DNA of 64,000 nucleotides, from assembly GCA_016795365.1 (NCBI GenBank), contig JAEUHN010000036.1:157163-221162 (forward strand). Direction: 5' to 3'. Positions 1-64,000 of this stretch are shown here, in pieces. The notes under the pieces were generated by a model. The model saw nothing but the letters and a program-made list of their open reading frames with translations, was not told the origin of the DNA and searched no databases. A program made the translations under genes and the position numbers. Source of the DNA: Verrucomicrobiaceae bacterium. Lineage in GTDB: Bacteria; Verrucomicrobiota; Verrucomicrobiia; Verrucomicrobiales; Verrucomicrobiaceae. Within the stretch, counting starts at the first letter, position 1. Each line of letters starts with the position of its first letter.

Positions 1-468
1 CTTCTCGACGCGGCCGTTGAGGATCTGGTCGATGATGTTCTGTGGCTTGGGTTTGCCCTTGGCGTTCTCGGCTTCGAGAAGACCGGCGGCGATGTCGCGT
101 TCCTTGGCCACGAGGGCCTCAGGCACTTCTTCACGACGCACGAACTGTGGCGAGGAAGCTGCGATGTGGAGCATGAGATCCTTGACGAAGTCGCGGAAGA
201 TTTCGTTCTTCGCGACGAAGTCCGTTTCGCAGTTCACTTCGATGATCACACCCACGCGGCCTGGGCCGTGGATGTAGGAGGCGATGACGCCTTCCTTAGT
301 GGCGCGGTCGGCCTTGGAGCCGGCCTTGAGGATGCCCTTCTTGCGGAGGAGCGTCTCAGCCTCTTCGAGGTTGCCGTTGGTTTCAGTGAGGGCCTTCTTG
401 CAGTCCATCATGCCCGCGTTGGTTTTGTCGCGGAGCTGGCGGACGAGTTCAGCAGTGATATCAGCCAT
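1..468 (-). CDS. tsf: Elongation factor Ts, C-terminal part beyond window
   Basis: Translation elongation factor EF-Ts, the nucleotide exchange factor for EF-Tu, acting in the cytoplasm. Starting at the ATG at 468 the minus strand reads an unbroken 156-codon frame to base 1. It begins [20 protein letters not shown], continues MDCKKAL, and has the CETDFVAKN core motif typical of EF-Ts. The UBA-like N-terminal domain (about residues 1-55) is followed by the start of the dimerisation core. The gene is cut by the window edge, so the C-terminal part is not visible. It lies 33 bases after rpsB on the same strand, the usual rpsB-tsf order, so the two are probably co-transcribed. Confidence 0.96.
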
Positions 469-501
469 GAGTTGGGGAAAAGTGCTTGGGGGTGAGGGGA
501 A

Positions 502-1188
502 TTACTTGGTGCTTTCGACGGCGATGATGATCGGGTCGATCAGCTTCTGGAGGATGATGCGAATCGAGCGGATGGCATCGTCATTGGAAGCGATCGGGTA
601 GTCGATCTTGTCGGGGTCGGCATTGGTATCAACGAGAGCCACGACCGGGATGCGGAGGCGACGGGCTTCATCGACAGCGATGTGCTCGCGAGCGGCATCG
701 ACGACGACGACGGCGTCAGGCTGGCGCTCCATGGCGCGGACGCCCTTGAGGTTGCGCTCCAGCTTGGCCTGCTCGCGGCGCATGGCGGCGAGTTCCTTCT
801 TGCCGATCATCTTGTATTCGGGCTTCTTCTCGATGTTCTCGATGTAGTCCCAGCGAGCGACGCTCTTGCGGATGGTTTCCAGGTTGGTGAGCGTGCCGCC
901 CAGCCAGCGGTGATTGACATAGAACTGGCCGCAGGCTTCGGCAGCTTCGCGCACGGCTTCTTGAGCCTGGCGCTTGCAGCCCACGAAGAGGATGCGTTTG
1001 CCTTTGCGGGCCAGTTCAGCGAGGAACTCGGCGGCGGTATCGATTTGTTTCACCGTCTCGTTGAGGTTCAGAATGTGAATCTGATTCCTGCTTTCGAGGA
1101 TGAAGGGCTTCATTTTCGGGTTCCAACGCTTGGTCTGATGACCGAAGTGGACGCCGGCTTCGACGAGTTCAGCAAGTTGTGCGGACAT
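502..1188 (-). CDS. rpsB: 30S ribosomal protein S2
   Basis: Ribosomal protein S2 of the small subunit. The protein starts [18 protein letters not shown] and contains the conserved stretches [26 protein letters not shown] and [12 protein letters not shown]. From the ATG at 1188 it is 228 residues, a little short for the family because the C-terminal tail is brief. The frame stays open upstream by 26 codons, but those residues do not resemble S2, so the internal ATG is preferred. It is the first gene of the rpsB-tsf pair. Confidence 0.96.
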
Positions 1189-1443
1189 GTAGTGTAGGTA
1201 GCGCTTGTCTTCCGCACGTCCTCCCACCAAGGAAAACGCTCGACTCTCGTCGATCCGGTTGAGCAAGCCAGTTGAGGTTCACACCGGGTTCATCCCAGCG
1301 CCCCGGAAAAGGGGCCGCGAATCTAGGGGCGAAGGCCGATTTGGCAAGTGGAGAAACCGCCACCGTGCAATCGCCATCAGGACAGCGTATCAAAATCAGC
1401 GACCACGAGACGTCGAGCGCGTGACTCCTCCAACGGACCTCGC
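1189..1443. other. Intergenic region upstream of rpsB, no gene recognised
   Basis: This stretch should hold the minus-strand promoter and leader of rpsB-tsf. No convincing coding frame, RNA gene or well-formed terminator was seen. Several frames run through it, but none has a recognisable domain or a believable start. An S2-binding leader structure is possible but was not identified by eye. Confidence 0.4.
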
Positions 1444-1734
1444 TCACGAAAGCACCGCCACCTGTCCATCGCGCCAGTCAAGGCAGCGATTCTTGAGCCC
1501 GCGCTGGCTTTGACGGCTCAGCACCACAGGCACGCTTCCGATCTTGAACATGCAGTCCTCTGGTGCCCGATGTGCCGGCCACCACTCCATTCGCCACCAA
1601 GCTGAGCCTTTGCTCGGTCCCGACGAAGCACGGAGGTATTCGAGCGAAAGCACCTGCTGCGGACCATGCGCGAGACGCGCGATGTAATCCGCAAAAGCAT
1701 TGGTATAAATGACGCCGCAGCGAAGCCGATGCAT
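1444..1734 (-). CDS. Possible small hypothetical protein
   Basis: A minus-strand frame of 96 codons from an ATG at 1734 (or 114 from a TTG at 1788) fills otherwise empty DNA. The product is rich in Trp and Arg, with a segment ADYIARLAHGPQQ and a C-terminal part IGSVPVVLSRQSQRG that looks like ordered protein. No domain was recognised. It lies upstream of rpsB and divergent from the oxidoreductase gene. It may be a real orphan gene, a remnant or a chance frame. Homologues with the same start would settle it. Confidence 0.3.
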   Translation of the reverse strand: MHRLRCGVIYTNAFADYIARLAHGPQQVLSLEYLRASSGPSKGSAWWRMEWWPAHRAPEDCMFKIGSVPVVLSRQSQRGLKNRCLDWRDGQVAVLS

Positions 1735-1843
1735 GGGAGGCAAGGGAGTGAAAGCGGGGATGCTATCGAGCAGGTTGTTCACACGCAAGTCTCCGATTGG
1801 GAATAACTTGCGAATAAGCGCCCCCTGCCGCTACGCTCAGCGC

Positions 1844-2875
1844 ATGAATTCCCGCCGATCCTTCCTCTCCAGCAGCCTTGCCCTCGCTGCCAGCCAAGTA
1901 TTCAGCGCCGAGCGCACGCGGCTCCGCATTGCTCAGATCGGCACCCAGCATGCCCACGCAGCGGGCAAGATGGAAGCCATCCGTCGGCTCTCCGATCTCT
2001 ACGAAGTGGTGGGCCTGGCCGACATCGAAGACTCCAATGCCGAGGTGTATGCCGGTCTGCCGCGAATCGGAGTGGATGAGCTAATGGCGCAGTCCGACCT
2101 CAAGGCGGTCGTCGTCGAGACCCGGCTTGAGGACTCGTGTAGCACCGCCTTGAAAGCCATCCAGGCGGGCAAGCACGTCCATCTCGACAAGCCGGGAGCC
2201 GTGAATCACGCCGAGTTCGCCGCGATGCGAACCACAGCAGAGCAACGTGGCCTCACCGTCCAGATGGGCTACATGCTGCGCTACAACCCCGCCTTCATTG
2301 CCCTCATGGAAGCCGCCCGCGAAGGCTGGCTGGGCGAAATCACCGAAATCGACGCCATGATGGGCAAGCTCGCCGATCCCGGCACCCGGCAGAAGATCGG
2401 AGCCCTCCAGGGCGGAGGCTTTTTCGAACTCGCCTGCCACATGCTCGACATCGTGATCACCCTCCTCGGCAAACCCAAGAGCGTTCACGCCTTCTCCACA
2501 CCCACTGGCACCGACGGCGTCAAAGACAACCAGCTTGCCGTGCTCGAGTTCGCCAAAGCCACGGCCACGCTCCGCTGCAATCATGCCGATCCCTTTGGTG
2601 GCCCACGGCGCAGGTTCCAGGTCACCGGCACCCAGGGCAGCATCGAGATCCAGCCCATGGAGTCCGGTCAATTCGTTGCTCGCTTCACCAGAGCCTGCGG
2701 CCCTTACAAGAAAGGCGAGCAAATGGTGAAACTCGACGTGCCCAAGGGCCGCTACGACGGCGAATTCATCGATTTGGCCAAAGTCATCCGCGGTGAGAAG
2801 ATGCTGGCCTGGAGCGCCGCGCACGACATCCTCGTGCATCAAACCCTGCTGCAGGCCTCAGGGATTGCCTCGTGA
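1844..2875 (+). CDS. Secreted Gfo/Idh/MocA family oxidoreductase
   Basis: NAD(P)-dependent oxidoreductase of the Gfo/Idh/MocA family, 343 residues. The ATG at 1844 gives a twin-arginine-like leader (MNSRRSFLSSSLALAAS), so the enzyme is probably exported with its cofactor bound, as in many PVC-group members. A Rossmann fold follows from about residue 24 (LRIAQIGT). The family motif appears as HLDKPGA, with Asp where Glu is usual (EKP). The C-terminal substrate domain includes the GGGFFELACHMLDI region. The frame is open 45 codons upstream, but that part looks non-coding. Substrate is unknown; sugars or polyols are typical. Confidence 0.85.
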   Translation: MNSRRSFLSSSLALAASQVFSAERTRLRIAQIGTQHAHAAGKMEAIRRLSDLYEVVGLADIEDSNAEVYAGLPRIGVDELMAQSDLKAVVVETRLEDSCSTALKAIQAGKHVHLDKPGAVNHAEFAAMRTTAEQRGLTVQMGYMLRYNPAFIALMEAAREGWLGEITEIDAMMGKLADPGTRQKIGALQGGGFFELACHMLDIVITLLGKPKSVHAFSTPTGTDGVKDNQLAVLEFAKATATLRCNHADPFGGPRRRFQVTGTQGSIEIQPMESGQFVARFTRACGPYKKGEQMVKLDVPKGRYDGEFIDLAKVIRGEKMLAWSAAHDILVHQTLLQASGIAS

Positions 2876-2953
2876 AGGATTTCTCGATGCACTATTGTCA
2901 TTTGGGCCGGACGCCCTCATCATAGCCGCCAGCCCACGTCCTCCTCCCACCCT

Positions 2954-3442
2954 ATGGAATCGCACGAAGTTCTTCGCCAGGCGCTTGAGAACGCCAGTCC
3001 CAAGGAAATTGCCGCCGAGATCGGCGTCTCGCTCTCCTTGGTTTACAAGTGGGCCCAGTCCCAGGATCAGGGCAGCGGCACCGTCAATCCGCTCGACCGC
3101 GTGCTTCAGATTTACCGTGTCTCGCGCGACGACACCGTGATCCAATGGATCTGCCGTCAGGCTGGAGGCTTCTTCGTCAAAAACCCGCGAGCAGAAAAAG
3201 GCACCTTCGATCTCATGCCTGCCACCCAGGCCATCGTGCAACAGTTCGCCGAAATGCTCACCGCCATCAGCAAGTCCGCCGCCGATCACACCATCACTGA
3301 CAAGGAAGCCAAGGAAATCCGCCGCGAATGGGATGAACTCAAGCGCTTCGCCGAAGGCTTTGTCCGTTGCTGCGAGAACGGCGATTTTGATAAGATGGAG
3401 CAACTCAGCCGAGAGGTTCGGTCACACCACAAAGAGGTCTGA
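2954..3442 (+). CDS. Phage CII/CP76-like regulatory protein
   Basis: A 162-residue protein resembling the phage regulatory CII (CP76) family. Residues 15-35 (SPKEIAAEIGVSLSLVYKWA) form a helix-turn-helix. After it come a middle segment, IQWICRQAGGFFVKNP, and a long helical C-terminal half rich in charged residues that may mediate oligomerisation. No other phage genes are nearby, so it appears to be a domesticated regulator, not part of a prophage. Its target is unknown. It converges with the lipoprotein gene downstream. Confidence 0.7.
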   Translation: MESHEVLRQALENASPKEIAAEIGVSLSLVYKWAQSQDQGSGTVNPLDRVLQIYRVSRDDTVIQWICRQAGGFFVKNPRAEKGTFDLMPATQAIVQQFAEMLTAISKSAADHTITDKEAKEIRREWDELKRFAEGFVRCCENGDFDKMEQLSREVRSHHKEV

Positions 3443-3469
3443 CCGAGAATTCGCGCCATGGAGATCGCC

Positions 3470-3763
3470 TCACTCGTAGGCCGCGCGATTCATCGCTCCT
3501 GGGAACTCGCTAGGCTTACTGCCAACGCTGCCTGAGGAGAGTGCAAAGCCATCGCGAATCTCCAGCGTCTCAGAGAACGTTTCATACGGCCTCTCCGCAA
3601 CCAAGTAGCGCCGTGTCAGGAACTCCTTACCTGCGAATTGCGTGCGCTCTTCGTTGAGCAGCTGAAACCGCGGTCTCTCCGAACCCCAGCGTGCAACCAA
3701 CGAACAACTCGGCAGCAAGGTCACGATCACAACAGCCAGGGACAACGAATGGATTGTTTTCAT
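3470..3763 (-). CDS. Small putative lipoprotein
   Basis: A 97-residue protein starting MKTIHSLSLAVVIVTLLPSC, a type II signal peptide with the lipobox LPSC (lipidated Cys at about residue 20). The mature part of about 77 residues has no domain I recognise. The frame continues upstream for 34 codons, but the signal peptide fixes the start at 3763, or at an ATG three codons earlier. Possibly anchored to the outer membrane. Function unknown. Confidence 0.6.
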   Translation of the reverse strand: MKTIHSLSLAVVIVTLLPSCSLVARWGSERPRFQLLNEERTQFAGKEFLTRRYLVAERPYETFSETLEIRDGFALSSGSVGSKPSEFPGAMNRAAYE

Positions 3764-4163
3764 CAGGGCCATGCTACGAGACCGCCAAGCTCCTTCGCAA
3801 TAGCCTCGTAGCTCCTGCACAAGAAAGTCTCCGCTCGCCGATGAAAGACATCGAAAACGGCCCAAAAGGCTGGCCGATCACGATGGTTCCGATCGTGACG
3901 GCCAGAGAGCAGATGGAAAGTGACCGCGACGGATCAATTGGCTCAGAAACGTGAGTGCCCAATCGGTTGGGGTGTGAAGTGAACAGTGATCCCATGGGTT
4001 GGTATGTGGATCAAAGATGGTTCAGAACCACTGAGTCTCGGGCCCGATAAAATAGGGAACTCACTGATAGGCCCAATAAGGTCAAAACCTCTTAAAAACA
4101 GTTGGACACGGCAGCTTGTTCTATGAATATTCACAAATACAACGTTTTTCATATTTGAAACCC
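3764..4163. other. Gene-free region before the carrier-protein cluster
   Basis: No protein frame with convincing features was seen in these 400 bases. The right part (about 4080-4163) is AT-rich compared with its surroundings and is the likely promoter region of the downstream cluster. Confidence 0.5.
4116..4143 (+). promoter_or_regulatory. Candidate promoter with palindrome upstream of carrier-protein gene
   Basis: A TTGTTC box at 4116-4121 and a TACAAC box at 4138-4143, 16 bases apart, resemble sigma-70 -35 and -10 elements and lie 20 bases before the ATG at 4164. Between them is the perfect 10-base palindrome TGAATATTCA (4124-4133), which could be an operator. The call rests on inspection only. 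Confidence 0.3.
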
Positions 4164-4418
4164 ATGAGTGATACCGAACAGACAGCTCTCGTTCCCGAAA
4201 TTCGGGGCATCCTTTCCCAGCACGGACGCATGCCCGTCGAGCAGCTTCAGGAGGGCGATGATCTCTACAACGCCGGCCTCACATCGCTGGCGACTGTTGC
4301 CGTCATGCTGGCGCTGGAGGACAAGTTCAATGTCGAGTTTCCCGACACCATGATTGGGCGTCGCACCTTCAAGAGCATCGAGTCCATCGCAGACGCGATT
4401 CGGCAGCTCGCTGCCTAG
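4164..4418 (+). CDS. Acyl carrier protein-like (aminoacyl carrier protein)
   Basis: An 84-residue carrier protein. It has the four-helix carrier signature with the phosphopantetheine attachment site in NAGLTSLATV, Ser41 being the predicted modified residue (the common DSL motif reads TSL here). The downstream tRNA-synthetase-like ligase suggests it carries an amino acid as a thioester, as shown for Bradyrhizobium aminoacyl carrier proteins. The frame is open 16 codons upstream, but MSDTEQTALVPEIRGIL is the natural start. It is the first gene of the cluster, 65 bases before the acyl-CoA dehydrogenase-like gene. Confidence 0.88.
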   Translation: MSDTEQTALVPEIRGILSQHGRMPVEQLQEGDDLYNAGLTSLATVAVMLALEDKFNVEFPDTMIGRRTFKSIESIADAIRQLAA

Positions 4419-4483
4419 TCCCTCCTCACGGTCGCAGGACCGCGTCCTGGCATTGCCTCAAACCCCTACGCTCAAAACGTCCC

Positions 4484-5665
4484 GTGACCGCCCTACTCAG
4501 CACCGAGATCGACTTCGATCAGCTCCTTCAGAAAGTCCATGCCATTGGCAAATCCGTGTTGCGTGTCCATGCAGCGGATGTTGATGCCAAGGCACGGTTC
4601 CCCGTCGAGTCCATCAATGCTATGCGTGGGCTCCGCTTGCTCAGTGCTTACGTCCCTGAGTCGTATGGCGGCCTGGGACTGTCGGTGACCCAGGTGGCAA
4701 AGGTATGCGAGGCGCTCGGGCAATACTGTGGATCGTCCGCGATGATCTATGCGATGCACATGATCCAGGTGGCTTGCGTGGTGCATCATGCGCAGTCATC
4801 GGACTACTTTCGAGATTACCTCGGCGAGCTGGTCACTGATCAGCGCCTCATGGCGTCTGCTACCACAGAGATCGGCACAGGAGGCGATCTACGATCCAGC
4901 ATCTGCGCCCTCGAGACCACCGGCGACGAATTCATTGTCACCAAGCAGGCGCCCGTCATCTCCTATGGTGAAGACGCGGACGATCTCTTGCTCACATGCC
5001 GACAGTCTGCGGACGCGCCAGCCGACCTCCAGGCTCACGTCATGCTTCGCAAAGGAGAATACACCACGGAGGCGCTCTCGAACTGGGACACGCTCGGCTT
5101 CCGTGGCACATGCAGCTCCGGTTTCACGGTGAAAGCGAGCGGCCATGTGCAGCAGATCCTTCCCGAAACCTTTAGCAAAATCCTCAGCCAGACGATGCAT
5201 CCCTCGGCGCACATCTGGTGGAGCGCCCTCTGGGCAGGCATCGCCACAGATGCGGTCAATCTCGCCCGCGCCTTCGTGCGTGCAGAGGCACGGAAAACAC
5301 CCGGCGAAACACCCATCTCGGCCATTCGCCTTGGAGAGGTCGATCTGATGCTGCAAGAGATGCGTCACAACATGACCGCACACGCCAGGGACTATCAGGA
5401 ACGTCTGAGCAGTGAGAACCCTGATGCGTGCGAGGAATTCGGATTCGCGATTCGCACCAACAACCTCAAGCTCTCATCCTCAGCGAAGCTCGTGGACATC
5501 GTCGGTCGTGCGATGCTGATCTGCGGGATCTCGGGCTATCGCAATGATTCCAAGTTCAGCCTCGCGCGTCATCTCCGCGATGCCTACGGCGCTCAGTTGA
5601 TGGTGAACAACGACCGGATTCTAAAGCTCAACGCCACCATGCTGATGATTCACCGGGAAGCATAG
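4484..5665 (+). CDS. Acyl-CoA dehydrogenase family flavoprotein
   Basis: A 393-residue acyl-CoA dehydrogenase homologue starting at a GTG (4484). The N-terminal helical domain carries YVPESYGGLGLS, the middle beta domain MASATTEIGTGGDL with the FAD-binding region, and the C-terminal helical domain ICGISGYRNDSKFSLARHLRDA. I could not place the usual catalytic Glu with confidence. In this setting the substrate is likely a carrier-bound acyl or aminoacyl group, or the protein has a binding role; both are inferences. It ends four bases before the ligase ATG, so co-translation is likely. Confidence 0.87.
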   Translation: MTALLSTEIDFDQLLQKVHAIGKSVLRVHAADVDAKARFPVESINAMRGLRLLSAYVPESYGGLGLSVTQVAKVCEALGQYCGSSAMIYAMHMIQVACVVHHAQSSDYFRDYLGELVTDQRLMASATTEIGTGGDLRSSICALETTGDEFIVTKQAPVISYGEDADDLLLTCRQSADAPADLQAHVMLRKGEYTTEALSNWDTLGFRGTCSSGFTVKASGHVQQILPETFSKILSQTMHPSAHIWWSALWAGIATDAVNLARAFVRAEARKTPGETPISAIRLGEVDLMLQEMRHNMTAHARDYQERLSSENPDACEEFGFAIRTNNLKLSSSAKLVDIVGRAMLICGISGYRNDSKFSLARHLRDAYGAQLMVNNDRILKLNATMLMIHREA

Positions 5666-5669
5666 AACC

Positions 5670-6605
5670 ATGATCTGCAATTCCACCACCGCTCTGCCCC
5701 TCACGGCCGCCTACCAAGCCTTTCTCGACCAGCTGACAGAGGCCGGGCTCTTCATTCCCCAGGGCGTGCAGGGCGTCTATGGATTCAGTGGTGCCTTCGA
5801 GGATGTGCTCCAGGCCTTTGACCGCTTCACGATGCGACGCTCAGCCCACATCCCATCGGAGCCCATGCATTTTCCCGGCGTGCTCAGTCGTGAGGTGTAT
5901 TTGAAGACTTCACACATCGAAAACTTCCCCGACCTGATGGGCTCTGTCCACAGCTTCGTGGGACGTGAGCGCGAACATGCCGGCATGCTGGCCAAGCGGC
6001 AGCAAGGCGAGGAATGGACCCAGGACCTTTCGCCAAGCCAGTTGATGCTCACTCCGGCCGGATGCTATCAGTTGTATCCGACTGCGACCGGCACACTCAC
6101 CGAACAGGGAAGAACGGTCAAACTTGTGTCGTCGGTGTTCCGACACGAGCCCTCGGTCGATCCCTGCCGCATGCAAGTCTTCCGCATGAGAGAATACGTG
6201 CGCATTGGCACGCCCGACCAAGCTCTCGAGCACCGGCGGCAATGGCTCGCGCTGGGCAAGGACATCCTCACCGAATTAGGTCTCGGCGTCGAAGTCGTTC
6301 TGGCGAATGATCCCTTCTTCGGCCGTGGCGGGCGCGTCATGGCGGCCTCGCAGAAGGAGCAGGACTTGAAGCACGAGTTCACCATCGCGGTGGCAACCTC
6401 TGAGAAACCCACGGCCATTGGATCGACCAACTGCCACATGGACTACTTCGGCAAAACCTTCGACATCAAGACACCCGACGGTGCCACCGCCCACTCGGCG
6501 TGCATCGGGTTCGGCCTTGAGCGCGTGACGCTTGCCCTCTTCAAGCATCACGGGCTGGACCCGGATCACTGGCCGCAGGAGGTGAAGAACGCCCTGGCTC
6601 TATGA
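5670..6605 (+). CDS. Amino acid:[carrier protein] ligase, class II synthetase-like
   Basis: A 311-residue homologue of the catalytic core of atypical (methanogen-type) seryl-tRNA synthetases without a tRNA-binding domain. Characterised homologues in Bradyrhizobium activate small amino acids with ATP and load them on a carrier protein. Class II motif 2 is visible as VFRHEPS...FRMREYVRIG and motif 3 as GFGLERVTLALF. Cys132, Glu175 and Cys255 sit where the atypical SerRS group binds its active-site zinc. Amino-acid specificity (Gly or Ala is usual) cannot be read by eye. The stop overlaps the next ATG (ATGA at 6602). Confidence 0.9.
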   Translation: MICNSTTALPLTAAYQAFLDQLTEAGLFIPQGVQGVYGFSGAFEDVLQAFDRFTMRRSAHIPSEPMHFPGVLSREVYLKTSHIENFPDLMGSVHSFVGREREHAGMLAKRQQGEEWTQDLSPSQLMLTPAGCYQLYPTATGTLTEQGRTVKLVSSVFRHEPSVDPCRMQVFRMREYVRIGTPDQALEHRRQWLALGKDILTELGLGVEVVLANDPFFGRGGRVMAASQKEQDLKHEFTIAVATSEKPTAIGSTNCHMDYFGKTFDIKTPDGATAHSACIGFGLERVTLALFKHHGLDPDHWPQEVKNALAL

Positions 6606-7579
6606 TGCGGCAGCTCATCGCCCTCGACCCGAAGAACTACTCACGGCATCGTCTCCATGAGCAAGAACGCGATTGGGCAGAGACCAACTGCTACGTCGAT
6701 GTGTGGATCGAATTGCTGCACTCCTTGGGCCTCGATCCCATCGCGGCTCTTCCTTTTACGCTTGCCATCGACTTCGAAGGCGATCAGTGGACCTTCTTCA
6801 AGTATCCGCCTGAAGACCTCTTCGATCTCTACTCGCTCGACGTTCTTGAGCTGGCCATCTGGCGTCCGGTGCCTTTGCACATCGAGGAGCAGCTCTCGCT
6901 AGGCCGCCCCGTGCTCGTGGAGCTGGACTCCATGTTTCTGCCGGACACCGCAGGCAGTGCCTATCAACTCGACCATGTCAAAACCACGGTGGGCGTGGTG
7001 GAAATCGACATTGAAAATCAGCGCCTCGGCTACTTCCACGGGCAGGGCTATTACCACCTGCACGGCGATGACTTTGCCAACGTCTTCCACACGCGTGGTG
7101 AACGAAACCCAGCCATTCTCTCGCCTTACTGCGAGATCGTCAAACGCCGTTCCGCTGCGCCCTTGCAGGGTGAGGAACTGCTCCGAGCATCGCTTCGCCT
7201 CCTGACCAAGCACTTGCAGCGGCTGCCGCAGACCAATCCCTTCGAGAAGTTCAAGGCTCGCTTCGAAGCAGATCTCCAGTGGCTGGCGAATGAACCACTG
7301 ACCACCTTCCACCAATACTCGTTCGCCACGCTGCGGCAGTTTGGATCCTGCTACGAAGTGGCTGGAGCTTACCTCGGTTGGTTGCAGGGCCGGGGCATCG
7401 CCGGCCTGGAGCAGCCGATCGCGGCCATGCGCGCGCTTTCAACAAGTGCGAAGACCATGCAATTCCAACTCGCTCGCGCCATGGCGCGAAAGAAGCCCAT
7501 CGACCTCCAGCCCTTCGATCAAATGGCCGAGCACTGGTGCAGCGCCATCCAGCGCCTGAAGGATCAGTTTTCGCCGTGA
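6602..7579 (+). CDS. DUF1839 family protein, possible aminoacyl transferase
   Basis: A 325-residue DUF1839 protein; the family recurs beside amino acid:carrier-protein ligases. The N-terminal region has an invariant-looking Cys30 in ETNCYVDVW. Later comes GRPVLVELDSMFLPD (Asp109), then Asp124-His125 before a beta strand, and GYYHLHGDDF. This order (early Cys, GxPVLVxxD, then His) matches the cysteine-peptidase-like fold of BtrH, which transfers an acyl group from a carrier protein to an aminoglycoside in butirosin synthesis. I infer a transferase acting on the aminoacyl carrier protein; not proven. It overlaps both neighbours by four bases (ATGA, GTGA). Confidence 0.8.
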   Translation: MMRQLIALDPKNYSRHRLHEQERDWAETNCYVDVWIELLHSLGLDPIAALPFTLAIDFEGDQWTFFKYPPEDLFDLYSLDVLELAIWRPVPLHIEEQLSLGRPVLVELDSMFLPDTAGSAYQLDHVKTTVGVVEIDIENQRLGYFHGQGYYHLHGDDFANVFHTRGERNPAILSPYCEIVKRRSAAPLQGEELLRASLRLLTKHLQRLPQTNPFEKFKARFEADLQWLANEPLTTFHQYSFATLRQFGSCYEVAGAYLGWLQGRGIAGLEQPIAAMRALSTSAKTMQFQLARAMARKKPIDLQPFDQMAEHWCSAIQRLKDQFSP

Positions 7580-10095
7580 ACGACTCGGGCACAGCGACCT
7601 CGACGCACTCTCCAGCCCCAACCGTGAGCCTGGAGGATGTCCGGTGGTCGTGTTGTGCACAGCCCGCTGGCAGCATCATCGAGCCAGCTGACCTTGGCAC
7701 CGCTGCCTGCGATTGGATGCCCGCGCATGTGCCTGGCACCGTCGCATCTGCCTTGCATGCGAGCGGGCGATGGAATGATCAACATCCGATCGACCTCGAC
7801 GCTTGCGATTGGTGGTTCCGAGTATCGTTTGAGACGTCAGAATATGAGGCTGGTGTGCTCTGTTTTGATGGACTCGCAGGACTGGCCCAAGTCTGGCTCA
7901 ATGGCGAGTGTGTGCTGCAAGCGGACAACATGTTTCGCAGCTACCGTGTGGACGTCGCTGGACACCTGCTCGCCAGCAATGACCTCGTCATCGTCTTTCG
8001 CTCCCTCGCCTTCGAGCTAAAAAAAAGGCGTCCCCGTCCACGCTGGAAAACCAATCTCGTCACGCACCAGCAACTTCGTTGGATACGCACCAGCTTGTTA
8101 GGCCGCATCCCAGGCTGGACGCCACCCGTGCCAGCCATCGGGCCTTGGCGTGCCATTCGATTGGAGCAGGACAGCGTGTTGCTCAGCGAGATTCAGCATC
8201 GAGCCGCAATCGAAGGCGATGATGGAGTGGTCACTTTCAGTGCTCTTGCAACGGCGTCCGACCCTTTGCTTTCGGCGCGGCTGTGCGTTGGAGACCATGA
8301 AGTCGAACTGCAACTCAACGATCGTCGATTAACCGGCGACCTTCGCATCGCGAACCCGGTGCGGTGGTGGCCGCACACGCATGGTGAACCACACTTGTTT
8401 GAATGTCGTTTGATCGTTCAGACCACGACTGCGCAGAGAACCATCGTGTTGGACCGGATTGGCTTCCGGGCGCTGGAAATTCGCGGCGATCCCGGTTTTG
8501 GTCTGCGGATCAATGGAGAGCCTGTCTATTGTCGCGGTGCGTGCTGGACGACGGCTGACATCTTTACGCACTCGAGCACGACGGAGTCATTGCGGCACGA
8601 CCTTCACCTCGCCCGAGATGCGGGCATGAACATGGTTCGTCTGGGCGGCACCATGCACTACGAGAGCGATTCCTTCTATAGGCTGTGCGATGAACTCGGC
8701 ATCCTCGTGTGGCAGGACTTCATGTTCGCCAACATGGACTACCCCGTGGATGACTTGCTGTTTGCCGAGAACATCTCAATGGAAGCCCGCGAGCTTCTTG
8801 ATCGCCTCGCACCGCATCCTTCGGTGGTGGTGTATTGCGGCAGCAGCGAGATCGAGCAGCAGGCGGCAATGCTCGGCGTGCCGCGTGAGTTGTGGCGAAA
8901 TCGTTGGTTCGGTGAAGACCTGCCGGCGCTCTGCGCGCAATACCATCCCGGCACTGCCTATGTGCCGTCATCGCCCAGCGGTGGCACCTTGCCCTTCCAC
9001 GCGAAGAACGGCATTACTCACTACTATGGCATCGGAGCCTATCGGCGATCCCTGCGCGAACTGCGACAGGCAGATGTGAAGTTCACCACGGAGTGCCTCG
9101 GCTTTGCGAACATCCCTGAGCCTGAAGTGATCGACGAGTGCATGGGCGGACTGCTTCCAGTCACACATCATCCCAGGTGGAAGCAGCGCGTGCCTCGCGA
9201 CACCGGATCGGGCTGGGACTTCGAGGACGTTCGCGATCACTACCTGCGCGAGTGGTTCAACGTTGATCCTACCACTCAACGCAGCTTCGACATGCCGCGT
9301 TACCTGGAACTCAGTCGCGTGGTCTCGGGTGAATTGATGGCCCGCACCTTCGCTGAATGGCGCAGCGCGAGCAGCAACAATGCGGGAGCGCTGGTGTGGT
9401 TCTTCAAGGATCTCTGGGCGGCCTCTGGCTGGGGCATTCTCGATCATCGTGGCCTCCCGAAGGCTGCGTATTATCAACTCAAGCGTGCCTGGCAGACTCG
9501 ACAGCTGTGCCTCACAGACGAAGGCTTGGATGGCTTGCAGCTTCATCTCGTGAACGAAACACGGGAGGCCATTGACGGAGTTGTAGAGGTGCAGTTGCTG
9601 CGTGAGCCTGGCCACGTGTTGGCCAAGCATGAGGTGGAAGTCAGCGTCGCGGGTCGGTCGAAGGCAAGTCTCAGCGTCGATGAAATCGTCGGCGTCTTCA
9701 GAGACATCAACTATGCCTATCGCTTTGGTCCCCTCAGCCACCATGTCGTGGTGGCCACGTGGTTCGATGCCGACCGCCACAACCTCAGCGAAGCGTTTTA
9801 CTTCACGCGCTCACGTGATCCCGAGCCGCACTCCGTCTCCTGGCAGGCGCAAGGTGAACCACTAGGCGACGGTCGTTACCGGGTCGTTCTGCGGAGCGAC
9901 ACCTTTTTGCATCACGTTCGTTGCTCGGCGAAAGGCTTCCTGCCCGACGACAACTACTTCCACCTTGTCCCCGCACGGTCCAAGACCCTCACCTTCGCGC
10001 CTATCAAAGATCATGCTGGACCCTTGCGGGCCACGATCGAGGCTTTGAATGCCCTGGGAGAACTCACGGTGGACATCAAAGCCGCGCCTCACTGA
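7576..10095 (+). CDS. Glycoside hydrolase family 2, beta-mannosidase-like
   Basis: An 839-residue GH2 protein starting at a GTG (7576) that overlaps the DUF1839 stop. It has the sugar-binding domain (CDWWFRVSFE, WLNGE), an immunoglobulin-like domain, and a TIM barrel with GACWTTADIF and NMVRLGG. The acid/base region reads YCGSSEIEQQ, so Glu425 is kept but the preceding Asn usual in GH2 is Ser. The nucleophile region reads FTTECLGFANIP (Glu506). No signal peptide was seen, so it is probably cytoplasmic. In this cluster it may act on a glycoside intermediate or bind one without hydrolysis. Confidence 0.85.
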   Translation: MNDSGTATSTHSPAPTVSLEDVRWSCCAQPAGSIIEPADLGTAACDWMPAHVPGTVASALHASGRWNDQHPIDLDACDWWFRVSFETSEYEAGVLCFDGLAGLAQVWLNGECVLQADNMFRSYRVDVAGHLLASNDLVIVFRSLAFELKKRRPRPRWKTNLVTHQQLRWIRTSLLGRIPGWTPPVPAIGPWRAIRLEQDSVLLSEIQHRAAIEGDDGVVTFSALATASDPLLSARLCVGDHEVELQLNDRRLTGDLRIANPVRWWPHTHGEPHLFECRLIVQTTTAQRTIVLDRIGFRALEIRGDPGFGLRINGEPVYCRGACWTTADIFTHSSTTESLRHDLHLARDAGMNMVRLGGTMHYESDSFYRLCDELGILVWQDFMFANMDYPVDDLLFAENISMEARELLDRLAPHPSVVVYCGSSEIEQQAAMLGVPRELWRNRWFGEDLPALCAQYHPGTAYVPSSPSGGTLPFHAKNGITHYYGIGAYRRSLRELRQADVKFTTECLGFANIPEPEVIDECMGGLLPVTHHPRWKQRVPRDTGSGWDFEDVRDHYLREWFNVDPTTQRSFDMPRYLELSRVVSGELMARTFAEWRSASSNNAGALVWFFKDLWAASGWGILDHRGLPKAAYYQLKRAWQTRQLCLTDEGLDGLQLHLVNETREAIDGVVEVQLLREPGHVLAKHEVEVSVAGRSKASLSVDEIVGVFRDINYAYRFGPLSHHVVVATWFDADRHNLSEAFYFTRSRDPEPHSVSWQAQGEPLGDGRYRVVLRSDTFLHHVRCSAKGFLPDDNYFHLVPARSKTLTFAPIKDHAGPLRATIEALNALGELTVDIKAAPH

Positions 10096-10100
10096 ACGCC

Positions 10101-11939
10101 ATGTCTGTCGCCCTCCTGGAACCCGAGCTTCTCCACACGCACGATGCCGTGTTGGATGTTCGCGACCATGAAGTGGCGCGCACGGCCTGTTACTTCGAGA
10201 GCCAGCGGCGCTCTCTGTTTGCGTGGCTGCATCGACCTGCGGGCGTGGTTGCCCACCATGGTGTGCTGATCTGTCCGCCCCTTGGCCATGAGCTGGTTCA
10301 CGCGCATCGCTCGTTGCGGCACTTGGCTGATCGTCTGGCAGCTTCGGGCTTTGCAGCGATGAGGTTTGACTACGATGGGACGGGCGACTCTGAAGGCATG
10401 GATCATGATGCCCAGCGCATGCCGACGTGGGTGGCCAATGTGAACGACGCGGTCCAATGGCTGAAGCAGGAGGCTGGTTGTGACGTGGTGAGCCTGATCG
10501 GATTGCGCATGGGAGCAACGCTCGCCGCCTTGCATGCCGCAGAGCATCGCGTTGAGAATCTCGTGCTCTGGGAGCCGGTGGTGAAAGGCCGGCGCTACGT
10601 GCGTGAACTCACTGCTCTGAATCTGGCCGCCAGCCAGACGACCAACCCCTCATCCATGATCGAAGCGGTGGGTTTTGTTTTCACCAACGAGACGGCCCAA
10701 GCGCTGGCGAAGGTGGATCTGCTCACCGTGTCGCCGCAGTTCAGCAGCGGGCTCATGGTCCGCAGTGACAAAGGATCGAAGGACACCGCGCTCAAGGACC
10801 ATCTCGACACCCTCAGCAGCGACGTTCAGCAGGTGTGCTATCCGGGATTTGAAGAGATGATGGCCGAGCCCCAACACGCCGAGGTGCCCAGCGCGGCGCT
10901 CGAAGGCATCGTTGACTGGCTGGCTTCTCGTGAACTTCAGCTGCCCGAGCCAGGCCCGGCACGTCGCTTGGATGCTCCAGCCATGATGACAATGCACGGT
11001 TCACCACCAGTGCGTGAGAGCCTGCATCAGATCGCCGCAGAATCAGAATTGTTCGGCATTCTGACCGAGCCAGTCGATGGTGGCACAGCACGCCCATGGA
11101 TCATCATGCTCAATGGTGGAGCTGCCTATCACATCGGTCCGGGGCGACTGCATGTGCAGCTTGCACGTCATCTGGCGACGCTGGGTTACCCATGCCTGCG
11201 AATGGACATCAGTGGTCTGGGAGACAGTCCGGCGGACGATCCGAGGCACGAAAATGACGCTTATGCGGCCACCGCATTTCGCGACGTGGCACTGACCTGC
11301 GACTACTTGAATCGTTTGCAGCCCGATCGTCCGATCGTCCTCATGGGATTGTGTTCGGGTGCGTATGCGGCGTTTCAGTCGGTGGTGCAGTTGCCGCATC
11401 CAGCCTTGATCGAAGGCATCTTGCTTAACCCGCTCACTTTCTTTTGGCGCGAAGGCATGTCGCTCACGGCCTCTCCCACCCAGCGATTGCAGACGTGGCA
11501 TTACTATCGCAGCATCGTCTTTGATTCGAACAACTGGCGGCAACTTTTCTCTGGCAAGCCTGGGATGGGGATTGCAGGGGCGGTCCGGCGATTCGTCCAG
11601 CGCATGTTTCCTCGGGCAACGCATACCTTTTTGCCTCAGATCGCTCGAGATACTCGCAGCGACTATGGGCATCCTGCGAAGGAAGATCTCAGTGCGGACT
11701 TGAGTCGTGTGGCAACGACCTCGCGGAAACTCGCGATGTTTGTCTCCGAAGGCGATCCCGGGCACTTCCTGCTGATGCATCAAGCCCGACGCAAGGCCTT
11801 GAAGATGATTCGCAAAGGCCAGCTAAAGTGCTTCTTCGTGAAGGATGCGGACCACACGTTCTCCACGGAAGCGGCGCGCCGATCCTTGACCCAGAGCCTC
11901 ACGGATTACCTCGAGAGCCGGTTCTCGTCCGAGGCTTGA
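10101..11939 (+). CDS. Tandem alpha/beta-hydrolase protein with non-Ser nucleophile elbows
   Basis: A 612-residue protein with two alpha/beta-hydrolase domains (about residues 20-290 and 310-610). The first resembles exosortase-associated hydrolases and has RFDYDGTGDSEG and a nucleophile elbow GLRMG, with Arg136 where Ser is expected. The second has RMDISGLGDSPADD and an elbow GLCSG with Cys418, plus a candidate catalytic His585 in DADHTFS. The first domain may be inactive, and the second could be a Cys-dependent thioesterase, acyltransferase or hydrolase. It starts five bases after the GH2 gene and is probably the last gene of the cluster. Confidence 0.8.
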   Translation: MSVALLEPELLHTHDAVLDVRDHEVARTACYFESQRRSLFAWLHRPAGVVAHHGVLICPPLGHELVHAHRSLRHLADRLAASGFAAMRFDYDGTGDSEGMDHDAQRMPTWVANVNDAVQWLKQEAGCDVVSLIGLRMGATLAALHAAEHRVENLVLWEPVVKGRRYVRELTALNLAASQTTNPSSMIEAVGFVFTNETAQALAKVDLLTVSPQFSSGLMVRSDKGSKDTALKDHLDTLSSDVQQVCYPGFEEMMAEPQHAEVPSAALEGIVDWLASRELQLPEPGPARRLDAPAMMTMHGSPPVRESLHQIAAESELFGILTEPVDGGTARPWIIMLNGGAAYHIGPGRLHVQLARHLATLGYPCLRMDISGLGDSPADDPRHENDAYAATAFRDVALTCDYLNRLQPDRPIVLMGLCSGAYAAFQSVVQLPHPALIEGILLNPLTFFWREGMSLTASPTQRLQTWHYYRSIVFDSNNWRQLFSGKPGMGIAGAVRRFVQRMFPRATHTFLPQIARDTRSDYGHPAKEDLSADLSRVATTSRKLAMFVSEGDPGHFLLMHQARRKALKMIRKGQLKCFFVKDADHTFSTEAARRSLTQSLTDYLESRFSSEA

Positions 11940-12064
11940 ATGCCCAAGCGACACAGCCCCATCGACTTCCTGTGAAAACCGGTGGCAGCGGCCGTGCGCT
12001 CAACCTAACCCTGTGACGCTCGGGGAAGAATTGCCTTTGCCGACACCTTCCCAACCAACTCGTC

Positions 12065-13369
12065 ATGACTCCGGCCAAGCTTCTCTCACCCTTCGCCGCC
12101 ACTTGCATGGTGGTGGCGAATATGATCGGCGTGGGCGTGTTCACCAGTGTCGGCTTCCAGCTCCCAGGGTTGCCATCGGCCGGGCCGATCCTCGCCTTGT
12201 GGGCACTGGGCGGATTGCTGTCGTTGTGTGGAGCGCTTTGTTATGCAGAGTTGGTGGCGATGATGCCGCGCAGCGGGGGCGAGTATCATCTGCTGCGCGA
12301 GGCGTATCATCCCATGGTCGGCTTCATGGCCGGGTGGATCTCGCTCGTGGCGGGCTTTGCTGCACCGATCGCGCTCGCGGCCTCCGCGTTTGCCAGGTAT
12401 GCCCAGGCCTTCGGCGTCAACGCGGAGGCGCATCTGCTTGCGGCAGCACTGGTCATCGCGGTGGCGGCCGTCAACCTGACCGACGACCGCATCCTCGGGA
12501 AGTTCCTCAGCGGGTTCACAGTGATGAAGGTGCTGCTGATCCTCGCCTTCATCGCTGGCGCGGTGTTTTTGCCTGGAGGCGTTCACAATTCGATCGCGCC
12601 CAAGGCTGGCGATGGAGCGATGTTCATTTCGCCCGCCTTCGCGATCTCGCTCGTCTATGTGATGTATGCCTATGAAGGCTGGAATGGCGCGGCTTACGTG
12701 GCTGGCGAGGTGGACGATCCGCGCAAGAACATGCCGCGTGCACTGGTGATCGGCACCGTGATCGTCACGCTGCTCTACGTCGCGGTTCATGCCGTGTTCC
12801 TCTGGCGTGCGCCGTGGGCTGCGATGGAGGGCAAACCGGAAGCCGCACTGATCGCGGCGCAGTCGATCTTCGGCGAGACCGGCGGGAAGTTCATGGGCTT
12901 CCTCATTGCCTTCGGCCTCATCTCCACCGTCGCGAGCATGATCTGCGCGGGCTCCCGCGTGAACGAGCGCATGGGCGAGGACGTGCCATTCCTGAAGCTG
13001 CTGGCCTATCAAAACAAGGCCGGGACGCCCGTCGTGGCCGTGCTGCTCGTCACGGCGATGTCGCTCGCGATGCTCTTCACCAAGACCTTCGAGGAAGTGC
13101 TGCGCTACGTGGAGTGCCTGCTGCTGCTGTCCTCATGCCTGGCCGTGCTGGGCGTCATCGGACTGCGCATCCGTCGCCCCGAGGCACCGCGTCCGTTCCG
13201 CGTGCCGCTCTACCCGATCACGCCGCTGCTGTTCGCGGCGATGACGATTTACATGATCACCTTCATGGCACGGCAGCACCTGGATGAACTGAAGTGGGGC
13301 CTCGTCACACTCGGCGCAGGTTTGGTCGTTTATGTCGCAGGAACGCTGTGGCAAAAGGCGCGGTCCTGA
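12065..13369 (+). CDS. APC superfamily amino-acid permease
   Basis: A 434-residue membrane transporter of the APC (amino acid-polyamine-organocation) superfamily with about 12 predicted helices. Helix 1 has the unwound glycine motif MIGVGVFTS, and residues 80-85 have MPRSGGEYHLL, both characteristic of APC/LAT members. Substrate cannot be named. It follows the carrier-protein cluster after 125 bases on the same strand, so it could supply amino acid to the ligase, but the spacing does not require co-transcription. The next gene follows after 16 bases. Confidence 0.87.
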   Translation: MTPAKLLSPFAATCMVVANMIGVGVFTSVGFQLPGLPSAGPILALWALGGLLSLCGALCYAELVAMMPRSGGEYHLLREAYHPMVGFMAGWISLVAGFAAPIALAASAFARYAQAFGVNAEAHLLAAALVIAVAAVNLTDDRILGKFLSGFTVMKVLLILAFIAGAVFLPGGVHNSIAPKAGDGAMFISPAFAISLVYVMYAYEGWNGAAYVAGEVDDPRKNMPRALVIGTVIVTLLYVAVHAVFLWRAPWAAMEGKPEAALIAAQSIFGETGGKFMGFLIAFGLISTVASMICAGSRVNERMGEDVPFLKLLAYQNKAGTPVVAVLLVTAMSLAMLFTKTFEEVLRYVECLLLLSSCLAVLGVIGLRIRRPEAPRPFRVPLYPITPLLFAAMTIYMITFMARQHLDELKWGLVTLGAGLVVYVAGTLWQKARS

Positions 13370-13385
13370 GGCATGACATCGCCGC

Positions 13386-14759
13386 ATGTCTGACCTCGCC
13401 TCCCAACTCATCGCCCTGCTCGGTGCGGATGCCGTTTCCACCACCACCGATGACCTCGCTGTCCACAGCACGGACAAGTGGTTCGCCAGTTCCCCGCCTG
13501 AGGTCGTGGCTTTTCCTGGCAGCACGGAGCAGGTCTCGAAGCTGTTGAAGTTCGCTCATGAGAACAAGATCCCCATCACCGCACGCGGCGCTGGGGTGGG
13601 CTACGTCGGCGGTTGTGTGCCGCTGCGTGGCGGCATCGCGATGTCACTGATGCGGATGAATCGGATCAAGGAAATCAACACCGCCGATGGCGTGGCCGTG
13701 GTGGAACCCGGCGTGATCACGGGGGTGCTGCAAAGTGAGGTGCGCAAGCTCGGCTGGTTCTATCCGCCCGACCCTGCAAGTCTCAAGGAATGCAGCCTGG
13801 GCGGCAACATCGCGGCCAATGCGGGCGGTCCGCGCTGCGTGAAGTATGGCGTCACACGCCACTACGTGCTCGGCCTGGAGGCGGTGCTTGCAGATGGCAC
13901 CATTGTGAAGGCCGGCGGACGCTGCCACAAGAACAAGCAGGGCTTCGATTTGGTCGGGCTGTTTGTTGGTAGCGAGGGCATGTTAGGCGTGGTCACGGAG
14001 GCGACGCTCCGGCTTCTGCCCCACCCGCCCACGCGGGCGATGGTCAGCGCCGGGTTTAAAACCTTTGCCGAGGCCGCTGCGGCGGTTCAGCGGGTGTTTG
14101 GCAGCGGCTTCCTCCCCAGCGGGCTGGAGATCGCGGACAAGTTCACCCTGCGCGCCGCTCGCGAATACCTGGGCGAATCGGTGACGCCCACGGGGGATGC
14201 GCACCTGCTGGTGGAAATCGATGGGCACGAGGAGTCGGTCGCGCTGGAACTGAAAAAACTCGAGGCCCTGGTGCACGATTGCGGGTCCATCTCGCTCGAA
14301 GCCGCGATGGGCGAGGAGGCCTGCGAGCGCTTCTGGAAGCTGCGTCGCGAATTCAGCTACTCGCTGCGCAACACGGGACTCATCAAGCTCAACGAAGACA
14401 TCGTGGTGCCTCGCAGCCGGCTGGTGGAACTCGTGGATTTCACGGAGCAGCTGCAGACGGAATGCGGGTTCCCGATCGCGAGCTTCGGCCATGCGGGCGA
14501 CGGCAATATCCACGTCAATATCATGGTCCCCAACATGACCGATCCGGAGATCAAGGAGCGCGCCGAAGTGGCCCTGGATCGTCTGTTCCACCAGATCATC
14601 GCCTGGAATGGCGCGATCACCGGGGAGCACGGGATCGGCATTGCCAAGCAGCGCTGGTTTGCTGATGCCGTGGGCGAAGGCGCGGTCACCTTGCATCGTC
14701 GTTTGAAGGCGGCGCTCGACCCGAATGGCGTGCTCAACCCTGGTAAATTCCTGGGTTGA
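13386..14759 (+). CDS. FAD-linked oxidase, GlcD / D-lactate dehydrogenase type
   Basis: A 457-residue FAD-dependent 2-hydroxyacid dehydrogenase. The N-terminal FAD-binding (PCMH) domain has ITARGAGVGYVGGCVPLRGG, PPDPASLKECSLGGNIAANA and GLFVGSEGMLGVVTEATLRL. The C-terminal FAD-oxidase domain has GHAGDGNIHVN and GAITGEHGIGIAKQ near the end, both typical of glycolate oxidase subunit GlcD and D-lactate dehydrogenases. Partner subunits (GlcE, GlcF) are absent nearby. Likely peripheral on the membrane, feeding electrons to the respiratory chain; exact substrate unknown. Confidence 0.87.
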   Translation: MSDLASQLIALLGADAVSTTTDDLAVHSTDKWFASSPPEVVAFPGSTEQVSKLLKFAHENKIPITARGAGVGYVGGCVPLRGGIAMSLMRMNRIKEINTADGVAVVEPGVITGVLQSEVRKLGWFYPPDPASLKECSLGGNIAANAGGPRCVKYGVTRHYVLGLEAVLADGTIVKAGGRCHKNKQGFDLVGLFVGSEGMLGVVTEATLRLLPHPPTRAMVSAGFKTFAEAAAAVQRVFGSGFLPSGLEIADKFTLRAAREYLGESVTPTGDAHLLVEIDGHEESVALELKKLEALVHDCGSISLEAAMGEEACERFWKLRREFSYSLRNTGLIKLNEDIVVPRSRLVELVDFTEQLQTECGFPIASFGHAGDGNIHVNIMVPNMTDPEIKERAEVALDRLFHQIIAWNGAITGEHGIGIAKQRWFADAVGEGAVTLHRRLKAALDPNGVLNPGKFLG

Positions 14760-14826
14760 GAGTCAGGGTCGTGTGACAATTTTATCGGTGTTCAGTCCTC
14801 CGCATCTGTGATTAATCGGCCCGGAC

Positions 14827-15498
14827 ATGCAGCCTGACACCACGCCCGACATCAAAACGGAGACCCGCCGCCTCATCATCGGCGCGTGCCTGGTCGGTGT
14901 GCTGATCGTCCTGATTTACCTCACGCCACTAAAGGAGTGGCTCGCCGAGGTGAAGGCGCTCAAGTCCCGCATTGATGAGTTTGGCTGGAAGGCGCATGCC
15001 GCCTTCATTTTCGGCAGCATTGCAGGGATCGCGCTCGGAGTGCCAAGATTGCTCCTGTGCGGCCTCGGCGGGTTCTTGTTTGGGTTCTGGGAAGGACTGC
15101 TGGCCTCGCAGTTTGCCGGCGTGCTAGGGTCGTATGGAGCCTTCCTCATTACCCGCACCTGGGCTCCCAAGGCCTGGGTGCAGAGCAAGCTGGCCAACCG
15201 AGAGCGCCTCCGCGCTGTGCTCGAAAAGCCCAGCGTCGGCAGCATCTTCGTCGCCCGACAACTGCCCGTTCCAGGTTTGGTGCCCAATGTGCTCCTCGGG
15301 GTGCTGCCCACCCGGCACACGACGTTCCTGATCGGCACCTTTCTGGGCTACCTGCCCAGTAATATCCCGGTGGCGCTGGCGGGCAGCAGTCCTGGCAAGG
15401 GCGACCTCACGATGGCGGGCTGGCAGCTCACGGCCAGCATGGTGGCATTGGCGGTTTTCAGCAGCCTGATCATGTGGATTCGCCGGAAAGTGGACTGA
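14827..15498 (+). CDS. TVP38/TMEM64 (VTT domain) membrane protein
   Basis: A 223-residue integral membrane protein with one N-terminal helix (about 16-34) and the VTT/SNARE-associated region with GVPRLLLCGLGGFLFGFWEG and LPVPGLVPNVLLGVLPTRHTTF. These are the two re-entrant-type motifs of the TVP38/TMEM64/DedA group, some members of which are implicated in lipid scrambling or transport. No specific substrate can be inferred. It precedes dnaK but is separated from it by about 200 bases. Confidence 0.8.
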   Translation: MQPDTTPDIKTETRRLIIGACLVGVLIVLIYLTPLKEWLAEVKALKSRIDEFGWKAHAAFIFGSIAGIALGVPRLLLCGLGGFLFGFWEGLLASQFAGVLGSYGAFLITRTWAPKAWVQSKLANRERLRAVLEKPSVGSIFVARQLPVPGLVPNVLLGVLPTRHTTFLIGTFLGYLPSNIPVALAGSSPGKGDLTMAGWQLTASMVALAVFSSLIMWIRRKVD

Positions 15499-15574
15499 AA
15501 CCAGGAGCCGGGTGCCAGATCGGCACCGTCCAAGGCGCATCAGTGCCACATTGGCGCGACAAAATGGCATTTGA

Positions 15575-17614
<2,040 letters not shown>

Positions 17615-17646
17615 GCTGCCCCACAAACCCCTAACGACTGCATCCG

Positions 17647-18144
17647 ATGTCCAAAAACAAACCCAATCGCAATATCACCCGCGCCGTCACCTATGATGGC
17701 GCAGGCAATCAAACCGCCGCTGGCTGGATGGTTCGCTTCACCCGTCGCGGGAAGAACTACCAGTGGTTCTTCGGCGATCACAAGCACGGTGGCCAGCGCA
17801 AGTCGCTCGCCGCTGCACGTCTCGTTCGCGATGAGCAGCAAGAGAAGCTCGCCAAGTTCGCCGAGAGCCCGGTGGAGCGCCGTTCCCGCAAGTATGCAGG
17901 CAGCGCTTCCGGCATCACTGGCGTCACCTGGGCACCCAAGGTGATCATGCGCGGCAAGAAGAAGTATGAGTATCTCTTCGCCCGCGCGGCCTGGACCGAC
18001 TTCGAAGGCAACCGCTGCACCAAGTCCTTCTCCACCGGCAAGTATGGCAAGAAGAAAGCCTGGGACATGGCCGTCGAGGCCCACGCCAAAGGCATTGCTG
18101 CCGTCGCCCGCGAATGGCGCGCTCAAAAGAAAAGCGCTGCCTGA
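17647..18144 (+). CDS. AP2/ERF-like DNA-binding domain protein
   Basis: A 165-residue basic protein with two AP2-like repeats. The first (about residues 24-72) has GWMVRFTRRGKNYQWFFGD and KSLAAARLVRDE. The second (about 90-160) has GVTWAPK, FARAAWTD, KSFSTGKYGKKKAWDMA and AHAKGIAAVAR. Each shows the beta-sheet-plus-helix pattern of AP2 domains, which bind DNA in plants, phages and homing endonucleases; no nuclease domain is seen here. It lies 32 bases after dnaK and upstream of groES, so it may regulate the chaperone genes or just be co-expressed with them. High Lys/Arg content supports nucleic-acid binding. Confidence 0.72.
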   Translation: MSKNKPNRNITRAVTYDGAGNQTAAGWMVRFTRRGKNYQWFFGDHKHGGQRKSLAAARLVRDEQQEKLAKFAESPVERRSRKYAGSASGITGVTWAPKVIMRGKKKYEYLFARAAWTDFEGNRCTKSFSTGKYGKKKAWDMAVEAHAKGIAAVAREWRAQKKSAA

Positions 18145-18153
18145 CAACATTTT

Positions 18154-18221
18154 CCCGCCCGGCTGACTGCCACGGACTTTCTACCCAACAGGAAGGCGCG
18201 GCCGCAAGCCGGGCGGGTTTT
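18154..18221 (+). terminator. Long-loop hairpin with U-run between AP2 gene and groES
   Basis: CCCGCCCGGCT at 18154-18164 is perfectly complementary to AGCCGGGCGGG at 18207-18217, followed by TTTT. The 11-base GC-rich stem encloses a 42-base loop. It fits a Rho-independent terminator or attenuator ending the dnaK-AP2 transcript before groES, or an RNA structure controlling read-through into groESL. Confidence 0.55.
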
Positions 18222-18274
18222 CAAGACAACCCGAAACCGAAACCACGAACCCACACAGCAGAAACAATACCACT

Positions 18275-18571
18275 ATGGCAACCTCGATCACACCCCTGGG
18301 CCGCCGCGTGCTTGTAAAGCGCTCCAGCAGCGAAGAAAAAACAGCAGGTGGCATCTTCCTTCCCGACACCGCGAAGGAGAAGCCCCAAGAAGCTGAAGTT
18401 ATCGCACTGGGCACTGGCAAGGACGACGAAGGCAAGAACGTCGCAGACCTCTTCACCGTGAAGAAGGGCGACAAAGTGCTCATCTCCAAATACGGCGGCA
18501 CCGAAGTGAAGGTCGATGGCGAGGACCTCCTCATCATCAACGAGACCGACATCCTCGGCATCATTGGCTAA
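18275..18571 (+). CDS. groES: Co-chaperonin GroES (Hsp10)
   Basis: The 98-residue GroEL lid protein. Visible features are the N-terminal strand [20 protein letters not shown], the mobile loop with [16 protein letters not shown], the dome region [12 protein letters not shown], and the C-terminal [19 protein letters not shown]. Length is normal. It precedes groEL by 48 bases, so the two form the standard groESL operon. Confidence 0.96.
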
Positions 18572-18574
18572 TAA

Positions 18575-20242
<1,668 letters not shown>

Positions 20243-20248
20243 TCCGTC

Positions 20249-20271
20249 GTCGCGTCACCCGCTGACGCGAC
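20249..20271 (+). repeat. Hairpin 1 downstream of groEL
   Basis: GTCGCGTC (20249-20256) and GACGCGAC (20264-20271) form a perfect 8-base stem with a 7-base loop, starting seven bases after the groEL stop codon. There is no U-run after it, so it more likely protects the 3' end of the mRNA than terminates transcription. Confidence 0.6.
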
Positions 20272-20283
20272 TTCCAAACTTTC

Positions 20284-20313
20284 CTCAGCGCCGGCCCAAC
20301 CACCGGCGCTGAG
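20284..20313 (+). repeat. Hairpin 2 downstream of groEL
   Basis: CTCAGCGCCGG (20284-20294) pairs perfectly with CCGGCGCTGAG (20303-20313) around an 8-base loop. It is the second of three stems after groEL. No U-run follows. Confidence 0.6.
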
Positions 20314-20346
20314 CGAAATCAAAAACCCCACAGAACACACGAACCA

Positions 20347-20382
20347 AACACCCCGGAGGCGAAAGCCTTCGGGGTGTTTTTG
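20347..20382 (+). terminator. Rho-independent terminator of groESL
   Basis: A 14-base stem (20347-20360 with 20365-20378, one G-U pair) capped by a GAAA tetraloop runs into a T-run ending near 20381. This is a textbook intrinsic terminator. Since glyS converges from the right, it may also serve that strand, because A-residues precede the stem. Confidence 0.85.
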
Positions 20383-20447
20383 TTGGAGGGTTCTCAGACT
20401 AGGAAGGCGGTCAGGCGAAGCGTAAGACTTGGCTCCCGGATCAACAC

Positions 20448-22223
20448 TTACAGCCGCGCCTGCAACCAGCCGAGCAGCTCGCTGATCTGGATACGGTGCT
20501 GGGCGTTGCTGTCGCGTTCGCGGACGGTGACGGTGTTGAGCAGCTCGGGCTTTTCGCCGAGGGTGTCGAAGTCGATGGTCACGCCGAAGGGCGTGCCGGC
20601 TTCGTCTTGGCGTGCGTAACGGCGGCCGATGGAGGCGGTCTCGTCGTAGAAGCAGTTCATGTGCGGCTTGAGCAGCGCATAGACTTCGCGGGCTTTGGCG
20701 ACGAGTTCGGGCTTGTTCTTCAGCAGCGGGAAGACGCCACACTTGATCGGGGCGACGCGCGGATGGAAGCGCAGGACGGTGATGGTCTCGCTCTTGCCTT
20801 TGTCATCGGTCTTCACGGTTTCGTCGAAGGCCTTGGCGATGACGGCCAGCGCCATGCGATCGAGGCCGGCGGAGGGCTCGATGACGTGCGGGACGTAGTT
20901 GCCTTTGAAGAGGCGCTCGAACCAGGCGCGCACATCGGCTTCGGGCATGGGCTCGCCTTTGACCTTGGCTTGCTCGGCAGCGAGGCGCTTCTGGATGAGC
21001 GCTTCCTTTTGCTCGGGCGTGAGCTTGGCGGCGGCGTTCTTGAGGTCTTCGTCGAAGACTTCCTGTGACTTGGTGCTGGCCTGCTGATGGGCGGTCAAAT
21101 CGAAGGCTCCACGCGCGGCGATGCCTTCCAATTCCTCAGTGCCGAAGGGGAACTCGCACAGGATGTCCACGCAGGCGCGGGCGTAGTGCGCGAGGTCGGC
21201 AGGCGTCTGCCAGTAGTATTCCAGCACGTCACCGAGGCCGATGTTCTGGTAGAACTTCGTGCGCTGATCAACCCAGTAACGGTGCCACATTTCCCAGCCC
21301 CAGTTCGGCTGCGGCTCGCTGAGGTCAGCGCCGTCGCTCCACTTCGCGACTTCGCCGGAGATGATCTCCACGGCTTCGTCGGGCTTGATGAAGAACTCGA
21401 GTTCCATCTGCTCGAACTCGCGGCTGCGGAAGGTGAAGTTCTTTGGCGTGACCTCATTGCGGAAGGCCTTGCCAATCTGGCAGATGCCGAAGGGCACCTT
21501 CACGCGACTGGAGTCGAACACGTTCTTGAACTGCGCGAAGATCGCCTGCGCGGTCTCGGGCCGCAGGTAGGTCACATCGGCTTCCGTGGCGGTCGGGCCG
21601 AGGTAGGTGCGCAGCATGAGATTGAACGGACGCGATTCGCCCAGCAAGCCACCGGACTCCGGATGGAAGTCCACGCTGGCGGTGACGACTTCCGTCTTCT
21701 GCTCGCCGAGCAACTCGATCTCCTCGGGCTTGCCTGCAGCGGCACCGGCGTTCTGACCAATCAAGGCACGCACGCGCTTGCGGAAGCTCTCGATGTGCTC
21801 GCCTTGCTTCATCAAGACAGTGATCTGGCGGCTGATGCTCCAGCCAGTCGCGGCCTTCGCGCCGGTGAACTGCATCACAGTGCCTGCCTGGGCTTCGACG
21901 TGGTCCGCACGCACGCGCTTGTTGGTCAGCGAGCACTCGCGCATCATGTCAGCAAACGTATCGACGTGACCCGATGCCTTCCAGATCGCGGGATTCATGA
22001 GGATGCACGCGTCAAGGCCGAGGATGTCCTCGCGATCACGCGTCATTGCACGCCACCAGGCTTCGCGCAGGTTGCGCTTCAGCTCCGCGCCGAGCGGACC
22101 ATAGTCCCACACGCCGCCGCAACCGCCGTAGATCTCGCTGCTCGGATAGATGAAGCCGCGGCGCTTGCAGAGGGAGACGATCTTCTCCATTTGCGCGATG
22201 GGATCTGGCTTGGTGTCGGACAT
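20448..22223 (-). CDS. glyS: Glycyl-tRNA synthetase, alpha2 type
   Basis: Class II glycyl-tRNA synthetase of the dimeric (eukaryote/archaea-like) type, 591 residues. It starts MSDTKPDPIAQMEKIVSLCK, then RRGFIYPSSEIYGGCGGVWD and YGPLGAELKRNL, which are hallmarks of this family. Motif 2 lies in the FGICQIGKAFRNE region and motif 3 near EPSAGLDRMALAVIA. The C-terminal anticodon-binding domain is present. It charges tRNA-Gly. The gene is divergent from the transglutaminase-like gene. Confidence 0.94.
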   Translation of the reverse strand: MSDTKPDPIAQMEKIVSLCKRRGFIYPSSEIYGGCGGVWDYGPLGAELKRNLREAWWRAMTRDREDILGLDACILMNPAIWKASGHVDTFADMMRECSLTNKRVRADHVEAQAGTVMQFTGAKAATGWSISRQITVLMKQGEHIESFRKRVRALIGQNAGAAAGKPEEIELLGEQKTEVVTASVDFHPESGGLLGESRPFNLMLRTYLGPTATEADVTYLRPETAQAIFAQFKNVFDSSRVKVPFGICQIGKAFRNEVTPKNFTFRSREFEQMELEFFIKPDEAVEIISGEVAKWSDGADLSEPQPNWGWEMWHRYWVDQRTKFYQNIGLGDVLEYYWQTPADLAHYARACVDILCEFPFGTEELEGIAARGAFDLTAHQQASTKSQEVFDEDLKNAAAKLTPEQKEALIQKRLAAEQAKVKGEPMPEADVRAWFERLFKGNYVPHVIEPSAGLDRMALAVIAKAFDETVKTDDKGKSETITVLRFHPRVAPIKCGVFPLLKNKPELVAKAREVYALLKPHMNCFYDETASIGRRYARQDEAGTPFGVTIDFDTLGEKPELLNTVTVRERDSNAQHRIQISELLGWLQARL

Positions 22224-22387
22224 GATGAGGCGTGGGTGTTGTTTGCTAATGCTTGCCAGCAGTTCTGGCGAAAAGGGGCGCGAACTACCGGCATCGCATC
22301 GGTTTCAGCAAGCGGAAAGGCGCGCCTGCACGCGCCACTAAACCGATGCGTGCAAATCGAGCCAACCATGCTATCCCCGGCGCGATC

Positions 22388-23614
22388 ATGAAGCTACCCA
22401 CTCTCCTGCTCGCCCTCGCCCTGGCTTGTGGCACTGCTTTGGCAAAGGCCCCGAAAGCCAAGGCCAAGGCCGCCAGACAGCCGACCTACCAGACGTGGTC
22501 CTACACCGATGAGGACTTGTATCCCGGAGCCATCATCTCTGCCGCCACGGTGGACTGGAACACGGACGAGGAGGACGAAGAAGCGGAGATCGGCACCTAC
22601 GGCGATGAGAATGGCTGGCTGGGCATCGTGCTCTACGATGCGCCCAAGGGCGCGAAGGTGACGGTCGAGATCTCGGCGGACGGTGGCTGGATGAAGCCCT
22701 CCACCCTCAGCATTGTCACCGAGGACAATGACGACGAAGTGCTGATCATTCCGAAGGGCATCTTCGACTACGATGCGCTCCGCCAGGTGAAGCAGCAGAA
22801 GCCGGTGAACGTCACGACCAAGGTCACGATCAATGGACAACCTTTGGAGGAAACAACCGAGACCCATCTTCTGCGCAGCGTGAACGAGTGCCCCTTTGCT
22901 GTTTACTATGACGATGATGAGGAGCCGGATGACATTTCTTTCCTGTTCGCTGGCTATGTGAACGAGAACCATCCGTGGATCGATGGCCTGCTGAAGGAAG
23001 CGCTCGCGACGGGCATCGTGGACAGCTTTGACGGCTATCAGAGCGGTGACCGGGACAAGGTGCTGGCCCAGGTCTTTGCCATCTGGCATGTGCTGGAGAA
23101 GCGCGGCCTGAAATACAGCGACATCACGGCCACGCCGCCCAGCAAGACCGTCGCCTCGCAGTATGTGCGCTTCCTGGATGACTCGATCGAGAACAAGCAG
23201 GCCAACTGCGTGGACGGCACGGTGCTCATGGCCTCCATCTTGACCAAGATCAGCCTCAATGCCCACCTCGTGCTCGTTCCCGGGCATTGCTACCTCGCCT
23301 TCGATCTAAAGGAAGACGATGAGACGGGACGCTCCACTGTGGCGCTTGAGACCACCATGCTTGGCACCAAGGAGGTGGACCCTCTCGACAGCCTGACCAA
23401 GCTCTCCGTGAAATCGCGCGCCAAGCTCAATGCCGTCGCCAAGAGCCGCAAGGTGTCCGTCCTGAGCTTCGCCAACGCCTTTGAAGTTGGGACCTCCGAT
23501 TACAAGGAAAATGCCGCCGAGTTCGAAGAGGACGGCGATCCGAACTATGTCCGCGTGTCCATCTCCGACGCTCGCGACCTCGGCATCATGCCCATCTCAG
23601 CGGGGCGAAATTGA
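22388..23614 (+). CDS. Secreted transglutaminase-like protein
   Basis: A 408-residue exported protein. From the ATG at 22388 a signal peptide is clear (MKLPTLLLALALACGTALA). A beta-rich N-terminal half is acidic (TDEEDEEAE). The C-terminal half (about residues 190-330) contains NKQANCVDGTVLMAS and, 30 residues on, VPGHCYLAFDL, giving the Cys and His of a transglutaminase-like/papain fold. It may be a periplasmic peptidase or a non-catalytic relative. The frame extends 45 codons upstream without protein-like sequence. Confidence 0.65.
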   Translation: MKLPTLLLALALACGTALAKAPKAKAKAARQPTYQTWSYTDEDLYPGAIISAATVDWNTDEEDEEAEIGTYGDENGWLGIVLYDAPKGAKVTVEISADGGWMKPSTLSIVTEDNDDEVLIIPKGIFDYDALRQVKQQKPVNVTTKVTINGQPLEETTETHLLRSVNECPFAVYYDDDEEPDDISFLFAGYVNENHPWIDGLLKEALATGIVDSFDGYQSGDRDKVLAQVFAIWHVLEKRGLKYSDITATPPSKTVASQYVRFLDDSIENKQANCVDGTVLMASILTKISLNAHLVLVPGHCYLAFDLKEDDETGRSTVALETTMLGTKEVDPLDSLTKLSVKSRAKLNAVAKSRKVSVLSFANAFEVGTSDYKENAAEFEEDGDPNYVRVSISDARDLGIMPISAGRN

Positions 23615-23654
23615 GTGTCGTCCTCGCAGCGGGAACGCCTTTTGGACGCCCAAC

Positions 23655-24485
23655 TCAGAGCTTCACCACCTTCAGAGCGATGAAGACGGGAAATTCCTCG
23701 GCAGCGCGGTGCTCGCCACGGCTGCGGGAGCCGGGCTGGGAGCGGCGATGGCTGTGGAGTTCTTCGCATTGCGTCACGGCTAGTCCTGCGCCGCCGATAG
23801 CATTCAGATAAACCGACAGCGAGCGGTGGTGGAACCATGTCTGCTCCCCGGTTGCTTGGCCAGGATGCGTCGTGATGGGGATGCTCAGCGGCTGGCTGTA
23901 ACGATCGAGCCGACGATACTGCACCTTCTTTTCCTCATCCCATCCCCAGTGTGACTGGCGCGGGATGCGGAAGCACGGATGCATGAAGATGATCACGGCC
24001 CGGGCTCCGGGTTTGAGCGCTTGCGCGAGGTGGGCGAAGAGCTTGTCGATGGCCTCCAGATCATGCACGGCCATGATGCAGGCGGCGGCATCGAACTTGC
24101 CATCCGCCCAGGTGGCGTTGGTGCACACGTCGGCGATGAGATACTTCACGCGCGGGTCACGCGAACGCTCGCGGGCGGCCATGATGAGCTTGGGCGAGGC
24201 ATCGACGCCGACCACTTCCTGCACGCCCTGCTCGATGAGCAATCGCGCGAGCACGCCCTGGCCGCAGCAGAGGTCGAGCACGCGCTCGCCGGGCTTGGCG
24301 GCCAGCATCTTGAGCGCGGCGGGGAGGATGACGTTCTTGTGATAATCGGAGCCCTCGTCGCCGACGAGCTTGTCATACCACGAGGCCACTTGGTCCCAAC
24401 CTTGCCCCGGACGTGGCTGGGGATGGGAACCGTGCGGCCCGGAGGGACGACGACCGTGGCTAGGTTTGCGGAAGGGTGCGGGCAC
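23655..24485 (-). CDS. Class I SAM-dependent methyltransferase
   Basis: A 276-residue methyltransferase starting from a GTG at 24485. Motif I is RVLDLCCGQGVLARLL (residues about 69-84), followed by VVGVDASPKLI and DAAACIMAVHDLEAI, typical of the methyltransferase 11/25 type. The N-terminal 30 residues are Pro/Gly/His-rich and poorly ordered, so an internal start is possible, although no ATG offers one before the motif. The acceptor is unknown. An AAGG sequence lies upstream of the GTG, and the DUF3500 stop is only five bases away, suggesting co-transcription. Confidence 0.8.
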   Translation of the reverse strand: MPAPFRKPSHGRRPSGPHGSHPQPRPGQGWDQVASWYDKLVGDEGSDYHKNVILPAALKMLAAKPGERVLDLCCGQGVLARLLIEQGVQEVVGVDASPKLIMAARERSRDPRVKYLIADVCTNATWADGKFDAAACIMAVHDLEAIDKLFAHLAQALKPGARAVIIFMHPCFRIPRQSHWGWDEEKKVQYRRLDRYSQPLSIPITTHPGQATGEQTWFHHRSLSVYLNAIGGAGLAVTQCEELHSHRRSQPGSRSRGEHRAAEEFPVFIALKVVKL

Positions 24486-24490
24486 GGGCC

Positions 24491-25537
24491 TTATTTGTTG
24501 TCAGCGTGCTCGGCCTTGTAGTGCTCGGCGAGGATGTCGCGACCAAAGTCACCATCGAAGTCGCGCCACACGCTGTGCACATGGTTTGCGCCGTTCTGCA
24601 CGTTGTCGTATTCGAGGAGGAAGGTCTTGCCTTGCACGCGGTAGTAGTGGGGCTCGCCGCGCTCCTTGCCACCGGCCCAGCCGAAGAAGATCGGGCCGCT
24701 CTTCTCGATGCGCTGCCAGGCTTCATCGGCGATCTCGGGGCGCAGGCGCTCCAGGTATTCGCGGACGATGAGGTGCAGCTGGGCTTTCTGTTCGGCGGTG
24801 AGATCAGAATCCGCGATGCCATCGGGCTTGAGTGGGTTCACCTTGTGCTCGGCGGCGGTGATCATTTCCTTCGGGGCCTCAGTGGCGACGACGGCCTTTT
24901 TCCACTGCTCATCGTTGAGGCTCTTCACCAGCGTGCGGCCCAATTCTTCTTCGTTGTGCATGACGCGCAGGCCTTTCATCGGACCGACCATGACTTCGCC
25001 GGGGTTGGAGCCGAAGAACGAAGGCGTCGCGCGAAGAAACTTGCCGTCCTTGATGGAGAAGTTCATCGACAGGTGGTGGCCTTCGATGCGCCAGCCCCAG
25101 GTGCCGGTGGGGTTCGGGGTGCCGAAGATGCTCACGTAATACTTGCTCGGGTCGCGCTTTTCACGGGTGGCGGCGCGCTTCGATTCATCGGCGGCGGACT
25201 CCATTTCATAGAGCACTTCTTCCAGGCTCATGATCGTCTCTGCCTTCATCATGCCACGATAGCCGAGGCCGCTGGCCATCAAGGCGTGAGCCAGGAGGCG
25301 CTGCTGGTCGGTCATTTCCTTCATTGGCAGGCCCTTGCGCTCGCGGGGGATGAAGTGCCAGTTCTCGCGCTCCTCGTCCTCGAACTTGAACACGGCCTTG
25401 GCGCGTTGTTCCTCCTTGAGCGAGCCGAGGAAGGCATTGGCAAACTCTGCCATCTGCGCGTCCGCATCGTGGGCGCGGACAGGCATGGCGGGCAGAAGGA
25501 GGGCGGCGAGGAGGAGACAGCGAGCGATGGATTTCAT
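24491..25537 (-). CDS. Secreted DUF3500 family protein
   Basis: A 348-residue exported protein of the DUF3500 family. The ATG at 25537 gives a signal peptide (MKSIARCLLLAALLLPAMPVRA). Conserved parts include FEDEERENWHFIPRERKGL, the central WGWRIEGHHLSMNF and, near the C-terminus, NGANHVHSVWRDFDGDFG, both family hallmarks. Function is unknown; the conserved His residues could bind metal. The gene sits just upstream of the methyltransferase and divergent from the DUF1549 gene. Confidence 0.82.
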   Translation of the reverse strand: MKSIARCLLLAALLLPAMPVRAHDADAQMAEFANAFLGSLKEEQRAKAVFKFEDEERENWHFIPRERKGLPMKEMTDQQRLLAHALMASGLGYRGMMKAETIMSLEEVLYEMESAADESKRAATREKRDPSKYYVSIFGTPNPTGTWGWRIEGHHLSMNFSIKDGKFLRATPSFFGSNPGEVMVGPMKGLRVMHNEEELGRTLVKSLNDEQWKKAVVATEAPKEMITAAEHKVNPLKPDGIADSDLTAEQKAQLHLIVREYLERLRPEIADEAWQRIEKSGPIFFGWAGGKERGEPHYYRVQGKTFLLEYDNVQNGANHVHSVWRDFDGDFGRDILAEHYKAEHADNK

Positions 25538-25684
25538 GAGCGTTGGTTTAGGCGATGCCACTGAACGCGCAGAGCGCCAGCGGTTTGTCAGAGCGAAACA
25601 ATCGAGGGCAATTGGCACTTTCCCTGATGAAAGACCAGAGGCACCACCGCGTTTTAGCGGCCCCCAAAACTCGTTCTAACGATT

Positions 25685-27982
25685 ATGAAGACCCCCCTCC
25701 GCCTTGTCACCCTGGGCTTGATCGCCGCCTGCACCCTCGGTCAGGGGCGTGCTGCTGCCATCGACCTCAAGGCCACCGCCGCCAAGATCGATCAACTCGT
25801 CGCCGCCGATCTGGCCAAGCAAAAGATCGAGCCCAACGCCCCTGCCACGGATGAAGTCTTCGTCCGCCGTGTGTATCTCGACGTCGTGGGCCGCATCCCC
25901 ACGCTGAAGGAGACGAACGAATTCTTGCAGAGCACCGACAAGGACAAGCGCACGAAGTTGATCGACACCCTGATCAATAGCGAAGGCTACGTGCAGAACT
26001 TCTTCAACTACTGGAGCGATGTGCTCCGTCTGAAGTCCCAGATGATCGGTGGCGGCCAGAGCGCCTCGGCGGCCTACGCTTACCAAAACTGGCTCAAGGA
26101 CAGCCTGCGTGACAACAAGCCCTTCGACAAGATGGTGCGCGAGATGGTCACCGCCGATGGCAAGACCTATGAGAATGGCGCGGTCGGCTTCTACATCCGC
26201 GACTACAACATGCCGCTGGATAACATGGCGGTGACCACGCAGATCTTCCTCGGCACGAGCATGGTCTGCGCCCAGTGCCACAATCATCCCTTCGATAAGT
26301 GGACGATGATGGACTACTACCAGATGGCCGCTCACACCTACGGGATGACAGGCACCAATGGTCTCACGAATCCCCTGCTCGCCCAAGCAATCTACGGCGG
26401 CGGCGCTCCCAAGAACAAGAAGGCCAAGACGACCCAGACCGTGTCCAAGATGGATCTGCCCGACGGCATGCAGCGCAAGGACATCAGCCGCGCCATGACC
26501 GAGATCCTGCGCCCTCTGCGCTACAACACCGTCCTCGATGAATCCCATCGCCGTGAGCTGAAGCTTCCGCATGATTACAAGTATGACGATGCCAAGCCCA
26601 AGGCCACGATCGAACCCGTGATCCCCGCCGCCTTCTCGAAGGATGGCAAGATCGTCAAAGACAAGCAGTCCCCCGTCGATGCCTACGCTTCCTGGATGAC
26701 GAGCAAGAGCAACCCTCGCTTCACCACCGTGATCGCCAATCGCTTGTGGCGCAAGGTGATGGGCGTGGGCCTCATCGAGCCCGTGGACGAGATCACCGAT
26801 TCCACTGTGCCTAGCAATCCCCAGCTCATGACCTTCCTGGAGGAGACCATGAAGAGCGTGAACTACGACATGAAGGAATACCTTCGCGTCGTGCTCAACA
26901 GCGAAACCTACCAGCGCGCCTCCTACACGAAGGACGTCGAATTGGTCGAGCCCTATCACTTCCAGGGCCCCATCCTGCGCCGAATGTCCGCCGAACAGAT
27001 CTGGGACAGCATGGTCGCTCTCTACAAGCCCAGCCCTGACCAGCCTAACCTCGCCCAGAAGATCGCCGCTGAGACCGCCCTCCGCCGCATTGAATGGCTG
27101 GACCGCGCGCTCAACAGCCTGCCTCCTGAAGAACTCAAGGCCTGTGCTGTGAAGGTCGCCCAGAAGCAACGCGAACTCGCCGACGAAGTCCGCAAGGCTC
27201 AAGAAAGCCTCACCGAGGCCAACAAAAACAAAGACGAAGACGCCATCCGCGCCGCCAAGAAATCCGTGAGCAGCCAGCGCAAGCGCCTCGATGAAGCGGT
27301 CGAGGAGATCGTCTATGATACGGGCTTCAAGCGCTTCGCAGAACTCGCACGCCAGGGCAAGCTGGACGACTTCAGCAAGGACGAGGACTTCGCTCGTGAA
27401 GTCGCCGCTGCCATCAAGGCCAAGAACGGCAAGGACCTCCACATCGACGAGGCCCTCGGCATTCTTGCCAAGCAGCAGCGCGCCCGCGCCGATGAAATCG
27501 CCAAGCAGCGCCGGAAGGCCGACGCCGAGCGTTTCAACGTGAAGCTCAAGAGCGCGGACAATGGCAAGCAGTCCCTCGCCTCCTGGGAGTCGTTCCGCGA
27601 CACGATCTACGTCCGTGCTTCCGACATCCGCAGCCCCGCGCCGAACGGGCACTTCCTGCGCGAGTTCGGTCAGAGTGATCGCGAGATCGTCGAGAACGCG
27701 AATGAAGACGCCAGCGTGGGCCAGGCACTCATGCTTCTCAATGGCAAGACCTTCAGCCATCTCATGAACCCCTACACCGTCATCGCCCGCGCCATGGCTG
27801 GAGCCAAAGAGAAAGGCAGCGATGCCCTTATCGACACCGTCTATCTCGCCCTCATGAGCCGCAAAGCCACCGAGGCCGAGAAGGCCGTGCTTCGGCCCGT
27901 GGCTGACAACGCAGATGCCACCGACCGTGGCGATGTGCTGTGGACCGTGCTCAACACACGCCAGTTCTTCTTCATCCAGTAA
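25685..27982 (+). CDS. Secreted DUF1549/DUF1553 protein
   Basis: A 765-residue exported protein with a signal peptide (MKTPLRLVTLGLIAACTLG), then DUF1549 (VRRVYLDVVGRIPTLKE, FFNYWSDVLR, MVCAQCHNHPFDKW) and DUF1553 (NPRFTTVIANRLWRKVMGVGL). The CAQCH sequence could bind haem. A Lys/Glu-rich helical insertion of about 190 residues lies before the C-terminal part of DUF1553. No N-terminal planctomycete cytochrome domain is present, unlike its counterpart at 44260. It is followed by a DUF1501 gene, the usual pair in Planctomycetes and Verrucomicrobia. The pair is often linked to polysaccharide breakdown, but its reaction is not established. Confidence 0.88.
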   Translation: MKTPLRLVTLGLIAACTLGQGRAAAIDLKATAAKIDQLVAADLAKQKIEPNAPATDEVFVRRVYLDVVGRIPTLKETNEFLQSTDKDKRTKLIDTLINSEGYVQNFFNYWSDVLRLKSQMIGGGQSASAAYAYQNWLKDSLRDNKPFDKMVREMVTADGKTYENGAVGFYIRDYNMPLDNMAVTTQIFLGTSMVCAQCHNHPFDKWTMMDYYQMAAHTYGMTGTNGLTNPLLAQAIYGGGAPKNKKAKTTQTVSKMDLPDGMQRKDISRAMTEILRPLRYNTVLDESHRRELKLPHDYKYDDAKPKATIEPVIPAAFSKDGKIVKDKQSPVDAYASWMTSKSNPRFTTVIANRLWRKVMGVGLIEPVDEITDSTVPSNPQLMTFLEETMKSVNYDMKEYLRVVLNSETYQRASYTKDVELVEPYHFQGPILRRMSAEQIWDSMVALYKPSPDQPNLAQKIAAETALRRIEWLDRALNSLPPEELKACAVKVAQKQRELADEVRKAQESLTEANKNKDEDAIRAAKKSVSSQRKRLDEAVEEIVYDTGFKRFAELARQGKLDDFSKDEDFAREVAAAIKAKNGKDLHIDEALGILAKQQRARADEIAKQRRKADAERFNVKLKSADNGKQSLASWESFRDTIYVRASDIRSPAPNGHFLREFGQSDREIVENANEDASVGQALMLLNGKTFSHLMNPYTVIARAMAGAKEKGSDALIDTVYLALMSRKATEAEKAVLRPVADNADATDRGDVLWTVLNTRQFFFIQ

Positions 27983-28019
27983 CCGGGACCGAGAACCTTT
28001 AACCGAGAACCCCACCTCC

Positions 28020-29315
28020 ATGAACCTCATCAAAGATCCGTTTTCCCGCCGCACCTTCGTCAGCGGCGCAGCCAAGTCCTTCCTCGGCGTCAGCGCCATG
28101 AGCGTGCTCGGCGGCAAAGCCTTCGCCGTGCCCGGCCAGGAAGCCTCGAAGGTCAAGCAGGTCGCCACCGCCCACAACGTCATCTACCTCTACATGACCG
28201 GGGGCATGAGCCACCTCGACACCTTCGATCCCAAGCCGGAGAACAAGGAAGTGATGGGCTTGACCAAGACGATCAAGACCAACGTGGATGGCATACAGCT
28301 CTCCGAGAATCTGCCGCTCGTCGCCCGTCAGATGGACAAAATCGCGCTCATCCGCAGCATGTTCTCCACGCAGGGCGCCCACGAGCAGGGCCAATACTAT
28401 CAGCACACCAGCTACACCCTGCGCAGCAGCATTCGCCACCCTTCCATGGGCGCATGGCTGGAGAAATTCCAGGGCCGTGGCAATCCCACGCTGCCGGGCT
28501 CCGTGATGATCGGCAATGACAGCCGCCACCCCGGTGCGGGCTTCTTCGAGAGCCGCTTCGCCCCGCTCATGATCAATGATCCCGAGGCAGGCATCAACAA
28601 CGTGAAGACCAACCAATGGTTCACCGAGGAGCGCTTCCATGATCGCCTCTCGATAGCCAAGCAGCTCGACAAGCAGTTCGCCGAGACCTACAACGTCAAG
28701 AACGTGCGCGCCTACGCCGACATGTATGACGATGCGCTCAAGATGATGAAGAGCGAAGAGCTGAAGGCCTTCGATCTCAGCAACGAACCCGACGCCTTGC
28801 GCGCGAAGTATGGCAACGATCGCTTCGGCCAGGGCTGTCTGCTTGCCCGTCGTCTCGTCGAGCACGGCGTGCGCTTCGTGGAAGTCAGCTTCGGCAACTG
28901 GGACACGCACAATGCCAACTTCACCCGCGTGCCCGAGCTGTGCGATGAATTGGACTCCGCCCTCAGCACTCTGCTCCAGGACCTCAGCTCCCGCGGCATG
29001 TTGGACAACACACTGGTGGTCCTCGCTACCGAGTTTGGCCGCACACCCGAAGTGAATGCCAATGACGGACGCGATCACCACGCGACCGGCTTCACCACCT
29101 TGCTCGCCGGTGGCGGCGTGCGTGGCGGCCAAGTCTATGGTGCCACCGATGAAGGCGGCAAGAAGGCCATCGACAAGCCCACGAGCATCCCTGACTTTAA
29201 TGCCACGATCGCCTACGCGCTCGGTCTCCCGCTCGATCAAGTGCTCTACTCGCCCAGCAAGCGTCCCTTCACCGTCACGGACAAGGGCAAGCCGATCACG
29301 GAAGTCTTCGCCTGA
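28020..29315 (+). CDS. DUF1501 family secreted protein
   Basis: A 431-residue DUF1501 (sulfatase-like fold) protein. From the ATG at 28020 it has a twin-arginine leader (FSRRTFVSGAAKSFLG). Conserved parts include IYLYMTGGMSHLDTFDPKP, RSMFSTQGAHEQGQ, GVRFVEVSFGNWDTH and LATEFGRTPEVNANDGRDHH. It follows the DUF1549/DUF1553 gene by 37 bases. The two are likely co-exported partners. A strong terminator follows directly. Confidence 0.9.
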   Translation: MNLIKDPFSRRTFVSGAAKSFLGVSAMSVLGGKAFAVPGQEASKVKQVATAHNVIYLYMTGGMSHLDTFDPKPENKEVMGLTKTIKTNVDGIQLSENLPLVARQMDKIALIRSMFSTQGAHEQGQYYQHTSYTLRSSIRHPSMGAWLEKFQGRGNPTLPGSVMIGNDSRHPGAGFFESRFAPLMINDPEAGINNVKTNQWFTEERFHDRLSIAKQLDKQFAETYNVKNVRAYADMYDDALKMMKSEELKAFDLSNEPDALRAKYGNDRFGQGCLLARRLVEHGVRFVEVSFGNWDTHNANFTRVPELCDELDSALSTLLQDLSSRGMLDNTLVVLATEFGRTPEVNANDGRDHHATGFTTLLAGGGVRGGQVYGATDEGGKKAIDKPTSIPDFNATIAYALGLPLDQVLYSPSKRPFTVTDKGKPITEVFA

Positions 29316-29338
29316 TCCTCATCGCCACCGATCCCTCC

Positions 29339-29370
29339 ATGGCGCGACCTTCACCGGTCGCGCCATTTTT
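29339..29370 (+). terminator. Rho-independent terminator after DUF1501 gene
   Basis: ATGGCGCGACC (29339-29349) pairs perfectly with GGTCGCGCCAT (29356-29366) around a 6-base loop, followed by a T-run. It closes the DUF1549-DUF1501 operon before the convergent M56 gene. Confidence 0.85.
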
Positions 29371-29390
29371 GTTTTGGAGAGATCGTTCGG

Positions 29391-31613
29391 CTACAGAGAC
29401 CACCAGGGCTTCACATCTTCCACCGCCGCACTGGCCCGCTCCATGATGCTGACGTAGTCGCCTCCCATCTCCTCGTTCACCTGGAACTTGTGCACGACGT
29501 CAAACATCTCCTTGTAGGCCTGATCGCTGTCTTCGAAGTCCTTGGTTAATCGTGCAAAATCTGCCAGCTTCGCACCCACTTCACCCACCTGCTTGGCCAG
29601 CTCGTCGATCCTTTCATCCAGCAAGGCGACCCGCCTTTCTACATCAGCTTTGCGAGCCTTCAGCGACTCTGTGATTTCATCGACGTAAAGACGCAGCAGC
29701 TTCTCCAGGCGGGCTTTTCGTTGCTTCGCTTCGTCCAGTTTGGCGGCATCAGGAGTCTTGGACTCAGACAGCACTTCGATGTCCACCTTGCACACCATCA
29801 GCTCACTGCGGGCATTGAGGTAGTCCATCTCGGATCGCGTGAGGCCCATGGGCGTGGATAATGAAGCACCACTATTGGCGGCGGAATTCGCGGACCTTTC
29901 CGCAGCCATGCGACGCTGAGCGACGCTTGCTTCCACGTCCTGCTGGGCCAGTTGAATCTCGCTCAAGTCGAGCTGCAGCTTGTTCTTTTCGAGGGTGACC
30001 TGCTTGAGAATCTCCACCGTCTGACTTTGGCTGTTCGTGAGCACCACGACGTTGTTCGCCTTCTTGAATGCCTCCAGCTTCTCAGCCTTCTCCTTATTCG
30101 CTTTTTCACGCTTCACCACATCCTCGGCCATCGCTGTGAGGGCCTTGTTGCGCTGCTGCTCGCGAATCTGTTCACGGAAGGCACGGAACTCATCCAACAG
30201 CGCATCTAGAAAGACGCGCGTGAACTTTGGTTCTGTGCCGATCGCGGCCACGTTAAAAATGGCGCTGCCCTTGTTCTGAGTGACGTGGATGTCCACGTCG
30301 GCCTCTTTGAGGTCGGGGTTCAATGCTCTGACGCGCTCCAATGCATGGCGACGCATCTCTGCGCTCTCCAGCGTCTCGACCACTGTGCCGTAGAAGTCCT
30401 GGAGATACTCTTGATACTGCGGACCGCTGCCGCTGTTGCTCACCATTCGACCTCCCGCCACCAGCTTGGCGAGACTGATGTATTGAGGGGGCTTGGTTTT
30501 GCATCCCACCAGCACCACGGTGCTCATGCTGATCGTCATGATGATCATCGCGGCCGACGCGAGTGCACCGAGGCGGTCGCGCCAGGGATTGTTTCGCAGC
30601 AGCGAACGCACACGTTGATCGAGATCGCTGTAGCCAGACATCGCAATGCCCACACGCATTCCTGGCGAGGCAAGGCATGAGCCACGGGCGATCTGCACGA
30701 GAGCCTCCGCGTAGTCCGGCACCGTCAGCGATTGTGTCACTGTCAAATCGTCAGCGGCGTGCTCCGCCTCCGTCTTCATTTTGCGCAGAGCGATCCAGCT
30801 CAGGGGCATCCACCACCAAGCACAGGCCGCCAGCGTTCCGATCGCCTGCCACAGCCCATCTCTGCGCAGGTGATGGGCGCGTTCATGCTGAAAGGCGGCG
30901 CGCAGTTTGAGATCGTCCCAGGTGTTAGCTTCGGTGGGAAGCCAAACAACCGACTTCAGCCAACCGGTGATCACCGGGGAGCGCACGCGTGATGACATCC
31001 GGCATCCAAGTTCCGCAGGGCAAAGTGTCTGCACAGATGCAGACGGAGCTTCGCTGCTGCGGCCCAGCCACCAGCGGCCCATGAGGCAACCCGCTGCCTT
31101 CCAGGACGCCATCAACAAAAACCCGAGCAACCAGAGGGTCGTCATTCGATCATCGAGCCGCCGCAGTAACAAGGGCCATCCCTTTGTCACCGCCACCTTC
31201 TTCGCTGCCGCAGCTGGCATCGGCGGCACGGGATGTGGCTGCACGGTGATCGTTGCATTCTCGTGAGCGGATCCAAGGGAGGTTGCGGTTGGAGATGCTG
31301 GCTCCGGAGAGCTGCGCTTCAGCGTCATCAAAGGCGGGTCCTGCTTCACCGGCAGATGATCTGCGACATCGATGGCAAAGCCGAAGTCCGCGAGCGGTGC
31401 CGGGCGCGCGATCCAGCCCGCGAGCACTAGCAGCATCGTGAGCGTGAGCCGCCACACCCAGTTGCGGGCTCGAGCCGAGCGATGGGCGAGCACCTGCACC
31501 ATGAACCACGCAAGGCTGAACAGGGCTGTGGCTTTGAATGCCGATGCCAGCACGGCGAAGAAGCCGGGATACCTAGCGTGCAGGGACAACAGAGAGTCGA
31601 TGAGAGCATTCAT
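29391..31613 (-). CDS. BlaR1-like M56 peptidase fused to Wzz-like coiled-coil region
   Basis: A 740-residue membrane protein. The first part is an M56/BlaR1-type peptidase: N-terminal helices (about 16-70), another near 160, and the zinc motif HERAH (His243-His247) followed by EAEHAADD, then a helix near 355-372. From about residue 375 comes a different region, with SLAKLVAGGRMVS, a short alpha/beta part and long coiled coils rich in Lys, Glu and Ala, resembling the periplasmic part of Wzz/GumC polysaccharide chain-length proteins. The usual penicillin-binding sensor domain is absent. Its start overlaps the BlaI-type repressor gene by four bases. The ligand it senses is unknown. Confidence 0.78.
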   Translation of the reverse strand: MNALIDSLLSLHARYPGFFAVLASAFKATALFSLAWFMVQVLAHRSARARNWVWRLTLTMLLVLAGWIARPAPLADFGFAIDVADHLPVKQDPPLMTLKRSSPEPASPTATSLGSAHENATITVQPHPVPPMPAAAAKKVAVTKGWPLLLRRLDDRMTTLWLLGFLLMASWKAAGCLMGRWWLGRSSEAPSASVQTLCPAELGCRMSSRVRSPVITGWLKSVVWLPTEANTWDDLKLRAAFQHERAHHLRRDGLWQAIGTLAACAWWWMPLSWIALRKMKTEAEHAADDLTVTQSLTVPDYAEALVQIARGSCLASPGMRVGIAMSGYSDLDQRVRSLLRNNPWRDRLGALASAAMIIMTISMSTVVLVGCKTKPPQYISLAKLVAGGRMVSNSGSGPQYQEYLQDFYGTVVETLESAEMRRHALERVRALNPDLKEADVDIHVTQNKGSAIFNVAAIGTEPKFTRVFLDALLDEFRAFREQIREQQRNKALTAMAEDVVKREKANKEKAEKLEAFKKANNVVVLTNSQSQTVEILKQVTLEKNKLQLDLSEIQLAQQDVEASVAQRRMAAERSANSAANSGASLSTPMGLTRSEMDYLNARSELMVCKVDIEVLSESKTPDAAKLDEAKQRKARLEKLLRLYVDEITESLKARKADVERRVALLDERIDELAKQVGEVGAKLADFARLTKDFEDSDQAYKEMFDVVHKFQVNEEMGGDYVSIMERASAAVEDVKPWWSL

Positions 31614-31996
31614 TTTTCACGGGCCTCCTGGATCAGTTTCATGAGTTTCTCAGCTTCCTCGGCAGAGATGCGGGCCTTGCGCTGGCCGAGCAATGCCAGC
31701 GCTGCCTCACCGACGGAATTGTCGAAGAAGCGCTCCACCAGACTGTGCAGCGCCTTCACTCGTGCCTTGCCCGCAGCGACTGGCAGCCTGAACCAGTCGC
31801 GCCCCTCGACGTGCTCCTTGAGCAGGATCTCCTTCTCCACCAGAAGCCGGAGTATGGATCGCACCGCCGAGTAAGTCGGTGCATCGGGCAGTTCCTCCTC
31901 GATCTGACGCCCCGTGCAGCGCCCATGCTTCATCACAATTTCCACGACCTGCCGTTCTCGACGGCTGAGATTTTTGGCTGAATTATCGTCCCACAT
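31610..31996 (-). CDS. BlaI/MecI family transcriptional repressor
   Basis: A 128-residue BlaI/MecI/CopY-type winged-helix repressor. From the ATG at 31996 the N-terminal domain has LSRRERQVVEIVMKHG and APTYSAVRSILRLLVEKEILL, the recognition-helix region. The C-terminal part (FFDNSVGEAALALL) is the usual dimerisation and cleavage region. An upstream TTG at 32032 would add 12 residues that overlap operator DNA, so ATG is preferred. Its stop overlaps the start of the M56 gene. Such repressors are inactivated when the partner M56 protein is activated. Confidence 0.88.
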   Translation of the reverse strand: MWDDNSAKNLSRRERQVVEIVMKHGRCTGRQIEEELPDAPTYSAVRSILRLLVEKEILLKEHVEGRDWFRLPVAAGKARVKALHSLVERFFDNSVGEAALALLGQRKARISAEEAEKLMKLIQEAREK

Positions 31997-31999
31997 GCC

Positions 32000-32056
32000 T
32001 GCTGGTTTATCAACATGCTGAAAAATCAGCAAGACAAATCTGCTGATTTTTCAACA
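32000..32056. promoter_or_regulatory. Three tandem BlaI-type operators
   Basis: Three 16-base dyads of the form TGCTGA-N4-TCAGCA lie just upstream of the repressor ATG. They are TGCTGGTTTATCAACA (32000-32015), TGCTGAAAAATCAGCA (32016-32031, perfect arms) and TGCTGATTTTTCAACA (32041-32056). The first two touch. The arrangement suggests cooperative autorepression of the repressor/M56 operon by BlaI-type dimers, and possibly control of the cupin gene side. Confidence 0.75.
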
Positions 32057-32091
32057 CCCAACCGGCAACGCGGCTCACGGTGCCGTGTTCT

Positions 32092-32490
32092 TCACTTCAC
32101 CGTGAAGCCCTGCGGCGTCTCGCCCATGAAGAACACATCTCGGTCCGGCCTCGAGCCCGGTGAGTGGATGTCCAGCATCACGAGTGCTTCGTCAGCCGTG
32201 ATGAAGCCGTGCGTTGTGCCCGGTGGCAGGCGAAGAAAGTCGCCGCGCCTTAACTCGTAACGCTCGCCATTGAGCAGCGCGATGCCGCTGCCTTCGAGCA
32301 CATAATAGATCTCTTCCGCCACCTTGTGATAGCTCACCGCTGTGGTGCTGTGAGGCTCGATGCGCACTCGATACGCCGTGCCTGCCGCCTCATCCTCGCG
32401 AGGAATCAAGGACTCGATCTGATAGGGTCCAAGTTTCTGCGGAGCGGAGACAGGCGCGTCCTCGCGAATGTGAAGAATGCGCAGGCTCAT
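32092..32490 (-). CDS. Cupin domain protein
   Basis: A 132-residue single-domain cupin. The fold motifs are visible: SYHKVAEEIYYVLEGSG with metal-binding His and Glu residues, ELRRGDFLRLPPGTTHGF with the second motif and its His. It probably binds a divalent metal. Substrate unknown; small cupins include isomerases and dioxygenases. The ATG at 32490 overlaps the rdgB stop (ATGA), so it is translationally coupled to rdgB. Confidence 0.82.
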   Translation of the reverse strand: MSLRILHIREDAPVSAPQKLGPYQIESLIPREDEAAGTAYRVRIEPHSTTAVSYHKVAEEIYYVLEGSGIALLNGERYELRRGDFLRLPPGTTHGFITADEALVMLDIHSPGSRPDRDVFFMGETPQGFTVK

Positions 32491-33077
32491 GGGTTCGTCT
32501 TCAACCACTCAGTCACCTGGCTCAGGGCGCGTGCACGATGGCTGAGCTGGTTCTTCACCGCACCCGGAAGCACGCCGAAGGTCTCAGTGTAGCCATCCGG
32601 CACGAACAAAGGATCGTAGCCAAATCCACCGCTGCCGTGCTCGGTGATGAGGATGCGTCCCTCGACGGCTCCATTGAAAACCCCGAGTGTCTGGCCACCG
32701 CGTGCCAGCACCATGCAGCAATGGAATCGCGCCGTGCTCTCACGTCCTGCGAGTTCGCGTTTCACCCGCTCGCGATTGTCCGCGTCCGTGGCCGAAGGCC
32801 CTGCATAGCGAGCCGAGATCACGCCCGGTGCGCCGCCCAGAGCATCGACTTCCAAACCCGAGTCATCCGACAGCACCAGCACCCCCGGCAGCTCGCGACT
32901 GGCGCTCTCCGCCTTGATCCTCGCATTGGCTTCGAAGGTGGTGCCGTTCTCCTCGGGCGAACTCAACTGCGGATGCGCCCGCAAGTCCTCCACCTTCCAC
33001 TCGGACCCGAGGATGGCGGCGATCTCCTGGGTCTTGTGGGCATTGCCAGTAGCGACGAGCAGCATTCGTGAAGTCAT
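32487..33077 (-). CDS. rdgB: XTP/dITP pyrophosphatase (HAM1/RdgB)
   Basis: Nucleotide house-cleaning enzyme that hydrolyses non-canonical purine triphosphates (XTP, dITP, ITP) to monophosphates. The ATG at 33077 gives a 196-residue protein starting MTSRMLLVATGNAHKTQEI. Hallmarks are FEANARIKAESAS, VLSDDSGLEVDALGGAPGV, GFGYDPLFVPDG and LSHRARAL. The frame extends 28 codons upstream without family similarity. An alternative ATG four codons in (MLLVATGN) is equally possible. Confidence 0.93.
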   Translation of the reverse strand: MTSRMLLVATGNAHKTQEIAAILGSEWKVEDLRAHPQLSSPEENGTTFEANARIKAESASRELPGVLVLSDDSGLEVDALGGAPGVISARYAGPSATDADNRERVKRELAGRESTARFHCCMVLARGGQTLGVFNGAVEGRILITEHGSGGFGYDPLFVPDGYTETFGVLPGAVKNQLSHRARALSQVTEWLKTNP

Positions 33078-33166
33078 GGCCGAAGCCCATAGCATAGTGG
33101 ACCAAGCCCGCAATTCGCGGTTGCCGCCGCGCCGATGAAGTCTATGATCCCGCGCGTTCACGCAAG

Positions 33167-33241
<75 letters not shown>

Positions 33242-33285
33242 GACAGCCTTGGAAGCGCGTCTGGCAATCCTACTACCTCATTCCG

Positions 33286-33591
33286 ATGGACTGGCGCAGG
33301 CTTCTCACTCGCATCGTTTTTGGTGACTGGTTTCGGAACGATGAGATCTCGACTCAGATCGCCGAGCTGCGAAAGAAAGCAGAGTTCGGCGACCCGCAAG
33401 CGCAGTATGAACTCGGCAACTGCTACCACAATGGCACCAATGTTCCCGAGAACCCGGAGGCAGCGGTGCGATGGTGGCAGCGAGCTGCAAATCTAGGGCA
33501 CAAAGACGCTGCGACGATGCTCAAGTTCAGCGCTGAGAATACACCTTCGGCCAAGTTCTTTCAGTTTTTGGGCGGCCGCCATCGCGACTAG
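33286..33591 (+). CDS. Small Sel1-repeat protein
   Basis: A 101-residue protein. Residues about 28-80 contain a tetratricopeptide-like Sel1 unit: AEFGDPQAQYELGNCYHNG, then PENPEAAVRWWQRAANLGHKDA, matching the Sel1 consensus of two half-repeats. No signal peptide. Such repeats mediate protein contacts; the partner is unknown. It lies 44 bases after tRNA-Thr and converges with zwf. Confidence 0.75.
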   Translation: MDWRRLLTRIVFGDWFRNDEISTQIAELRKKAEFGDPQAQYELGNCYHNGTNVPENPEAAVRWWQRAANLGHKDAATMLKFSAENTPSAKFFQFLGGRHRD

Positions 33592-33599
33592 CGACGGAT

Positions 33600-35141
<1,542 letters not shown>

Positions 35142-35238
35142 GGGGGGCGCGGATACTAGCCCCGTTGCCACGCCACGCAAGCACTCGCACCCCTCGGGCG
35201 ATGAAGCCTTTGCACGAAAACGCTGAACCGGATTCAGC

Positions 35239-36027
35239 TTACTTGATCGGCGAGAAATCGACCGCCTTCATGAAGACGGACTTCACACCGCCCTCCTTGA
35301 TCGTCAGCGGGCCGTCCTTCTCGCTCTCCGCTTTGGCCGCGATCCACTCGGGGTCCGCGCGGAAGGCTTCGAATGATGCCTTGGCCGCATCGCGACTAGC
35401 GTGGGCCAGGACATAGATCAGCTGCTTCCCGCCGCCCGTCTCCGCATCCGTGGGCGACCAGTAACCAATGTGTGTCATCCCGTGCTTGGAAAACAAGGCC
35501 ACCGTGTGCTCGCGGAAGCGCTTGTGCAGCGCGTCCAGCTTGCCGTCATTGGTCGTGTAGGTGCGCAGTTCAAACACGCGCTCCCCGCCGGCTCCCGGCT
35601 GAATCGCACATGAGTAATCCGTCGCCTTCATGAAGATGGACTCCGGCTTCGAGGCCAGGATCTTGCCGTTCACCTCGCTGGCCTTTGCCGCCGCCTTCCA
35701 GTCCGGATCAGCCTGGAACGCCGCCCACGAGGCCTTTGCCGCCTCGCGGCTCTTGTGCGCGATCACATAGATCAGCTTGTTGCTCGCGCCATCCGCCTCC
35801 TCCATCGGCACCCAGTAGCCGATGTTCTCCATGCCATGCTTTTCAAAGAGCTTGCACGTGTGATCGCGGAACCGCTTCAGCAGGTCGGGCAGCTTGCCCT
35901 CATTCGTCACGTAAATCCGCAACTCAAAGGTCCGCGCATCTTCCGCAGCATGAGTGGCAGCAGTGAAACCCAAAGCCAGGGCCGAAGCCGTGACGATCCA
36001 GTGGCGACGAGAGAAGAGCAAGTTCAT
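35239..36027 (-). CDS. Exported tandem NIPSNAP-domain protein
   Basis: A 262-residue protein with a twin-arginine-like or Sec signal (SRRHWIVTASALALGF) and two NIPSNAP/dimeric alpha-beta barrel domains in tandem. The first starts FELRIYVTNEGKLPDLLKRF and has HGMENIGYW. The second starts FELRTYTTNDGKLDALHKRF and has HGMTHIGYW. The repeats are clear internal duplicates. Function unknown. The gene is divergent from pyrE. Confidence 0.85.
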   Translation of the reverse strand: MNLLFSRRHWIVTASALALGFTAATHAAEDARTFELRIYVTNEGKLPDLLKRFRDHTCKLFEKHGMENIGYWVPMEEADGASNKLIYVIAHKSREAAKASWAAFQADPDWKAAAKASEVNGKILASKPESIFMKATDYSCAIQPGAGGERVFELRTYTTNDGKLDALHKRFREHTVALFSKHGMTHIGYWSPTDAETGGGKQLIYVLAHASRDAAKASFEAFRADPEWIAAKAESEKDGPLTIKEGGVKSVFMKAVDFSPIK

Positions 36028-36172
36028 GAGTGAGCCCGTCATAACGTCTGCCAGAACCGAAACTCGCGAGACAATGCTCCCGCCTCTCGTCCATCACTTT
36101 CCCCTTGCCTCGAAAGCAATCCTGGAACTTGGAAGCCACCCACGAGAAACCGCCAACCCTGCCGCCCCGCCC

Positions 36173-36742
36173 ATGTCCGATCCCGCCCGCTCCGAGCTTC
36201 GCTCCATTCTCCTCGCCAAGTCTGTCAAGACGGGCGACTTCACCCTTGCCTCTGGTGCCAAGAGCAACCTCTACGTGGACTGCCGCGTCACCACGCTCGA
36301 CCCCCGTGGTGCTGTGCTCGTCGGCCAGCAGATGCACAAGCTCGTGCGCGACGAGGAAGCCAGACGCGGAGTGAAGGTGGACGCTCTCGGCGGACTCACT
36401 ATGGGTGCCGACCCCATCTCCCTCTCCACTGCCATGACCAGCAGCATGTCGGGCGATGCCACCCCGATTCGCTGCTTCGTCGTGCGCAAAGAGGCGAAAG
36501 GCCACGGTCGTGGCAAGCGCATCGAAGGCAACTTCCAGCCCGGTGACAGCGTCGTCGTCGTCGATGACGTGATCACCACCGGCGACAGCACCCTCAAAGC
36601 CATCGCCGCCGTCGAAGAAGAAGGAGCCAAGGTCGCCTTCGTCGTCGTCCTCGTCGATCGCGAAGAAGGCGGCCGCGCCAACATCGAAGGCAAAGGCTAC
36701 CCCGTAGCCGCCTTGTTCACGAAGACGGAGTTGATTGGGTAA
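36173..36742 (+). CDS. pyrE: Orotate phosphoribosyltransferase
   Basis: Pyrimidine synthesis enzyme joining orotate and PRPP to form OMP. The ATG at 36173 gives a 189-residue protein starting MSDPARSELRSILLAKSVK. It has GDFTLASGAKSNLYVDCR, GGLTMGADPI, RKEAKGHGRGKRIEG (flexible loop with catalytic Lys) and the PRPP loop VVVVDDVITTGDST. The open frame upstream (73 codons) lacks family similarity. Confidence 0.94.
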   Translation: MSDPARSELRSILLAKSVKTGDFTLASGAKSNLYVDCRVTTLDPRGAVLVGQQMHKLVRDEEARRGVKVDALGGLTMGADPISLSTAMTSSMSGDATPIRCFVVRKEAKGHGRGKRIEGNFQPGDSVVVVDDVITTGDSTLKAIAAVEEEGAKVAFVVVLVDREEGGRANIEGKGYPVAALFTKTELIG

Positions 36743-36775
36743 CCTGGCCGCGCGTGCAACCACACGCTTCTCCAC

Positions 36776-38425
36776 TCACCCCAGCCCAATCCCTGCATCC
36801 GTCCCACTCAGCTCCTCGATCTCCTTAGCCAACTGCAATGCCGTAGTCTTCAAGTCGGTGATTTCAGCTTCGACACCTGCGATCTGCTGCTCGATCACTT
36901 GGTCAAACATCTCCGGCTTCTTCTCCATGATTTGGTGAAGCTCATAGTCCGGGCTCTCCTTCAGTGTGTCTGTGGCCTCGATCACCGCGATGATCTCGGC
37001 TTCCAGGCTGTTGAAGAGCTTCTGCAATTGCTCCAGTTCATCGGAATCGCCCAGCTCGATCGCCGTCCAGCCCTGTCGCATCACATAGCCCATCGGATCA
37101 TGGGCGATCAGTCGCAGCGTCGCCAGATCACCGTTGTCCTTCGCCGCATTGATCGCCGCCGTGAGATTCGTGTAGGTCGCCTGCTTCTCGGGATCATCAG
37201 CGAAGCGATCAGGATGGAACAGCTTCACCAACTCGCGCCAGAGCGCCTTTAGCTCCGACTCCTCGGAGTCGGAGAGTGCCCGCTTCGATTCCATCGCCGC
37301 CCCCGTGTCTGCATACTCCTGCTGCGTGTGCGCATCCGCTTGGCGGTAGTCCTCGCGCACTTGCTCCACTCCTTCCTCACCCTCGCGGAGCAGCGTATCC
37401 AGAAACGTCCGTCGATAGTTCACCACCAGCCGCAGCCGGTCGCGCTCTTCAAAGTGTCGCCGCAGGCGCTGGAACAACCGGGCTTGCAGCGCGGCGACGT
37501 GGTTTCGCAACGAGGTGTAGGCCGCTTCCAGCTCGGCAAGTCGCGCACGCGATCCGGCGATCAGACCACGCAGCCGCTCGATGCCTGGATGGACGTAAAG
37601 CACGATCCCTTCGCCGCGAGGCATGGGATCGGAACTCGCCGCCGCAGACTCCGTGGCGACCAGCACCGCGTCACTCGTCAGGTTTGGCTCCGCTTCCAGT
37701 AGCTTCAAATACCAGCGACCCATGCTCGCACTGCGCGCGTTGGTGGAACTCGCCAGCCACTCGACCCACTGGCGCAGTTCCGGGTTGTGACGGGCATCGT
37801 GAATGGACTTCCCCTTGTGCTTGCCGAAGGCAATCCGACTTGGATACCACTCGTCCTCTGCGTAGGCCTTGATCGCTTCCCAAGTCGTCAGACCACGCTG
37901 CTCAGCGATGGGCCGGAGCACTTGTGAGAACAAGTCCGCCACCGTCAGCACATCACCCAGCGCCGTGTGGGCACCACGCTCCGGCAGCCGGTAATACTGG
38001 CGCAGCGTTTGCAGCTTGCAGTTCCCTGCAGGGACGGGGTCTAGCAAACGTTGCGCCAGCCGCAGCGCACAGAAGCCATCGCGTCCCATCGGCACGATGC
38101 CTAGCCCGCTCCACTCCGGCTTCAACACCTTCTCCAGGTCATACTCAAGGTTGTAAGCCACCATCGGCAAGCCGAGCGCATAACGCCGCAGTTCCTCATA
38201 CACGACCGCCGGCGGTTCACCATCGCGCTCCAGAATCTCCCGTGTGTAGCCATGCACTCGCGAAGCCTCTGGCGGGATGTCCTGATTCTGATTCACCAAC
38301 CTCCGAAACGGCTCCCCCACCGGCACCCATCCCCGCATCCGCTGCGCCCCGACCTCAACAACGAAAATCGGCGCTATGAAGCCCGTCGTCTCGGTGTCGA
38401 TGATGATCCAATCGGCTTCGTGCAT
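36776..38425 (-). CDS. DEDDh exonuclease with FGKHKG and J-domain regions
   Basis: A 549-residue multidomain protein. Residues 1-170 form a DnaQ-like 3'-5' exonuclease: IIDTETTG (Exo I), VAYNLEYDL (Exo II) and HTALGDVLTVADLF (Exo III). Around 200 comes IAFGKHKGKSIHDA, as in the C-terminal domain of exonuclease X-like proteins. A coiled-coil middle follows. Near 395-430 is a J-domain-like segment with ELVKLFHPDRFADD, including His-Pro-Asp. The C-terminus is another coiled coil. The mix suggests a DNA-processing enzyme with a chaperone-recruiting or structural J domain. Its role is unknown. Confidence 0.75.
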   Translation of the reverse strand: MHEADWIIIDTETTGFIAPIFVVEVGAQRMRGWVPVGEPFRRLVNQNQDIPPEASRVHGYTREILERDGEPPAVVYEELRRYALGLPMVAYNLEYDLEKVLKPEWSGLGIVPMGRDGFCALRLAQRLLDPVPAGNCKLQTLRQYYRLPERGAHTALGDVLTVADLFSQVLRPIAEQRGLTTWEAIKAYAEDEWYPSRIAFGKHKGKSIHDARHNPELRQWVEWLASSTNARSASMGRWYLKLLEAEPNLTSDAVLVATESAAASSDPMPRGEGIVLYVHPGIERLRGLIAGSRARLAELEAAYTSLRNHVAALQARLFQRLRRHFEERDRLRLVVNYRRTFLDTLLREGEEGVEQVREDYRQADAHTQQEYADTGAAMESKRALSDSEESELKALWRELVKLFHPDRFADDPEKQATYTNLTAAINAAKDNGDLATLRLIAHDPMGYVMRQGWTAIELGDSDELEQLQKLFNSLEAEIIAVIEATDTLKESPDYELHQIMEKKPEMFDQVIEQQIAGVEAEITDLKTTALQLAKEIEELSGTDAGIGLG

Positions 38426-38524
38426 GGCAGAACGATTTGAGACGAGGTCAGGTCCTAGTTTGTTTGTTAAATTGGATTCTTTCGCCTGAAGCTAAAACTC
38501 GACTGCTGCACGCGAGGATTTGCT

Positions 38525-39517
38525 TTATGCCGCTTCATCTACAGCTACGCTGAATGCATCTTCCCCATACTGCTCGATAGCGTCAATCAAATCGAACGAT
38601 GTTAGCTGTTGTCCCAAATCGAGTGGCGTTGGCCCTGGATCCGTGACAACGAAGAGTTCATTTTGATACTCATCGAGCTTCTGCCGAGAAAATGGAAAGT
38701 TTCGGTTGAGACGATCCGCCTCGGTCCAGTCGGCAATAGCTCTTGCATACGCAGAATTTTTCTCATGGAGCATACCGCGGAATGCGAATGAGAAGAAGTC
38801 AGAGCAGTCAAGCTGGATAGCAACTGTGAAATCCCCAATAGCTTGGTCCACATTTCCTGTCTTGTAATACGTGCAGCCACGCTTGCGGTAAAGTTCTGCT
38901 GTTTGGGGACTGAGCTGAATGGCCTCGTCGTAGCGCTTGATCGCTTGGTCATAGTCGTCTTTGACGTAGTGAAAATTAAAATGAGAGTTCCCATCGCAGT
39001 GCTCCGACTTCACGTAATCCGCCCTGGCCTTGTCGCGATCACCTTTATCTGCGTAAGCGCTGCAACGGTTCAGATAGCACTCCCTGTCGCCAAGCCCTAA
39101 ATGGATTGCTTCGGTATAGTCCTGTATTGCTTCATCATAAGCACCGCATCGGGCGAACGCACTGCCTCGATTGTGATGCAACCTTGCGTCCTGCGGACAA
39201 ATTCCGAGTGCTGTATTGTAGTCGGCAATAGCTTCACGGTGCCTGCCAAGTTCAAAAAAGACGTTTCCTCGCTGAGCATACGCACCAGCGAATTCAGGAT
39301 ATAGTCGAATTGCTATATTGAGTGCTTCAAGAGCGTTGTTGAAATCATTCTCGAGACGCTGAGTGAAACCGCGCTGACAATGAAGTTCGGCAATCAATCG
39401 GTTCGATTGAGCAAGCGCTGCACTCACCATTTCTGCGACGATTCGTCCGTTACGCGGATTGACCTGGGCAGGGTTCTGGCAAATCGGAGGCGTGATTTGA
39501 AACTCAGCGTCTGACAT
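38525..39517 (-). CDS. Tetratricopeptide repeat protein
   Basis: A 330-residue protein with about seven TPR units from residue 50 on, for example IRLYPEFAGAYAQRGNVFFE, LGICPQDARLHHNRGSAFAR and IQLSPQTAELYRKRGCTYYK. No signal peptide from the ATG at 39517. The C-terminal 60 residues are not repeats. TPR arrays act in protein contacts; the partner is unknown. The sequence has somewhat higher AT content and less biased codons than neighbours, as does the next gene, which may mark a more recent acquisition. Confidence 0.8.
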   Translation of the reverse strand: MSDAEFQITPPICQNPAQVNPRNGRIVAEMVSAALAQSNRLIAELHCQRGFTQRLENDFNNALEALNIAIRLYPEFAGAYAQRGNVFFELGRHREAIADYNTALGICPQDARLHHNRGSAFARCGAYDEAIQDYTEAIHLGLGDRECYLNRCSAYADKGDRDKARADYVKSEHCDGNSHFNFHYVKDDYDQAIKRYDEAIQLSPQTAELYRKRGCTYYKTGNVDQAIGDFTVAIQLDCSDFFSFAFRGMLHEKNSAYARAIADWTEADRLNRNFPFSRQKLDEYQNELFVVTDPGPTPLDLGQQLTSFDLIDAIEQYGEDAFSVAVDEAA

Positions 39518-39577
39518 GTTCAGAATAGTATCGGAGGTTCTAAAGACCGAGTGGTTCCACCAGTTCAAACCACATGC

Positions 39578-40144
39578 CTATTCATCCGACTTGATCGAAG
39601 CTCCGGCGATAACAGGGATGACTCCTTTTGGAACGATTTGTGAACGGTTGGCAGTTCGCCGCAGCTGCATAAGCTGAACGATCTGTGCTCTGGACAGCTC
39701 TACCCGCTCCACTCGGCGAATGCCGAACACACTCATGAAGTCATATACTAAATGGCCTCCCAGGATCTCACACTCCAGCGGGAGGCTAGATGACCAGAAG
39801 TCTCCTTTCTTTGGGGGCAGTTCAACCCAGTCGGTCCGCATTGGTGAATGCTCGCCACCATAAGCACAAGGAAAGTCGGTTGATGCGCCGTTCTCAGCAA
39901 GCGCAGTTAGAACAACGGCCCTGATGAAAACGCTGTAGTCGGTGCTGTTGTATATCTGAATACTGAACGTCTTTGCCGTTGATTCCCAGCCGCCACCTGC
40001 AACGTCCTGGAGCGCTTTCTTCATTCCTTCTGCAATCTTCACCGTCCGGCAGTGATCCCGAAATTTGATGTAAGCCCAAGCCAAGAAGGTAGCCACTAGG
40101 CTTCCGACACAACCAAGAGCAATGTTTCTGAGATCACTATTCAT
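39578..40144 (-). CDS. Hypothetical single-span membrane protein
   Basis: A 188-residue protein from the ATG at 40144. One membrane helix is likely at residues 8-27 (IALGCVGSLVATFLAWAYI), followed by a cytoplasmic or exported soluble part. The soluble part has a beta-rich look (KTFSIQIYNSTDYSVFIRAV). No domain recognised. Like the TPR gene downstream, its codon use is less GC-biased, and both may have arrived together. Confidence 0.55.
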   Translation of the reverse strand: MNSDLRNIALGCVGSLVATFLAWAYIKFRDHCRTVKIAEGMKKALQDVAGGGWESTAKTFSIQIYNSTDYSVFIRAVVLTALAENGASTDFPCAYGGEHSPMRTDWVELPPKKGDFWSSSLPLECEILGGHLVYDFMSVFGIRRVERVELSRAQIVQLMQLRRTANRSQIVPKGVIPVIAGASIKSDE

Positions 40145-40351
40145 GGAGTGAACGATTCCTTTGAATAGTGTCCAATGCAAGCCAACGACACACGAGTCCC
40201 TCAACGAAGAGGGCCGCACTGATGCCGAAGGCAAACGTGAATCTGATCAAGACCGCGGAGTCATGGGGTGAGATCGAAAACGCGATTGCGCAGGCGGGGC
40301 AACCACAGGGTTGGCGATTGACCGCGCGCGCCCCTCAGCTAGTTTTGCCAC

Positions 40352-40552
40352 ATGCAAACGACGACAACCCTGTCCGAAACGCTGGCTGCCGTGCGAAAGC
40401 GTTCCGCCGCGAAACTCGCTGTGGTGAAGTCCACGGCTGCAAAGCAGCCACAGAGCTTGCCACCGCTCGCTGAGAGCGAGAAGCAGCTCATCCAGGATGC
40501 GGCGAAGCTGGGTGCCGAGTGGCGCACGCGTGCCAACGACGCTGGCTGGTAA
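40352..40552 (+). CDS. Putative antitoxin of VapBC-like pair
   Basis: A 66-residue basic protein. No DNA-binding motif is certain, but its size, position and the tight spacing (five bases) to a PIN-domain gene fit an antitoxin. The N-terminus is helical (SETLAAVRKRSAAK), the middle Lys/Ala/Pro-rich, the C-terminus acidic and helical (ESEKQLIQDAAKLG), possibly the toxin-wrapping segment. It does not look like common VapB families. Confidence 0.55.
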   Translation: MQTTTTLSETLAAVRKRSAAKLAVVKSTAAKQPQSLPPLAESEKQLIQDAAKLGAEWRTRANDAGW

Positions 40553-40557
40553 TTTTT

Positions 40558-40980
40558 ATGATGGTGGTGCTCGACACGAATCATTTCACCGAGTGGGTCA
40601 ACGAAGGGGCACCAGGAGCGCGCTTGCAAGACCGATGCGCGACGCACAAAGCCATCGTTTTCACCACCATTGTCACCTCGCAAGAAAGTGCCGAGGGCTG
40701 GTTTGCCCTGATCAAACGTCATTCAGCCGGGCCGATGCAGGTGCCTGGGTATCGTTTGTATCAGCGCAGTTGCAGCATTCTCAGTGAGATGGGCACCCTG
40801 GCTTTCGACGATGATGCAGCAGAGATTGTCGAGGCGCTAAAGGCTTCGCGGGTGCGGATTGGCTCGATGGATCTCAAGATCGCCGCCATCTGTCTGGCAC
40901 ACGATGCCTTGCTGCTCACTCGCAACCTCCGTGACTTCGCACAGGTGCCTGAATTGAAGGTTGAGAACTGGCTGGACTGA
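40558..40980 (+). CDS. PIN-domain ribonuclease (VapC-like toxin)
   Basis: A 140-residue PIN-domain protein. The first acidic residue is in MVVLDTNHFTEW (Asp6), the second in TSQESAEGW, and the later ones in GSMDLKIAAICLAHDA and LLTRNLRDFAQVP, matching the PIN order of catalytic acids that bind metal. PIN toxins cut RNA, often tRNA. Two adjacent ATG codons (40558, 40561) are possible starts. It forms a toxin-antitoxin-like pair with the gene just upstream. Confidence 0.85.
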   Translation: MMVVLDTNHFTEWVNEGAPGARLQDRCATHKAIVFTTIVTSQESAEGWFALIKRHSAGPMQVPGYRLYQRSCSILSEMGTLAFDDDAAEIVEALKASRVRIGSMDLKIAAICLAHDALLLTRNLRDFAQVPELKVENWLD

Positions 40981-41109
40981 GGGGCGGCCAAACGTCTCAC
41001 GTTACACCCGGACCGACCCCGCCGGTCTTCAAATTCCCTCATTCGTCATTCGCCAATCGTCATTTGGCGGGCATTTTACACGCCCCTCACCCACGTCCTA
41101 TTTGCCCCC

Positions 41110-42465
41110 ATGCCCCGTGTTTTCATCAAGACCTACGGCTGCCAGATGAACGAGCGCGACTCCGAGCAAGTGTCGCAGATGTTCATCGAGCGCGGCTACA
41201 CGATGACGCGCACCGAGCATGATGCGGATGTGGTGCTGATCAATACCTGTTCCGTGCGCGATCAGGCGGAGCAGAAGGCGATTGGGAAGATGGGCATGGT
41301 GCGGCGTCGGCGTGTGCCACTGGTCACCGGCTTCATGGGCTGCATGGCGCAGAGTCGGGGCGCGGAGTTGCTGGACACGAAGGTGGACCTCGTGGTCGGC
41401 ACGCAGAAGTATCATCGCGTGGTGGAATATGTGGAGCAGGTGATCCGTGCGAAGGAGGCGAAGCAGATGGACGATGAGCGCTTCAGCATCGTCGATGTGG
41501 AAGAGGAAACGGAGTCGCAGAACGCGATCCGTGATCATCAGCTCAAGGATCAGCAGGGCAGCGCGTTTGTGAGCATCATGCAGGGCTGCAACATGAAGTG
41601 CACCTTCTGCATCGTGCCCTACACACGCGGTAGCGAGCGGGGTCGGCCCATCGCAGACATCGTGGAAGAGGTGAAACGCCTCGCCGATCGCGGGGTGAAA
41701 GAAGTCACGCTGCTCGGCCAGATCGTGAACTTGTATGGCCGTCACGAGTTCCCCGTGGTCGATGGGAAGTCGCCGTTCGTGCAGTTGCTGGAGGCCGTGC
41801 ATGAGGTCGATGGCATCCAGCGCATCCGCTTCACCAGTCCGCATCCCATTGGCTACAAGAAGGACCTCATCAAGGCTTTCACGTATCTGCCAAAGCTCTG
41901 CGAGCACGTTCATCTTCCGCTGCAAAGCGGTAGCGATGCGATCCTCAAGAAGATGCACCGCCCTTACTCGACGGCGAAGTTTGAAGAACTCGTCGCGAGC
42001 ATTCGCGAGGCCCGGCCCGAAATCGCGGTGACCACAGACATCATCGTCGGCTTCCCCGGCGAGACGGACGAGCTGTATCAAGAGACCCGCGCGCTGTGCG
42101 AGCGGGTGCGTTTTGATAACGCGTTCATCTTCCGCTACTCGAAGCGTCGCGGCACGCCCGCAGCGGAGATGGATGATGAGCTTCAGCTCAGCGAGCAGGT
42201 GAAGGAAGCACGCAATCAAGACCTGCTCTCCGTCATCAATGAGATCGCGCTGGAAGGCTACGCGAAGCTGGTGGGCACGAATGTGGAGATCCTGTGCGAA
42301 GGCCCGAGCAAGACGAACCCCGACCGCCTCACGGGTCGCACGCGCACGAACAAGATCGTCATCATCGAGGGCAACGACCGTCGCCATATCGGTGAGATCT
42401 TCGATGTGCGCATCGACCACTGGGAAAACTTTACACTCTACGGCGATCCTGCCCTTTCGGTGTAA
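41110..42465 (+). CDS. miaB: tRNA-2-methylthio-N6-dimethylallyladenosine synthase
   Basis: Radical SAM methylthiotransferase that adds a methylthio group to i6A37 in tRNAs. The 451-residue protein has the N-terminal MTTase domain (IKTYGCQMNERDSE, INTCSVRDQAEQKA, GCMAQSRG with its three cluster Cys), the radical SAM motif CNMKCTFCIVPYTRG, LPLQSGSDAILKKM and the C-terminal TRAM domain. It starts at the ATG at 41110. The endonuclease/phosphatase gene follows after three bases. Confidence 0.95.
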   Translation: MPRVFIKTYGCQMNERDSEQVSQMFIERGYTMTRTEHDADVVLINTCSVRDQAEQKAIGKMGMVRRRRVPLVTGFMGCMAQSRGAELLDTKVDLVVGTQKYHRVVEYVEQVIRAKEAKQMDDERFSIVDVEEETESQNAIRDHQLKDQQGSAFVSIMQGCNMKCTFCIVPYTRGSERGRPIADIVEEVKRLADRGVKEVTLLGQIVNLYGRHEFPVVDGKSPFVQLLEAVHEVDGIQRIRFTSPHPIGYKKDLIKAFTYLPKLCEHVHLPLQSGSDAILKKMHRPYSTAKFEELVASIREARPEIAVTTDIIVGFPGETDELYQETRALCERVRFDNAFIFRYSKRRGTPAAEMDDELQLSEQVKEARNQDLLSVINEIALEGYAKLVGTNVEILCEGPSKTNPDRLTGRTRTNKIVIIEGNDRRHIGEIFDVRIDHWENFTLYGDPALSV

Positions 42466-42468
42466 ACC

Positions 42469-43494
42469 ATGCGCAGCTGGCTGACACGGTTCCTCTGGGC
42501 CTGCTGGGCCGTGATCGTGCTGCTGGTGCTGGCGATGCATCTCTTCGGCCAGCGTTGGTGGTTGGTCGGTGGACTGGTTTATGCACCACCGCTGATGTGG
42601 ATCTGGTTCCTGGTCATCATCGGCCTCGCCTCATGGTGGATGGAGAGAAGACTCGCATGGGTGTGCCTTGCGACGATGGGCATCCTGATGGGACCGATTT
42701 GGGAATGGCGCACGCATCGTCCGGCATTCCATCCGTCGGTCTGGCAGAGCCCGCGCAAGCTTCGTGTGCTCACCGCGAATCGCGGTGACCACCACGGGCA
42801 CTCGATGGCTGACTTTGTGATCCAGCAGAAACCGGATGTCATCGCCATCCAGGATGCCATCTACCGGCAGGCTTACGTGCCCGGCAGCCCTGAATACGCA
42901 GGCCTGATCAATCAGAGTCGCGTGGGCGAGTTTCTGCTGCTGAGCCGCTACCCCATTGTCAAAACTCAGCTCCTCCTCACCACGCTGCCTCCCACGCTAG
43001 AACGTCCGCGCAATCTCCAGTTCAAGGCAGCCCGTTTCGAGATTGACTGGGATGGGCAGCCGGTCGCGATCTACAGCGCTCACCTGCCCTCACCACGGCA
43101 ATACATGCGCAACCTCGCACGCCATCCGTCGATCGAGCACCTGGCCTGCTTGAAGAGGCACTGGGCCGAGCACCAGGCGCTCATCGCTGATCTCACCGAA
43201 CGAATCGAGGCGGACAACCTTCCGGTGATTGTCCTTGGCGATTGGAACCAGCCTCCGATCGGCCCCAACTACCGGCAGCTCATTCGCAAGTTGCAAGACG
43301 CCCACACGCAGGCAGGCCTTGGCTACGGCGCGTCGTTCCCCGGCGACTGGTGGAATCCCTTCACCCTGGGTCGTGTGTGGATGCGCCTCGATTTGGTTCT
43401 GTGCTCCCGCCAGTGGCGAGTCCTGCGCAGCGAGGTCGAACCTGAAAGTGAAACCCAGCACTGCGCCGTCAGCGCCGTGCTGCAATTGAGGTGA
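42469..43494 (+). CDS. Membrane-anchored endonuclease/exonuclease/phosphatase family protein
   Basis: A 341-residue protein with three predicted N-terminal membrane helices (about 5-25, 31-50 and 58-78), followed by an EEP domain. Motifs include LRVLTANRG, KPDVIAIQDAI, VAIYSAHLPSP and VIVLGDWNQPPIG, which carry the metal and phosphate ligands, and a C-terminal RLDLVLCS. EEP proteins cleave phosphodiesters in nucleic acids or lipids; the substrate is unknown. The stop overlaps the convergent GntR gene by 26 bases. Confidence 0.82.
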   Translation: MRSWLTRFLWACWAVIVLLVLAMHLFGQRWWLVGGLVYAPPLMWIWFLVIIGLASWWMERRLAWVCLATMGILMGPIWEWRTHRPAFHPSVWQSPRKLRVLTANRGDHHGHSMADFVIQQKPDVIAIQDAIYRQAYVPGSPEYAGLINQSRVGEFLLLSRYPIVKTQLLLTTLPPTLERPRNLQFKAARFEIDWDGQPVAIYSAHLPSPRQYMRNLARHPSIEHLACLKRHWAEHQALIADLTERIEADNLPVIVLGDWNQPPIGPNYRQLIRKLQDAHTQAGLGYGASFPGDWWNPFTLGRVWMRLDLVLCSRQWRVLRSEVEPESETQHCAVSAVLQLR

Positions 43495-44206
43495 TGGCAA
43501 GGCTGCTCGTGCGCCCTCCTGGACTCGGTGCCGAGAAGTTGGGCCGCAGTGCTTCCACCGCAGTTTTGCCCGCACTAAGCACATGCCGCCGCATGGCTTT
43601 GCCAGCCTCGTCAGCCTTGCCAGCATGCAGAGCTTCAAGGATGGCGATGTGCTCCGCAATCGCATGATCCTGAACGCGATCCCGGTTGCCCAAGGTCTCT
43701 CGAATGATCTGAACAAAGTTCGCATAGTCACCCACCTCGCGCGCAAGACGACGATTCCCACATGCCAGCGCCAGCATCTCATGCAGGCGATGATCCGCCT
43801 CCCAGGCTCGATGCGTCCACTCCTTGTTGCGGCGGCTGGCCGCGAGCAGGGCCTTCGAGTCTTCGAGCAGGCTCTTCACATCGTCCACTCTCAAGCGTGG
43901 GCAAGCCAGTCGAGTGGCCTCGCTTTCCAGCAGCGCACGCACTTCGTAAATCTCCTCAATCTCGCGGGGCCCGAACGAGGCGACTACCGCACCGCAATTG
44001 GGCTTCAACTCGATCAAGCCGATTCTGGCAATCTCCTGAAGTGCCTCTCGAACAGGCGTGCGACTAACTCCAAACTGGTCGGCCAGCTCCACCTCACGCA
44101 GGCGCTCCCCTTCTTTCCAGCGCCCTCCAAAGATCGCCAGCAACATTCGACGAACGAGGTCCGGCTTGTAAACGGGTTCAGCAACAACGGTCGAGGAAGA
44201 AGGCAT
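43469..44206 (-). CDS. GntR family regulator, FCD subfamily
   Basis: A 245-residue regulator. The N-terminal winged helix has LREVELADQFGVSRTPVREAL, the GntR signature. The C-terminal FCD domain has EIYEVRALLESEATRLA, HRLHEMLALACGN and AIAEHIAILEAL with metal- or ligand-binding Asp/His residues. Such regulators usually sense organic acids or sugar acids. It is transcribed divergently from the DUF1549/DUF1501 operon, and a perfect inverted repeat lies between them. Confidence 0.88.
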   Translation of the reverse strand: MPSSSTVVAEPVYKPDLVRRMLLAIFGGRWKEGERLREVELADQFGVSRTPVREALQEIARIGLIELKPNCGAVVASFGPREIEEIYEVRALLESEATRLACPRLRVDDVKSLLEDSKALLAASRRNKEWTHRAWEADHRLHEMLALACGNRRLAREVGDYANFVQIIRETLGNRDRVQDHAIAEHIAILEALHAGKADEAGKAMRRHVLSAGKTAVEALRPNFSAPSPGGRTSSLAITSIAARR

Positions 44207-44228
44207 GAGCGTGGACTGGGGTGATAGA

Positions 44229-44258
44229 TTGTATGCAAACCGTCGGTATTGCATACAA
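44229..44258. promoter_or_regulatory. Inverted-repeat operator between GntR and DUF1549 genes
   Basis: TTGTATGCAA (44229-44238) and TTGCATACAA (44249-44258) are exact reverse complements separated by ten bases. Each arm is close to the TTGTATACAA pattern bound by FCD-type GntR proteins, so two dimers could bind on the same helical face (20-base period). It ends one base before the ATG at 44260, so binding would block that gene's start region. Confidence 0.75.
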
Positions 44259-44259
44259 A

Positions 44260-47200
44260 ATGATTCTCGGCCCCCGATCTTTCCGTCTGTTGCCTATGCT
44301 TGCCTGCGCCTGGGTCGCACCCCGCTTGATGCAAGCACAGGACTTCACTCGCGAGGTGAAGCCGATCTTCGAGAAGCATTGCTACGAATGCCACGGCGCG
44401 GAGAAGCAGAAAGGTGGGCTCAGACTTGATGCCAGGGCCTATGCACTGCGCGGCGGCGAGGAGCACAAGCCTCTCTGGGTCGCAGGCAAGGGCAGCGAGA
44501 GCGTGATCGTGCGCTTCGTATCCGGTCAGGAGCCGGACAAGCAGATGCCGCCCAAAGGCGAGAAGCTAAGCGCTGCCGAGATCGACACGCTGAAGCGCTG
44601 GATCGACGCAGGAGCGCAGTGGCCAGACGACGGCATCGTGCTCAACGATCCGCTGAAGACGCACTGGGCTTTTCAGCCGCTCGCGAGCAAGGAGCAGGGA
44701 GCACGGAGCATGGACGACTTCGTTCGCGAGAAGCTCAAAGCGAATGGGCTCACGCTGTCTGCACCGGCGGATGCGCGCACGTTGGTTCGTCGGCTGTATC
44801 TCGGTCTCACCGGACTGCCGCCAACGCCCGAGCAAGTCGCCGAGTTCGTGAGCGCCCACGGCCAGCATCCAGAATCCAGCATCGAGCATCTAGTCACCAG
44901 CCTCCTCAACTCCCCGCGCTACGGCGAGCGCTGGGCCCGGCATTGGCTGGATGTGGTGCGCTTTGCGGAGACGGATGGGTTTGAAAAGAATGTCGAGCGA
45001 CCCAACGCGTGGCGCTACCGCGACTACGTCATTCGCACGCTGAACGAGGACAAGCCCTTCGATGCCTTCGTGCGCGATCAGATCGCCGGCGATCAGACGG
45101 GTGAAGACACCGCGATGGGTTTCATCGTGGGCGGACCGTGGGATGAAGTGAAGAGTCCTGATCCCGTGCTCACAGCGCAGCAGCGCGCGGATGAACTCAA
45201 CGACATGGTCGCGACCACCGGCACCGCGTTCCTCGGCCTCACGCTGCAATGCGCGCGCTGCCACAATCACAAGTTCGATCCGGTGCCGCAGACGGACTAC
45301 TACAGCATGGCTGCGGTGTTCTCGGGCGTGATGCACGGCGAGCGTCCGATCAAGTCCGGCAACAACGCCGAGCAACTCGCCAAGGCCGCGAAGATGCGTG
45401 AGGAACTGAAGCCCATCGAGGCAGCGCTCGCGTCGTTCGAGCCGAAGGCATCCACCTTGCGCACCGTGGTGATCAAGCCCGACGACGCTGAGCACACGCA
45501 GAAGCTGAGGCCCGCGAACGCGAAGCGCACGGAGTATGAGAAAGGCATCGCACGCGGCGAGGTCGACTACCTTGGCAGCGCGAAGGATTTGCCCACGATC
45601 GCGGAAGGCTACTGGGTCTGGCTCAAGGACAACAACGTGGGCGATGTCTTCGCCTGGATGCCGCAGACCGCGGGCAAGTTCCGCGTGTGGGTCTCATGGG
45701 GCAGCGGCTATCGCTCGCACGATCAGGATGCGCGCTACGTGCTCGACATGGACGGCGACTTGACCACGACGAACGATCAACGCGAGATCGGCGAGGCGGA
45801 TCATCGCAAGTTCGCCGACGGCACCGGCGCGATGCCGAATCGCAAGCTGTGGAGCGGCTTCAAGGACCTGGGCGTGCATGAGTTCGGCGCGAAGTCGAAG
45901 CTGCTGCTGCGCGTCGTGGGCGAGGGGTTCCCGACGGCGGACATGCTGGTGCTGCAAGAAGACGCGGGCACCGCGAAGCAACCGCATCTGCGCACGCCGG
46001 TTACACGCGACGCGAACCGTGAGCGCTTCGATCCGACCGAGGCGAAGTTCGTGCGCTTCAGCATCGACGACACCTCTGGCGGACAGGCATGCATCGACGA
46101 GCTGGAGGTCTTCGCCAAAGGCACCAACGTCGCGCGCGGAGCGAAGCCGAGCGCATCAGGCACGCTGTCGGGTCATGCGATTCATCAGCTCGCGCACATC
46201 AATGACGGGCTTTACGGCAATGCGCACAGTTGGATCGCCAGCGAGCGTCGCAACGCCTGGGTGCAGCTCGAACTCGCACGACCGGAGCGCATCGATCACA
46301 TCGTGTGGAGCCGCGATCGCGATGCGGTGCCGCGTTTCACCGATCGCGTCGCCACAAGGTATCGCATCGAGGCATCGCTCGACGGCAAGGCCTGGCGCAC
46401 CGTCGCGAGCGGTGATGACCGGCTTCCGTATGAAGCCAAGCCGACGAAGTCCGTGCGCCTGATCAGCAGCGAAGGACTCGCCGCTGGTGAGGCACAGAAG
46501 TTCAGCGAGCTGCGTGCGAAGCAGAAGCAACTCAGCGAAGCCATCGCTGCTGCCGAGGTGATGCCCGCCGCGTATGCAGGCAAGCTCACGGAGCCGAAAG
46601 AGATCCATCGCCTCAATCGTGGCGAGGTCACGCAGCCGAAGGAGGTCGTTGGTCCCGGCGTGCTCTCGAACTTCGGCCACGCCGTGAAGCTCAGCGACAA
46701 GGCGACCGATGCCGAGCGTCGCAAAGCGCTTGCTGATTGGATCGCTGATCCACGGAACCCGCTGACCGCGCGCGTGATCGTCAATCGTGTGTGGGCCTGG
46801 CATTTTGGCGAAGGCATCGTGAGCACGCCGAGCGACTTCGGTGTGAATGGCGCAAAGCCCACGCATCCCGAGCTGCTCGACTGGCTCACGCACGAGTTCA
46901 TCGCCAGTGGCTGGAGCTTGAAGAAACTGCATCGCCTGATCTGCACCAGCGCGACGTATCAACAGGCGAGCACGCCGAACGCTGCCGCGATGAAGGTGGA
47001 CGCGCAGTCGCGTCTGCTCTGGCGCTTCCCGCCGCGTCGTCTGGAGGCCGAACCGCTGCGCGATTGCATCCTCGCCGTCACCGGCAAGCTCGATCTCACC
47101 ATGGGCGGCCCAGGCTTTAGTTTGTTCGAGGCGAACAAGAACTACGTGCGCGTCTATAACCCAAAGACCGAGTTCGAGACCGGCGACCTCCGCCGCATGA

Positions 47201-47547
47201 TCTACTGGTCCAAGCCGCGCATGAGACTGGACGACACGTTCGGTGTCTTCGACTGCCCCGATGCTGGCCAAGTGCAGCCGAAGCGCACACGCTCCACCAC
47301 GCCGCTGCAAGCGCTGAGCTTATTGAATAGCCCCTTCCTCGTGCAGCAGTCGGAGGCTTTTGCCGAACGCCTCAAACGCGAGCGCAGTGAACTCTCCGGG
47401 CAGGTTCAACGCGCGTTCGAGCTTGTCTTCCAACGCACGCCTTCCAGTGATGAACTCAGCAATGCCATCACCCTCGCGAAGAACGACAGCCTGGAAACGC
47501 TGTGCCGTGCGCTGCTGAACGCGAATGAGTTCCTTTATGTGTTCTAA
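44260..47547 (+). CDS. Secreted cytochrome/DUF1549/DUF1553 protein with discoidin-like insert
   Basis: A 1095-residue exported protein. After a signal peptide (about residues 1-25) comes a planctomycete-type cytochrome C domain with FEKHCYECHGAEKQKGG. DUF1549 follows (LVRRLYLGLTGLPPTPEQ, QCARCHNHKFDPV), then a long insertion including an F5/8 type C (discoidin)-like part around residues 620-720 (GLYGNAHSWIAS, WVQLELARPERIDH, a carbohydrate-binding fold), then DUF1553 (NPLTARVIVNRVWAWHFGEGI). Both CxxCH motifs could bind haem. The start is uncertain: an ATG at 44233 lies inside the operator arm and one at 44296 is also possible. Confidence 0.88.
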   Translation: MILGPRSFRLLPMLACAWVAPRLMQAQDFTREVKPIFEKHCYECHGAEKQKGGLRLDARAYALRGGEEHKPLWVAGKGSESVIVRFVSGQEPDKQMPPKGEKLSAAEIDTLKRWIDAGAQWPDDGIVLNDPLKTHWAFQPLASKEQGARSMDDFVREKLKANGLTLSAPADARTLVRRLYLGLTGLPPTPEQVAEFVSAHGQHPESSIEHLVTSLLNSPRYGERWARHWLDVVRFAETDGFEKNVERPNAWRYRDYVIRTLNEDKPFDAFVRDQIAGDQTGEDTAMGFIVGGPWDEVKSPDPVLTAQQRADELNDMVATTGTAFLGLTLQCARCHNHKFDPVPQTDYYSMAAVFSGVMHGERPIKSGNNAEQLAKAAKMREELKPIEAALASFEPKASTLRTVVIKPDDAEHTQKLRPANAKRTEYEKGIARGEVDYLGSAKDLPTIAEGYWVWLKDNNVGDVFAWMPQTAGKFRVWVSWGSGYRSHDQDARYVLDMDGDLTTTNDQREIGEADHRKFADGTGAMPNRKLWSGFKDLGVHEFGAKSKLLLRVVGEGFPTADMLVLQEDAGTAKQPHLRTPVTRDANRERFDPTEAKFVRFSIDDTSGGQACIDELEVFAKGTNVARGAKPSASGTLSGHAIHQLAHINDGLYGNAHSWIASERRNAWVQLELARPERIDHIVWSRDRDAVPRFTDRVATRYRIEASLDGKAWRTVASGDDRLPYEAKPTKSVRLISSEGLAAGEAQKFSELRAKQKQLSEAIAAAEVMPAAYAGKLTEPKEIHRLNRGEVTQPKEVVGPGVLSNFGHAVKLSDKATDAERRKALADWIADPRNPLTARVIVNRVWAWHFGEGIVSTPSDFGVNGAKPTHPELLDWLTHEFIASGWSLKKLHRLICTSATYQQASTPNAAAMKVDAQSRLLWRFPPRRLEAEPLRDCILAVTGKLDLTMGGPGFSLFEANKNYVRVYNPKTEFETGDLRRMIYWSKPRMRLDDTFGVFDCPDAGQVQPKRTRSTTPLQALSLLNSPFLVQQSEAFAERLKRERSELSGQVQRAFELVFQRTPSSDELSNAITLAKNDSLETLCRALLNANEFLYVF

Positions 47548-47550
47548 CCC

Positions 47551-49011
47551 ATGAACCGCTTCCAACTTCTCAATCGCCGACACTTCCTGCAGCACGCCGT
47601 CAGTGGCATGAGCGGCATGGCACTCGCGCAGTTGCTCAGCGGCGACGGCTTGCTGAACGCGAACACCTTGCCGGTGCGGCCCGAGATTGATCCCTCGCAT
47701 CCGAATGCGCCGCGTCGGCCACACATTCGCCCGCGGGCGAAGCAAGTGCTGTGCATCTTCTGCTCCGGCGCGCTGAGCCACGTCGATACCTGGGACTACA
47801 AGCCGGAACTCGTGAAGCGCCACGGCCAGCCGATGCCGGGCTCGGACAAGCTGGTCACGTTCCAGGGCGAGCAGGGCATGCTCACCAAGCCGCTGTGGGA
47901 CTTCAAGCCACGCGGCCAGTGCGGCAAGATGATCTCCGATCTGCTGCCCAACATCGCCGAACTCGCGGACGAGATGTGCTTCGTGCATTCGCTCACCGCG
48001 AAGTCGAACACGCACGGTCCCGCCGAGAACCAGATGAGCACGGGCAACACGCTCGACGGCTATCCCGGCATGGGCACGTGGGTCACGTATGCCTTGGGCA
48101 GCGAGAACCAGAACCTGCCCGCCTTCGTCGCGATCCCCGATCCACGCGGCGTGCCGCAGGTCGGACCGAACCACTGGAACAGCGCCTTCCTGCCCGCTGT
48201 GTTCCAAGGCACCGCGTTCAACGCGGACAAAGCCATCCCGCATCTGCAACGTCCGCCCGCGATCAGCGCGAAGTCCGATGTGGCCGCGCGCGACTTCTTG
48301 CGGTTCCTCAACGACAAGCACCTCGAACAATTCCCTGGCGACACCGAACTCGCCGCGCGCATCGCCAGCTATGAACTCGCCGCGCACATGCAGATCGAGG
48401 CCGCCGAGGTCTCCGATTTGAAACGCGAGTCCGCACTCACTCACCAGCTCTACGGCACCGACGATCCTGATCCGAACCGCTCCGGCTTCGCGCGCAACTG
48501 CTTGCTCGCCCGCCGCCTCATCGAGAAAGGCGTGCGCTTTGTGCAGCTCTTCAATGGCGCGTATGCGATGGGCGAAGGCGTGGGCAACTGGGACGGTCAC
48601 AAGACCATCGCCACGCAGTATGCGGTGCACGGTCCGATCCTCGACCGCCCCGTGGCCGCGCTGATTCGCGACATGAAAGCGCGCGGCCTGCTGGAGGACA
48701 CGGTCATCATGTTCGTCACCGAGTTCGGCCGCATGCCCACCTTCCAGAAAGGCGCGAACGGTCGTGACCACAATCCGAAAGGCTTCACCGCGTGGTTCGC
48801 TGGCGCCGGTGTGAAGAAGGGCTTCAGCTACGGCGCCACCGACGACTTCGGCTACCAGGCCGTCGATCGCGTCAGCAGCATCTACGAGTTGCACGGCACC
48901 CTGCTCCACCTCCTGGGTCTCGACTTCGACCGCCTCAGCTACTACCACAACGGCCTCGAACGAAAACTCACCGACGTGCATGGCTCGGTGATTCATGAGA
49001 TCATGGCGTGA
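47551..49011 (+). CDS. DUF1501 family secreted protein
   Basis: A 486-residue DUF1501 protein three bases after the preceding gene. The N-terminus (LLNRRHFLQHAVSGMSGMAL) looks like a twin-arginine leader. Conserved parts are LCIFCSGALSHVDTWDYKP, FVHSLTAKSNTHGPAENQ, GVRFVQLFNGAYAMGEGVGNWDGH and MFVTEFGRMPTFQKGANGRDHN. It is the usual partner of DUF1549/DUF1553 proteins and probably acts outside the inner membrane. Confidence 0.9.
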   Translation: MNRFQLLNRRHFLQHAVSGMSGMALAQLLSGDGLLNANTLPVRPEIDPSHPNAPRRPHIRPRAKQVLCIFCSGALSHVDTWDYKPELVKRHGQPMPGSDKLVTFQGEQGMLTKPLWDFKPRGQCGKMISDLLPNIAELADEMCFVHSLTAKSNTHGPAENQMSTGNTLDGYPGMGTWVTYALGSENQNLPAFVAIPDPRGVPQVGPNHWNSAFLPAVFQGTAFNADKAIPHLQRPPAISAKSDVAARDFLRFLNDKHLEQFPGDTELAARIASYELAAHMQIEAAEVSDLKRESALTHQLYGTDDPDPNRSGFARNCLLARRLIEKGVRFVQLFNGAYAMGEGVGNWDGHKTIATQYAVHGPILDRPVAALIRDMKARGLLEDTVIMFVTEFGRMPTFQKGANGRDHNPKGFTAWFAGAGVKKGFSYGATDDFGYQAVDRVSSIYELHGTLLHLLGLDFDRLSYYHNGLERKLTDVHGSVIHEIMA

Positions 49012-49093
49012 TGTGCATGATTGAGTTTTGGTAAGAGATCAACGTAGTTTTTCAGGTGGTGTTGCTTTGGGGAGTCGCTAGTCATCAGCGGTT

Positions 49094-52000
49094 ATGGGTT
49101 GGTCATTCCGCAAATCTTTTGGCTCTGGGCCGTTTCGCTTCACGCTCTCTAAGTCAGGCATCAGCGGCTCCGTGGGTTTCAAGGGCTTGCGTGTCGGTGC
49201 CAACAGCCGTGGGAGCTGGATCTCGATGGGCGCGGGAGGGATTCGTTACCGTCATTTCGCGCCGCATCCGAAACCACCACCGCAAGCGCCGCGTTCTGAG
49301 GCGTGGAAAGGGGATGAGTTCACTCCGCCACCGGGGTCGCATGGACCGTTCGAAGCGATGCAGCAGGCTGGCGTCATCGAGCTGACAGACTCGAGTTCGC
49401 AGGCGCTGCTGGCCGAACTCAACGAGCGACGAAAGAAGGTGATGTCGGGCTGTGCCCTTGGCTGTCTAGGCACGCTGCTCATGACGGTGGGTTTTGCCAT
49501 CTTTCCGTTCAACCTGATCCTCATGGTAGCCCTCGCTGCAGGCTGGTGGCAGACGAAGAAGAACGCAACGATCACCCTTTGTTATGATCTGGACCCGACC
49601 GCGCAGGCAGGTTGGGATGCGTTGCGTGCGAGTCTTCTTTCGCTGAAGCAAGCAAGCCGCCTGTGGCATGTGCAGGCCAAGGCCAATGTCCGTGACTCGC
49701 GCTATCATGCAGGGGCCTCGGAGCTGTGGGATCGCGGCGGTGCCAGCGTGAGTGAGCAGGTGCCGGAGCTGGTGGTGACCAATGTGTCGCCAGTGTGCGT
49801 GCAATGCGGTGAGCTGGCGCTGTATTTCTTCCCGGACCGGGTGTTTGTGTATCGCAGCAAGGACATCGGCGGCATCAGCTACGCGTCGTTGAAGGCGAAT
49901 GCTTCTCTGACCACGTTCACCGATGGGGATGGTGCTCCAACGGATGCGAAGGTGGTCGGTCACACCTGGCAGTATGTGAATCGCAATGGCAGTCCGGACC
50001 GCCGCTTTGCCAACAACCGGCAGGTGCCCATCTGTGAGTATGAGCTGCTGGAACTGTCCAGCGAAACCGGCTTGCGGCAGAGCCTCAAAATCTCGCGTCT
50101 CGGTCTGGCTCCATCGGTGGTGAACGCGCTCACGATAGCGGCCCGGCAGATGCCTCGGGAAGTGGGCACGGCTGAGGTGGAGCGCCGCCCGTCGTCCCCA
50201 CCGCCGATGCCGGGCGCACGGGATGTCGCCGCGCCTCCACCATTACCGCAGGCAGTGACACGATCGGTCGAGCAGGAACCACCGCCAGTGTGGGCGGAGC
50301 GCGCGAAACTCTCATCGGCGCTCATCCCCTCTTCGCCAGCGCGTGTCGAAGAGCCGCCACCTCCGCCTCTGCCGCCACGCACGCCGCCTGCGCCGCCCGT
50401 TTTGCAATGGATCGAGCCGGGCCAGCCCGTGGAGTTCGCGGGCATCGAGATCGCCGATGGCATGATCTACTGGCAGGACACAGATCGTGACCTGGGAGAA
50501 CCCTCGGCGCTGTCCACGATGCTGGAGGTGGCGGACAAGGCGGCACCTTCCGATGCTGAGCTGGGCTACTGGCCGGACTACCTGAATCTCACACCAGCGC
50601 AACGGCGTGCCTACCTGGAATGGCTGGCCGCAGGCCGTCGTGATGCCGATCCGTCCATGCGTGCGCCGGGTTATGTGACGCTGTTCTTCCATGGTCTGGA
50701 GCGTCGGCTGATTCTCGATCAGAACGCCAGCCCCGCGTTAGTCGAGGAGCTGATCGGGCTGATCACGCACTACGCTTCCGCCCATGCGAGCTACACGCTG
50801 CTGCGTGGCTATGGGTTGCAGTTGCTGCACTTCGCGGGCTGGAGACAGGGCTTGCAATCGTATGGCGATCTGTGGCCACGCCTGCTGGCGCTGGACGATG
50901 GGCACACGGATGAGCAGGCGATCAAACTGATCACCGCGCAGTTATTTGAAAGCGGGCAGCCGCTCGACTGGCGTGTCGCATGGCGCATCGCCCGGAATGA
51001 CGAGATGAGCCGCAACAGCACGGTGATCGAGCGCACGGGCGAGAAGTTCGTCGAGCTGTTCCGGCATCGCTACGCCGAGACGTTTGGTGCGGGCATCAAC
51101 CTGCTGTCGGCGAAGAATCCAGCGCGCATTGAGTATCGACCGTCCAGCCCAGGCTTGCAGTCGATGCGCTATCTGCCGCTGCAACGCCAGCCATTCGAGT
51201 TCAAGGTGACCAACGTGATGGGCATCGCGCGGCAGTTCAAAAAACTGCCCGACATCTGGAACACCTGCGTGGAAGACTTGTCCGGTTACAGCCGCTCACT
51301 CGTGGCCAAGAAGCCGAACGCTCTCGCGGCCTGGCAGTTGCTTCCTGCTGAGTTGCGCGCCTCACAGCCGCATCCCTTGCGCGAGCCGCTGGACCAGATG
51401 CTGGCCACCGCACCGGAGGAGCGTGGAATCAAGGTGCTGCCCGTCAGTGCCATCGCTGGTCTGCTGGACATGACGGAGCGCGCGAAGCTCACGATGGTGC
51501 AAAGCAAGCAACTCGCGACGTCGATGAACGAGCTGGGCTTCAACATCGCGCCCAACCCGCAGTTCAGCCTGCAAGCCTTCGCCTGGGATCAGGCGGTCGC
51601 GCTCTATCCTCGCGTGCCTGGTGATGAGGTGCCTGAGCCGCAGATTGCCGGACTGGTGCGCTTCCTCTATCTGGCCATCGCGGTCGCCGCAGCCGATGGC
51701 TCACTGGATGAACGGGAACTCGATGCCTTCAACCGCACCATCGCGCCCGAGATCACGCGCGCGACCGACTGGCGTCATCTGAAAGCGACCGAGGCCGCCC
51801 TGAGCCGCGACGCAAATGCCGCCACGCGTGCCCTGGCCTCCATCGCTGAAAACATCAGCCCACGAGCCCGTCGCCCGGTGCTGCGTTCGCTCCTGCATCT
51901 CAGTGCGGCGGATGGCGAGGTCAGTCTGGATGAGCAGCGCATGTTACGCCGCATCGCCCGCGCACTGGAGATTGAGGAAGACTGGATTGATACCTGGATG

Positions 52001-52477
52001 CGAGACGACCTGGAACTGCGCGAAGTGACCGTGACCACTGCGCGGGCACCTGCCGCTTCTGGTGAAGCCATCCCCGCCCGCAAGCCACAGGCCACCTCGA
52101 CCTTCACACTCGACATGACACGCGTGCAGCAGCTCACGCAGGAGACACACGAAGTCGTGACGCTGCTAAGCGAAGTCATGGCTGACCCCGCCGAAGATGC
52201 GCCGGCGCCAAGCGCGCCCGCAGCACCAGTTTCCTCCACTTCCACGCCCGCCTGGATGGACACGCTGGACGCCCGTTATCGCCCGCCGCTCGCCGTGCTC
52301 ATCGCGCACGATGAGGTGACGATCGAACGCTTTGATCGTCTGGCGAAAGAACACCACCTGCTGCCAGACGACCTGCTGCACTCCATCAATGCCTGGGCCG
52401 ACGAATCGCTGGGTGACTTTCTGCTGGAGAAAGATGATACCGTGCGTGTCTTCCGCGATCTCCTGCCTGCCAGTTAA
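49094..52477 (+). CDS. DUF4236/TerB multidomain protein
   Basis: A 1127-residue protein. The first 55 residues are a DUF4236 domain (MGWSFRKSFGSGPFRFTLSK, GISGSVGFKG). One or two membrane helices lie at about 116-152. A Pro-rich linker spans about 365-437. The rest matches TerB-N (about 440-640), a tandem TerB-like part with the acidic loops AAADGSLDERELDAF (about 862-876) and SAADGEVSLDEQRML (about 938-951), and TerB-C (about 1050-1127). TerB domains bind metal. It heads a three-gene unit with an ATPase and a helicase, an arrangement linked to Ter-associated DNA-processing systems. Confidence 0.83.
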   Translation: MGWSFRKSFGSGPFRFTLSKSGISGSVGFKGLRVGANSRGSWISMGAGGIRYRHFAPHPKPPPQAPRSEAWKGDEFTPPPGSHGPFEAMQQAGVIELTDSSSQALLAELNERRKKVMSGCALGCLGTLLMTVGFAIFPFNLILMVALAAGWWQTKKNATITLCYDLDPTAQAGWDALRASLLSLKQASRLWHVQAKANVRDSRYHAGASELWDRGGASVSEQVPELVVTNVSPVCVQCGELALYFFPDRVFVYRSKDIGGISYASLKANASLTTFTDGDGAPTDAKVVGHTWQYVNRNGSPDRRFANNRQVPICEYELLELSSETGLRQSLKISRLGLAPSVVNALTIAARQMPREVGTAEVERRPSSPPPMPGARDVAAPPPLPQAVTRSVEQEPPPVWAERAKLSSALIPSSPARVEEPPPPPLPPRTPPAPPVLQWIEPGQPVEFAGIEIADGMIYWQDTDRDLGEPSALSTMLEVADKAAPSDAELGYWPDYLNLTPAQRRAYLEWLAAGRRDADPSMRAPGYVTLFFHGLERRLILDQNASPALVEELIGLITHYASAHASYTLLRGYGLQLLHFAGWRQGLQSYGDLWPRLLALDDGHTDEQAIKLITAQLFESGQPLDWRVAWRIARNDEMSRNSTVIERTGEKFVELFRHRYAETFGAGINLLSAKNPARIEYRPSSPGLQSMRYLPLQRQPFEFKVTNVMGIARQFKKLPDIWNTCVEDLSGYSRSLVAKKPNALAAWQLLPAELRASQPHPLREPLDQMLATAPEERGIKVLPVSAIAGLLDMTERAKLTMVQSKQLATSMNELGFNIAPNPQFSLQAFAWDQAVALYPRVPGDEVPEPQIAGLVRFLYLAIAVAAADGSLDERELDAFNRTIAPEITRATDWRHLKATEAALSRDANAATRALASIAENISPRARRPVLRSLLHLSAADGEVSLDEQRMLRRIARALEIEEDWIDTWMRDDLELREVTVTTARAPAASGEAIPARKPQATSTFTLDMTRVQQLTQETHEVVTLLSEVMADPAEDAPAPSAPAAPVSSTSTPAWMDTLDARYRPPLAVLIAHDEVTIERFDRLAKEHHLLPDDLLHSINAWADESLGDFLLEKDDTVRVFRDLLPAS

Positions 52478-52489
52478 ACACTCCTCATC

Positions 52490-53839
52490 ATGTCCTCCCA
52501 CACACCGATCAAACGCCGTGAACGTGACGCCATTCTGCAAAGCCTCCAGGCCGGGCTCGTGCCCAAGCACGGGCTGCATCTCATTCAGGTAGGTCGCAAA
52601 GCTGAAGTCACGTCCTTGCTCGCTGATCTGGATCGCATCGCAGATGACGGCGCGGCCTTCCGCGTGTGTGTGGGCCGCTTCGGCAGCGGCAAGAGCTTCT
52701 TCCTCAATCTCATCCGCACGCTCGCGTTTCAGAAGAAGCTCGCCGTGGCGCAGGCAGACTTCACGATGCAGCGCCGCCTGTATTCAACCGGTGGCGAGGC
52801 GCGCGCACTTTACAGCGAGCTGATGCGCAATCTGGCCACGCGTGCCCAGCCGGATGGTGGTGCGCTGGCGTCGGTGCTGTCCACCTGGGCTTCACAAATC
52901 CAGCATGGCGTGCTGCAATCCGGCGGCACTGCTGCGGACGCGGAGGCGAAGATGATGAGCGATTTGAAGGAGCTGCAAAACTTCGTGGGCGGCTTCGAGT
53001 TTGCCGAGGCAGTGCGCGCTTTTTATCGCGGTCATGTCGATGGCAATGACGCACAACAAGCCGCCGCACTGCGCTGGTTGCGTGGTGAATATGAAACGAA
53101 GACGGAGGCGCGTCAGGACCTGGGCGTGCGCCGGATCATTGATGATCAGAACATCTACGAGAGCCTCAAGCTCATGGCGGTCTTCCTGCGTCGCGCAGGT
53201 TTGGGCGGGCTGCTCGTCAGCCTGGATGAGCTGGTCGTGCTGTCTCATCGGCTGCCCAGCACGCGGGCCCGCCAGGCGAACTACGAAGCGCTGCTCACGC
53301 TCCTGAATGACTGTCTGCAAGGCACCGCACGCGGCCTGGGCTTTGTTTTTGCTGGCACCGATGAATGCCTGGAAGACAAGCGCCGCGGCCTGTTCAGCTA
53401 TGAGGCGCTGCGCAGCCGCCTGGCCGAGAACACCTTGGCGAAGCAACAAGGCCTGACCGACTTGTCCGGCCCGGTGATCCGCCTGCAACCACTCACGCCT
53501 GAAGATTTGTTCGTGCTGCTGCGCAACATCGCGCTCGTCCATGCCTCAGGCGATCCCGCGAAGATACTCACCAATGATGAAGGCATCGCCGCCGTGCTGC
53601 ACAAGGCAAACGAGACGCTCGGGGCCGACTTCTTCCGCACGCCACGCGACGTGGTGCGTGCGTTTGTAGGATTGCTCAACGTGCTGGACCAAAACCCAGG
53701 CCAGACCTGGCAGAGCGTGCTGAATGCCGCCACCTTCCAGGCACCCACGCAACCCGCGTCCACCGAGGAGGAGATAGCGACTGGTCAAGGAGCTGCGCCT
53801 GCGGATGAGGATGATGATCTCGCTTCCTTCAAGCTGTGA
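52490..53839 (+). CDS. BrxD-like P-loop ATPase (DUF2791 family)
   Basis: A 449-residue ATPase of the DUF2791/BREX BrxD-like type. Walker A is GRFGSGKS at residues 62-69 and Walker B is LLVSLDEL with Asp246-Glu247. Further conserved parts are LAVAQADFTMQRRLYSTGGE and the C-terminal FFRTPRDVVRAFVGLLNVL. It follows the TerB gene by 12 bases and its stop overlaps the helicase start (GTGA). No BREX core genes (pglX, pglZ, brxC) are present nearby, so this is a free-standing ATPase-helicase pair. Confidence 0.83.
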   Translation: MSSHTPIKRRERDAILQSLQAGLVPKHGLHLIQVGRKAEVTSLLADLDRIADDGAAFRVCVGRFGSGKSFFLNLIRTLAFQKKLAVAQADFTMQRRLYSTGGEARALYSELMRNLATRAQPDGGALASVLSTWASQIQHGVLQSGGTAADAEAKMMSDLKELQNFVGGFEFAEAVRAFYRGHVDGNDAQQAAALRWLRGEYETKTEARQDLGVRRIIDDQNIYESLKLMAVFLRRAGLGGLLVSLDELVVLSHRLPSTRARQANYEALLTLLNDCLQGTARGLGFVFAGTDECLEDKRRGLFSYEALRSRLAENTLAKQQGLTDLSGPVIRLQPLTPEDLFVLLRNIALVHASGDPAKILTNDEGIAAVLHKANETLGADFFRTPRDVVRAFVGLLNVLDQNPGQTWQSVLNAATFQAPTQPASTEEEIATGQGAAPADEDDDLASFKL

Positions 53840-56043
53840 GCGCCTTTGCTAAGCTGCATCCCACGATCCAGGAGGCCGTGTATCGCCTGGGCTGGTCCAG
53901 CCTGCGCCCGCTCCAGGTGCGCGCGATCGACGCCGTGGTGGACACCGCTGCGCCTCTCATCCTTTCTGCCGCCACCGCGAGCGGTAAGACGGAAGCGGCT
54001 TTCCTTCCCGTGCTTTCACAGATCGCCAGCACGCCCGCCGATGGCATCCAGGCCATCTACATCTCGCCGCTGAAGGCCTTGATCAATGATCAGTTCCATC
54101 GACTCCAGGAGCTGTGCGATGCGGCGGACACTCCGGTCCATCGCTGGCATGGCGACGTGAGCGCCTCAGCCAAGCAACGCTTGCGCGAACAACCTGCTGG
54201 CGTGTTGCTCATCACGCCGGAGTCGATGGAGAGCCTGTTCTGCAATCACGACCGTCATCTGGCGCGCATGTTCAGTGCCTTGCGCTTCGTGGTGATTGAT
54301 GAGTTGCACGCCTTTCTCGATGACGTGCGGGGCATTCACCTGCGCAGCCTGCTCGCACGGCTGGAGCTTCAGGTGAACGTGCGCGTGCGACGGCTGGCCT
54401 TGTCAGCGACGCTGGGCGATTTCGCTGAGGCCCGCCGTTTCCTCGATCCCCTGTCGCCCGATGCCGTTGCGGTGCTGCAAGACGATGCCGGTGAGCGCGA
54501 GCTGCGGCTCAGTGTGAAGTCGTTCTACGATGCACCCTCGGATCAAGGCGACGAGGGAGCAGACGAGTCCGCACCACCACCGATCAACGGACTGGCTGCC
54601 GTGGCGGACGATGTGGCGCGGCGTTTTCGCACGGAGGCGAACCTCATCTTTTGCAACCGTCGTCAGGATGCCGAAATCCTGGCTGATCGGCTGCATCAGA
54701 TCGCTGAGCGGGAACACTGGCCACGCGATCCCTTCGTGCTCCACCATGGATCGCTGAGCAAGGACCTGCGCGAAGATGCTGAGCTGCGCCTCAAGCAAGG
54801 CGAAGCCCTCACCGCCATCTGCACGAGCACGCTGGAGATGGGCATCGACCTCGGAGCGGTGAAGTCCGTGGGCCAGATCGATCCACCCTGGCGCGTGGCC
54901 TCGCTGGTGCAACGCCTGGGCCGCTCGGGCCGTCGGCAGGGCGAAGCCCAAGTGCTGCGCCTGTATGCGCTGGACGCGGAACCCCAGGCGAAGTCGAGCC
55001 TCACGGACCTGCTTTATCCCGACCTCATCCGGGCCATCGCAATGGTGGAGCTGCATCTGCAAAAGTGGCTCGAACCATCCGCCGTTGGGCGCTGTCATTA
55101 CAGCACCTGCGTGCATCAGACGCTCAGTATCTTGAAGCAGACCGGCGGCACCAATGCCGCCACCTTGCTGGATCGGCTGTGCAAGCGCGGTGCGTTCCGT
55201 CAAATCACCACCAGCGATTACGCGATGCTGCTGCGCGGACTGGCATCTCATGCCATCATCGAGCAGACACCGCCCGGCGATCTCATCCTCGCGCCGGAAG
55301 GCGAACGCATCGTGGAAAGCCGGGACTTCTATGCGGCCTTCGCAACGTCCGTCGATTACTCCGTGGAGCATGACGGCGACAAGATCGGTGTGCTGCCGCT
55401 GACCAGTGTGCCACCAGTGGGAGAGCACTTCCTGCTCGCCGGTCGTCGATGGAAAGTGGAGTCCATCGAGCATGAGTCACGCCGCCTCATTGTCAGCCGC
55501 GCGCGTGGCTGGAAGCGTCCCTTCTTCACCGGCAGCGGCGGAGAAGTCGATGCCCATGTGATCCAGACCATGCGCACCGTGCTCGCGGGTGAGGTTCGAT
55601 TCGCCTACCTGGATGCGAAGGCTCAGGAACGCCTCATCATCGCTCGTGAAGCCTTCGCCACGCATGGGCTGCACGAAAGTGGCATCATCGAATCGGGTGC
55701 GGACACGTTGTGGTTTACCTGGCAGGGCAGCCGAGTGTGTGAAGCGCTGCTGCTCTGTGCTCGCACCGAAGGCATCCCCGCCTCATGGGATGGAATGGCC
55801 GTGCATTATCCACGACTTAAAGGAGATGCCTTCCGCGAGCATCTACGCCATCTGGCCGCTGCCAACCTGGAGAGCCTGCTCGTCGAAACCCTCACGGAAC
55901 AAGAGCTGCTGCGCGATCGTTTCGATCACCTGGTGCCCGCTGCTTTGCTCAAACAAGCCTGGCTGACCGAGCGTGTGAACCTTGATGCTCTGCGACAAAC
56001 GCTCGGGGATGCTGAGAAATCTTGCGCATTGGAACAGGCCTGA
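53836..56043 (+). CDS. Lhr-like DEAD/DEAH-box helicase (BrxHI-like)
   Basis: A 735-residue superfamily 2 helicase starting from a GTG that overlaps the preceding stop. Motif I is SATASGKTEAAF (Lys51). Motif II is DELH (Asp155-His158). TALSATLGDF-like SAT motif III appears as LALSATLGDF. Motif VI is QRLGRSGRRQGEAQV. The C-terminal part contains a winged-helix-like and beta-rich region. It resembles Lhr and the BrxHI helicases of some BREX systems, which pair with BrxD-type ATPases. Confidence 0.85.
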   Translation: MSAFAKLHPTIQEAVYRLGWSSLRPLQVRAIDAVVDTAAPLILSAATASGKTEAAFLPVLSQIASTPADGIQAIYISPLKALINDQFHRLQELCDAADTPVHRWHGDVSASAKQRLREQPAGVLLITPESMESLFCNHDRHLARMFSALRFVVIDELHAFLDDVRGIHLRSLLARLELQVNVRVRRLALSATLGDFAEARRFLDPLSPDAVAVLQDDAGERELRLSVKSFYDAPSDQGDEGADESAPPPINGLAAVADDVARRFRTEANLIFCNRRQDAEILADRLHQIAEREHWPRDPFVLHHGSLSKDLREDAELRLKQGEALTAICTSTLEMGIDLGAVKSVGQIDPPWRVASLVQRLGRSGRRQGEAQVLRLYALDAEPQAKSSLTDLLYPDLIRAIAMVELHLQKWLEPSAVGRCHYSTCVHQTLSILKQTGGTNAATLLDRLCKRGAFRQITTSDYAMLLRGLASHAIIEQTPPGDLILAPEGERIVESRDFYAAFATSVDYSVEHDGDKIGVLPLTSVPPVGEHFLLAGRRWKVESIEHESRRLIVSRARGWKRPFFTGSGGEVDAHVIQTMRTVLAGEVRFAYLDAKAQERLIIAREAFATHGLHESGIIESGADTLWFTWQGSRVCEALLLCARTEGIPASWDGMAVHYPRLKGDAFREHLRHLAAANLESLLVETLTEQELLRDRFDHLVPAALLKQAWLTERVNLDALRQTLGDAEKSCALEQA

Positions 56044-56057
56044 AATAATGCGAGGCC

Positions 56058-57593
56058 ATGATTGCCCGCACCTACTCTGCAACGCTCGTTGGGGTCAACG
56101 CCGTTGAAGTCGAGATCGAGACCCACCAAGGCGGCGGCGACTTCATGATGGTGGTGGTGGGGCTGCCGGACGCGGCGGTGAAGGAGAGCCGGGATCGCGT
56201 GCTGACGGCGTTGACGACGAATGGATTGTTCCTGGGCGATGGGCGGCTGACGGTGAATCTGGCTCCTGCAGATCTGAAGAAGGAAGGGCCGGCCTTTGAC
56301 CTGCCAATCGCGATCGCGCTGGTGGCGAAGATGGCGGGCATTCCGATGGAACTGCTGCGTGAGACGAGCATGGCGGGCGAGCTGGCATTGAATGGTGAGC
56401 TGCGGCCCGTGCGTGGCGTGCTGGCGATTGCGCTCGAAGCGCGAGCGAAGGGTCGCAAGCGTTTGCTGGTGCCCAAGCGCGTGGCCGCTGAGGCGAGTGT
56501 GGTGGCGGGCATCGACATCATAGGCGTGTCGCACTTGCGCGAGGCGGTGGACTACTTGTCGGGCAAGCAGGAGATCAAACCGGAGCCCTGTCGCGCGGCG
56601 GAGTTCTTTGCGGCCGCGAGCACTTACAATATCGACTTCGCCGACGTGAAGGGCCAGCCGCACGCCAAGCGGGCGATCGAGGTCGCGGTGAGCGGCGGGC
56701 ACAACATCCTCATGGTCGGGCCGCCGGGCACAGGCAAGTCGATGCTCTCGAAGCGCGTCGCGACCATCATGCCCGGCATGAGCGAAGAGGAAGCGATCGA
56801 GACGACGAAGATTCACAGCGCGGGCGGCTTGCTCAGCGAGCAGCAGGCGTTCATCGCCACACGTCCGTTTCGTGCACCGCATCACACGATCAGCGATGCA
56901 GGTTTGCTCGGTGGCGGATCGAATCCAGGACCGGGCGAGGTGAGCCTCGCGCACAACGGCGTGCTCTTCCTCGATGAGCTGCCGGAGTTCCGCCGCAGCA
57001 CGCTGGAGGTGATGCGACAGCCACTTGAGGATGGCAAGGTGACCATCGCTCGCGCAGTCGCGACCGTCACGTTTCCTGCGTCCTTCATGCTCGTGGCAGC
57101 GATGAACCCGTGCCCGTGCGGCTACTATGGCGACCTGAAGCGCGAGTGCCGCTGCGGTGCGCCTGTGGTGCAGAAGTATCGTCAGCGCATCAGCGGTCCG
57201 TTGCTCGATCGCATCGATTTGCACGTGGATGTGCCGACGGTGGAATACAAAGAACTCTCCGCCGGTGCGCCCGGCGAATCATCAGCGGACATTCGCGAGC
57301 GCGTGGTGCGCTGCCGCAACATCCAAGCCGAGCGCTTCAAGAAGGACGCCGGCATTCACACCAACAGCGCGATGACCTCGCGACTGATGAAGAAGCACTG
57401 CGAACTCGATGCCGAAGGCGCGCACTTCCTGGAGCATCAGATGGGCGAGATGAACTTCTCCGCCCGCGCGCATGATCGCATCCTCAAGGTCGCTCGCACG
57501 CTGGCTGACCTCGGCGGTCGCGAGAAGATCTCATGCGATGACGTGATGGAAGCTGTGCAGTATCGCACGCTGGACCGGAAGTTGTGGGTGTAG
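56058..57593 (+). CDS. comM: YifB/ComM family Mg-chelatase-like AAA+ ATPase
   Basis: A 511-residue ComM homologue, an AAA+ hexameric helicase that promotes branch migration during natural transformation in other bacteria. The N-terminal Lon-protease-like domain begins MIARTYSATLVGVNAVEVEI and includes VVVGLPDAAVKESRDRV. The Mg-chelatase ATPase part has ILMVGPPGTGKSMLSKR, RPFRAPHHTISDAGLLGGG and MNPCPCGYYGD with its zinc Cys. Length is normal. It lies 14 bases after the helicase, which may be chance, since comM is a core gene. Confidence 0.92.
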   Translation: MIARTYSATLVGVNAVEVEIETHQGGGDFMMVVVGLPDAAVKESRDRVLTALTTNGLFLGDGRLTVNLAPADLKKEGPAFDLPIAIALVAKMAGIPMELLRETSMAGELALNGELRPVRGVLAIALEARAKGRKRLLVPKRVAAEASVVAGIDIIGVSHLREAVDYLSGKQEIKPEPCRAAEFFAAASTYNIDFADVKGQPHAKRAIEVAVSGGHNILMVGPPGTGKSMLSKRVATIMPGMSEEEAIETTKIHSAGGLLSEQQAFIATRPFRAPHHTISDAGLLGGGSNPGPGEVSLAHNGVLFLDELPEFRRSTLEVMRQPLEDGKVTIARAVATVTFPASFMLVAAMNPCPCGYYGDLKRECRCGAPVVQKYRQRISGPLLDRIDLHVDVPTVEYKELSAGAPGESSADIRERVVRCRNIQAERFKKDAGIHTNSAMTSRLMKKHCELDAEGAHFLEHQMGEMNFSARAHDRILKVARTLADLGGREKISCDDVMEAVQYRTLDRKLWV

Positions 57594-57606
57594 CATTCCG
57601 TTAGGC

Positions 57607-60006
57607 TTATGGCTTCGACTGCGCCAGCTTCTGCAGGTGGGGAAGTTGAAGCTGGAGGGTTTTCATTAACTGCTCGCTCTCTGATGTATGTCGGTGCTCA
57701 GACCCGAGCGTATGCAGGTCGGCAATCGCCTGCTCGATTTCGCGCAAGAGCATCTGTCCTGTCTCGGCTGGCGGCACGGTGGTGGCATGAGCCTGGAGAG
57801 TCTCTGATATGAAGTGCTGGCGCAGGCGGGCGGTCTGCACCACGGCGGCTGCGGCCTCCATCTGGAGCTGCGACAGAGCCGGGTAGTCGTGTGCCAGTTC
57901 GAGGGCTGCTTTCGCCGCCGTATCGCCCCATTGAATGGCTTTCGCAAAGGCGGCCATGGCGGATTCGGCGCTGCCCTTTCCCAAGCTGGCGGCAGTCGAT
58001 GCCAGCGTGCGCCCATTGAGGCTGAGAGAGCGCCGCAGACGGAGATCCAAAGGGCTGGACGCGAGCATTTGCTCCAGCAGGCGGCGCTCTTGCAAAAGCC
58101 CTTCTTGTGCTTCTTTCCATTGTCCTAGGTCACCGCGTGCTGAGGCCTGCTTGGCGAGGCTGCCGGCGAGATGGCGCGAGGATCGCTTTCCATCTTCCAT
58201 CCGAAGCCAGAGGGCGACCGCTGCCGAGTAATTCGGCAAGGCCAAAGCAGGCTGTGCTTCGTGCATGGCCACATCTCCGAGACGCTCGTGGGCGATGGCG
58301 AGCAGGTCTGGCGGAGCATTGTGATCATCGAGAAGATCGAAGGCGGATTGATACCATGCCTTGGCTTTGGCCCAGTTCTCCAAAAGCTGATAGACGAGCC
58401 CGATTCGGTCCTTGGCCTGGGCGAGATCGCTATGGACGGAGGGGACGCCGGGGTATTTCTGTGCGCGCTTTTCGAGATGGCGATGGAACTCGGTGAAGAG
58501 CTTGAGCGCTTTGGCATAGTCGCCCTCGGCCACGGCGATGAGGCCAGCATTGTGGTAGGCCGCTGCGCGGTTCCTTTGTTGTTCATCAGTGTCCTGGCGT
58601 TCGTCGAGTTTTTCGAAATAGCTGATGGCTTGCTCCGCTGAGTGCTTCAGCACGCCTGCCTGATTCACGGCATCAAGGCGGTCTCGCAGATCATAGATGA
58701 TGTCGTTGATCAGACCCTCGGCGGTGAGGCGGGCGGTGTCGGCAGTCTTCCGGGCTGCTTCGGCCGCCAGACGAGCCTGGGACTCGGCATCGCGTGCGGC
58801 CAGGGCTTTTTGTTTCTCTTGCTCGGCGAGCAGGCGTTGAGCAGATGCTTCATCACGAGCGGCTTCGGCGGCGGACTTCTGCTGGAGCGCTGCGTTGCGT
58901 TGCTCACGCGCGTCGTCACGCGCCAGCTCAGCTTCGTGCCTTGCCACCATTGCTTCCTGGCGCTGCCAAATGGCCACGATGCTGCCGCTTACGATTGAGA
59001 TCAGCAGCAACACGACGAGCCAATGGCGCTGCACGAACCGGGTGGCAGCGTAGCCGAGGGTGTAGGGTCGGGCTTCCACGCACTGCCGGGCAAGGAAGCG
59101 GCGCAAGTCGCGAGCGAGGCTGGCTGCAGACTCGTAGCGAGCATCGGGCTGGCGTTGCAGCGTGCGTCGGACGATCCAGTCCAGATCAGTTCCTGTGCTG
59201 GTGCCCGGTGCAGGCTCGTTAGCACTGGCGGCTTCGGGTGGCATCACCCCGGCGACCATCTTGTAAAGCATCACGCCGAGTGAAAACACATCGGATGGGG
59301 CCAGGACTTCGCGCCCTTCCATTTGCTCCGGGCTGGCGTAGCCGCGGGAGTAGCCCACCAAGTAGGGCGTGCCAGGTGCTAGTGATGCGGAGTCGCTGAT
59401 ATCGCGCGCGATTCCCCAGTCGATGATCTTCACGGCCGGACTCCCATCGGGCAAGGGAGTGACCAGCACATTGGCGGGCTTGAGATCGCGATGAATGACG
59501 AGCCGAGCGTGAGCAAACGCTAGGCCATGGCAGACCTGGATGAACGGCTCCAGCTTGTCTGGCCAGCGCAGTTTTTGGGAGCACCAGTCCGTTATGTGAA
59601 TGCCGTTCTCCACATACTCCATCGCATACCAGGGGACACCGTCCTCATCGCCACCATCGAAGTAGGCGACGATGGCGGCGTGGCCGTGGAGCTTGCGGAG
59701 GAAGTCCCGTTCTTTGGTGAATCGTGCGACAATCAGATCCGTCTCCGCACCTGCTCCGCGCTGAGGGCATTTGATGACGACACGCACGCCATACTTCAAA
59801 TGCCGGGCGAGGCGCACCACGCCCATGCCGCCCTGCTGCTCCTCGGACAAGGGTTCGGACTCGTCCCATTGGTATCGGTCTGCGAGTCGGCTGAAGTCCA
59901 GCATGGGAACCACGAGCCGTTGAAAATCGGACGACGGATGGTGAGCACGCATGGCGCGGAGTTCATCCGTCCCATACTTCGTGGTTGGTCGATCCGTCTC
60001 GTTCAT
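57607..60006 (-). CDS. Membrane Ser/Thr protein kinase with TPR-like C-terminus
   Basis: A 799-residue Hanks-type kinase. The kinase domain (about 45-300) has a Gly loop GGMGVVRLARH, Lys79 in VRVVIK, the catalytic loop HRDLKPANV (about 172) and KIIDWGIA, where DFG reads DWG. One membrane helix is at about 326-345 (LVVLLLISIVSGSIV). A Glu/Ala-rich coiled coil follows, then TPR-like repeats to the end. It is last in a minus-strand run after a lipoprotein and a sigma-FHA gene. A TTG at 60021 is an alternative start overlapping the upstream stop. Confidence 0.88.
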   Translation of the reverse strand: MNETDRPTTKYGTDELRAMRAHHPSSDFQRLVVPMLDFSRLADRYQWDESEPLSEEQQGGMGVVRLARHLKYGVRVVIKCPQRGAGAETDLIVARFTKERDFLRKLHGHAAIVAYFDGGDEDGVPWYAMEYVENGIHITDWCSQKLRWPDKLEPFIQVCHGLAFAHARLVIHRDLKPANVLVTPLPDGSPAVKIIDWGIARDISDSASLAPGTPYLVGYSRGYASPEQMEGREVLAPSDVFSLGVMLYKMVAGVMPPEAASANEPAPGTSTGTDLDWIVRRTLQRQPDARYESAASLARDLRRFLARQCVEARPYTLGYAATRFVQRHWLVVLLLISIVSGSIVAIWQRQEAMVARHEAELARDDAREQRNAALQQKSAAEAARDEASAQRLLAEQEKQKALAARDAESQARLAAEAARKTADTARLTAEGLINDIIYDLRDRLDAVNQAGVLKHSAEQAISYFEKLDERQDTDEQQRNRAAAYHNAGLIAVAEGDYAKALKLFTEFHRHLEKRAQKYPGVPSVHSDLAQAKDRIGLVYQLLENWAKAKAWYQSAFDLLDDHNAPPDLLAIAHERLGDVAMHEAQPALALPNYSAAVALWLRMEDGKRSSRHLAGSLAKQASARGDLGQWKEAQEGLLQERRLLEQMLASSPLDLRLRRSLSLNGRTLASTAASLGKGSAESAMAAFAKAIQWGDTAAKAALELAHDYPALSQLQMEAAAAVVQTARLRQHFISETLQAHATTVPPAETGQMLLREIEQAIADLHTLGSEHRHTSESEQLMKTLQLQLPHLQKLAQSKP

Positions 60007-60017
60007 GCGTCGGCGGC

Positions 60018-60689
60018 TCAAGGAGGCAACACGACGGGTGCCATGTCCAGCATTGCTGCCGTGGAGGTGCGTCTGCCGAGGCCGATGGGTGCCAGGGCGT
60101 CTGGATCAATGCTGCCAGGAATGGTGATGCGGGCGTCCTTGGGCAGGCTCGCGGGAGGCACATCGAGATCGAAGGTGCTGCGGGCAACGTGTGCGCCCTC
60201 GGCGGACAAGCGGCCGAACGTGACGCTGGGAGGCTCCGATGGGCTGCGCACGACCACGGCGACCTTGTCCCAGGCTTTGAGAATTGAAGCCACTGCCTGG
60301 CGGCGCTCTGCTTCATCGAGAAGCCGCTCCGCCCGTGCAGCAGCGGCGCGATCAGGCATGGCGGCAATCGCCTCGCGCTGCGGCTCGTGCAGGGCGCGCA
60401 GGCGCACGAGTTCGATAGATACGAGAGCATCAAACTTTCGCCGCAGGGCGAGCGCGATGAGGTCCCGCTCGGCATCCTGCAGCGTGCGGCGCTTGCGGAT
60501 CACTTTGGCCACAGCCACGACATCCCTCAGCCGGAGTGGCTGTGAGGGCGAGAGATGAACGGCCGTCGCTTCGTCACGACCAAACATGGGCTGATCGAGA
60601 TCTTCTTCACTCAATGGTGTCACCACGCATCCCGACAGGCCGCACGCCGCGCCGATCAGCCAGAGGTGCGATGGCAGTCGCGTGATCAT
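60018..60689 (-). CDS. Putative lipoprotein
   Basis: A 223-residue protein with a type II signal peptide (LWLIGAACGLSGCVV; lipidated Cys at about residue 21). The mature part is helical and charged (RTLQDAERDLIALALRRKF), then contains FDLDVPPASLPKDARI. No domain recognised. Its ATG overlaps the stop of the sigma-FHA gene (ATGA), and its stop abuts the kinase, so it belongs to the same operon. It might sense a signal at the envelope, but this is a guess. Confidence 0.68.
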   Translation of the reverse strand: MITRLPSHLWLIGAACGLSGCVVTPLSEEDLDQPMFGRDEATAVHLSPSQPLRLRDVVAVAKVIRKRRTLQDAERDLIALALRRKFDALVSIELVRLRALHEPQREAIAAMPDRAAAARAERLLDEAERRQAVASILKAWDKVAVVVRSPSEPPSVTFGRLSAEGAHVARSTFDLDVPPASLPKDARITIPGSIDPDALAPIGLGRRTSTAAMLDMAPVVLPP

Positions 60690-61813
60690 TCGCCTGAAGC
60701 ATCCAGAAACACGAACTCGGCCACACCAGCGCGGATGACGTCACCATTGACGAGCAGCCTGGACTGCACGGCTCCGAGATCATTGACCTCCACGGGATTG
60801 GTAGCACTTCGATTCGTGAGGAGGAGGAACTCGCCTTCGGGTGCCACCTGAAAGTGCTCGCGGCTGACTCCCGACAGCCCCATCACCTGCCAGGTGGCTT
60901 TGGCATCACGGCCCACTGTCCAGCCAGAATCAATCACCCTGCATTCTACGCTGCGATCACGGAGCAGCACCAGCACGGGCTTGCCATGCAAAGTGGGATC
61001 AATCTGGTAGCGCAGCCTCTCGATCATGACGAGACGATCCTGGACGCCCTGGAGGTCGGGCTGCGGAATATCGCCCGCATCGGGATAGGCTCGAAGTTTT
61101 CGCACCAGAGCCTCGTTCGCCTCGGCACCCGAGGGCTGGAAGACGGTCGTATCGCTGGCCTTTCTGGCGTAGTGATCAGCGCTGATCACGAGGATGGCAC
61201 GCCGGAGCTGCTCCAGGAAACGATCACGCCTCTGGTAGGCCACGTTGAGGTTGGTGTGAAACACCTTCGCTACATGGGCAGCGTCGTAACGATTCAGCAC
61301 ATAGCCGTGCAGCGCATCGAACTCGGCGTGGCTATATTTGCTGCGCACGCGGTCGAGGGCCACGTCCAGCACGGCCAGTTCCAGCCGCGCTTCGTCGGCA
61401 TCTTTCATCACCGCTTCTTCAAGGTCGAGTTCCGGGATGGAGAGGAAGTCCGACAGGCAGCGCCCGTCCGTGCCGGGAATCGGGGCGTCGAGGGACTCGC
61501 CGAGGCGCCTGGCATTGCTCGCGCGGCGGCGGAAGGCGCGATGAATCTCGAAGCGCACAATGTGGAACACCCAGGTCCTGAACTTCACGCCTTCACGGCG
61601 ATGATAAATGCCAGTGGCGAGCATTTTGAAGACCTTGGACATGGAGTCCTGCACCACGTCCATGGCTTCTATCTCATTCAGCCCGTTGCGCCGGACAAAG
61701 GCGATGATCTGAGGTGCCAGCCAGACGTAGAGATCGTGGCTGTCACGTCGGTTCTGGTCTCCGCCGCCCAGGCGGGCTACCAAAGTGTGGCGAGTGTTTT
61801 CGTCGGTGCTCAT
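60686..61813 (-). CDS. Sigma-70 family factor with C-terminal FHA domain
   Basis: A 375-residue fusion. The N-terminal part is an ECF-type sigma factor of the Rhodopirellula/Verrucomicrobium group: region 2 has QIIAFVRRNGLNEIEAMDVV and FRTWVFHIVRFEIHRAFRR, and region 4 has RYDAAHVAKVFHTNLNVAYQ. After a linker, residues about 290-375 form an FHA domain with WTVGRDAKATW, LSGVSREHFQ and LLVNGDVIRAG, including the GR, SxxH and NG residues that bind phosphothreonine. This allows direct control by a kinase, and one is encoded in the same run. The ATG at 61813 is chosen because upstream residues lack similarity. Confidence 0.87.
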   Translation of the reverse strand: MSTDENTRHTLVARLGGGDQNRRDSHDLYVWLAPQIIAFVRRNGLNEIEAMDVVQDSMSKVFKMLATGIYHRREGVKFRTWVFHIVRFEIHRAFRRRASNARRLGESLDAPIPGTDGRCLSDFLSIPELDLEEAVMKDADEARLELAVLDVALDRVRSKYSHAEFDALHGYVLNRYDAAHVAKVFHTNLNVAYQRRDRFLEQLRRAILVISADHYARKASDTTVFQPSGAEANEALVRKLRAYPDAGDIPQPDLQGVQDRLVMIERLRYQIDPTLHGKPVLVLLRDRSVECRVIDSGWTVGRDAKATWQVMGLSGVSREHFQVAPEGEFLLLTNRSATNPVEVNDLGAVQSRLLVNGDVIRAGVAEFVFLDASGE

Positions 61814-61853
61814 AATGCCGAACGGGCCGGGGTCACGGGTTGAAAGACAGGGA

Positions 61854-62858
61854 TCATGGGGCTGATTGCGAGGGATTGTAAAGTGAGGAAGCCGCAAAGG
61901 TGATGTTCTCCACTGAGGCCTCCAGCGATTGACGGAGCAAAGGATCACCTGCCATCTGAGCGGTGGCCAGGAGCCGTTCGCGCAGAGCCGGCGAGCGAAT
62001 CTCCCGCAACGCCTTCAGCACAGGTTGCACTTGTTCAGACCCAGCCTCTGAGGGGGTGGCGTGATGCAGCAGCGCATCGAGACTGGATTCGTCACCGATG
62101 CTGGCCAGACCGGATGCAGCGGCGGCCCGGAGGTCTGCATCCTGCTGATCACCATCCAGCAATCGCACCAGTGCCGGAGCAGCGGCTGAAGTGGCCACCG
62201 TGCTGATGGTATGCATGAGACGCTCGCGGGCACCGGATGGGATCGTGGGATCGTGCAGCAGCTCTTGCAGGTGCTGAATGGTGTCCTCATCAGCGCTGCG
62301 GGCAATCGCATCACTCGCAGCATCGACGAGCACCGCATCGCCACCGAGGGCGATCAAGGAGGTGACCAGTTCCCGTGCCTCACGATCCATGCCTACGTAG
62401 CCTTTGAGCGCAGCGGCGATGAGTTGTCGCGTCTCCGCATCCTTCGTTTGATGGAAGGCATCGGACAGCGCCTGAAAAGCATCGGCATGATCCATTGCGA
62501 CCAACGAAGTGACGAGTGTCTGCTTTTGTTCCGCGGTGCCCTGACGAATCTGATGCATCATCTCACGGAGCATCGTGGCTCGCTCCTGGTCGTTCATTTC
62601 GCGAATCAAGCCCGGCATGTGGGGAGACGTGTGCTGTGATGATGTTCCAGAGTGATCAATGGATGCTACCACCTGCTCACCCATGGCCACTCCGCTCGAC
62701 ATTGCCACGGGAGAACCCGAAGCCGTAGAGGGAGTTGCACGGGGAGGAATCGTCGCAGTCAGCTCAAACCGTGGGCCGCCGTCAAAGAACTGCCAGCCAA
62801 TGGCAAAGATGACGGGAAGGGCGGCTGAGAAACCAAGGATTGCCGTGCGAGTGGTCAT
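61854..62858 (-). CDS. Membrane-anchored HEAT-like repeat protein
   Basis: A 334-residue protein with one N-terminal membrane helix (TAILGFSAALPVIFAIGW). After a Ser/Pro-rich linker, about residues 90-320 form helical HEAT/PBS-type repeats such as ADAFQALSDAFHQTKDAETR, SAAAPALVRLLDGDQQDADL and RAAAASGLASIGDESSLDAL. It probably presents a protein-binding scaffold in the periplasm. It lies 40 bases upstream of the sigma-FHA gene on the same strand, so may be co-transcribed with it. Confidence 0.72.
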   Translation of the reverse strand: MTTRTAILGFSAALPVIFAIGWQFFDGGPRFELTATIPPRATPSTASGSPVAMSSGVAMGEQVVASIDHSGTSSQHTSPHMPGLIREMNDQERATMLREMMHQIRQGTAEQKQTLVTSLVAMDHADAFQALSDAFHQTKDAETRQLIAAALKGYVGMDREARELVTSLIALGGDAVLVDAASDAIARSADEDTIQHLQELLHDPTIPSGARERLMHTISTVATSAAAPALVRLLDGDQQDADLRAAAASGLASIGDESSLDALLHHATPSEAGSEQVQPVLKALREIRSPALRERLLATAQMAGDPLLRQSLEASVENITFAASSLYNPSQSAP

Positions 62859-62883
62859 GGGAAGCAAGGGGCTGGAAGGTGAA

Positions 62884-63324
62884 TCACTGAACGGTGAGCG
62901 CTGCGTTGGGGAGCGGCTGGGCAAACATGTTGTTCCCCGTGAACTCAGCCATCACGATGTTCCGCCCTGCGGTGGCCCACGAGCTGACCATGAAACTGCA
63001 CCGTGCGTAGCCACTGGCGTCCGTGTAAACAGAGGTGCCCACGCGGGAGTTCGGATACGTGGGTGTGCCGAAGAAGAAGGAGATGGCGGCACTCTGAACG
63101 CCCGCACCATTGTCCAGCCGAGTGAGCCTTGCAGTCGCGGTGACATACGTGCCTCGACGAGCCGTTGAGGTCGAGAGCGAGAGAGACATCAGCGTGGGGA
63201 TCTGATTAATCCCGTAAGCGGCCTCGGCGGACGAGGCAGCACCCAGTCCGAGTGCTCCGCTAACGATGGCGGCGACGGCATTGCGGCGATTGACTGGAAG
63301 GGAAGTATCGGTGTCGGTTTTCAT
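62884..63324 (-). CDS. Secreted Ig-like domain protein
   Basis: A 146-residue exported protein with a twin-arginine-like leader (VNRRNAVAAIVSGALGL) and one bacterial Ig-like (big) domain: TLMSLSLSTSTARRGTYVT, TARLTRLDNGAGV and YTDASGYARCSF. Such domains recur in surface or secreted proteins. The ATG at 63324 is preferred. It lies just downstream of the partial secreted gene and 25 bases before the HEAT-like gene, all on the same strand. Confidence 0.7.
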   Translation of the reverse strand: MKTDTDTSLPVNRRNAVAAIVSGALGLGAASSAEAAYGINQIPTLMSLSLSTSTARRGTYVTATARLTRLDNGAGVQSAAISFFFGTPTYPNSRVGTSVYTDASGYARCSFMVSSWATAGRNIVMAEFTGNNMFAQPLPNAALTVQ

Positions 63325-63470
63325 ATTGGATTGATGTGAAGGGTGATGACATGGGACCTCATGGGTGAGGTCTTGATGGTTCAGGCCAGGGGATGGGAAC
63401 TTCTTATGGGTTCGGAGAAAAAATGTCTGCCCCCAGGCGACAGACAGTCTCCTGGGGGCGACGAATCGAC
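63325..63470. other. Short intergenic spacer
   Basis: This gap between two minus-strand secreted-protein genes holds no clear gene. A dyad, CAGGAG around 63440-63455 near TCTCCTGGGGGCG, may form a weak hairpin. No promoter was assigned. Confidence 0.3.
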
Positions 63471-64000
63471 TTAGAACCTCACCACGAGCCTGTAGGCTCC
63501 TGGACCACCGCCGTAAGAGCGCACGCGGATAAAGTAGTAACCACGGTCCACTCGGATCCGGCAGCGGAAATTGCCATTGCCCGCACTGTCGTTGTCTTCG
63601 GTGAGGAGTTTGTAGTTGCTCCGCGCACCATCGTAGATGTGGCCGAAGGTATTGGTGCTTCCCGAGGTGTAGCAATCGAGGTAGCCACTGGTCGGGCAGT
63701 AAACACGGTAGATGTCGTTGTCCCGCTCAAACTCCAAAGAGCCACTGGTCGTGGAGTTGAGAGAAATCTCCTTGTAGTTCGGGACTTCATTGGGAGCATC
63801 GTCAGCGGTGATGATGCCAGTGCCCTGAATCTTGAAGGTCATCGTGGGCACGCCTGGATCGCTCGTGGTGAACCTCACCAGGCTGCTGTGGGTGCCTTCG
63901 CGGATGCCAGAGTAGCGGATGGTCAGAGTGGTGGACTGGCCAGGGTTGAGCAGGGCTGCGTTGCGGGTGACGATGGTGAAGCGATCGGGGTTGTCGCCAC
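63471..64000 (-). CDS. Secreted choice-of-anchor D-type protein, 5' end beyond window
   Basis: The minus-strand frame is open to the window end, so the N-terminus and most of the protein are missing. The visible part (about 176 residues) has a choice-of-anchor D/ASPM-type domain: PGQSTTLTIRYSG, HSSLVRFTTSDPGVPTMTF and IQGTG. After it comes a pre-peptidase C-terminal-like beta domain with FERDNDIYRVYCPTSGYLD, NYKLLTEDNDSAGNGNF and a C-terminal SYGGGPGAYRLVVRF. It is probably a large secreted or surface protein. Its relation to the downstream sigma-FHA/kinase run is unknown. Confidence 0.7.
   Translation of the reverse strand, partial: GDNPDRFTIVTRNAALLNPGQSTTLTIRYSGIREGTHSSLVRFTTSDPGVPTMTFKIQGTGIITADDAPNEVPNYKEISLNSTTSGSLEFERDNDIYRVYCPTSGYLDCYTSGSTNTFGHIYDGARSNYKLLTEDNDSAGNGNFRCRIRVDRGYYFIRVRSYGGGPGAYRLVVRF

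Follow-up and report, generated by a model that had tools for sequence, protein, structure and literature searches.

When the amino acid:carrier protein (aa:CP) ligases of Bradyrhizobium and Agrobacterium were described in 2010, their end use was reportedly not known, and Mocibob et al. (2010, 2013) are said to have left their acceptor open. Ligases of this type load Gly, Ala or Ser onto carrier proteins (PMC9437257). In the lincosamide synthetase, which comprises adenylation (LmbC/CcbC), carrier (LmbN/CcbZ) and condensing (LmbD/CcbD) proteins, a carrier-bound amino acid passes to the catalytic cysteine of CcbD/LmbD and from there, by a ping-pong mechanism, onto a thiooctose sugar at its amino group (PMC12945683). 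Butirosin BtrH is an ACP:aminoglycoside acyltransferase that takes a carrier-bound aminoacyl donor and belongs to the same papain-like superfamily as DUF1839 (PMC10318531).

We analysed an operon of six plus-strand genes in a 64,000-nucleotide stretch of DNA from a Verrucomicrobiaceae bacterium (the window). Its ligase and carrier protein fall in the same families, PRK07080 and PRK07081, as the Bradyrhizobium and Agrobacterium proteins, but here the operon ties the ligase to DUF1839, a candidate transferase, and to a GH2 glycosidase. As judged from the genes and a structural model, it would share activation, carrier loading and papain-like transfer with the lincosamide synthetase. That synthetase, however, has no counterpart to the operon's acyl-CoA dehydrogenase (ACAD)-fold flavoprotein, GH2 enzyme or double hydrolase, whereas the operon is spread over many phyla, its ligase is usually class II aaRS-like, DUF1839 and CcbD are about 11% identical, and the DUF1839 catalytic residues are proposed in another order. 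BtrH and DUF1839 have their superfamily in common but lack a significant sequence match (PF14399). The halves of the double hydrolase recall the XrtA/PEP-CTERM exopolysaccharide loci, and some relatives of the operon adjoin exosortase A and FemAB; unlike in those loci, the halves score below the family cut-offs and are fused in one chain, and no exosortase lies near the window cluster. Carrier-protein chemistry itself is known; what is new is that a ligase derived from a synthetase, a probable transferase resembling CcbD, a flavoprotein with the ACAD fold and a GH2 enzyme occur together.

Gene content and conserved sites of the operon

The six genes are tightly packed: two neighbouring pairs overlap (ATGA at 6602, GTGA at 7576), and the other three junctions leave 65, 4 and 5 bases. 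This is as a sequence-only reading of this DNA had described, and the families which that reading named were recovered with Pfam and NCBIfam profiles. Promoter and terminator scans at the operon stayed at chance level, and no sharp island was seen in the GC profile. The carrier protein (ACP) gene (4164-4418, plus strand) encodes 84 aa and scored 98.6 bits against PRK07081 (cut-off 72). Ser41, previously read as the phosphopantetheine site, indeed sits within the sequence GLTSL, with conservation of at least 95% among 57 sequences. At 10 loci, a phosphopantetheinyl transferase gene was found upstream of the ACP gene.

The ligase gene (5670-6605, plus strand) encodes a class II aaRS-like protein of 311 aa that consists of the catalytic core only, without a tRNA-binding domain. 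It scored 400.9 bits against PRK07080, above the curated cut-off of 357, and matched Bradyrhizobium Bll0957 (PDB 3mey/4h2s) at E 1.7e-65. The sequence-only reading had placed zinc ligands at Cys132, Glu175 and Cys255; the first two align with Bll0957 ligands, but a tyrosine of Bll0957 stands opposite Cys255. Cys278 in AHSACIGFG would instead be the third equivalent, being aligned to the Bll0957 cysteine in AHTGCVAFG that we take to bind zinc. Cys132, Glu175 and Cys278 are each at least 95% conserved, and by sequence the window ligase belongs to the aa:CP ligase family, with a predicted Cys-Glu-Cys zinc site. What had been read directly from the letters (the genes, their families, Ser41, Cys132 and Glu175) therefore stands apart from Cys255.

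The flavoprotein gene (4484-5665, plus strand; 393 aa) carries the N- and C-terminal acyl-CoA dehydrogenase domains (Pfam Acyl-CoA_dh_N/1). Its AlphaFold2 (AF2) model (pLDDT 91) has the ACAD fold, matching SCAD at Z 41.1 over 370 residues, and the fold search did not separate dehydrogenases from monooxygenases, as many ACAD-fold enzymes were tied at Z 38-41. The position of MCAD Glu376 is occupied by Val in 51 and Ile in 8 of 59 sequences, leaving the protein without the ACAD catalytic glutamate. His243 and Asn376 are invariant, Asp377 is present in 58/59 sequences, and an N-D-R motif is conserved. Relatives include prolyl-carrier (4irn) and cysteinyl-carrier (ColB1, 7xp7) dehydrogenases as well as nitrososynthases and monooxygenases. 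The flavoprotein is probably an oxidase/dehydrogenase or a monooxygenase acting on a carrier-bound aminoacyl group.

The GH2 gene (7576-10095, plus strand) encodes a glycosidase of the beta-mannosidase type (Pfam Glyco_hydro_2_N2) that matched the beta-mannosidase 5n6u in the PDB at E 1.7e-60. Its nucleophile, Glu506, is present in all 55 sequences compared, while the acid/base position 425 is Glu in 49, with Asp replacing it in 5 and Gln in the remaining one, and inspection by eye revealed no obvious signal peptide. The last gene (10101-11939, plus strand) encodes a fused double alpha/beta-hydrolase joining relatives of two 'exosortase A system-associated' hydrolases. The N half is hydr2_PEP-like (TIGR03101; 124.5 bits, under the equivalog cut-off of 202.75) and the C half hydr1_PEP-like (TIGR03100; 138 bits, under 168.45). 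With residues counted from 10098, the N half shows GLRxG where GxSxG is expected (Arg in 45/47) and lacks a Ser/Cys nucleophile; the C half carries GLCSG with Cys419 (46/47), Asp553 (46/47) and His586 (47/47). The earlier reading of this gene as a plain tandem hydrolase is not supported. Because of these motifs, including the cysteine nucleophile of the second half, the protein may catalyse acyl transfer instead of hydrolysis.

Predicted fold and proposed catalytic residues of DUF1839

The DUF1839 gene (6602-7579, plus strand) scored 401 bits against PF08893. An AlphaFold2 model built from an input of 48 sequences reached a mean pLDDT of 92.6, and a Foldseek search with it returned 14 matches at E < 0.001, all of them AziU2-U3, CtaG or CcbD entries. 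By VIA-align, the model matched CcbD at Z 19.1 over 285 residues (rmsd 3.5), CtaG at Z 18.0 and AziU2-U3 at Z 17.9, with 275-287 residues aligned across the three. All entries of these proteins scored Z 16-19 with 272-288 aligned residues, which is the full DUF1839 length, whereas the next chains, unrelated to the CcbD group, reached Z 7.8 at most and peptidases 7.7 at most. Across its whole chain, the predicted model has the two-part fold of the CcbD/CtaG-type carrier-dependent amide synthases, a papain-like N part and a helical C part. Identity to CcbD and CtaG is only 10-13%, and a PDB sequence search for DUF1839 relatives returned none at E up to 1, so the link to CcbD rests on the fold.

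Because this match to CcbD, CtaG and AziU2-U3 is full-length, we consider that DUF1839, a papain-like protein and a probable carrier-protein-dependent aminoacyl transferase/amide synthase, probably supplies the aminoacyl-transfer step that the aa:CP-ligase pathway had been missing. It may work like CcbD, of which the predicted fold would make it a distant relative; a shared fold does not prove a shared reaction. Cys30 and His146 were found in 48/48 sequences, Lys127 and His237 are also invariant, and either Thr or Ser occupies position 129. A swapped Cys-(Thr/Ser)-His triad, in which the His and Thr/Ser places are exchanged, has been proposed (PMC10318531), and we propose Cys30, His146 and Thr129 as candidates for it, in an order that differs from the Cys-His-Glu of CcbD. 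Membership in BtrH_N (PF14399) was rejected by sequence, as the window DUF1839 gave no match and one Azospirillum homologue reached 13.5 bits (E 0.086), below the cut-off of 29.7 bits. A literature search found no paper that assigns DUF1839 an aminoacyl-transferase role or treats its biochemistry.

Distribution, ligase exchange and flanking genes

The sequence-only reading had named a gene order unique to this genome as grounds for refutation. The order is not unique: a scan of genome contigs for DUF1839 and its neighbourhoods gave 64 loci in 7 phyla, namely Verrucomicrobiota, Planctomycetota, Pseudomonadota, Actinomycetota, Acidobacteriota, Gemmatimonadota and Myxococcota (the last from a record titled Deltaproteobacteria), and plasmids added further examples. 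The recurring order is ACP, ACAD, aa:CP ligase (AACL), DUF1839 and GH2, usually followed by the fused double hydrolase. The ACAD gene was present at 60/60 loci whose contig extends to its place, GH2 at 60/62 loci extending beyond DUF1839, and the ligase at 49/63, and the constant core is ACP-ACAD-DUF1839-GH2. DUF1839 was also found on 59 plasmid records, including those of Rhizobium, Azospirillum and Burkholderiaceae, and annotated plasmids of Azospirillum, Rhizobium, Phyllobacterium, Shinella, Caballeronia and Mycetohabitans carry the order ACP-ACAD-ligase-DUF1839-GH2. The smallest versions, in Caballeronia and one Shinella, have no hydrolase gene after GH2 and no consistent glycan neighbour; the hydrolase is therefore accessory and GH2 core. 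Within Verrucomicrobiota, the operon is patchy and rare (1/193 genomes phylum-wide, 10/96 relatives), and in the DUF1839 tree the window protein sits among other Verrucomicrobiota, beside Planctomycetota. The operon is real and not peculiar to the window genome, and its gene order is far beyond chance.

At 14 loci, DUF1839 directly follows the ACAD gene without a ligase, and the ligase is missing from these genomes altogether, save for one distant homologue. At two of them (L026 and L058), an amino-acid adenylation enzyme lies directly upstream of the ACP gene, and the L026 enzyme scored 361 bits against TIGR01733 (cut-off 317). Across 30 genomes that are related by descent, this NRPS-type adenylation enzyme was found, at 51% identity or more, in 12/14 ligase-less and 0/16 ligase-bearing genomes (Fisher test; p 1e-6). 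When kinship was corrected for on supported branches, 4 independent contrasts remained, almost all of them pointing the expected way (p 0.125). The two ligase-less genomes without the replacement include the one with the distant ligase homologue. On the tree, gain or loss of the ligase requires at least 7 changes, and at a ligase-less locus (L042) the carrier protein still falls in the same family. Read by eye, the adenylation-enzyme residue code gave no confident amino acid. This exchange supports, independently, a pathway for a carrier-bound amino acid, and it can be viewed as a natural experiment favouring amino acid loading.

Two further candidates were set aside. FkbH (glyceryl-ACP) as a general ligase replacement was weaker than the adenylation enzyme, with 7/14 ligase-less against 2/12 ligase-bearing genomes above the cut-off, and a pair of flank ORFs that grouped with AACL, at L026 and L058, look like wrong-frame ORFs. 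FkbH (glyceryl-carrier) proteins do occur near some ligase-less loci, and the acyl group may therefore not always be an amino acid.

The flanking genes are often, though not always, glycan-making. Among 115 flank proteins, counted with no matched control, there were 10 GT2, 5 GT1/4, 6 acyltransferase-3, 4 sulfotransferase and 3 formyltransferase proteins. In close relatives, genes for a polysaccharide deacetylase and a GT4 protein lie downstream of the cluster, and Saccharospirillum and Exilibacterium carry exosortase-type proteins, FemAB and deacetylases upstream, including exosortase A in Saccharospirillum. A deacetylase would give free amines on a glycan, consistent with an amino-sugar acceptor. 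In the window genome, an amino acid permease follows the cluster and no glycan gene adjoins it, and several plasmid versions likewise have no glycan neighbours. Membership of the window cluster in an XrtA locus was not supported, the exosortases of this genome being on other contigs.

Proposed aminoacyl transfer and alternative readings

We think it rather likely that the operon is a carrier-protein aminoacyl-transfer module with an amino sugar as its most likely acceptor, a reading that draws on the gene families, their order, the fold match and the ligase exchange. The substrate and the acceptor, the sequence of the steps, what the flavoprotein does and what is finally made are all inferred from these. 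Using ATP, the ligase would activate a small amino acid and charge the phosphopantetheine arm of the ACP with it, and the flavoprotein would probably oxidise the tethered aminoacyl group. Cys30 of DUF1839 would then accept this group and hand it to an amine in ping-pong fashion, as in CcbD/LmbD. The amine would most likely belong to an amino sugar, either in a glycan precursor or in a small glycoside, and the GH2 enzyme and double hydrolase may act intracellularly on the glycoside that serves as acceptor or is formed as product. The sequence-only reading had held that the cluster serves to make an aminoacyl group or to attach one, perhaps to a sugar-containing acceptor; the CcbD-like predicted fold and the many loci amid glycan genes support this, so that aminoacyl attachment is kept from its interpretation while Cys255 and plain hydrolysis are dropped.

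It is also conceivable, if unlikely, that the module produces a small building block, an oxidised amino acid, which DUF1839 joins to another small, non-sugar amine, the GH2 enzyme activating or removing a glycosyl group on the finished metabolite. The flavoprotein at every locus that reaches its place, with its relatives acting on carrier-bound Pro and Cys, would suit this, as would the minimal operons without glycan neighbours and the fold relatives CtaG and AziU2-U3, which presumably belong to non-sugar pathways; the near-constant GH2 gene and the glycan-rich flanks nevertheless point to a sugar in most lineages. Much less probable is that DUF1839 is a papain-like hydrolase of the cell wall, in an operon that would degrade or remodel an aminoacylated glycan together with GH2. 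This agrees with its superfamily and with glycan processing at the cell wall, a guess from context (PMC10318531), but the GH2 enzyme has no export signal obvious to the eye, an ATP-using ligase with an ACP favours synthesis, and the fold relatives are carrier-dependent transferases, with peptidases far down the same ranking. That carrier loading, beta-oxidation and sugar-breakdown genes are merely adjacent can practically be dismissed: the patchy presence in Verrucomicrobiota would fit chance neighbours, yet the same order in 7 phyla and on plasmids excludes them and has already refuted this idea.

Returning to aminoacyl transfer onto a likely amino-sugar acceptor, we tentatively suggest, as a possibility somewhat short of even, that DUF1839 is the acceptor enzyme of the aa:CP ligases in a widespread, possibly oxidised, aminoacyl-on-amino-sugar modification not yet described, and that one Gammaproteobacteria set swapped the ligase for an NRPS-type adenylation enzyme while keeping the rest of the machine. 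Across 7 phyla and symbiosis plasmids, the aa:CP ligases now have as genomic partners a single candidate transferase, for which a structural precedent exists, and a GH2 enzyme that belongs to the operon core, and their end use reduces to a two-step in vitro question. The operon could thus explain the purpose of these puzzling tRNA-synthetase look-alikes.

The permease beside the operon

An amino acid permease gene (12065-13369) was found 3' of the window operon on the same strand. Because no amino acid permease was seen adjoining the cluster in its relatives, this gene probably lies outside the operon proper.

Carrier-related genes at related loci

A 4'-phosphopantetheinyl transferase gene (PF01648) was noted immediately 5' of the ACP gene in ten of the related loci (L043-L052). 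FkbH-domain proteins, members of a glyceryl-carrier loading family, were encountered 3' of the cluster at loci L042 (17694-19337), L032 (16835-18493) and L018 (9984-11711), each with an extra N-terminal region; the L042 gene falls within the cluster's own gene run and is followed by a second fused hydrolase. It was also noted that at locus L076, from the same genome as L034, a 546 aa open frame encodes a homologue of the ligase that is divergent and, at 159.6 bits, scores under the cut-off.

Formyltransferases and a symbiosis-plasmid setting

Formyltransferases related to the methionyl-tRNA and amino-sugar enzymes were found 3' of the cluster, directly or about 1 kb away, at loci L060 (15280-16251) and L040 (6309-7295). 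On the Rhizobium gallicum symbiosis plasmid pRGM101a (L092), the cluster immediately follows nifHDK-N-X-fdxB and an exopolysaccharide production repressor.

Follow-up and report, generated by a model that had tools for sequence, protein, structure and literature searches.

Ligases of the tRNA-synthetase fold that charge carrier proteins were reportedly described in 2010, and we know of no established product for them. In a note in proof of that year, an open reading frame linked to such a ligase was predicted, from gene neighbourhoods, to form an amide bond to an amino sugar (PMC2922099), and this frame, Atu2574, is very probably a DUF1839 gene, judging by gene order. A 2023 survey of papain-like proteins counted DUF1839 among them and gave it, by 3D modelling, a C(T/S)H active site (PMC10318531). 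The lincosamide condensing enzyme CcbD takes carrier-bound proline onto a catalytic Cys and hands it on to the amine of a thiooctose, an amino-octose (PMC12945683).

For the DUF1839 protein studied here we give roughly two chances in three to the reading that it is a papain-like condensing enzyme of the BtrH/CcbD type, which would pass a carrier-bound acyl group to an amine; this reading draws on gene order and linkage, the modelled fold, residue conservation and analogy. Since the same role was predicted in 2010, the functional idea is largely a rediscovery, and to our knowledge, as far as we searched, what has not appeared in print is the kinship in structure with CcbD, CtaG and AziU3, together with the change of loader in lineages that lack the ligase.

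Gene neighbourhood and distribution

In the window, the whole 64,000-nucleotide stretch of Verrucomicrobiaceae DNA that was analysed, six genes on the same strand were found to form a cassette:

4164..4418, + strand: acyl (aminoacyl) carrier protein (PF00550, 1e-07; NF005480, 97.9 bits, cut-off 72)
4484..5665, + strand: acyl-CoA-dehydrogenase-like flavoprotein (PF02771/PF00441)
5670..6605, + strand: amino acid:[carrier protein] ligase, class II seryl-tRNA-synthetase-like (NF005479, 400.9 bits, equivalog cut-off 357)
6602..7579, + strand: DUF1839 gene (PF08893), product predicted to be a papain-like, BtrH/CcbD-type carrier-protein acyltransferase
7576..10095, + strand: GH2 glycosidase, beta-mannosidase type (PF22666; beta-mannosidase 5n6u, 1.7e-60)
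10101..11939, + strand: double alpha/beta hydrolase (TIGR03101, 124.5 bits, and TIGR03100, 138 bits, both under cut-off)

The DUF1839 frame encodes 325 amino acids from an ATG start and matches its Pfam family with 401.1 bits (4.5e-120; cut-off 22.5), so that both the frame and the family assigned to it in the first-pass annotation were borne out, as was the direct overlap with the ligase: the sequence ATGA at 6602-6605 holds the DUF1839 start and the ligase stop (6603-6605), an overlap of 4 bases. The DUF1839 stop in turn overlaps the GTG start (GTGA) of the GH2 gene at 7576. The ATG start of the carrier protein is inferred and lies inside a longer TTG frame; its phosphopantetheine Ser, in the motif GLTSL, was invariant in 58 homologs, including those from cassettes without a ligase. 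A role in altering the acyl group on the carrier is predicted for the flavoprotein. By register, its residues V374-N375-N376 occupy the place of the MCAD-type catalytic Glu and the positions just after it, and since N376 of this segment is invariant in 61 sequences, catalysis may rely on a different base, or the protein may be an oxygenase. The closest PDB match of the ligase was Bll0957 of Bradyrhizobium (3mey; 1.7e-65). In the GH2 protein the putative nucleophile E506 was kept in 57/57 homologs and the putative acid/base E425 in 51/57, with Asp or Gln in the other six. The double hydrolase resembles exosortase-A-associated hydrolases 2 and 1. On contigs of the host genome other than that of the cassette there are two exosortase-like genes, at C41:78220-78984 and C51:130607-131332, one over the cut-off and one just below it. 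Upstream of the cassette, at 2954-3442 of the window, lies a gene for a small HTH protein with a match to Phage_CP76 (phage regulatory protein CII).

When bacterial and archaeal genomes were scanned, DUF1839 relatives of 41-74% identity turned up at 64 loci, distributed over Verrucomicrobiota, Planctomycetota, Pseudomonadota, Actinomycetota, Acidobacteriota, Gemmatimonadota and Myxococcota. The order carrier protein, flavoprotein, (ligase), DUF1839, GH2 and often hydrolase was constant in almost all of them, with the ligase directly upstream of DUF1839 in 49 of 63 evaluable loci. It was retained on annotated Rhizobium and Azospirillum plasmids, and in Burkholderia, Shinella and Methylobacterium. 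Within one alphaproteobacterial order DUF1839 occurred in 29 of 76 genomes, and all 20 loci inspected there had flavoprotein, ligase and DUF1839 in series; in the host's own order its occurrence was patchy (9/142 genomes). Linkage of DUF1839 to a carrier protein is near-constant, and linkage to the ligase is usual. In most verrucomicrobial relatives (L002:15373, L006:14602, L022:14621 and others) the cassette is followed after about 1-3 kb by a polysaccharide-deacetylase-like frame. Two alphaproteobacterial loci (L117:5831-8026 and L118:6021-8189) lack DUF1839 but have adjacent homologs of the ligase and the flavoprotein, the L118 pair adjoining homoserine/sulfhydrylase-type genes; this arrangement is another use of the ligase.

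Structure prediction and remote homology

Direct searches placed the protein in its own family only. The BtrH_N model PF14399 gave no direct match, hmmscan with E up to 1 returning DUF1839 alone; a PDB search with the protein sequence gave no relative, only chance rubredoxin matches at E >0.4, and one with a 56-row DUF1839 profile gave 0 matches. As these searches were empty, kinship to known enzymes is visible only through fold and profile-profile comparison.

An AlphaFold2 model built on the 56-row alignment (pLDDT 93.5, pTM 0.91) showed a papain-like core, in which Cys30 opens the core helix (30-41) at its N-terminus and strands with the other predicted catalytic residues follow (104-109, 127-136, 141-146, 149-154). 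A helical C-terminal part completes the full-length fold that is seen in enzymes of the BtrH/CcbD/CtaG type. Searched against the PDB with Foldseek, the model matched 19 chains at E<=0.001, all of them AziU3, CtaG or CcbD and all near full length (TM 0.55-0.62 by query, rmsd 5-7 A, sequence identity about 13%); the next matches were ordinary papain-like proteases at E >0.05, and no match at E<=0.001 came from a viral fold library.

Profile-profile comparison with hhalign of 56 DUF1839 against 9 BtrH_N sequences gave a score of 40.1 (E=1.1e-4, probability 56), against a maximum of 25.5 in 150 column shuffles and 17.2 for the reversed alignment, and paired Cys30 with the BtrH Cys and the G-x-P-V...Asp109 segment with its BtrH_N counterpart. 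In close relatives of the host, matches to BtrH_N were weak and all below threshold. The first-pass annotation had likened the protein to BtrH_N by eye, from an early Cys30 in ETNCYVD, Asp109 in GRPVLVELD and Asp124-His125 ahead of a strand (127-136 in the model); the motif order is present and the likeness is beyond chance. A resemblance of DUF1839 in fold and family to BtrH-type enzymes is therefore very likely, to the point of near certainty.

The fold also bears on what the enzyme may do. AziU3 has been reported to form an aziridine, not an intermolecular amide, which counts against an amide-transfer reading. With AziU3 among the best fold matches, and papain-like enzymes often being hydrolases, DUF1839 could be an AziU3-like cyclase or a thioesterase releasing the carrier-bound amino acid to water, in either case with no intermolecular transfer. 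We consider this improbable: the full-length fold is common to the carrier-protein enzymes CtaG and CcbD, of which CcbD is a proven condensing enzyme, hydrolytic release would waste ATP, and the glycan-linked neighbours suggest an acceptor. More improbable still is the guess made in the 2023 survey, from the glycosidase and dehydrogenase in the gene context, of an acyl-CoA-dependent enzyme that processes cell-wall glycan (PMC10318531), since the acyl-bearing neighbour is a carrier protein and not CoA, the fold matches are carrier-protein enzymes, and the GH2 protein of the window has no obvious signal peptide or other secretion signal by eye. Transfer from a carrier protein to an amine remains the reading that we prefer.

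Conserved residues and the predicted catalytic triad

Conservation was counted over 92 sequences (91 for some residues). The positions of most interest were:

6689..6691, + strand: Cys30, predicted nucleophile (91/91; N-terminus of the core helix in the model)
6926..6928, + strand: Asp109 of GxPVxxxxD (92/92; aligned by hhalign with the invariant Asp of BtrH_N)
6983..6985, + strand: Thr128, Ser or Thr in all (T 55, S 37 of 92; canonical His position, strand 127-136)
7037..7039, + strand: His146, at the place of the canonical acid and predicted to be the catalytic His (92/92; end of strand 141-146 in the model)
7475..7495, + strand: basic C-terminal helix (R292 91/91, R296 85/91, K/R298 90/91)

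Invariant wherever present were Cys30, Asp109, Lys127, His146, Glu178, His237, Arg245 and Arg292. By analogy, Asp109 is a possible counterpart of CcbD Asp114, the role of which has been described (PMC12945683). The initial reading of the sequence had overlooked the invariant His146 and the position 128 that is always Ser or Thr, and had singled out Asp124-His125, of which only the second residue stood up: His125 was kept in 90/92 sequences, Asp124 was Asp in only 6/92, and because of this poor conservation the two do not form a conserved pair.

The same enzyme and chemistry could be served by a canonical triad of Cys30, His125 and an acid, as the first-pass annotation proposed. The high conservation of His125 is in its favour, and so are the stronger hhalign run (that with 9 BtrH_N sequences), which paired His125 with the His of BtrH at the cost of a 3-residue gap, and the distance from Asp109 to His, which is 16 in both DUF1839 and the BtrH_N member L088. 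Against it, position 125 is Arg in two separate lineages (Luteimicrobium and one Azospirillum), whereas His146 and Ser/Thr128 were found without exception. The 18 residues from Thr128 to His146 equal the His-to-acid (Asp) distance in L088, that from His125 to His146 being 21, and another BtrH_N member, L095, can be matched by eye to DUF1839 from Asp109 to His146 without a gap, with Thr128 opposite its His and His146 opposite its Asp. This ungapped reading is a spacing argument and not a scored alignment, since hhalign against the two-row BtrH_N subset (L095 and L096) was not significant (E=0.051). Published modelling likewise gives C(T/S)H (PMC10318531). On conservation, spacing and that published assignment we prefer a triad of Cys30, Ser/Thr128 and His146, and judge the His125-acid triad the weaker and less likely reading, despite the hhalign pairing.

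Loss of the ligase

Fourteen loci, nearly all gammaproteobacterial, had no ligase, and none was found elsewhere in the ten ligase-less genomes searched (several of them incomplete MAGs, five of them isolates). On the DUF1839 tree, the label of ligase presence or absence needs at least 5 changes. Retained in these cassettes are the carrier protein, the phosphopantetheine Ser of which is invariant, and DUF1839, in which no key residue is missing. It follows that the donor need not always be aminoacyl, and as the carrier protein persists in cassettes without a ligase, it is this protein, and not the ligase, that seems to be the constant partner of DUF1839.

Proteins of the FkbH type load glyceryl on carrier proteins. 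An FkbH gene was found in the flanks of five ligase-less cassettes (L032, L035, L038, L042 and L063), and cassettes with an FkbH neighbour were mostly ligase-less. Frames for FkbH-domain proteins near cassettes were located at L032:14835-16493, L038:13363-15069 and L036:14654-16402, and also in L018, L035, L042 and L063; the three that were scanned (L032, L038 and L036) exceeded the TIGR01686 cut-off. FkbH is thus a possible alternative loader. At the level of whole genomes, FkbH over the cut-off was present in 6 of 10 ligase-less hosts versus 1 of 7 ligase-bearing ones (one-sided Fisher about 0.08, by hand), an enrichment that is suggestive only, and a universal replacement of the ligase by FkbH is unsupported by these counts. 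An AMP-forming adenylation enzyme was also considered as a substitute loader; among ten selected frames near cassettes there was none, and FkbH was found instead.

Proteins of the XrtA/PEP-CTERM-associated FemAB family (TIGR03019, over cut-off) are encoded upstream of two ligase-less cassettes, at L032:4712-6172 and L042:3517-5061, which ties those cassettes to exopolysaccharide/XrtA loci. A broader conjecture, which we offer tentatively and hold to be doubtful, is that DUF1839 works as a carrier-protein acyltransferase independent of the loader and has a rewired Cys-Ser/Thr-His site; it would transfer an aminoacyl group where the ligase is present and otherwise, for example, FkbH-loaded glyceryl, to one kind of glycan acceptor.

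Discussion

In the pathway that we propose, the ligase would load an amino acid onto the carrier protein, the flavoprotein may modify or oxidise the bound amino acid, and DUF1839 would form a thioester between the acyl group and Cys30, in ping-pong fashion, and pass the acyl group to an acceptor amine held near Asp109. Cys30 would be activated by His146, itself oriented by Ser/Thr128, and the basic C-terminal helix (Arg292, Arg296 and Lys298), a candidate docking face, could bind the carrier protein as the Arg patch of CcbD does. That the donor is carrier-bound is likely. The acceptor is the least certain step, and the chances that it is an amino sugar are about even; this suggestion comes from the glycosidase, which is nearly always adjacent, and from some gammaproteobacterial cassettes, which adjoin an XrtA-type FemAB protein, polysaccharide deacetylases and membrane acyltransferases. 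Counting against a condensing enzyme are the moderate TM (about 0.6) and the identity of about 13%, the 14 ligase-less loci and the two loci with ligase and flavoprotein that lack DUF1839. Of the BtrH-like idea from which this study began, the fold and the probable chemistry were upheld by the matches to AziU3, CtaG and CcbD and by the BtrH_N profile, while the triad proposed with it fared poorly.

With a structurally grounded enzyme on the acceptor side, encoded in a fixed six-gene cassette, the pathway can be tested directly. If the reading is true, DUF1839 would be a natural Ser/Thr-for-His, His-for-Asp variant among papain-like condensing enzymes, of use in studying and engineering how amides are formed outside NRPS condensation domains.

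Comparison with known systems

Closest in structural terms was CtaG of the closthioamide cluster, whose TM-scores, up to 0.64 by target length, were the highest. Its Cys, His and Asp variants have been solved in the PDB, where titles mark C11, H128 and D144 as key residues; unlike DUF1839 it has no Ser/Thr-His swap, and its product is different. BtrH and the BtrH_N family align with DUF1839 at the Cys, the GxPV and the Asp (hhalign E 1.1e-4), but DUF1839 fails the PF14399 model itself and its triad appears rearranged. The DUF1839 family of the 2023 survey includes the window protein as a plain member and the C(T/S)H assignment agrees with ours, whereas an acyl-CoA-dependent glycan role, and not carrier-protein transfer, was suggested there (PMC10318531). 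Neither fold nor mechanism was given with the 2010 prediction for Atu2574, the neighbourhood of which shares with the present locus the carrier protein, redox enzyme, ligase, conserved frame and glycosidase (PMC2922099). CcbD and LmbD differ from DUF1839 in sequence (about 13-15% identity), in the Cys-His-Glu triad of CcbD, where DUF1839 has Ser/Thr at the canonical His place, and in their loader, an NRPS-type adenylation protein in place of a synthetase-like ligase. They are alike in full-length fold (TM about 0.6), in the carrier-protein partner, which for DUF1839 is predicted from strong gene linkage, and in the early Cys, and CcbD also in its carrier-binding Arg patch, which may correspond to the basic C-terminal helix of DUF1839, and possibly in Asp114, as the equivalent of Asp109.
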